Positions 1 through 24,420 of a stretch of 24,420 nt of DNA are shown here, piece after piece. A program made the translations under genes and the position numbers. The notes under the pieces are model-generated. The model worked only from the letters and a program-made list of their open reading frames with translations, was not told the DNA's origin and searched no databases. Each line of letters opens with the position of its first letter. The first letter of the stretch is position 1. The DNA is from a virus. The stretch lies in IMG/VR virus record IMGVR_UViG_3300043544_000178, positions 1 to 24,420 of that record, one strand, 5' to 3'.

Positions 1-1624
1 TTATCTTATATTCTCTGTTCTCATAGATTTGTTGTATATAAAATTTCGTCAAATGCTTATACATAAACTCTATACTGAACGTAATACTTCTCTCAGAACC
101 ATCCGGCTTCTTGTATCTAACTTCCAATCTATCGTTATTCAAGTAAGTTTCTAAATAACTATCTTCTTCTAAAGAATAAATGCAAAAAAAACGTCTCCCA
201 AACAAACCAGCGCTAAAAGATATATCTGTAAAAATTTCTGCTATCTCTTCTGATACTTCTCTCTTGACATTGCCATAAGTATAGACGTAGTCTGAAGAAT
301 TCAGTATTAAACCTCTATACGATCCAGGCTCTATACCAGAAAACTTGCCATAAACGAAAGGAACATAAATTAAATCGTTTTGCGGAAGTGATCCATTAAA
401 ATAAAAATTCACCCAGGAAGCAAAATCTTGCATTCCAAAGTCTCTTTGATTAAGATTACCGTCCCACCTCGTCATCATTTTATTTTCTTCCTCTATTGTA
501 GCATTATCATACCTCAATAAATCAGAAACGTATCTCACTTGCCTCGTCATTGGCACTATTCCAGATAAGTTCTTCAACTTCAATTGTCCCGTTTCTAAAC
601 AAATCAATTCACAATCCCCACTACTCTCAACTAACTTCTCTAACTCTTCTGCAAATGTTCTCAACTCAGGCAAATAATACGGTATACTGCCGACGTTGTC
701 CCAAATGTAATATGCACTATGAAAGTTTTTACACTGCAATAAAATTCTTTCAATAATCTCGTGTATTCCACAATTTTGTAAAACTTCTGACTTCTCAACA
801 TCTAAATACATAACACTCAAAAAATATGTGAAATCCACTAAATTAACATTAGTTATCCTTTCTTTCGTGAAATTCTGTATCTCTTCCACAAAAAACACTC
901 CTAAAGGCTTATACTCCTCTTTGTCAAAATTCGTTGTATCTATGTAGACTTTGTCATTTATTTCAATTTCATTTCTATAAACATTGTATTTTAATTCTAC
1001 GTCATTCAAAGTTAATGTTAACCGATTATATTTCATTTTTTTCTCTACATCTTTTACACCACTAAAATTCAAATTTATAACATCTTCACTAATATCTTTC
1101 AATAACGAAAATTTCACTTCTGTGATTTGTATAGGCTCATCTGTAAATGGCACATCAAAAACTATGTAAAAATATTGTGTATTGACCGGCTGTGTCAATA
1201 AAATTGAAAAAACATCAATATCTCCATCATTGTCTTCAATAAGACTTCCATTTTTACTAAAATCTTTTACTCCAATTCTGTTATTGAATGATTGAAAGTC
1301 TGATATTACTTGTCGTGGCGGATATTTCGTCTCATCTTCATATTCAATGAAAATTCTTTTTTTCCTCAAAGGCGCAGGATTGTAGGTAGTGTTATGCGGA
1401 TTGAAAAAAATGTCAATCTTGTTGAATTGTATCTTTTCCCCAAAATCAAAAATTATTTGCGGTAATTCATTTTCATAATAAAAACAAGTATAACCGTATA
1501 AATGTGAAATATAGCCATCTTTCAAACCATAAGGATTAACTAAATCAGTTGCTCCTTGGTAAGAAACGTTATAGTCAAAATTGTATTTCTTCTCTACTAA
1601 ACACCTTATCCCAGGAAGTTTCAT
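1..1624 (-). CDS. Tail/baseplate hub-like protein, 3' end cut by the window
   Basis: The frame is open from an ATG at 1624 to the window edge (541 codons, no stop), so the C-terminus is missing. The start lies 3 nt after the tape-measure stop codon, which indicates coupled expression. Residues 1-170 look beta-rich with little charge patterning. The next part has the layout of siphophage hub or distal tail proteins: a short beta segment (NDKVYID), a stretch around LGVFFVEEIQNFTKE that reads like the 'derivative condition' strand of such proteins, then an alpha/beta domain. The place directly after the tape measure is where distal tail, hub and fibre-attachment proteins are encoded in siphoviruses. 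The role is inferred mostly from position; no enzymatic motif was seen. An evolved carbohydrate-binding or discoidin-like N-terminal domain is another possibility. Confidence 0.8.
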   Translation of the reverse strand, partial: MKLPGIRCLVEKKYNFDYNVSYQGATDLVNPYGLKDGYISHLYGYTCFYYENELPQIIFDFGEKIQFNKIDIFFNPHNTTYNPAPLRKKRIFIEYEDETKYPPRQVISDFQSFNNRIGVKDFSKNGSLIEDNDGDIDVFSILLTQPVNTQYFYIVFDVPFTDEPIQITEVKFSLLKDISEDVINLNFSGVKDVEKKMKYNRLTLTLNDVELKYNVYRNEIEINDKVYIDTTNFDKEEYKPLGVFFVEEIQNFTKERITNVNLVDFTYFLSVMYLDVEKSEVLQNCGIHEIIERILLQCKNFHSAYYIWDNVGSIPYYLPELRTFAEELEKLVESSGDCELICLETGQLKLKNLSGIVPMTRQVRYVSDLLRYDNATIEEENKMMTRWDGNLNQRDFGMQDFASWVNFYFNGSLPQNDLIYVPFVYGKFSGIEPGSYRGLILNSSDYVYTYGNVKREVSEEIAEIFTDISFSAGLFGRRFFCIYSLEEDSYLETYLNNDRLEVRYKKPDGSERSITFSIEFMYKHLTKFYIQQIYENREYKI

Positions 1625-1627
1625 TTC

Positions 1628-3466
1628 TTATCTTTGTAATTCTCTTTTCAAAATAGGCTTCAACCTTGAAACTAATCTCTCAGTCCAAATTCTATCAACA
1701 CTTCTAATATCAAATGGCTGTATATTCAAAACTATATTGAATTGTGGCTCTAAAGATTTCCTCGCCGGTATAACTTTTTCCCCAGCGTGCAAGTAATATA
1801 CTCCTTCTTTTCTTACTTCTCCGCCTTCTTGCATTGTTGGTATTCCTATAGCACCACCTATACTTCTACCGCCACCTAAAATTGTTGCTAACGCTGGCGG
1901 CGGAACCCCCATCAACGCCCCTAACCCATACACTACTGCCATCTTCGTTATATATTCTGCTACAATTGTAGTTATTGCATTTATTGCAGCTTTCTTTATA
2001 TTCTCCCACATTTCCCCAACCGCTTCATTAACAGTTTTACTGCCATCTATCATTTCTATCATACTTTGCCTGAAAACTTCTGCAATGTCATCACTTATTT
2101 TCGTAATTAATTCCCTCTGTATTTTATACTGCTCTTCAATCTTCTTTAACTCTTCCTCTGCCTTTTTTCTTTTCTCTTCTTCTATCTTCGCTAACTCTTC
2201 TTTCAACTGCTCTTCTATTTCTTTTTTCCTAATCGCATAATACTGGTCAATCAAAGTTCTATCTACTCCGGCCTTCTTCGCCGCCTCAATCTCTTCTTCA
2301 AGAAGTTTCAACCTCCCTTCGTGTGTTTTTTCCTGCTCTTTCCGTATTACTTCTTGAAAGTGCTTCTCTATATCTTCTCTTTGTTTTGCTACTGTATTTT
2401 CTGCTTCAAAAATATCCTTCAAAGTTTTGAAGTGAAAATCTTTCGTTTTCGCTATATCATCTTGGATTTTTTTCTGTGTTTTTCCAGAATATTCTGCTAA
2501 AAGTTTATTGACTTCTTCCCAGCGCTTTCTGCTACTTTCTGCTACTTCATCTAATACCGCTTTTGCTCCTTTTGCACCATCTGTGAAAAATCCTATCAAT
2601 GTTGCAGCATAGCCTATTATTTTGTCCCAGAAATCAACCAACGCAGTTCCTACTTTTATCAATACAGGTAAAAGATATTCTCTAAAACCTCTTGCTGCTT
2701 CCACTATAAGAGGCATTAACGCTTTTCCCAATAATTCTGTTGACTCTTGATACAATTCTCTTGTTTTCGCAAGTTGCTTTGTAAAACTCTCTTCCTTCTT
2801 CGCAGTCCCTTCAAACACTCTTCCAAGATTTAATATCATTTCAGAAACATTTTTGCCCTGCACTCCTAACTTACCAAACTCGTGGTATAAAATATAAGTC
2901 GCTCTCTCGCCACCTCTTAAAGCCATTCCTAAAGCAGATAAAGTTTCTTCAAGACTTTTCCCAGTCCCTACTGCAACATTCATCGCTATCTGTAAAAGTT
3001 TTAAACCACTTTTGTAATCACCTGTGTATTTTATTGCTTGTGTTAATGCCGCAGTCGCTTCATCTCTTGTAAACCTCGTATTCTCAACTAAACTCGCTAA
3101 TTGACTGTCTATGTCGTCTTTTAATTTCTCATAACTCAACCCCAAGCCTCTTATTGCAGTTTCCAATTGTCTATTCAACGCTATCTGTTGCTCCCATTGC
3201 TTTAGCCCTTCAACAACAACACCTCTAACTGCAGCAATTACTCCTGCAAGCGTAGCAAATTGCGTAATATTGATACCTAACGCACTACCTAACTGTGAAA
3301 CATTTCCTCTAAATTTCTCATTAACTTTCTTTGTCTCCTCTGTAGTCTTCTCAACTTTTTTTAATTGCTCAGTGGTCTTCCCTAAAGCCGTATTCAAAAT
3401 CTCAATTTTCTTAGTCTCCGGGTCAACTCTTACTTTGATTTGCAATTCATATATCTCTTCAGCCAT
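1628..3466 (-). CDS. Tail tape measure protein
   Basis: A 612-residue protein expected to sit inside the tail tube, set its length and assist DNA entry. Residues 1-60 are charged and helical. About 60-95 are hydrophobic, followed by a long helical region with the LEETLSALGMALRGGERA pattern typical of tape measures. A strong Lys/Glu coiled coil spans roughly 335-450. A second hydrophobic, Gly/Ala/Pro-rich segment lies at about 490-550. Near the C-terminus, residues 559-567 (LHAGEKVIP) match the conserved 'HxGExVxP' element of phage tape measures. By the usual rule of about 0.15 nm per residue the tail would be near 90 nm, short for a siphovirus. A GGAG ribosome-binding site lies about 10 nt before the ATG. 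It follows the 3473-3676 gene and precedes the hub-like gene. Confidence 0.92.
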   Translation of the reverse strand: MAEEIYELQIKVRVDPETKKIEILNTALGKTTEQLKKVEKTTEETKKVNEKFRGNVSQLGSALGINITQFATLAGVIAAVRGVVVEGLKQWEQQIALNRQLETAIRGLGLSYEKLKDDIDSQLASLVENTRFTRDEATAALTQAIKYTGDYKSGLKLLQIAMNVAVGTGKSLEETLSALGMALRGGERATYILYHEFGKLGVQGKNVSEMILNLGRVFEGTAKKEESFTKQLAKTRELYQESTELLGKALMPLIVEAARGFREYLLPVLIKVGTALVDFWDKIIGYAATLIGFFTDGAKGAKAVLDEVAESSRKRWEEVNKLLAEYSGKTQKKIQDDIAKTKDFHFKTLKDIFEAENTVAKQREDIEKHFQEVIRKEQEKTHEGRLKLLEEEIEAAKKAGVDRTLIDQYYAIRKKEIEEQLKEELAKIEEEKRKKAEEELKKIEEQYKIQRELITKISDDIAEVFRQSMIEMIDGSKTVNEAVGEMWENIKKAAINAITTIVAEYITKMAVVYGLGALMGVPPPALATILGGGRSIGGAIGIPTMQEGGEVRKEGVYYLHAGEKVIPARKSLEPQFNIVLNIQPFDIRSVDRIWTERLVSRLKPILKRELQR

Positions 3467-3472
3467 AGTTTT

Positions 3473-3676
3473 TTACTTCTCCTTTTTTTCTATTTCTATC
3501 TTTATCATCTCTGAAAGTTCATTCATTACTTCTTTGAAAAGTTTTTTATTTTTTGCCTTAAGCCATAAAGAATATACTACAATCTTCTGTATTTCTTCTT
3601 CAGTCAATAAGTCTCCAGCCGGTATAATTCCTTTCTCAAACTCTTCTATCCAAGTTTTTACTTTTTCCTTGTTCAT
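3473..3676 (-). CDS. Small acidic/helical protein before the tape measure (possible tail assembly chaperone)
   Basis: I do not recognise a family. The product is about 67 residues, all predicted helix, with alternating Lys and Glu and the core LTEEEIQKIVVYSLWLKAK. It is the first gene after the terminator-like element at 3717-3763. It sits immediately before the tape measure, where siphophages encode tail assembly chaperones, so that role is possible but unproven. An ATG at 3694 would add six residues but has no ribosome-binding site. The ATG at 3676 has GGAG about 12 nt upstream and is preferred. Its 3' end carries an A AAA AAG heptamer in the zero frame, but a -1 shift would add only seven codons. 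Confidence 0.65.
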   Translation of the reverse strand: MNKEKVKTWIEEFEKGIIPAGDLLTEEEIQKIVVYSLWLKAKNKKLFKEVMNELSEMIKIEIEKKEK

Positions 3677-3716
3677 AGTAAAACAAATCTCCATTCTTTT
3701 CTACTTTGACTTTGTA

Positions 3717-3763
3717 GAATAAAAAAAGGCTTACCTCACTAATTTAAAGTAAGGCAAGCCTTC
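3717..3763 (-). terminator. Rho-independent terminator after the S74 fibre gene
   Basis: The inverted repeat at 3726-3740 / 3748-3762 has a 7-nt loop. In minus-strand RNA it forms a 15-bp stem in which the two imperfect positions are G.U pairs; on the plus strand they would be A/C mismatches. This shows the direction is minus. A run of T follows on the minus strand (3721-3727). It separates the lysis/fibre block from the tape-measure block. Its 5' arm has an alternative partner at 3789-3797. Confidence 0.8.
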
Positions 3764-3778
3764 AAAAATTTAATTTTA

Positions 3779-3797
3779 TAAGGCACTACTTGCCTTA
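3779..3797 (-). promoter_or_regulatory. Hairpin overlapping the fibre stop codon; possible antiterminator arm
   Basis: A 7-bp hairpin (TAAGGCA / TGCCTTA, 5-nt loop) contains the stop codon of the fibre gene. The minus-strand segment 3797-3789 (TAAGGCAAG) is perfectly complementary over 9 nt to 3758-3750 (CTTGCCTTA), which lies inside the 5' arm of the downstream terminator. The two pairings exclude each other, as in attenuators. Function is inferred from pairing only. Confidence 0.45.
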
Positions 3798-5276
3798 TTT
3801 GTTCAATTTGTTCTCAAGAATTTCAATTTTGTCATTCAATTCTTTTATCGCTTGTATCAAAAATGGAACTAATTTCCCGTAATCTATTCCTTTAGCATTC
3901 ACACCATCTTCTTCGTATTCAACTGCTTCCGGAATGATTTTACCAACTTCTTCCGCTACCATCCCAACATCATGCTTTCCAGTATCTTTCCAGTTAAAAT
4001 ATACACCATATAGTTGTTTAATCTTATCAGTCGCATTGGTAATAGTTGAAATATTGATTTTGTATCTTATTGAAGAGTATGTTAACCAGCCATCTGCAAT
4101 AGGGTCAGTCGCAGAATTCTGCTGTATAGTTAGAATATTTGGTGCATTCGTCGTCCCGATGCCGACGTTGCCGTTAGCTAAGACTGTTATTGTTGCAGCA
4201 CCTACCTTGAATAACGTTCCCGTAGTGGATGTATCACCGTAAATGTCTAATTTCGCCTGCGGGTTCGTCGTCCCGATGCCGACGTTGCCATCAGAGGTAA
4301 ATCTAACTCTTTCGGTTACATCGGCACTAAAAATCAAATCTCCATTTTTATAACTAATCACTGGATTTGGCTCACTATGTCCCAACTGCATACTCTTTGC
4401 TATAAACAAATTATATCCCATATTGAGACGAGGCAAAAACAAACCATAAGTAGCGAATTCTGCTACACGGTCAATGTTTTCAGCGCGAATCTTTAATCTA
4501 TTACTTTCTTGATACAGTTCTGTTTGTGAATTAACTATTCTTATTCTGCCATTGACATCTAATCTTTGCCCCGGTGCCGTAGTCCCGATGCCGACGTATC
4601 CGGCAGTAGCTCCCGTGTTGGAGACGAATATTGCGGGTGCAGTCGCAGTCGTTGCAGTGCTGACCACAAGCGTCCCTGCTGGGTTCGTCGTCCCGATGCC
4701 CAAATTCCCTTGTATATATGTATTCGTCGTTATGTTTATCCCGTTGTAAGGTGTTGTCGCTTGTGGACTTATTGTAGAAATTTTTATTACACTTGAATAT
4801 ACCGTATTCCAATATTTGTTTTCGGAACCTAAATTATATATTGCAGTATAAAAAGGTTCAAAATTCGCATTTATGTTGACTAATTCACCAAGGCGTGGTT
4901 GTATAATTCCGATTTGTGCTTGTCCAACATCTTCAATAGAATGCCCTTCAAAATTAGTCGCAGTTTTCATATAAATTTTTCCTAATGAAGCGTTTATTTG
5001 CAAATTCATTCCTGCTGTTATATTCAAATTGTAAAAAGCACTCAAATTTAGATTTGATTGCGTTGTAGTTATCTCAAAAACTTGTCTATCCGGGAAAGAT
5101 ATAGTTCCCCAGTAGAAATTGTCTGCGCTCATAGTGCTCTTGTAAATTCGTATATCTCCGTAATGATACAAATATGCTTTACAAGTTGTTGTATCAACTT
5201 TGATATACGAATACGGCAAAGAAAAAACAAAAGAATTGAATAAAAACAAAATCAATAAACTATATACCGTTTTCAT
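3795..5276 (-). CDS. Tail fibre/surface protein with Sec signal and S74 self-cleaving chaperone domain
   Basis: A 493-residue protein. Residues 1-19 form a clear Sec-type signal peptide: Lys near the start, a hydrophobic core, and a V-F-S motif before the predicted cleavage site at LPYS. The middle is a beta-rich shaft with four GIGTT modules (about residues 193, 229, 333 and 372). Residues 401-493 match the intramolecular chaperone auto-processing domain (peptidase S74): SSIRYKINI with Ser402 and Lys406 near the expected self-cleavage site, then FNWKDTGKHDVGMVAEEV, GIDYGKLVPFLIQAIKEL and a terminal coiled coil. The family trimerises beta-helical fibres and cuts itself off. The start overlaps the endolysin 3' end by 17 nt and lacks a strong ribosome-binding site. 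A signal peptide is odd for a virion fibre; a lysogen surface protein is the alternative. Confidence 0.88.
   Translation of the reverse strand: MKTVYSLLILFLFNSFVFSLPYSYIKVDTTTCKAYLYHYGDIRIYKSTMSADNFYWGTISFPDRQVFEITTTQSNLNLSAFYNLNITAGMNLQINASLGKIYMKTATNFEGHSIEDVGQAQIGIIQPRLGELVNINANFEPFYTAIYNLGSENKYWNTVYSSVIKISTISPQATTPYNGINITTNTYIQGNLGIGTTNPAGTLVVSTATTATAPAIFVSNTGATAGYVGIGTTAPGQRLDVNGRIRIVNSQTELYQESNRLKIRAENIDRVAEFATYGLFLPRLNMGYNLFIAKSMQLGHSEPNPVISYKNGDLIFSADVTERVRFTSDGNVGIGTTNPQAKLDIYGDTSTTGTLFKVGAATITVLANGNVGIGTTNAPNILTIQQNSATDPIADGWLTYSSIRYKINISTITNATDKIKQLYGVYFNWKDTGKHDVGMVAEEVGKIIPEAVEYEEDGVNAKGIDYGKLVPFLIQAIKELNDKIEILENKLNK
4147..4709 (-). repeat. Nucleotide-level repeats encoding the GIGTT modules
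   Basis: Four copies lie inside the fibre gene at about 4147-4172, 4264-4289, 4579-4600 and 4684-4709. The first two share 26 identical bases. The other two share 16-17 bases of the same core (plus strand gtcccgatgcc). They are much richer in G and C than the surrounding gene. Identity exceeds what the protein repeat requires, since Gly, Ile and Thr codons could vary. Confidence 0.8.
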
Positions 5277-5754
5277 TTCTTTTCTCTAACTTCAAAGCCC
5301 ATTGGAAGTGCATCGGGTCAGGTGTTTTCCATCTACCGCCCCACTCCCAACAATACTCTTCAAAATATTTTGCAAGTTCTTTTTGATTTTCTGTTCCTTT
5401 ACTACCAAATGGATTTGTGGTAGGGTTTATATCTATTGCTATACCCCAAGCATGCAAACTTAAAGGACGCTTCACATCCCAACACATATGTCTTGGCACC
5501 CAACAACCACCATTTGCTTTCGTGTCTTTCACATCTATCAAATATTCTTTTTTGTCTTTTTCTATTTTAGAGAAAATCTTTGCAAGTTCCCCCGCAACTT
5601 TCTTGTGGCACTTTATTGTTCCAATAATAGGCAAAGTCGCAATTACAATATTCTCTTTTACCCACAAGTCATCAATGTATATCAAACCATTTCCAATTTC
5701 TTTATAAGTAAACTCGCCAAAGTATTTCTTTGCTTCTTCAATTGTTAAAGACAT
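5260..5754 (-). CDS. M15-family peptidoglycan peptidase (endolysin)
   Basis: A 164-residue protein of the zinc D-Ala-D-Ala carboxypeptidase / L-Ala-D-Glu endopeptidase type (peptidase M15, VanY/Ply-like). Zinc-ligand motifs are visible: His101 and Asp108 in LSLHAWGIAIDINP, and His149 in WKTPDPMHFQW, with the conserved Trp-rich end. Length matches a single catalytic domain; there is no separate wall-binding domain and no signal peptide, so release to the wall would need a holin. Holin-like and other small membrane proteins lie just upstream on the transcript, forming a lysis cassette. The 3' end overlaps the fibre gene by 17 nt. It would cut peptide stems or cross-links of murein at the end of infection. 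Confidence 0.9.
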   Translation of the reverse strand: MSLTIEEAKKYFGEFTYKEIGNGLIYIDDLWVKENIVIATLPIIGTIKCHKKVAGELAKIFSKIEKDKKEYLIDVKDTKANGGCWVPRHMCWDVKRPLSLHAWGIAIDINPTTNPFGSKGTENQKELAKYFEEYCWEWGGRWKTPDPMHFQWALKLEKRNENGI

Positions 5755-5756
5755 AG

Positions 5757-5942
5757 TTATTTATCTTCAACTTTTGAAATTGCAGCTCTTACTGTCATTA
5801 GAGCCAATGCTTTCAGAATTTTATCAACTAACTTCGCTAAATCATTGTCATTCGTATACTCTACAACTGCTTCAATTATGAGCCCTACTGCAACTAAATA
5901 TGTTTTCTTACCTTTCAGAAATTCTCTGATTTTGTCAAACAT
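5757..5942 (-). CDS. Holin-like small membrane protein
   Basis: A 61-residue protein beginning MFDKIREFLKGKKTYLVA. One hydrophobic helix (about residues 13-28) is followed by an amphipathic segment ending LALMTVRAAISK, resembling the 'TLRAGIAK' tail of small phage proteins often annotated as holins. It ends 2 nt before the endolysin start, as expected for a holin-endolysin pair. A longer frame could start at 5996 inside the RusA-like gene, but AGGAGG sits 9 nt before the ATG at 5942, so the short form is chosen. With one clear membrane segment it would be a class III-type holin if that is its role. Confidence 0.75.
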   Translation of the reverse strand: MFDKIREFLKGKKTYLVAVGLIIEAVVEYTNDNDLAKLVDKILKALALMTVRAAISKVEDK

Positions 5943-5951
5943 TTCTTTATG

Positions 5952-5957
5952 CCTCCT
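5952..5957 (-). promoter_or_regulatory. Ribosome-binding site deciding the holin-like start
   Basis: AGGAGG on the minus strand, 9 nt before the ATG at 5942. It lies downstream of the alternative ATG at 5996 and therefore argues against the longer product. Confidence 0.8.
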
Positions 5958-5971
5958 CTCCTCTATTGAGA

Positions 5972-6373
5972 TTAGAATTTTTCTAAGTATATCCACGAGA
6001 CTTCTTTGTCAATTTCTTCAACTTTTATTTCTACTCTTGGCTTTTTCTTGTCAATAAATTTCTGTATATTTGCTATCTCAATCAGACTATCATCTTTATA
6101 GACAAGCCCGGAAAGTGCATCACAGAGAGATTTTGTATAATTCAAAACGTCCCTTCTCTTGTAGTCGGGAAAGTAAAAATTCAACTGCAAACTTACGGGG
6201 TTCTCAATCATCTTGAAATTTTTAGGCTTCTGTTGCAAAATCTGCCACTTCACATATTCTTCATATTGTTTCAACTTTTTAGGAAGGAAAAATTTGCCAG
6301 TCTTCGGATTGTAGATTTTCGTATTATCTTTCGTCAAAGGAACACCTTCTATAACAAATTTATACCTCTTCAT
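5972..6373 (-). CDS. rusA: RusA-like Holliday junction resolvase
   Basis: A 133-residue protein matching RusA endonucleases in length and motifs. The N-terminus (KFVIEGVPLTKDN) is the usual first strand. The catalytic region is YKRRDVLNYTKSLCDALSG with Asp75, Lys81 and Asp85, followed by VYKDDSLI (Asp94, Asp95) and the closing PRVEIKVEEI strand. RusA dimers cut four-way junctions, resolving branched phage DNA before packaging. In most RusA proteins the first motif reads D-x-D-N; here it reads D-V-L-N, so one expected metal-binding Asp is Leu. The start overlaps the stop of the preceding small membrane protein gene (ATGA). Its place among lysis genes, far from the recombination genes at 22-24 kb, is unusual. 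Confidence 0.85.
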   Translation of the reverse strand: MKRYKFVIEGVPLTKDNTKIYNPKTGKFFLPKKLKQYEEYVKWQILQQKPKNFKMIENPVSLQLNFYFPDYKRRDVLNYTKSLCDALSGLVYKDDSLIEIANIQKFIDKKKPRVEIKVEEIDKEVSWIYLEKF

Positions 6374-6582
6374 TTCTTATTATTCAATTTCCCTTCTATA
6401 TACGCCACTTTCTCTTTTATCTCGGAAATATCTTTAGAAACTCCCGTGATGTGATTGTTCAGTAAGTTTTTAATTTCTTTAATCTCCTCAGTTGTCTTAC
6501 TCATAAAAAATTTAGCAACGCCAATAAATATTCCAGCATTAAATATCAAAACACCAATGTTTAATGTTTCTTTGAAGTCCAT
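6370..6582 (-). CDS. Small membrane/coiled-coil protein (lysis-associated?)
   Basis: A 70-residue protein. Residues 8-28 (IGVLIFNAGIFIGVAKFF) form one membrane helix; the rest is a charged coiled coil (SEIKEKVAYIEGKLNNKK). This layout is seen in XhlA-like lysis accessory proteins and small holin partners, but there is no diagnostic motif. It overlaps the RusA-like gene by an ATGA junction and follows the 36-residue membrane protein, so three short membrane proteins surround the endolysin module. No strong ribosome-binding site is visible. Confidence 0.7.
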   Translation of the reverse strand: MDFKETLNIGVLIFNAGIFIGVAKFFMSKTTEEIKEIKNLLNNHITGVSKDISEIKEKVAYIEGKLNNKK

Positions 6583-6625
6583 TTAAATTGCACGCTTCAT
6601 ATAATCATAAATAACAACATCTGTT

Positions 6626-6736
6626 TCAATATCCGCCAATAAAAGTTCCACCAAAGACAAGTTTCACACATAATGTAAGCAATAAACTAATGAAAAAAGC
6701 AATAACTAAATCAGAAAATTGTTTTTCATTTCTCAT
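6626..6736 (-). CDS. 36-residue single-span membrane protein
   Basis: A very short gene filling the gap between the tail tube gene and the 70-residue membrane protein. The product starts MRNEKQFSDL and continues with a hydrophobic helix (VIAFFISLLLTLCVKLVF) ending in a Gly-rich tail. An AAGG element lies about 9 nt before the ATG. It starts 24 nt after the tail tube stop codon and fits the lysis neighbourhood. I see no family match; a short holin or lysis regulator is possible. Confidence 0.55.
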   Translation of the reverse strand: MRNEKQFSDLVIAFFISLLLTLCVKLVFGGTFIGGY

Positions 6737-6759
6737 AAATCATAACCTTACTTCCTGTC

Positions 6760-7725
6760 TTAATATTGTGTTGATACTGTATTTATTAATTCTATTTGTA
6801 TAGTCTGTCCGGCTGTAGGCTTGTAGAAAGCATTAAACGTTGCAGATGCACCTAAAAGGCCATCTATATTTGAAAATGGGAACGCTTCGTAATGTATTCT
6901 TGGTAAAATTATCTTCAATTGATGATTATATCCAGTTTCAATTCCTTCTCCAGTCATTATTATTTCCAGGCTTGCCTCAGCACGGGATAAAAACTTATTC
7001 CTCTGTGTCATATCTTCAAAAAATATTGTAAACCCGCCGTTCACTAATAACTTCAAAAATGTTAAAATATCCTTCACATCTTGACTACCGTTTAACGTCC
7101 TATAAGCAACACTTTGATTGTCAATTGTCAAAGTCCAATCTCTTATGTTATCTATTGCAACACCATCAATTTTAATCTGTGTCTGATGGAATACAAAAGG
7201 CTTCGGGTCTGGCCAACTCGGTGATAAAGTAAACGCTTCTGCTTCTTCTGTTTTGAAAAGTATATCTGCGTCCAAAGTAATTTTGCCATCTACAGTTCCA
7301 GTTAAAGTTATTGATTTCACAACTGATAGAGGATATTGTTTACTGAATTCGCTTGCACCACGCCAGATATGAAAAGTATAGGAAGGCATTCTTACGTCTT
7401 GTAATTTTGTGAAAGTATGTTTATAAGCACCACCAGTCCCACCAATATCTTCTATTGTTGAATTTCCTAACAAAGACTTAAAAAATTCTCCACAGTTTTC
7501 ACTGGTCACGTCCATACCTGTTATTCTGCCAGTGCCTTCTTTTGTTCCAGCCTGCGGTTGGAACCTTTCCATTACACCACGTAGAAGTTCATCAGGTATC
7601 AAATTCAATTTATACTCAAACTCGCTATCTGCGCCAACCGGTATGTATCGTGTTGGTGCAACTGCAATGCCTCTCGTTATTTCTTTGCCTAACGCAAAAT
7701 ACTTTAGTTCTGTAGGATATGGCAT
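6760..7725 (-). CDS. Major tail (tube) protein
   Basis: A 321-residue, beta-rich protein with the N-terminal pattern LGKEITRGIAVAPTRYIPVG, which is typical of siphovirus tail tube proteins, and a long run of alternating hydrophobic strands (SITLTGTVDGKITLDADILF). No sheath gene is present next to it, which supports a non-contractile tail. AGGAGG lies 11 nt before the ATG, one of the strongest sites in the window, as expected for an abundant structural protein. It follows the tail terminator and gpG-like genes, the usual head-to-tail order. Some contractile phages also have a single tube gene, but those would show a sheath upstream. Confidence 0.82.
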   Translation of the reverse strand: MPYPTELKYFALGKEITRGIAVAPTRYIPVGADSEFEYKLNLIPDELLRGVMERFQPQAGTKEGTGRITGMDVTSENCGEFFKSLLGNSTIEDIGGTGGAYKHTFTKLQDVRMPSYTFHIWRGASEFSKQYPLSVVKSITLTGTVDGKITLDADILFKTEEAEAFTLSPSWPDPKPFVFHQTQIKIDGVAIDNIRDWTLTIDNQSVAYRTLNGSQDVKDILTFLKLLVNGGFTIFFEDMTQRNKFLSRAEASLEIIMTGEGIETGYNHQLKIILPRIHYEAFPFSNIDGLLGASATFNAFYKPTAGQTIQIELINTVSTQY

Positions 7726-7749
7726 ATCTCAAAACTCCTCCTTTTATCT

Positions 7750-8208
7750 TTATCTATTCGTTGCAATAGCAATTATTTCTGTCGCCATTATTATTTTTAC
7801 TCCTGTATATGGAAACTCTTCAGGATTTGCTATATATTCTGTTGCAGGAAAAGAAAATATTGTGCATTTCCCATTTAAATTAGGATATTTTTCAAGTTCG
7901 TTTTTTATATCTTTTTCAATATCAAACATACCTTTATTATTTGCATCCCCGGTAATACGTATATCTTTGCCGTACACATCTATCCAGCAAGTTATTTCAA
8001 TCCTGAAAGTTATTTTTTTCTGCCTCGGTATTGTATGTATAACTTCTGCAGTATCAAGTGGATGAACAATTATAGTCGGGAATTGTTCAATATCTTCTCT
8101 TCTGCCTTGTATTATCTCTTTAACATATTCCAAAGAGCCACCTGGCTGATTTGCATTCTTCAGAATATTGACAACTTCAGTCCAGACTTCTTCAATTTTA
8201 TTTGCCAT
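7750..8208 (-). CDS. Putative tail terminator / head-tail joining protein
   Basis: A 152-residue alpha/beta protein. After an N-terminal helix comes FPTIIVHPLDTAEV, a strand pair containing ITFRIEITCWIDVYG, a helix (FDIEKDIKNELEKYP), and a last strand (GVKIIMATEIIAIAT). This layout resembles tail terminator (gpU-like) and minor tail proteins that cap the tube at the neck. Its start codon overlaps the stop of the gpG-like gene (TAATG), and the tail tube gene follows, matching the usual position of this function. The assignment rests on fold-like pattern and gene order, not on a signature motif. Confidence 0.65.
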   Translation of the reverse strand: MANKIEEVWTEVVNILKNANQPGGSLEYVKEIIQGRREDIEQFPTIIVHPLDTAEVIHTIPRQKKITFRIEITCWIDVYGKDIRITGDANNKGMFDIEKDIKNELEKYPNLNGKCTIFSFPATEYIANPEEFPYTGVKIIMATEIIAIATNR

Positions 8209-8810
8209 TATATTCTACCATAAAAGAACCATTTTCTGCAAGTTTCCTTTATCATTTCTTTATGCTTTTCTCTCAAATACAAAAATGGTCTTGCTGGTAT
8301 TTTATGTCCACCTTTGAAATGCATAACAAATTTAGAAACTCTTACTTGTGAACTCCTTCTCTTCGCAATAGTCTCAGGCTTTACAGGTCTCCCTCTATAA
8401 GTTGAAGGATAATTTCTATAGAAAGGACCAACTTCAACTTCTCCAGGCTCGCTAACTCCACCAAATTGATGTAATCTTCCATACTTTACATTTGTCCCTA
8501 CTATCGCAGAATTCTCCGTTGTTTCTGGGCTAATGCTCATTCTCAAATATCCTGTATCTTGTAGAATTTTAGGAGTTTTCGTTTTTTTCTTACTTCTTAC
8601 ACTTTTCACCCATAAAGTAAACCAACTCAAAGGCTTCCATTTTTCTTTATCTGTGCCTTCTTCCTGAAAATTCTGCATTACGCTTTTATACATCAATGTA
8701 GCAATATTTGATAATGGACTTCTTATATTTCTAAAATGCTCTAACTTATTTTTTACCGCTTCTTGCAACTCCTTAATGCCTTCTGTTTTTACTGCTATAG
8801 CAACTGCCAT
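8208..8810 (-). CDS. Mu gpG-like virion morphogenesis / tail completion protein
   Basis: A 200-residue basic protein matching the phage virion morphogenesis family (Mu gpG, P2 gpS). Visible signatures are KWKPLSWFTLWVK, KILQDTGYLRMSISPE, AIVGTNVKYGRLHQFGG and, near the end, IPARPFLYL. The family acts at the neck or tail end during head-tail completion. The middle holds a basic insertion (RSKKKTKTPK). It is followed with TAATG overlap by the tail terminator and preceded by the gp36-like gene with a 10-nt gap. No clear ribosome-binding site is visible at its start, so translation may be coupled. Confidence 0.87.
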   Translation of the reverse strand: MAVAIAVKTEGIKELQEAVKNKLEHFRNIRSPLSNIATLMYKSVMQNFQEEGTDKEKWKPLSWFTLWVKSVRSKKKTKTPKILQDTGYLRMSISPETTENSAIVGTNVKYGRLHQFGGVSEPGEVEVGPFYRNYPSTYRGRPVKPETIAKRRSSQVRVSKFVMHFKGGHKIPARPFLYLREKHKEMIKETCRKWFFYGRI

Positions 8811-8820
8811 CTTTATTTTT

Positions 8821-9318
8821 TTATTTTTGTCCTACAACATCTTCGTTTGCATAAGTTTGTGTATCTATTTGCCAAGTCCAATCATTATCCATTGTTATTG
8901 CCCTTTTTACATCTTTTGTTGTTATTTCTATTTTATATCTTTTATCTCCAGTAAGCGGTAGAATTATTTCTCCATTCACATCTGTCAACTTAATAACATT
9001 ATTCTCTATACTTTCTAAAATCTCATTTACGCTGTCTCGCCATTTTTCATACTCTTCACCACCACTAACAGAAGGTGAAAATTGAGTGTAAATATCACGT
9101 AAAATGCAATATCTCGCATAATTAATACACATAGTTTTCACTAAAGGACAATTCTGTAATTGTTGCCTGCTATAACCTATCAAGATTAATCTTCCTTCAA
9201 TATAATTTTCACTTTCGTCTATGCATTTATTTATTTCAGTGTCAGTCCAGCCTGCTTTTGTAATTCTGTCTAAAAGAACTTTATCTTTTACATCATTAAC
9301 AGTAATATAATTTCCCAT
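8821..9318 (-). CDS. Mu gp36-like head-tail connector protein
   Basis: A 165-residue protein resembling the DUF1320 (Mu gp36) family. It starts YITVNDVKDKVLLDRIT, then has a helix with TDTEINKCIDESENYIEGRL, which is typical of these connector proteins, and a helical centre with several Cys and Tyr residues (MCINYARYCILRDIY). The C-terminus (NDWTWQIDTQTYANED) is polar. The family lies between the capsid gene and the gpG-like gene in Mu-like phages, as here. It follows the terminator-like hairpin at 9324-9364, and its ATG has only a weak upstream purine stretch (AAGAAG). Confidence 0.78.
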   Translation of the reverse strand: MGNYITVNDVKDKVLLDRITKAGWTDTEINKCIDESENYIEGRLILIGYSRQQLQNCPLVKTMCINYARYCILRDIYTQFSPSVSGGEEYEKWRDSVNEILESIENNVIKLTDVNGEIILPLTGDKRYKIEITTKDVKRAITMDNDWTWQIDTQTYANEDVVGQK

Positions 9319-9323
9319 ACTTC

Positions 9324-9364
9324 TTAAAAAACATTATTTGCCCCCTAATAAGGGACAAATAACT
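9324..9364 (-). terminator. Terminator-like hairpin after the major capsid gene
   Basis: Minus-strand RNA forms an 11-bp stem (9334-9362) including a G.U pair that would be mismatched on the plus strand. A run of six U follows (9331-9326). It sits between the capsid gene and the connector gene. Partial termination here would lower tail gene expression relative to capsid. Confidence 0.65.
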
Positions 9365-9395
9365 TAGTTAACTCCGCAAGCAATTTTTATATCTA

Positions 9396-10328
9396 TTACA
9401 CTACAGATTGCAACAAATATCCTGCATATGGTGAAATTACTCTTATATCGTATTTGTCGCTAACTCTTATCCAATCAGAACGTAATGGGTCATCTCTCCA
9501 TCTCTCTACCATTCTGTAGCCTTTTCGTCTAAATAAATAGCCAAAACTAATCTGTTTCAACCCGGGTCTCGGAGCAACATAAGCAAGCACTACACAGTTG
9601 TTCCAAATATTCGTCAAAGTTTCTTCCTGTCCTTCTGCGCTGGAAATATAACCACCGCCAGCAATTAAGTAATTGTCAATCTCAAAAAGTCTCGCTAATA
9701 ACTGTTCTGTCGTCACCCCTAATTGCGTATATTTTATTCTATCTACAATCACAGGATGGTCAAGTAAAACATTATGAACATCAGCGCTAACTATCATTGT
9801 ATTAGGATACAAGAAAATCTTATTTCTTATAGTCTCTTTCATATCACGCACTTTCTTCAGAGGATTTGAACTTGTGTAATCGCTCCACTTATCTGTTTCA
9901 GAAAGAGTTTCACTATGTTCAGGAGCATACGAATTCGGATCTTGTGCAACATCTGCTATATTCTTTTCTAAGTCAAGCAACAACATATTTGTTAGTATTT
10001 CAGTGCTATCAGCGTCGTATTGTATCGGGTCATCAGCATTATTTCTCACTTCGTCAATCAATTGCATTTCCAAAGAATGCTCTTTTGTGAAATAAGGAGC
10101 GGATTTCTCAATCGTCCATTCTACTTGTTTTGCACGAGTCCCAGGGGCACGTATCGTGTTAAATATTCTAAAATCTTGCTTCCCGTAAATGAAGTAAATA
10201 TCACTGTCTTTATTAACTAAAATAGGAGTAAACAATTTCTCACCCACAAAAGTTGCATTTTGGTATTTTACTGAGACTGTTGTTAATGCTACATCTACAT
10301 GGACATCTCTTGTTGTTGGCTGCGGCAT
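9396..10328 (-). CDS. Major capsid protein
   Basis: A 310-residue protein expected to form the icosahedral shell (HK97-type fold). N-terminal residues VDVALTTVSVKYQNATFVGEKLFTPI match the start of many Mu-like and related capsid proteins, where a helix is followed by the 'ANxxFIGxxxFPxVxV'-like element. The middle contains a probable spine helix (TEILTNMLLLDLEKNIADV). The C-terminal region ends YLFRRKGYRMVERWRDDP and IRVISPYAGYLL, typical of the P-domain and closing strand. AGGAGG precedes the ATG. It lies after the decoration protein and protease/scaffold genes, the classical order. Confidence 0.88.
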   Translation of the reverse strand: MPQPTTRDVHVDVALTTVSVKYQNATFVGEKLFTPILVNKDSDIYFIYGKQDFRIFNTIRAPGTRAKQVEWTIEKSAPYFTKEHSLEMQLIDEVRNNADDPIQYDADSTEILTNMLLLDLEKNIADVAQDPNSYAPEHSETLSETDKWSDYTSSNPLKKVRDMKETIRNKIFLYPNTMIVSADVHNVLLDHPVIVDRIKYTQLGVTTEQLLARLFEIDNYLIAGGGYISSAEGQEETLTNIWNNCVVLAYVAPRPGLKQISFGYLFRRKGYRMVERWRDDPLRSDWIRVSDKYDIRVISPYAGYLLQSVV

Positions 10329-10370
10329 TTTTTATAACTCCTCCTTTTCAAAAAATTTAACCATTATTTT

Positions 10371-10733
10371 TTATTTATAAATTGGTCTCAATAAAACTTC
10401 TATAATATCTCCAGCAACACCATTTTCTAAAGCGATACCAAAAACATTATGTTCTTCAGTTCTTGCCACTGCGCTGCCATTAGCGTCGCTAACTAACTCA
10501 TCGCCAATACTAACATCCCCGCCAAGTATAACTTTTGAAGTTTCACCTATCGCAACACTCGCGGGTTCTCCGGCTTTAGGCTTATCTTGCAAAACACCTA
10601 TTACCGGAGCATCAGCATCTGCAAGCACTATAGTCCCATCAGTATTCAACTTCACTAAATAATAAATCTTTGTGCTTAAATCTTCACCTGCTTTGAAAGT
10701 CAAGACTCTGCTGTTCAATAATTGCTGTGCCAT
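10371..10733 (-). CDS. Capsid decoration/cement protein (DUF2190-like)
   Basis: A 120-residue beta-rich protein with the features of small head-stabilising proteins: VLTFKAGEDLSTKIYYLVKL, DAPVIGVLQDKPKAGEPASV, GGDVSIGDELVSDANGSAV and the end GDIIEVLLRPI. The family binds the outside of the shell or, in some phages, is part of a scaffold-capsid cassette. A strong AGGAGG site and its place between protease/scaffold and capsid genes support high expression with the shell. Only 42 nt separate it from the capsid gene. Confidence 0.85.
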   Translation of the reverse strand: MAQQLLNSRVLTFKAGEDLSTKIYYLVKLNTDGTIVLADADAPVIGVLQDKPKAGEPASVAIGETSKVILGGDVSIGDELVSDANGSAVARTEEHNVFGIALENGVAGDIIEVLLRPIYK

Positions 10734-10763
10734 TTCTTTAATCTCCTCCTTTTCCTAAAAATT

Positions 10764-12749
10764 TCATTTTTGTTTCAACATTTTTGATGCTTCTACCAAA
10801 GCATCTTTATACGAAATATTTTTACTTTTTGAAATATATTCTGCAAGTTGCGCTATTTCCACATTAACAATATTTTCATTAGGTCGTATTTCAGAATACA
10901 CTTTCATTATTTTCTCTTTTTCTTCTTCAAATTTCTCATTCAACTCACCTTCTTTTGGTATTTTCGCTAATTCTCCAAAAATCGCTATCTTGCTGTTTAC
11001 AAGGTCCTGCAAGAACTTGTAAAACAATTCCAACAAAGAATAATCTTTTTCGCCAAATTTTATTATCGTGTTCCGGTCTAAATTCTCTGTAAAGATGTCA
11101 ATATATTTATCAAATTTCGGTAATAACACATTACGGTTTTTCGTTTTCAACTCCTCAAACATCTTCTTATATTTTTCTTTTTCTAACTTTTTGATTTTTT
11201 CAGCTAATTCTTGTAATTTCCTGTTTTCGCTTTCTGTTCTTCGCCATTCTAAAGTTCCAGGCCACGTTCCGGTAGCTTTATACTTCAGCCAAGCGCAATA
11301 TCTTTCTGGATTATCAATTACATCTGAAACATTTTGGACGCAACTTGTGAAAGAGCCACCTAAACTCTCATAAGCACTCTTATAGCTTTCCTTTGTCCAT
11401 CCTTTTGGGTCCCCACCTGGTAATTGAAATCTACTAACGTTTTCATTCTCAGAAACTTTCGTTTTTAAAACTCCTTGAATTCTCCTTGTCTCATCAATCA
11501 TATCAGGCTCGTGTATAACATCTCCAATTTTATCTTTTATTTCATCCGGAACTTTTATTTTCGGGTTTTCTCGCATTTCAACTTCCTCAATTTTTTCTAA
11601 AGCAGTATCAATCTTTTTCTTACATTTGTCGTCTAAATCATCGTAATTTTTGTCAAAAATTGATTGCGCTAAAATATTTTTTATTTCTTTTTTATCTTCT
11701 TTGTTTTCTTCATCTTCCCCCGGGTTTTCTTGTCCTTGTCTGATAGGGACGCATTTCTGTTGTGCATCATCCCACTTATAACCTCGTGGGCAAATTTTCC
11801 TCTCTTCGTCTTTCTCTCGTCCTTTCTCACTTTCTTGCATAGGAACACAGCGTTCTAACTGTGTATCCCACTTAAAACCTTCCGGGCATTCAGGTTCCCC
11901 TTCTTGCAATTTGCTTAATCTAACTTTTGTGATTATTTCTGCTAATTTTTCACTATCTATTACATCTACTTTTTTCTCGTCCATAAACTTTTTAACTGCT
12001 TCTACACAACAAGGAAAGTATTTTTCTACGTCTTTCAAAGTCCAAATATTCATTGCTTTGTTTACCTCCTCTAAATTTCCCTCTGAGAAAGTTATACAAT
12101 TATATTTTGTTTCTGTATAATATAGTTTTTCAATATCTCCGAGGCCTTTCACTTCTGGTATATCTGCTCCTAATAACGCAACTGCCCTTAAGGCTTTGCC
12201 AAGTTTTTCTTTTGTTTCCGGGTGCGTGAAATCTTCGTAAATTTCTGCGCTAACTTTTGAATATGCTCGCTTCTCAATCAAATCTTTTATCTTCTTAGGA
12301 ACATTAACAAAATCTGCAAAAATCTGGTCTCCTAAACGGAATACTCTCGCAACGTAGCCTATTGCTGGCAAACCATCACTTTTGTATAACTCTTGGCTTT
12401 CATTATGTCCTAATTTCAGTGGTGGCTCAATTATATTTGTTTTTATCAATGCATTCGTGTTTTTAACAATTTCTTCTAAATCGTCAATAGTATACTCTTG
12501 ATTTTTCCAGAAGCCCGCTTTGAAAATAGGAACGTTTTCAATTGTGAAAGTGTCCGGCTGTTTCACTTTGATAGATATTTTTTTTGAAGGCTGTGGGATG
12601 TGAACATCGCTGACTGTAGGACCTACAAAGTCCATACTTTCACTTCCCCAAATACCGCCAGCAATATAACGTTGACATCTTTCCCTGCTCCAGCCTTTAT
12701 CCCGCATACATTTTTGTATCATCTTCTCAAGTTCTTCTTTTGTCGGCAT
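10764..12749 (-). CDS. Mu I-like capsid protease / scaffold protein
   Basis: About 661 residues from the ATG at 12749. A GTG at 12776 would add nine residues (numbering below uses that longer form). Residues 80-210 match the Mu protein I prohead protease: IFKAGFWKNQEYTIDDLEEI, EPPLKLGHNESQ with His124, LPAIGYVARVF, and KRAYSKVSAEIYE with Ser176. The C-terminal third is a Lys/Glu-rich helical region suited to scaffolding. Unusual extras are a Cys pair near the start (Cys23, Cys34), two copies of a CPxGxKWDxxxxxCVP module (Cys297-310 and Cys329-342), and an SCVQNVSDVIDNPERYCAWL module (Cys479-494). It follows the portal-MuF gene and precedes decoration and capsid genes. Neither start has a clear ribosome-binding site. 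Confidence 0.83.
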   Translation of the reverse strand: MPTKEELEKMIQKCMRDKGWSRERCQRYIAGGIWGSESMDFVGPTVSDVHIPQPSKKISIKVKQPDTFTIENVPIFKAGFWKNQEYTIDDLEEIVKNTNALIKTNIIEPPLKLGHNESQELYKSDGLPAIGYVARVFRLGDQIFADFVNVPKKIKDLIEKRAYSKVSAEIYEDFTHPETKEKLGKALRAVALLGADIPEVKGLGDIEKLYYTETKYNCITFSEGNLEEVNKAMNIWTLKDVEKYFPCCVEAVKKFMDEKKVDVIDSEKLAEIITKVRLSKLQEGEPECPEGFKWDTQLERCVPMQESEKGREKDEERKICPRGYKWDDAQQKCVPIRQGQENPGEDEENKEDKKEIKNILAQSIFDKNYDDLDDKCKKKIDTALEKIEEVEMRENPKIKVPDEIKDKIGDVIHEPDMIDETRRIQGVLKTKVSENENVSRFQLPGGDPKGWTKESYKSAYESLGGSFTSCVQNVSDVIDNPERYCAWLKYKATGTWPGTLEWRRTESENRKLQELAEKIKKLEKEKYKKMFEELKTKNRNVLLPKFDKYIDIFTENLDRNTIIKFGEKDYSLLELFYKFLQDLVNSKIAIFGELAKIPKEGELNEKFEEEKEKIMKVYSEIRPNENIVNVEIAQLAEYISKSKNISYKDALVEASKMLKQK

Positions 12750-12775
12750 AACTCGTCTAAGAACTTTCCTTTCCA

Positions 12776-12806
12776 CCGTGAAGGAATTTCAACAATTCCT
12801 CCACGG
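12776..12806 (-). promoter_or_regulatory. Hairpin burying an SD-like GGAGG before the protease gene
   Basis: The inverted repeat has 13-nt arms at 12776-12788 and 12794-12806 and a 5-nt loop. The one imperfect pair is G.U in minus RNA and A/C on the plus strand, so it fits minus-strand RNA best. GGAGG (12802-12798) lies in the 5' arm and the GTG start touches the 3' arm. No U-run follows, so it is not a terminator. Confidence 0.5.
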
Positions 12807-12946
12807 AAGAAAGGAGGTAAGAAAAAATGAAAGAGAATTTTTTCAAATTTTCAAAAACCGCCAAAATTCTAATTAATTTGGGAAAATATTTTCAAAAAAT
12901 TTTTCAAAAAAATTTTTTATTAACTGCATTTTTGTATTTGTTTTTT
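12777..12946. other. Portal/protease gap with an opposite-strand translation start
   Basis: A 170-nt AT-rich gap. On the plus strand it carries AGGAGG (12812-12817), a 9-nt spacer and ATG at 12827, opening a 75-codon frame to 13054 that overlaps the portal gene 3' end antisense. The frame begins MKENFFKFSKTAK and contains a hydrophobic stretch (NFLLTAFLYLFFL). The segment from 12809 is nearly identical to the start region of the minus-strand gene at 22050. No plus-strand promoter was recognised, so I do not call it a gene. Confidence 0.35.
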
Positions 12947-15900
12947 TTATCTCCTTCTTACAGAACCTGGTTTCTCAAAACCAATATCAGGTCTACAAGT
13001 TGCAGGTGGCGGCGGACTCTCTTCCCATTCTTCATCTTGCGTTATTGGAACTAAAACACATCTGCAATTTCCAGCCCAGACAGTTTTCCCATTTCTTCTA
13101 ACCCAAATGGTATGATATTTAGGAACTTCTACACAATAAATAAATCCTTTGTATTGCTCTACACTCAAATGTTTTTTATGAAATATGAAATATTCGCTTT
13201 CTAATTCTCTGACATAATATATATCAGTATTCAACTTATATACTCCGTTCTTAAATTTAACTTCTTTGCTTTTTCTTTTTTCAAAACTAAAAGAAGGACA
13301 GTGTCCAACTTTTAAAATCAATTCGCCTAAATCATCGGCCATTTTCTTACTTGATGTAAAATAAGATTTAATATCATTACTTACATATCCATCATCTAAA
13401 AGGTATGCATCAAGAAATTCTCTTATATTATCTTTTGTCATCTCTTTTATTTCTGCCGGGACATATTTTTCAAAAGATCTACCAAATTGTTGCAAATATT
13501 CAACTAATACAGGTAATGGCTTAACATAAATTGCATCTTTACCAACCCACAATAATTCTTTTATTTCAGATAATTTTTCAACTATTTCATATTTCTTATC
13601 TTGTTGTTGTGAAATTTTAATAATCCAGTTATTATTTGATTTTGAAATATTTCCTTCTGACAACCAATATCCTATAAATCTTGCGAATGTTTTTGCACTC
13701 ATTAATCCAAGATATTTTTCTTTATTTTTCCCAATCCATTTAGAAGTCCTGTAAAACAAATCACTATCAGCAATTTGATTAGCATTAATTAACTTAAGAT
13801 TATTTCTTTTCTGATGCCTATCCCAAGACTTTTGCACCAGCAAGTTGTGATTAGGAGTACATTTTAAATCAAAATTCCAAGCATTGAAATGATACATTTC
13901 GCCTTCATATTTATCTTCATACCATCTTATTGCTTTTTGCCATTCAATTGTCTTTGTTTTCGGGTTTATTGTTAGGAAATCTTCATTGCCTTTTAATTCT
14001 TTAAAGAGCTTCCAGCCTTCACTTGTATAAACTTCTGTCAATTCATCAAAACAATTAAAACCATTTGGCGGCGTATAAATATCCCATATTGGACTTGTGA
14101 TAGGATAAATTCTGCCATCCATACAGGCGTGATTTGGCCTAACTCTGTCATCAAGTATCGCTGAATATTGATATGCAACGACATAGCCTTCTAACTCCGG
14201 ACTTTCAAAGAATAACTTCCGCCCTTCATTCATTGCTTCATTGATATTTGTTCTTATAACAGTTTCTAATCTATATCCTCGTAAAGCCTCTTCCTCAACG
14301 AGTCCTCTTTTGTAGTAAGGTTCTAATTCTCTCTGTATCGCTTCAATCGTATCTCTTATAGTTGCGCCTGTTTTTATAGAATTCATTAAAATAGTTTTCA
14401 CTTTTTCTGTAATATAATTTGCTTCAATATCAGCCATATGAAAGGCTTTTTGCTCAAAAAACCTTCTTGCTTCTTCAAGATTTAGCCTTCTAATGTCTAT
14501 ATCATATTGAAATCTAACAACTTTCTCATTAAATCTTTTTGTAATTTCTCTTCTTGCTTGCTTTATTGCTTCTTCTAAAACGTCGTTGAACATATTTTTG
14601 AAAACTTCTGCAACTTTATTCACATCCGGAAATTCTATTTTGTTTATCGCATCAAACTTTTTCTCTTCTATTATTTTTTCTTTCTGTATTTGTGAAATAA
14701 TAGTATTTACGCTATTTTGTATTATTTCGCTAATCCTGGGAGTGTATTTTTCAACCCCGTTCTCTATAGTGAACTTCAACTCTGCAAAATCTACTTTTTC
14801 CTCATACTTGTAAAATTTCCTTCTTACAACACCAGTAAATATTTTTTCCTGGAACTTTTTAATTTTTTCACTTTTCTCAGTAAAAACTTCTTTTTGCTGT
14901 GTTGATGCTGGCAACTGCACTAAAGTCTCTTCTTCAATTTTCCTCTTTGGCAAATGTAGCCATTCTCTGATTTTTTCCTCATCTTCCGGAATAGGTTTAA
15001 TGATACCTTCTCGGACACCAGCGTAATACTTGTCTATTATTGCTGAAATATCTTCCTGGACGAGGGGATTAAATTCAAATTTCGGGTATTCGGAAACATC
15101 AAAATTATAATCTACAAGTCTTTTGATTATTTGATTATTTATCGCTTTAGTCGCTACATCTTCTCCTAATTGTTCTTCGTAAAATAATAAAATATCAAAA
15201 TGCACTTTTCCTAAAGAATAAGAACCAACTCCTGTAGTCTCCCTTGTTAAAGTCTGCCCTAAAACTGTCTTCCTGATTTGGTCGTTGATATATCTTATTG
15301 TGTCTAAAAACATACTTGACGAGCCCCCGGAACTTTCAATCAAATCAAGTTTCACATCTTCGGGTTTCAAAATTCCCATTTCTAAACGAATTTGCCTTAA
15401 AACTTCCATTAAGTATCTTTTTGTCACATCATCTACAGTTTTCGGGTATGAAATAACAGTGAAAGGATGCCCGAATTTTTCTAAATAAATACCCCACGCC
15501 TTCGTCACCACCTGCTTAAAAAACCATAAATCATACAAAGTCCTAATACGGCTTGTCCCAAATACATTTTCATATCGCTTATTAAAACTGTAAATGACAA
15601 ATTTATCTGTTGGATATTGCCTACCGTAATCTAATGCGCTAATATTCACAACACCATTCTCCATGATATTGTCAAAATCATCAACGTAGATATTGAAATA
15701 CTTTGGATTTTTGCTCTTTATTGCTTTTAACCCAATCATTCCTTTATACTTGCCTTCTGGAATTTCATATAAAACCAATTCATTAATACTGATACCCATT
15801 TCAAGAGCTCCCATTATTTCATTCAAATCGTCTGTAAAACTACCTTCTACATTCTCTAAATTCCATTTAATAAACTCGCAAACTTCTTTATCAATATTGT

Positions 15901-16198
15901 CGTCGCTGGCTGGATTTACAGTCCATCCTGAAGATAACCTTATAACTTTCAACATCTCAATAGAACTGCTGATCTCCTCATCAAGCATCATTTTGTTGAA
16001 AATATCAATTTTCCTTTTGCTAACGAGTTGGTCTGGCGTATAAGGGACTAACTTCATCCGCTTGTATATAGCGGACTCGTCAATCGCAAGCTCCGTTTCT
16101 AAGAAAGGCTCTTTCCCTTTAGTGTGAATAGGTTTTCTTTGCTGAATAACTTTGCCGACAAAATTGCCTAAATCTGCAAATTTTTTCAAAATGTCCAT
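12947..16198 (-). CDS. Portal-MuF fusion protein interrupted by an intein
   Basis: A 1083-residue precursor. Residues 1-430 resemble the Mu-like DUF935 portal (for example LDEEISSSIEMLKVIRLSSG, NVFGTSRIRTLYDLWFFK). A helical linker follows (about 470-590). Residues about 600-760 are a MuF-type minor head domain (TVIRTNINEAMNEGRKL, LDDRVRPNHACMDGRIYP, PPNGFN). The domain's closing CRC motif is split by a 329-residue intein (716-1044), so the spliced protein should be 754 residues. The portal ring is the DNA entry channel, and MuF proteins assist head assembly or DNA delivery. Fusion of the two in one gene is less common than separate genes. It starts 6 nt after the HExxE protein's stop codon and is followed by the protease gap. 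Confidence 0.92.
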   Translation of the reverse strand: MDILKKFADLGNFVGKVIQQRKPIHTKGKEPFLETELAIDESAIYKRMKLVPYTPDQLVSKRKIDIFNKMMLDEEISSSIEMLKVIRLSSGWTVNPASDDNIDKEVCEFIKWNLENVEGSFTDDLNEIMGALEMGISINELVLYEIPEGKYKGMIGLKAIKSKNPKYFNIYVDDFDNIMENGVVNISALDYGRQYPTDKFVIYSFNKRYENVFGTSRIRTLYDLWFFKQVVTKAWGIYLEKFGHPFTVISYPKTVDDVTKRYLMEVLRQIRLEMGILKPEDVKLDLIESSGGSSSMFLDTIRYINDQIRKTVLGQTLTRETTGVGSYSLGKVHFDILLFYEEQLGEDVATKAINNQIIKRLVDYNFDVSEYPKFEFNPLVQEDISAIIDKYYAGVREGIIKPIPEDEEKIREWLHLPKRKIEEETLVQLPASTQQKEVFTEKSEKIKKFQEKIFTGVVRRKFYKYEEKVDFAELKFTIENGVEKYTPRISEIIQNSVNTIISQIQKEKIIEEKKFDAINKIEFPDVNKVAEVFKNMFNDVLEEAIKQARREITKRFNEKVVRFQYDIDIRRLNLEEARRFFEQKAFHMADIEANYITEKVKTILMNSIKTGATIRDTIEAIQRELEPYYKRGLVEEEALRGYRLETVIRTNINEAMNEGRKLFFESPELEGYVVAYQYSAILDDRVRPNHACMDGRIYPITSPIWDIYTPPNGFNCFDELTEVYTSEGWKLFKELKGNEDFLTINPKTKTIEWQKAIRWYEDKYEGEMYHFNAWNFDLKCTPNHNLLVQKSWDRHQKRNNLKLINANQIADSDLFYRTSKWIGKNKEKYLGLMSAKTFARFIGYWLSEGNISKSNNNWIIKISQQQDKKYEIVEKLSEIKELLWVGKDAIYVKPLPVLVEYLQQFGRSFEKYVPAEIKEMTKDNIREFLDAYLLDDGYVSNDIKSYFTSSKKMADDLGELILKVGHCPSFSFEKRKSKEVKFKNGVYKLNTDIYYVRELESEYFIFHKKHLSVEQYKGFIYCVEVPKYHTIWVRRNGKTVWAGNCRCVLVPITQDEEWEESPPPPATCRPDIGFEKPGSVRRR
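13067..14053 (-). mobile_element. Intein with LAGLIDADG homing endonuclease
   Basis: A 329-residue intein in the portal-MuF gene. It begins with Cys (CFDELTEVYTSEGWKLFKEL, block A) and has the block B motif LKCTPNHN (Thr66, His69). Two LAGLIDADG-type helices follow, FIGYWLSEG (127-134) and FLDAYLLDDG (213-222), with acidic residues Glu133 and Asp221. It ends with a block F/G region FIYCVEVPKYHTIWV and NGKTVWAGN; the next extein residue is Cys. It sits exactly before the conserved CRC of the MuF domain. The residue before the terminal Asn is Gly instead of the usual His. Two LAGLIDADG motifs suggest a monomeric homing enzyme. Confidence 0.93.
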
Positions 16199-16204
16199 AT
16201 TGAC

Positions 16205-16639
16205 TTACCTTTTTCTCTCTTTCCTTGGTCCTGTCCTCGCTTCTACAAAAACACTTTGTATGAATTTATCATATAATTCCCAATTGTAGCCTAAATTCTC
16301 AATAAATTGCCTTTCTACAGCAAGCGCTATATTATGTGCTGCAACATATTTGTAATACATAGGAGATCTGAAATTATCCTTTTCAGTCAATTTGTCAACA
16401 TCTTTTGAATTCAATCCTGCAGATAAAATCAATAAATATTCTACAAATTCGTGTAAAAAGATTGCATTAATGAAATCCCGGTTTTTCAAATCATAACTGC
16501 AAATTTGTCTTCCATAATAATCGCCTACGTCATTGTGTCGCATTATTTTTTTTACTTTAAAACGTATTTTTCTTATATCAAAATTTTTCATACAATTAGA
16601 AAGTTTTACTAAGTGCGGCGGCAAAATCAACTTTTTCAT
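16205..16639 (-). CDS. Small HExxE protein, putative zincin-like metalloprotein
   Basis: A 144-residue protein between terminase and portal. The core is a helix AIFLHEFVEYLLILSAGL with His63, Glu64 and Glu67 (HExxE), followed by AAHNIALAVERQF with His102 and Glu109, and then LGYNWELYD. This 'HExxE ... HxxAxxxE ... W' layout resembles small phage proteins that look like metallopeptidases, though canonical HExxH is absent, so catalysis is uncertain. An upstream ATG at 16651 directly abuts GGAG; the ATG at 16639 has GAGG at a better distance and is preferred. It is the first gene after a possible promoter and may start the head transcript. Its partner protein is unknown. Confidence 0.75.
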   Translation of the reverse strand: MKKLILPPHLVKLSNCMKNFDIRKIRFKVKKIMRHNDVGDYYGRQICSYDLKNRDFINAIFLHEFVEYLLILSAGLNSKDVDKLTEKDNFRSPMYYKYVAAHNIALAVERQFIENLGYNWELYDKFIQSVFVEARTGPRKERKR

Positions 16640-16663
16640 TTCCTTCCTCATCTCCTTCTTTTT

Positions 16664-16692
16664 TTGATAAAATCACTTTTTTAAGTTCTCAA
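16664..16692 (-). promoter_or_regulatory. Possible sigma70-type promoter for the head genes
   Basis: Minus-strand TTGAGA (5 of 6 to consensus), 17-nt spacer, TATCAA (4 of 6), ending 25 nt before the preferred start of the HExxE gene. It lies in the 161-nt gap after the terminase gene. AT-rich DNA gives such matches by chance. Confidence 0.4.
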
Positions 16693-16776
16693 TTACCTTA
16701 AAATCTTTATTTTAGGCGCATTCTTTTGCGTTTTAACATGAGTTTTCCTATTACTTAATATTTTTTTTATTACTAC

Positions 16777-16805
16777 AAAAAGAAAACGCTTAAAATTGCC
16801 GTTTT
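16777..16805 (-). terminator. Weak terminator-like hairpin after the large terminase
   Basis: Minus-strand AAAACG / CGTTTT stem (6 bp, 11-nt loop), followed after a C by five T. It is short and AT-rich. With the promoter-like site downstream it marks a possible transcription boundary. Confidence 0.3.
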
Positions 16806-16812
16806 TTCATTT

Positions 16813-18432
16813 TTAAGTAAATTCAAAAAAGTGTGAACTTTCCAACTCAACGCCAGAAAATTGTATATCTTTTTCAAAAACAACATTTTCCTCAGGCTCT
16901 TGTATACACCAGTATGTTGCTCCTGCTAAAGCATCTGCAACGTCTTTACTTCCTTTAGGGGGGTGATCTACTTTTTCTTTCCTTTTTTCTAAATATCTCA
17001 ATTCTTTAATTAAATATTCTTCTGGGTTTTCTACACAAAAATTTATTTTTTCCCAGTTTATGTAAGGAAGGACAATTTTTCTATCGTAAATTAATTCTCT
17101 CAAGGTGTCGTATGGCTGAGGGTTTTTGTCAACAGATAAAAGTTCTACTTGGAGTCCTTGACTCTGTAATATTTGTATACTATCAATACTTTGGAATCCA
17201 TCATAAGATATTTTTTTAATGTTATAGCCTTTTTCTTTCAATTGCAAAATAATTTGTCGGACTTCGCTAAATTTTATAGGGTTTTGCTGGCTCCCTTGCA
17301 TTCTATAAATCAACAAAGGCTTAATAATATTATTTTCTTTGTAAACAGCACAAAGTCCGCAAGCATCGTTTGTTAGTCCTAAGTCTACGTGAATATATAT
17401 ATTTTTTTTAGTTTTTTCTAACTTATTCCATAAGATTTGTTCTTTTTCTACGGGATTTTTTAAGCTCTCAAGAATAACATTTTTTAACATTTCCGGGTTA
17501 GCCAGCCAAGGTCTAATAGTTTCTGTAGGGACTGCCAAAATATCTCTTTTGAAGACATCTGGGTTTTTTTCTGCCTCAACAAATAAACTTTTAGGGATTT
17601 TGTAGCCTTGCCAATCAACAAATTCCTCATTAACAAAAAACCACGGTTTTATTTCCCACAATTTCTTTCTAACTCCAAAGACATCAGGCCTATCTATTAA
17701 ACTTTCAATGTAATTATCAGGATAACTCGGGTTAGAGATTAAAACAATTTTCCAGTTATAGTTATTCCCATATCTATTGTTTAGCCGTTTTTCTAAAGTT
17801 TCAAACGTATCTTTCAAGTAGTCTTTTTCTTGTGTTTTTTCCCACCATGCTACTTCGTCCATAATAACTACTACGAGGTTATAGCCGAAAGGATTTGTTT
17901 CTTCAGAATTTCCAGGGATAATGAAGATATTTTTCTTAAACTCAAGTTCGCTTCTTTTTTCTGGGTTTGGCGGGCAGAAATTCTTAAACCAGAAAGAATT
18001 ATCAATTCTCGCTTTTATCTCGCTAAATACTACTTTTCTTGCTTGTAGTCCATTTTGGCTCATATTCATTATTGCAATATTACTACCTTCTGCCAAATTT
18101 AACACTTTTTGTGGGTTTTTAAAACACAACAATTTGTGAACTTCATAACTTGCAATAATAGAAGATAGATAACTTTTTCCACATCCGGGAGGCATTATAA
18201 AAACACCAATATGTTTCTTACTATCATAAAAAGAAATTAAAATATCTAAAATAGTATCCCAACATTCTTTCGCATTTAAATAAAACTCGCTTCTCACGAA
18301 CTCTTTAATATTTTTAGCTTGTCTATGTTCATATTCTGGATAGACATTGTGGTATATAGCATCTGCAATATTATATTTTTCAATTTCTGAAAGTTTTTCA
18401 AATTCCTTTGCAATTCTTTTTTTCCTACCCAT
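16813..18432 (-). CDS. terL: Terminase large subunit
   Basis: A 539-residue DNA-packaging motor. Walker A is PPGCGKS (residues 81-87) and Walker B is VVVIMDE (187-193) followed by VAWWE. The coupling motif region reads VLISNPS. The C-terminal RNase H-like nuclease shows IYIHVDLGLTNDACG (Asp350), KISYDGFQS (Asp411) and GSKDVADALAGATYW (Asp497, Asp500). The protein translocates DNA into the prohead through the portal and cuts concatemers. The ATG at 18432 overlaps the small terminase stop by 8 nt; a TTG at 18447 would add five residues and is less likely. Length is normal for the family. A gap with terminator-like and promoter-like sites follows. Confidence 0.95.
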   Translation of the reverse strand: MGRKKRIAKEFEKLSEIEKYNIADAIYHNVYPEYEHRQAKNIKEFVRSEFYLNAKECWDTILDILISFYDSKKHIGVFIMPPGCGKSYLSSIIASYEVHKLLCFKNPQKVLNLAEGSNIAIMNMSQNGLQARKVVFSEIKARIDNSFWFKNFCPPNPEKRSELEFKKNIFIIPGNSEETNPFGYNLVVVIMDEVAWWEKTQEKDYLKDTFETLEKRLNNRYGNNYNWKIVLISNPSYPDNYIESLIDRPDVFGVRKKLWEIKPWFFVNEEFVDWQGYKIPKSLFVEAEKNPDVFKRDILAVPTETIRPWLANPEMLKNVILESLKNPVEKEQILWNKLEKTKKNIYIHVDLGLTNDACGLCAVYKENNIIKPLLIYRMQGSQQNPIKFSEVRQIILQLKEKGYNIKKISYDGFQSIDSIQILQSQGLQVELLSVDKNPQPYDTLRELIYDRKIVLPYINWEKINFCVENPEEYLIKELRYLEKRKEKVDHPPKGSKDVADALAGATYWCIQEPEENVVFEKDIQFSGVELESSHFFEFT

Positions 18433-18847
18433 TGTTGTTTTTCTCAAAATCTTTTTCTAAGACATCTAAAATTTCTTTTGCAACTTTAGGATCAATATTT
18501 AGCATATTGTTAACATTTTGTTGAGAAATGACATTTACTTGGTTATCTGTAGTGCGGAATTCCGGATGCCTTGTTTTTAAAAAAAAGATGATAGCAGTGA
18601 GATTTCCTTCTCGTATTGCTATAAGAAGTTTAGATTTTGTGTAGTCAAGCAATTCTTTTTCAGCGTCTCTAATTTCTTTAGCGAGTTCCTGGTCTTTTTC
18701 AAGCCATTCAAAAGCGGTTTTTGGAGCAATACCTACTTCTCTTGCTGCACCGACAACAGTAAATTGTTTCCTATAAGCATCTATGAATTTTTTCTTTATT
18801 TCTAAGATTTGTTTTTGTTGCTTTTTTGTCGGCCTTCCTATTTTCAT
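18425..18847 (-). CDS. terS: Terminase small subunit
   Basis: A 140-residue protein. The N-terminus (GRPTKKQQKQ) leads into a helix-turn-helix: AYRKQFTVVGAAREVGIAPK with the recognition helix TAFEWLEKD. The middle has the common small-terminase pattern LIAIREGNLTAIIFFLKTRH, and the C-terminus is polar and charged, as expected for the oligomerisation and large-subunit contact part. It recognises phage DNA for packaging. Its start lies one base after the end of the glycosyltransferase-like gene and no ribosome-binding site is visible, so translation is probably coupled. Its 3' end overlaps the large terminase start. Confidence 0.88.
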   Translation of the reverse strand: MKIGRPTKKQQKQILEIKKKFIDAYRKQFTVVGAAREVGIAPKTAFEWLEKDQELAKEIRDAEKELLDYTKSKLLIAIREGNLTAIIFFLKTRHPEFRTTDNQVNVISQQNVNNMLNIDPKVAKEILDVLEKDFEKNNNG

Positions 18848-18848
18848 A

Positions 18849-19787
18849 TTAAATCAATAAAGGTTCAATGTGTTCTTTTACTTGTTTTTCAAGTTCAATG
18901 AAGTCATTTTTTACATTCTCAAGCCATTTTTTTTGTTTTTGTAGTGCTTCAGAATAATTTAAAGTTTTTATTTTATTTGCCAAATCTTCTTTATTATCTA
19001 CAATAAAATCACTGATATCAATTCCGTATCTATTAAAAGTATTAATGCAATTTTTATCAAAGAGTAAGACGGTATCGTAGCTTAAAGCTTCATAAAATCT
19101 ATTTGCAGGGAAATTATAACATTTGTGAGTGAAGGGGTCTTCAATATATAACGAATATTTGAATAACCTGAGTTCACTATTTTTCACACCTAATCTTATT
19201 TTGCTTATAATTTTCAAGTTATTTCCGCATAGCTTTTTTAGTTTACTGATATGTTTTTTATGGAAAGATAGAATTATATTTGGGTTGTTGGTAAAATATT
19301 TTTGAAAATACGGAATTCTAAAAATTCTAAAAGTTCCATAATATATCACATTGTATTTTTTTTCGTCAACAAAAGAGCAATTGAAATCGTAATAAGACAA
19401 ACAATTGACATTTATTACTATTCTTTTTTTGTAATATCTTTTAATTTTTTCAAATTCGTAGTTAGTAATAAGCAAATCAATAGGTCGGGTTTTAAAAATT
19501 TTTTGAAAATCTGAACTTTCTGACAAATTGTATTCGTTAAAAAACCTAATTATTTTTGCTTCAGGGTGTCTTTGTATAAATTTTGCTTTTTCAGTAATAT
19601 TACTTAATTGCCCAAAACCGTAAGGAATAAATATAACATTAATTTTTTTATCATCAAAAAAAGACATTTGTTCAACTGTCTCAATAGTAATAAAATCATA
19701 TTTTTCTCGCAAATAATTAACGAAATAATTGAAAGCCGAAAGAGTATCTCCTGATCTCAATTTCAGAATAAGATTTATTTTCCCCAT
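18849..19787 (-). CDS. Glycosyltransferase-like protein (GT-B fold)
   Basis: A 312-residue protein with two apparent Rossmann-like halves. The N-terminal half has alternating strands (INVIFIPYGFG, KIIRFFNEYNLSES, IDLLITNYEF). The linker is INVNCLSYY. The C-terminal half starts YNVIYYGTFRIFRIPYFQKY and contains the nucleotide-sugar type element FPANRFYEALSYDTVLLF (226-243), followed by IVDNKEDLANKI. This is the layout of family 1/4-like glycosyltransferases and of uncharacterised phage relatives. The acceptor could be phage DNA or a virion protein. It overlaps the ParB-like gene by 13 nt and lies one base before the small terminase, so it is co-expressed with packaging genes. No DxD motif is expected in this fold. 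I am moderately sure of the fold, not of the substrate. Confidence 0.65.
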   Translation of the reverse strand: MGKINLILKLRSGDTLSAFNYFVNYLREKYDFITIETVEQMSFFDDKKINVIFIPYGFGQLSNITEKAKFIQRHPEAKIIRFFNEYNLSESSDFQKIFKTRPIDLLITNYEFEKIKRYYKKRIVINVNCLSYYDFNCSFVDEKKYNVIYYGTFRIFRIPYFQKYFTNNPNIILSFHKKHISKLKKLCGNNLKIISKIRLGVKNSELRLFKYSLYIEDPFTHKCYNFPANRFYEALSYDTVLLFDKNCINTFNRYGIDISDFIVDNKEDLANKIKTLNYSEALQKQKKWLENVKNDFIELEKQVKEHIEPLLI

Positions 19788-20314
19788 ATTTTTATGAACT
19801 CTTCATATTTTACTCGTCTTTTTTTAATTTTCAAAATTTCTATAACTTTTTGCATTTCTTCTTCTGATTTGCATACGATTGATACATTATATGTATTTTG
19901 CAATTCGTTCAAATCAATGAATTTTATATCATCTACTTTTATATTTGCAATTGTTGACAAGTCAAAGCCAACATTTTTTAACAAATCTTCATCAAAGTTG
20001 GCGAGCAAATCAAAATCCCATTCACCTAAATTTTTATTTAATCTCAAATTTAATTCTTTTTCTTTTTCAATATCCGGAATGTTTACGTAAATAACAGGAA
20101 CTTCTTTATAACCTAAATCTTTCAAAATTTTCAATCTAAAATGTCCTCCTATGACTATATTTTTCCTATTTTCCGCTGAATTAACAATGAGAGGATCTAC
20201 TACGCCAAATTTGAGGATACTTTTTTTCAAATCTTCGTATTCTTTTTTTGTAGCCTTCCTGGGGTTGTATTCTGAAGGTTTCAAATCGTCAATATTTACA
20301 TATGTAATCTCCAT
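19775..20314 (-). CDS. ParB/sulfiredoxin-like domain protein
   Basis: A 179-residue protein starting MEITYVNIDDLKPSEYNPR, the classic ParB N-terminal box, followed by LKKSILKFGVVDPLIVN and NIVIGGHFRLKIL (the GxxR motif, Gly57-Arg60), then EVPVIYVNIPD and LNKNLGEWDFDLLANF. Phage proteins of this type occur beside terminase and DNA-modification genes and may act as nucleases, NTP-binding regulators or modification partners. A TTG at 20344 would extend it by ten residues; the ATG at 20314 is preferred because the ParB box starts there. It has no partition partner (ParA) nearby. It heads a coupled set with the glycosyltransferase-like and terminase genes. Confidence 0.85.
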   Translation of the reverse strand: MEITYVNIDDLKPSEYNPRKATKKEYEDLKKSILKFGVVDPLIVNSAENRKNIVIGGHFRLKILKDLGYKEVPVIYVNIPDIEKEKELNLRLNKNLGEWDFDLLANFDEDLLKNVGFDLSTIANIKVDDIKFIDLNELQNTYNVSIVCKSEEEMQKVIEILKIKKRRVKYEEFIKIWGK

Positions 20315-20373
20315 AACAAAATAAATTTTGGAAAAAAAAGACAAAAATATGGTTTTAAGATTGTTCAGGAAAT

Positions 20374-20401
20374 GCTATAAAATAGAGTGGGGAAAAATCA
20401 A
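20374..20401 (-). promoter_or_regulatory. Possible promoter before the ParB/terminase operon
   Basis: Minus-strand TTGATT, 16-nt spacer, TATAGC, in the gap after the ribbon-helix-helix gene. Each box matches 4 of 6 positions. Position is sensible; sequence support is weak. Confidence 0.25.
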
Positions 20402-20420
20402 GGGTTAAGAAATAAAAAAA

Positions 20421-20681
20421 TTATTTCACAAAATTATTTTCAAGTCCTCTGATTCTTTTCACATATTTTTCAAATTCTCTTTGTTTAAGGTCAATGAACT
20501 TCTTTTCTGCAATTTTCTTGTCAAGATCGCCGTTGATTTCCCGCGCAAACTCAATGAGGTAATTAACAACATCAGTTCTACTAAGGTTGACTTTGAATTC
20601 TTTTTCAAACTTTTTGATAAAAGCATCTACCCAGCTTAGATTTTCTTCTTCAATTAATACAGTTAAAACTTTTTTTTCCAT
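20421..20681 (-). CDS. Ribbon-helix-helix DNA-binding protein, putative regulator
   Basis: An 86-residue protein with an N-terminal strand (KKVLTVLIEEE) followed by two helices (LSWVDAFIKKFEKEF and SRTDVVNYLIEFAREI), the pattern of CopG/Arc-like ribbon-helix-helix regulators. The strand residues would contact DNA in a dimer. The C-terminal 35 residues are a charged helix of unknown role. It begins at a TAAAATG junction with the 54-residue gene and ends before a gap with a promoter-like site, so it could control the ParB/terminase operon. This is inferred from pattern and position. Confidence 0.68.
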   Translation of the reverse strand: MEKKVLTVLIEEENLSWVDAFIKKFEKEFKVNLSRTDVVNYLIEFAREINGDLDKKIAEKKFIDLKQREFEKYVKRIRGLENNFVK

Positions 20682-20682
20682 T

Positions 20683-20847
20683 TTACTTTGTTTTTCTCCT
20701 TTCCAGATACATTAGATAAAATTTTTCCCTTCTTTTTTTTAATTCTTCAATTCTTTTTTCTTTTTCTTTGTTTTGCTGCAATTTTTTCAACAAGTCATAA
20801 AATGAAAAAATAAAAGCTATAACACCTACAAATAATAAGAATTTCAT
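20683..20847 (-). CDS. 54-residue membrane-anchored coiled-coil protein
   Basis: A short gene between the CxxC protein and the ribbon-helix-helix gene. The product begins with a membrane helix (MKFLLFVGVIAFIFSFYDLL) and continues as a very basic/acidic helix (EKEKRIEELKKRREKF). The start shares an ATGA overlap with the preceding stop codon and its stop is one base from the next start (TAAAATG), so it fits the gap exactly. No family recognised. Confidence 0.65.
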   Translation of the reverse strand: MKFLLFVGVIAFIFSFYDLLKKLQQNKEKEKRIEELKKRREKFYLMYLERRKTK

Positions 20848-21056
20848 TCTATCCACCCTTCCTTTCTCAAAATTTCCCCTACTTTATCTGTCATTTCATA
20901 CAATTCTGAAAGTTTTCTTTCTGGGAAGTATTTTTTTAAGAGTTCAAAAATTTTGTCTTCAAATTCTAAAATATATTCCTCTTCCGGAGTTAACGGCGGG
21001 GTGATAGGGCAATTATGACACATATACGTGAAACAATTATCACATTTTATCTTCAT
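20844..21056 (-). CDS. Small zinc-binding-type protein
   Basis: A 70-residue protein starting MKIKCDNCFTYMCHNCP: four cysteines (5, 8, 13, 16) in C-x2-C-x4-C-x2-C spacing, suitable for one zinc ion. The rest is helical and acidic (PPLTPEEEYILEFEDKIFEL). AGGAGG with good spacing precedes the ATG, and it lies 18 nt after the helicase loader. The function is unknown; a small DNA- or protein-binding accessory to replication is possible. Confidence 0.72.
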   Translation of the reverse strand: MKIKCDNCFTYMCHNCPITPPLTPEEEYILEFEDKIFELLKKYFPERKLSELYEMTDKVGEILRKEGWIE

Positions 21057-21074
21057 TTTTCCACCTCCTTTCTT

Positions 21075-21737
21075 TCATAACTGGAAAATATAATCTGCAA
21101 TATCTTCAATTCTTCTTGTTATTGAAGCGCCATAGATAGAATTGATTTTTTCAAAATTCATAATTGAAGTCAAAACTAACTTTGTTTTGTAGTTCAAAAT
21201 GCAGTCAAAAAAGTAAAAAAGTTGCTCTAAATAGATGTCAGAAGTTATTGCTTTACCGAAGTCGTCTATAAAAATCATTTTCATTATTCTCTCTTTTATT
21301 TTTGTTATAAAGAAGCTTCCATTTTCGTATGTGCGGTCAAGCAATATATTTTTTAATTCAACATCATTCAACCAAATAACAGACTCATAAGGAAGTAAAT
21401 AATTATAAATGATATGACAATATAAAGAAGATGCGAGGAAAGTTTTCCCTGTTCTCACATTACCCAGCAAAACATAGCTTTTAAATGGCTCTGACAACAT
21501 TCTATTTACTGCTTTTACTTGATTAGGGCGCGGGATAACTTTTTGTAATTCGTTTGATGCTAATTCTCCAATTTGCAAAAATAATACTTTCTGTAATTTG
21601 CATTTACAAGGTTTTACAATTTGATTATTTACTACAATATACCCACTATCACCGCAAGTTTTACATTCCGGTTCACAAAAAATTACACTTTTTTCCAACT
21701 CATTCAATATTTTTTGTAATTTTGTAGTCTGTTCCAT
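21075..21737 (-). CDS. DnaC/DnaI-like helicase loader (AAA+ ATPase)
   Basis: A 220-residue protein. The N-terminal part holds a cysteine cluster (Cys21, 25, 28, 44, 46 in FCEPECKTCGDSGY and KPCKCK), like the zinc domain of DnaI-type loaders. The AAA+ core has Walker A GNVRTGKT (92-99), Walker B MIFIDDFG (154-161), a sensor-1-like LVLTS (187-191) and a candidate arginine finger in SITRRIED (Arg208/209). Such loaders place the replicative helicase on the origin. The start at 21737 has GGAG 11 nt upstream; an ATG at 21782 lies deep in the preceding gene and is rejected. The 5' end overlaps that gene by 38 nt, and no helicase or primase is within the window. Confidence 0.85.
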   Translation of the reverse strand: MEQTTKLQKILNELEKSVIFCEPECKTCGDSGYIVVNNQIVKPCKCKLQKVLFLQIGELASNELQKVIPRPNQVKAVNRMLSEPFKSYVLLGNVRTGKTFLASSLYCHIIYNYLLPYESVIWLNDVELKNILLDRTYENGSFFITKIKERIMKMIFIDDFGKAITSDIYLEQLFYFFDCILNYKTKLVLTSIMNFEKINSIYGASITRRIEDIADYIFQL

Positions 21738-22050
21738 CGTGATATTTTCTCCTTTCTTTTTCTCTCTGTTGAATCTCTTCATTCAATTGTTTCCATTGGA
21801 TTCTTTTTACGTTTGAATTCAACCAATTGTAAATGAATCTGTAATAATCTTTTTTCCTTCTTTTCGGATTAAGGTCTAACCATAGTTCCATTTTTAATAG
21901 TTCCTTCACAACGTTTACACCATATTGTTTTTGATATAAATTATAAATTTTCTCTGCGAATCCTCCTTTTTCTTGTATGTTTTTGAAATATTGTATAGCT
22001 TGTAAACATTCATAAATTTTTCTAATTTCTTCATAATCTTTTTCATCCAT
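21700..22050 (-). CDS. Phage replication-associated protein
   Basis: A 116-residue helical protein. Its second half has KMELWLDLNPKRRKKDYYRF followed by IYNWLNSNVKR, a pattern common at the end of phage replication proteins that work with a DnaC-like loader. The N-terminus is helical with no clear DNA-binding motif. AGGAGG lies 8 nt before the ATG at 22050, so the in-frame ATG at 22074 is not used. It overlaps the helicase loader gene, consistent with a joint role in replication initiation. The exact activity is not known. Confidence 0.65.
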   Translation of the reverse strand: MDEKDYEEIRKIYECLQAIQYFKNIQEKGGFAEKIYNLYQKQYGVNVVKELLKMELWLDLNPKRRKKDYYRFIYNWLNSNVKRIQWKQLNEEIQQREKERRKYHDGTDYKITKNIE

Positions 22051-22058
22051 TTTTCTTA

Positions 22059-22064
22059 CCTCCT
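22059..22064 (-). promoter_or_regulatory. Ribosome-binding site deciding the 22050 start
   Basis: AGGAGG, 8 nt before the ATG at 22050. The surrounding sequence GAAAGGAGGTAAGAAAAA is repeated on the opposite strand near 12809. Confidence 0.75.
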
Positions 22065-22067
22065 TTC

Positions 22068-22835
22068 TCACCATTTTTTGTTTCTACATAAATCATAATA
22101 TCCGCACCAGGAACACACAGTCATAGGGTCGCCAGTAGGGTAGAAATTGTCTTTTACCAGTGTCTCTTTCATATCCAAAATAATATGCTGTAATAATTTT
22201 TCATACCAGCGTATTTCTACGTTTGTTAATTTTTTAGTATTGTAAGGTTCGTATAAGATTTGTCGTTTTAGTGGGCGGATATAGTGGAAAATGAAATTCG
22301 GATGCTTCTTTGTAATCAAAAAATATCCAACAGAATATAGATATCTTTGGATGCTATACTTCAATTCTTCATTCGGTCTTTTTGTCGTAAGTTTATAATC
22401 TATTATTGAAGCAGGAATAGATAAGTCTATGTAGCCTACGATAGGAATTTGAAAATTCTGTATTTTTATCTCTTTTTCTACAAACTCGGGATTGATAGTA
22501 GTCGCAACAGGGTAATATGTTTCAACACTTTTCGCTGTCAAATCCTTTCCTTCACCAATTTTCTCTTTATTCTCAATTTCTTCTTTTTTTGCATCTTCCT
22601 CATAGAAAGAGATAGCAACTTCTTTCACATCATTAATCTTCATATCTACACCGGTTTGAAGTTTTTGCTTGAAATTGTATTCATACCCTTTATGGAAGGA
22701 ACGCCCCATCAGGGCGGAAACTCTGATAGGGCGTTTAATCTGCTCAATGTAAACATACTTATACTGCAACTTGCACCTTAAAAAGGTGCAAATTTGCGAG
22801 AAGGAAATATGGTCTTTCGGAAAGATATTACTCAT
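22068..22835 (-). CDS. Cas4/RecB-like PD-(D/E)XK nuclease with probable Fe-S cluster
   Basis: A 255-residue nuclease. The N-terminus ISFSQICTFLRCKLQYKY carries Cys21; motif GRSFHKGYEY has His48. The catalytic strands are VGYIDLSIP (Asp137) and IIDYKLTT (Asp146, Lys148). The QRYLYSVGYFL helix follows, and the end has TVCSWCGYYDLCR with Cys241, 244 and 250. One cysteine early and three late is the layout of Cas4/AddB-type 4Fe-4S nucleases. It probably trims DNA ends for recombination, beside the putative annealing protein. No cas genes or CRISPR array are present. The start overlaps the preceding gene by 8 nt. Two strong RNA hairpins lie within its first 50 codons. Confidence 0.88.
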   Translation of the reverse strand: MSNIFPKDHISFSQICTFLRCKLQYKYVYIEQIKRPIRVSALMGRSFHKGYEYNFKQKLQTGVDMKINDVKEVAISFYEEDAKKEEIENKEKIGEGKDLTAKSVETYYPVATTINPEFVEKEIKIQNFQIPIVGYIDLSIPASIIDYKLTTKRPNEELKYSIQRYLYSVGYFLITKKHPNFIFHYIRPLKRQILYEPYNTKKLTNVEIRWYEKLLQHIILDMKETLVKDNFYPTGDPMTVCSWCGYYDLCRNKKW

Positions 22836-23775
22836 TTTCTTTTTCCTCTACTTTCTCAAGTTCCTCAATCGTAATTTCTCTTCCATAACCCTGTTCTATC
22901 CATTTTTTAATAACTTCGTCTTTCACTTGTTGTGGTAACAGAGATAATATCGCATTTCTTTGCGCTTTCGCAGTCGCTACTAAAAAACACTTGTCATCAA
23001 ATTTCACAGTCCCGTCTTTCAGTTTTTTCCACTTTGATGCTTCACCTACCCCCCAAAGCGTAAGCACTAATTCTCCGTTTTTTACCAAGCCAAAACTTAC
23101 GCCTACTCTTACAGTTTTCTCAGTTTCAGAAATAACTCGTGGGGGGATACGAGGGTCTGTTAAAATGCCTCCAGCAATTTTGGCGAGTTCTATCGCTCCA
23201 GCTTTTGAAATACCGTATATATATTTCCCCCCCACTTTGAAATAGTAGCAATACTCTTGTTTAATCGGCATCCCGGAGACAGCTAGTGAAATTTGCTCCT
23301 CATCCTTCTGGTCTGCGACCCTCAATACGAGAGAAGTAATTCTCTCCTCATCTTTTTCTATTTTTTTACTTTTTGTAATTTCTACTTCTTTTGTTTCTAT
23401 TTCTTTCACCATTTCTGTTTTTTCCTCCTTCTTTTTTCTTTTTTCTTTCCTTATTTCTTCCATTTGTCTTTTTACTTCTTTTATTTGTTCTAATAACTTT
23501 TTCTTTTTTTCTGCATCATTTTCCTCCTTTCTTTTTTTCCTTAACTCTTCAATTTTAAAATACCCCTCTTTCAATGAAGATATCTTCAACATTTCCATTG
23601 TTGTCATTGTTCCTTCCTTTTCTCCTTTTTCCCCTTCTTTGACATTATCTTTGACATTAAACAAACTACTTTCATTTACGTTTGTCCAATCTGCACCGCA
23701 AACCGGACAACTCGTCCAATTTTTATCACTACTTACCTCAATACCACAATTACTACATTTTACCATTCTAACCAT
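22828..23775 (-). CDS. Zinc-ribbon protein with putative ssDNA-annealing/recombination domain
   Basis: A 315-residue protein. Residues 4-30 form a zinc ribbon (Cys7, 10, 23, 26 in VKCSNCG and SCPVCGADW). Residues about 70-140 are a Lys/Glu coiled coil. From about 160 there is a folded domain: YYFKVGGKYIYGISKAGAIE, VRVGVSFGLVKNG and FLVATAKAQRNAILSLLPQQ. The last element resembles 'A-x-K-A-x-R-N-A' segments in phage annealing and recombination proteins; the link is tentative. The ATG at 23775 has AGGAGG 9 nt upstream. The in-frame ATG at 23844 would place a terminator inside the gene and is rejected. It overlaps the PD-(D/E)XK nuclease gene, suggesting an exonuclease-annealase pair. Confidence 0.68.
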   Translation of the reverse strand: MVRMVKCSNCGIEVSSDKNWTSCPVCGADWTNVNESSLFNVKDNVKEGEKGEKEGTMTTMEMLKISSLKEGYFKIEELRKKRKEENDAEKKKKLLEQIKEVKRQMEEIRKEKRKKKEEKTEMVKEIETKEVEITKSKKIEKDEERITSLVLRVADQKDEEQISLAVSGMPIKQEYCYYFKVGGKYIYGISKAGAIELAKIAGGILTDPRIPPRVISETEKTVRVGVSFGLVKNGELVLTLWGVGEASKWKKLKDGTVKFDDKCFLVATAKAQRNAILSLLPQQVKDEVIKKWIEQGYGREITIEELEKVEEKENE

Positions 23776-23784
23776 TTTTCCATA

Positions 23785-23790
23785 CCTCCT
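23785..23790 (-). promoter_or_regulatory. Ribosome-binding site deciding the 23775 start
   Basis: AGGAGG, 9 nt before the ATG at 23775 and just after the terminator at 23801-23822. Confidence 0.8.
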
Positions 23791-23800
23791 TTCTTTTTTT

Positions 23801-23822
23801 AAAAAGCGGGCTAACAACCCGC
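23801..23822 (-). terminator. Rho-independent terminator
   Basis: Minus-strand GCGGGT / GCCCGC stem (6 bp with a terminal U.G, loop of 5), followed by five T. It is GC-rich against an AT-rich background. It lies just after the 23841 gene and before the zinc-ribbon gene. Confidence 0.7.
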
Positions 23823-23840
23823 CTCTTCTGAATATTGCTT

Positions 23841-24179
23841 TCACTTTTTCTCTGAAAAAAGTTCTTCTTCAACTATGTCTTTCACAGTCATAACCCTTTT
23901 TTTTATCTCCAATTGAATTTTTCCTTTATCTTTAACAAAACGTCTCCACCCCTCACAATTGTGATCAAAATCACTATCTTGCGGATGCCACTTTGCATAC
24001 GAAGTATCCTCAGAAGAGTATCCATATGCATCGTGATAAAACTCACCTTGGCACTCATACAATGCTCGCAAAAGTTTCTCTAGATTTTCATATCTCTTCC
24101 CATCCTCCGTCTCATAAAAACGAACTAGTCTTCTTTTGTCATTGTTGGGAATAATCTCCACAACTTTTACTTTTTTCAT
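23841..24179 (-). CDS. Hypothetical 112-residue protein
   Basis: I do not recognise it. The N-terminus is a short beta segment (KVKVVEIIPNNDKRRLVRFYE), followed by a helix (NLEKLLRALYECQG) and an aromatic, acidic centre (WHPQDSDFDHNCEGWRRF). The C-terminus is a charged helix. There are only two Cys residues, far apart, and no nucleotide-binding motif. A strong AGGAGG site precedes the ATG. It stands between two structured elements, the inverted repeat at 24231-24276 and the terminator at 23801-23822, so it may be its own transcription unit. Confidence 0.75.
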   Translation of the reverse strand: MKKVKVVEIIPNNDKRRLVRFYETEDGKRYENLEKLLRALYECQGEFYHDAYGYSSEDTSYAKWHPQDSDFDHNCEGWRRFVKDKGKIQLEIKKRVMTVKDIVEEELFSEKK

Positions 24180-24182
24180 TTT

Positions 24183-24293
24183 TTATAACCTCCTTTTCTT
24201 TTTTTCTTTTTTTCTTTTTTTCTACCCCCCCGGTATAGAGTTATTTTTTTTCCCCTCCTTTCTTCACTCTATACCGATTTTTTTTCTTAGATT
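24183..24293. other. Polypyrimidine/polypurine gap before the 112-residue gene
   Basis: Apart from the ribosome-binding site at its left end, the gap holds a TTTTTTTC-type short tandem repeat (about 24195-24222), a run of seven C (24225-24231) and the inverted repeat at 24231-24276. No gene seen. Confidence 0.6.
24231..24276. repeat. Perfect 11-bp inverted repeat with 24-nt loop
   Basis: CGGTATAGAGT (24231-24241) and its exact complement (24266-24276). In minus RNA the loop displays GAAAGGAGGGG, an SD-like sequence with no start codon after it. On the plus strand the second arm is followed by ATTTTTTTT, so it could end plus-strand transcripts, but no plus-strand gene is known here. An operator is the other option. 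Confidence 0.7.
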
Positions 24294-24420
24294 TCAGATT
24301 TCAATTATTATTTTATCTAAAATTTTGTAAAAAATTTTGTCATGTTGAATATAGTATTTTCTTGTTTTAAAATCAACGTAATGCGCTACTTCGTGAAAAA
24401 AGCTTTGTATAAAAGAACTA
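24294..24420 (-). CDS. C-terminal end of an HExxH metalloprotein (SprT-like?)
   Basis: The last 41 codons of a gene entering from beyond the window. The residues include FIQSFFHEVAHYVDFKTRK, a full HExxH zinc motif, followed by YYIQHDKIFYKILDKI, where the later His could be the third ligand. This spacing resembles SprT/minigluzincin-type putative metallopeptidases found in phages. The TGA at 24296-24294 is followed by the inverted-repeat gap. The N-terminus, length and any zinc ribbon cannot be seen. Confidence 0.7.
   Translation of the reverse strand, partial: SSFIQSFFHEVAHYVDFKTRKYYIQHDKIFYKILDKIIIEI

Follow-up and report, generated by a model that had tools for sequence, protein, structure and literature searches.

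An intein with glycine before its terminal asparagine at the CRC motif of a phage portal-MuF fusion protein

Introduction

About 5% of the functional inteins lack the penultimate histidine (G:6), and reversion to histidine helps some of these and harms others; at position F:4, cysteine is the second commonest residue among inteins generally (PMC4031507). In mycobacteriophages, whose intein-bearing proteins include portal proteins, the penultimate position varies (Gly, Lys, Ser), and the RDF intein of Bethlehem gp51, which has Gly at this place, splices completely, while its Gly-to-His variant accumulates precursor and is slower (PMC5050341). An intein in a MuF homologue (gp30) was described in 2004 for a Mu-like prophage of Methylococcus capsulatus, and splicing was proposed there as a possible means of regulating head morphogenesis (PMC517821).

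The intein analyzed here interrupts a portal-MuF fusion encoded on a 24,420-base IMG/VR virus record (the window, i.e., the whole stretch of DNA that was studied). Like the Bethlehem RDF intein it is phage-borne, belongs to class 1 and features Cys1, Gly before the terminal Asn and a homing endonuclease domain (PMC5050341), while host protein and insertion site differ. It shares the location inside a MuF protein with the intein of the Methylococcus capsulatus prophage F that, compared by description, was reported to have no endonuclease and to be similar to the inteins of archaeal IF-2 (PMC517821). The ThyX intein of Corynebacterium phage P1201 (DQ499600), 28.5% identical over the whole intein, has the Cys at F:4 and the C-terminal signature in common with it and differs by its thymidylate synthase host and Ser at +1. 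A Hint domain with an inserted LAGLIDADG endonuclease is likewise present in the TliVMA and PhoVMA inteins (PDB 7qsu, 7qss, 7qst; Z 22.6-25.5), which differ in sequence (about 18-20% identity) and reside in archaeal ATPases. The same portal-MuF site and the same Gly-Asn-Cys junction are found on two IMG/VR contigs, termed L005 and L006. Each element has a precedent; the combination and a recurrent, Gly-bearing intein family at the MuF CRC site were not found described in the literature searched.

Host Protein, Intein Boundaries and Fold

The open frame extends on the minus strand from an ATG at 16198 to a stop at 12947. Its features are as follows, all on the minus strand:

12947..16198, minus: portal-MuF-intein precursor gene, 1083 aa (frame, Pfam)
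14054..16198, minus: N-extein, residues 1-715 (empty-site homologues)
14963..16006, minus: Portal_Mu domain PF06074, residues 65-412 (Pfam; phrog_113 portal)
14054..14404, minus: MuF domain PF04233 / TIGR01641, residues 599-715, broken just ahead of the CRC motif (Pfam, NCBIfam)
13067..14053, minus: intein, 329 aa, residues 716-1044, GC 28.7% (empty sites, fold model)
14051..14053, minus: Cys1, first nucleophile (Cys in 101/102 relatives, Ser in one)
13847..13858, minus: block B T-P-N-H, intein Thr66 and His69 (Thr in 95/102, His in 101/102 relatives)
13652..13678, minus: first LAGLIDADG helix FIGYWLSEG, intein 126-134, acidic Glu133
13388..13417, minus: second LAGLIDADG helix FLDAYLLDDG, intein 213-222, acidic Asp221
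13100..13144, minus: block F FIYCVEVPKYHTIWV, Cys307 at F:4, His314 at F:13
13067..13090, minus: block G GKTVWAGN, Gly328 (G:6, bases 13070-13072) and terminal Asn329
12947..13066, minus: C-extein, CRCVLVPITQDEE..., 39 aa and stop; +1 Cys at 13064-13066 (empty-site homologues)

Within this single frame, matches to Portal_Mu (E 1e-56) and Phage_Mu_F (residues 599-716, E 9e-15) identify the host as a portal-MuF fusion, an architecture that also occurs in homologues with an empty site, and the PHROGs matches agree, with portal (phrog_113) being followed by minor head protein / head morphogenesis. The surrounding genes form a normal head module, comprising terminase large subunit (16813-18447), head maturation protease (10764-12776), major head protein (9396-10328) and neck protein (8208-8810). 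Near this module, a ParB-like / methyltransferase-associated protein (phrog_498, phrog_620) is encoded at 19775-20344 of the window.

Homologous portal-MuF genes without the insert were retrieved with a three-row alignment of the N-extein; the extein used as a single-sequence query yielded no matches. Nine such genes (L143, L144, L145, L146, L148, L149, L150, L151 and L152) read ...PPNGFN/CRC-[LI]-[IV]-P[IV]... without interruption across the proposed junction (marked by the slash), with GFN or GYN and, in one case, GFS ahead of it; the flanks can be juxtaposed on the DNA level, too. Since they join exactly at GFN/CRC, they fix the intein boundaries independently. Joining of the exteins yields a predicted spliced product of 754 aa. 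A reading made from the sequence alone had placed an intein at the CRC motif within a portal-MuF fusion, and both the Pfam domains and the empty-site junctions bear this out; its coordinates and the lengths of 754 and 329 residues were right, and the strand, which it had not given, is minus. It had also named, as an observation that would speak against an intein, homologues carrying the segment as a normal part of the protein, to which the nine insert-free genes give a negative answer. In L146 (3001-5094) one in-frame stop lies inside the portal-MuF match, possibly due to a sequencing error or a broken gene.

Profile matches to the insert itself comprise LAGLIDADG_3 (2.8e-5, Pfam), Intein_splicing under the cut-off and a weak match to NCBIfam intein_Nterm (0.0036). 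An AlphaFold2 model of the intein plus six residues on each side (mean pLDDT 94.9, pTM 0.93) exhibits the Hint fold expected for class 1. The best match among solved structures is the TliVMA intein (Z 25.5 over 302 residues); many inteins match at Z 15-25, and LAGLIDADG inteins align over the full length of the model. The two LAGLIDADG helices with acidic Glu133 and Asp221 are those of a LAGLIDADG homing endonuclease, the activity of which is predicted. The set of splicing blocks recognized earlier (A, B, two LAGLIDADG helices, F/G) proved complete as judged by the conserved residues.

Cys1, the block B motif TPNH and Asn329 followed by Cys (terminal Asn plus Cys, Ser or Thr in 102/102 relatives) assign the intein to class 1. 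The penultimate His, usual but not obligatory in this class, is replaced by Gly328; because functional inteins differing at G:6 are established (PMC4031507), His is not a defining feature at this position. Class 2 (KlbA type, Ala1) is ruled out by Cys1. Class 3, considered on account of Cys at F:4, is incompatible with the presence of Cys1, Leu at B:12 and Ala at G:5, i.e., there is no WCT, and a bacterial intein-like (BIL) domain is ruled out by the presence of block G and Cys+1.

Glycine Before the Terminal Asparagine

The C-terminal splice junction reads WAGN/CRC, and the penultimate Gly reported in the sequence-only reading is thus confirmed. Searches with intein alignments of three and then 32 rows yielded more than 500 viral matches, the top 80 of each scan being used, and 19 cellular loci. 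Removal of sequences at least 90% alike from these best viral matches and the cellular ones left 102 full-length, non-redundant relatives. As the search patterns reside in the N-terminal and endonuclease parts, there was no direct selection for Gly. The penultimate residue is Gly in 95, Ser in five, Thr in one, Lys in one and His in none of the 102 sampled relatives, a count that describes one clade and not independent events, all of them being relatives of a Gly-bearing query. Terminal Asn is invariant (102/102) and Cys1 (101, Ser in one) and the block B His (101) nearly so, while the +1 residue is Cys in 47, Ser in 36 and Thr in 19 relatives. On the basis of these alignments, Gly before the terminal Asn is the normal residue of a large, mainly phage intein clade, and it recurs in other MuF inteins, as had been proposed for checking.

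F:4 is Cys in 74 and F:13 is His in 77 of the 102 relatives, and in 25 His is absent from G:6 and F:13 together. The His at F:13 has been lost in 21 of 74 members with Cys at F:4 vs. two of 25 members with Asp at this position. All members with Ser or Thr at G:6 have Asp at F:4. Common descent may be the source of these associations. In L005, which contains the closest intein, Asn replaces the block F His. The intein C-terminus of L005 and L002 (KYNTLWIRRNGKTVWAGN) is devoid of His at both G:6 and F:13.

With respect to hosts, the flanks of clade members, judged by eye, indicate MCM helicase-, RNA polymerase beta- and terminase-like sites, and the annotated ThyX of phage P1201 carries an intein ending in RRNGKPVWSGN/S. 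Plasmids provided one distant relative. Gly-Asn inteins of the clade were also observed in archaeal and Patescibacteria bins (L057, L063, L064, L067, L107 and L132), at sites resembling MCM helicase and other replication/transcription genes; because of these copies, the clade is not confined to phages.

The MuF CRC Motif as a Recurrent Target

Thirty-five sampled inteins reside at a MuF CRC (or CxC/CxH) motif. The junction motif is the basis on which all 35 were assigned to MuF; of ten that were scanned, nine gave a PF04233 match, two of them under the cut-off. In a maximum-likelihood tree of 69 inteins, 35 of 35 MuF-site inteins fall into one clade of 37 rows with a support of 100/97 (bootstrap not fully settled), and the MuF-site label requires three changes on the tree as compared to a shuffled mean of 23.5. 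Their hosts include stand-alone MuF proteins as well as MuF fused to portals of families PF06074, PF04860 and, weakly, PF07230. The intein follows the site and not the portal-MuF fusion.

Amino acid identity of the intein amounts to 87% with the L005 intein and 80% with the L006 intein, whereas the N-exteins share 48-50% identity with L005 and 57-58% with L006. The two rankings disagree, with L005 containing the closer intein in the more distant host. Furthermore, the L005 host protein shares 90% identity with the empty homologues L151 and L152. Judged from these identities, the intein has either moved between divergent phages or entered the L005 lineage, an event that is recent compared with the separation of the host genes. 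The discordance between intein and exteins and the empty closest hosts of L005 therefore point to lateral movement of the kind that a homing intein would undergo, and transfer into the same site alongside nine empty sites is the pattern of a mobile intein. The intein dN/dS is 0.07-0.11 relative to L005 and L006, rough values as dS is near 1; this low ratio shows that selection maintains the protein, splicing residues included.

In related phages, inteins of the clade also occur next to portal-MuF. In IMGVR_UViG_3300009503_000212 (L112 and L146) and in L133, the gene just upstream of portal-MuF holds a clade intein at another site; this gene is ATP-grasp-like by eye (compare L002 458-1603), and the portal-MuF of L146 is empty. 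In L045 a CRC-site intein contains many stops in the tblastn frame (31) and represents a frameshifted or decayed copy.

Discussion

Very probably, the insert is an ordinary, LAGLIDADG-containing mobile class 1 intein of the Gly clade that splices autocatalytically to a 754-aa portal-MuF protein and a 329-aa intein and spreads by means of its endonuclease. Located between Asn715 and the CRC motif of the fusion, it would follow the standard four steps, i.e., an acyl shift at Cys1, transfer to Cys+1, cyclization of Asn329 and an S-N shift. His314 (F:13), along with the other active-site residues, would most likely be responsible for Asn cyclization, and the products would be the portal-MuF protein and the free intein. 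The endonuclease of present or recent ancestral copies would spread the intein into empty MuF genes. The boundaries, the conserved splicing residues, purifying selection, lateral transfer and the recurrence of Gly are evident from the sequences; splicing itself, its constitutive nature and cleavage by the endonuclease are what we infer.

Cleavage by the endonuclease bears on a variant that we consider a serious possibility, albeit not the favored one, namely that the intein is splicing-competent and no longer mobile, the endonuclease of the present copy starting to decay. Asp220 in the second LAGLIDADG helix is unique among the 102 relatives, 90 of which have Gly here, and the loop after this helix comprises 12 residues vs. 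23-24 in the three nearest relatives, a shortening by 11 residues; on account of both features the endonuclease of this copy may be weakened. On the other hand, both catalytic acidic residues, Glu133 and Asp221, are retained and loops of 12 residues occur in other relatives, too.

For the ordinary Gly-clade intein, the participation of His314 is itself a point to be weighed. It is conceivable, but in our view unlikely, that the clade has replaced two-histidine catalysis of Asn cyclization by another catalytic setup, located in a C-terminal hairpin that is two residues longer than usual and carries the fixed motif R-R-N-G-x-x-x-W-x-G-N. The members without His at F:13, including L005, are the interesting ones for the mechanism. 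The conserved Arg-Arg pair (319-320), considered as a substitute for His, is not an obvious candidate according to the model, in which strands 321-326 and 329-334 place the pair beside the hairpin turn, far from Asn329 in the pairing. The sequence-only reading had offered two explanations for Gly, a substitute for the penultimate His or slow or conditional splicing. The first is the better branch, given the prevalence of Gly in the clade and the Bethlehem result (PMC5050341), even though no substitute residue emerged.

The second branch, according to which Gly at G:6, in combination with Cys at F:4, retards or controls splicing and thereby withholds mature portal-MuF until the right time or redox state, is quite improbable. 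The insert does sit in a head-assembly protein, its three active-site cysteines (1, F:4 and +1) could form disulfides, and environment-sensitive inteins have precedents. This notion was put forward earlier for the MuF intein of the Methylococcus prophage (PMC517821). However, Gly is fixed across the clade in unrelated hosts and is thus not tuned to head assembly, the tested phage Gly intein splices faster with Gly than with His (PMC5050341), and the presence and absence of the insert are scattered among close relatives, resembling a parasite and not a conserved switch. With Gly in 95 and His in none of the 102 relatives, and with the mycobacteriophage intein being slowed by the Gly-to-His change (PMC5050341), the residue does not qualify as a mark of slow or conditional splicing. 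In our analysis the regulatory reading lacks positive support, and the best experimental precedent argues against Gly as a brake.

It is extremely improbable that the insert belongs to the protein as a normal, non-splicing segment or represents a dead intein: displacement of a short C-extein of 39 aa might be tolerated, but nine homologues lack the insert with an exact junction, the splicing nucleophiles are all intact and the insert is under purifying selection.

For the ordinary mobile intein proposed here, the odd Gly is common to a successful group of phage inteins, being neither a defect nor a regulatory signal specific to this head protein. The MuF CRC motif is a repeated homing target, in stand-alone MuF proteins as well as in fusions to three portal families, and the Gly clade offers natural material for asking how Asn cyclizes without the usual histidines.
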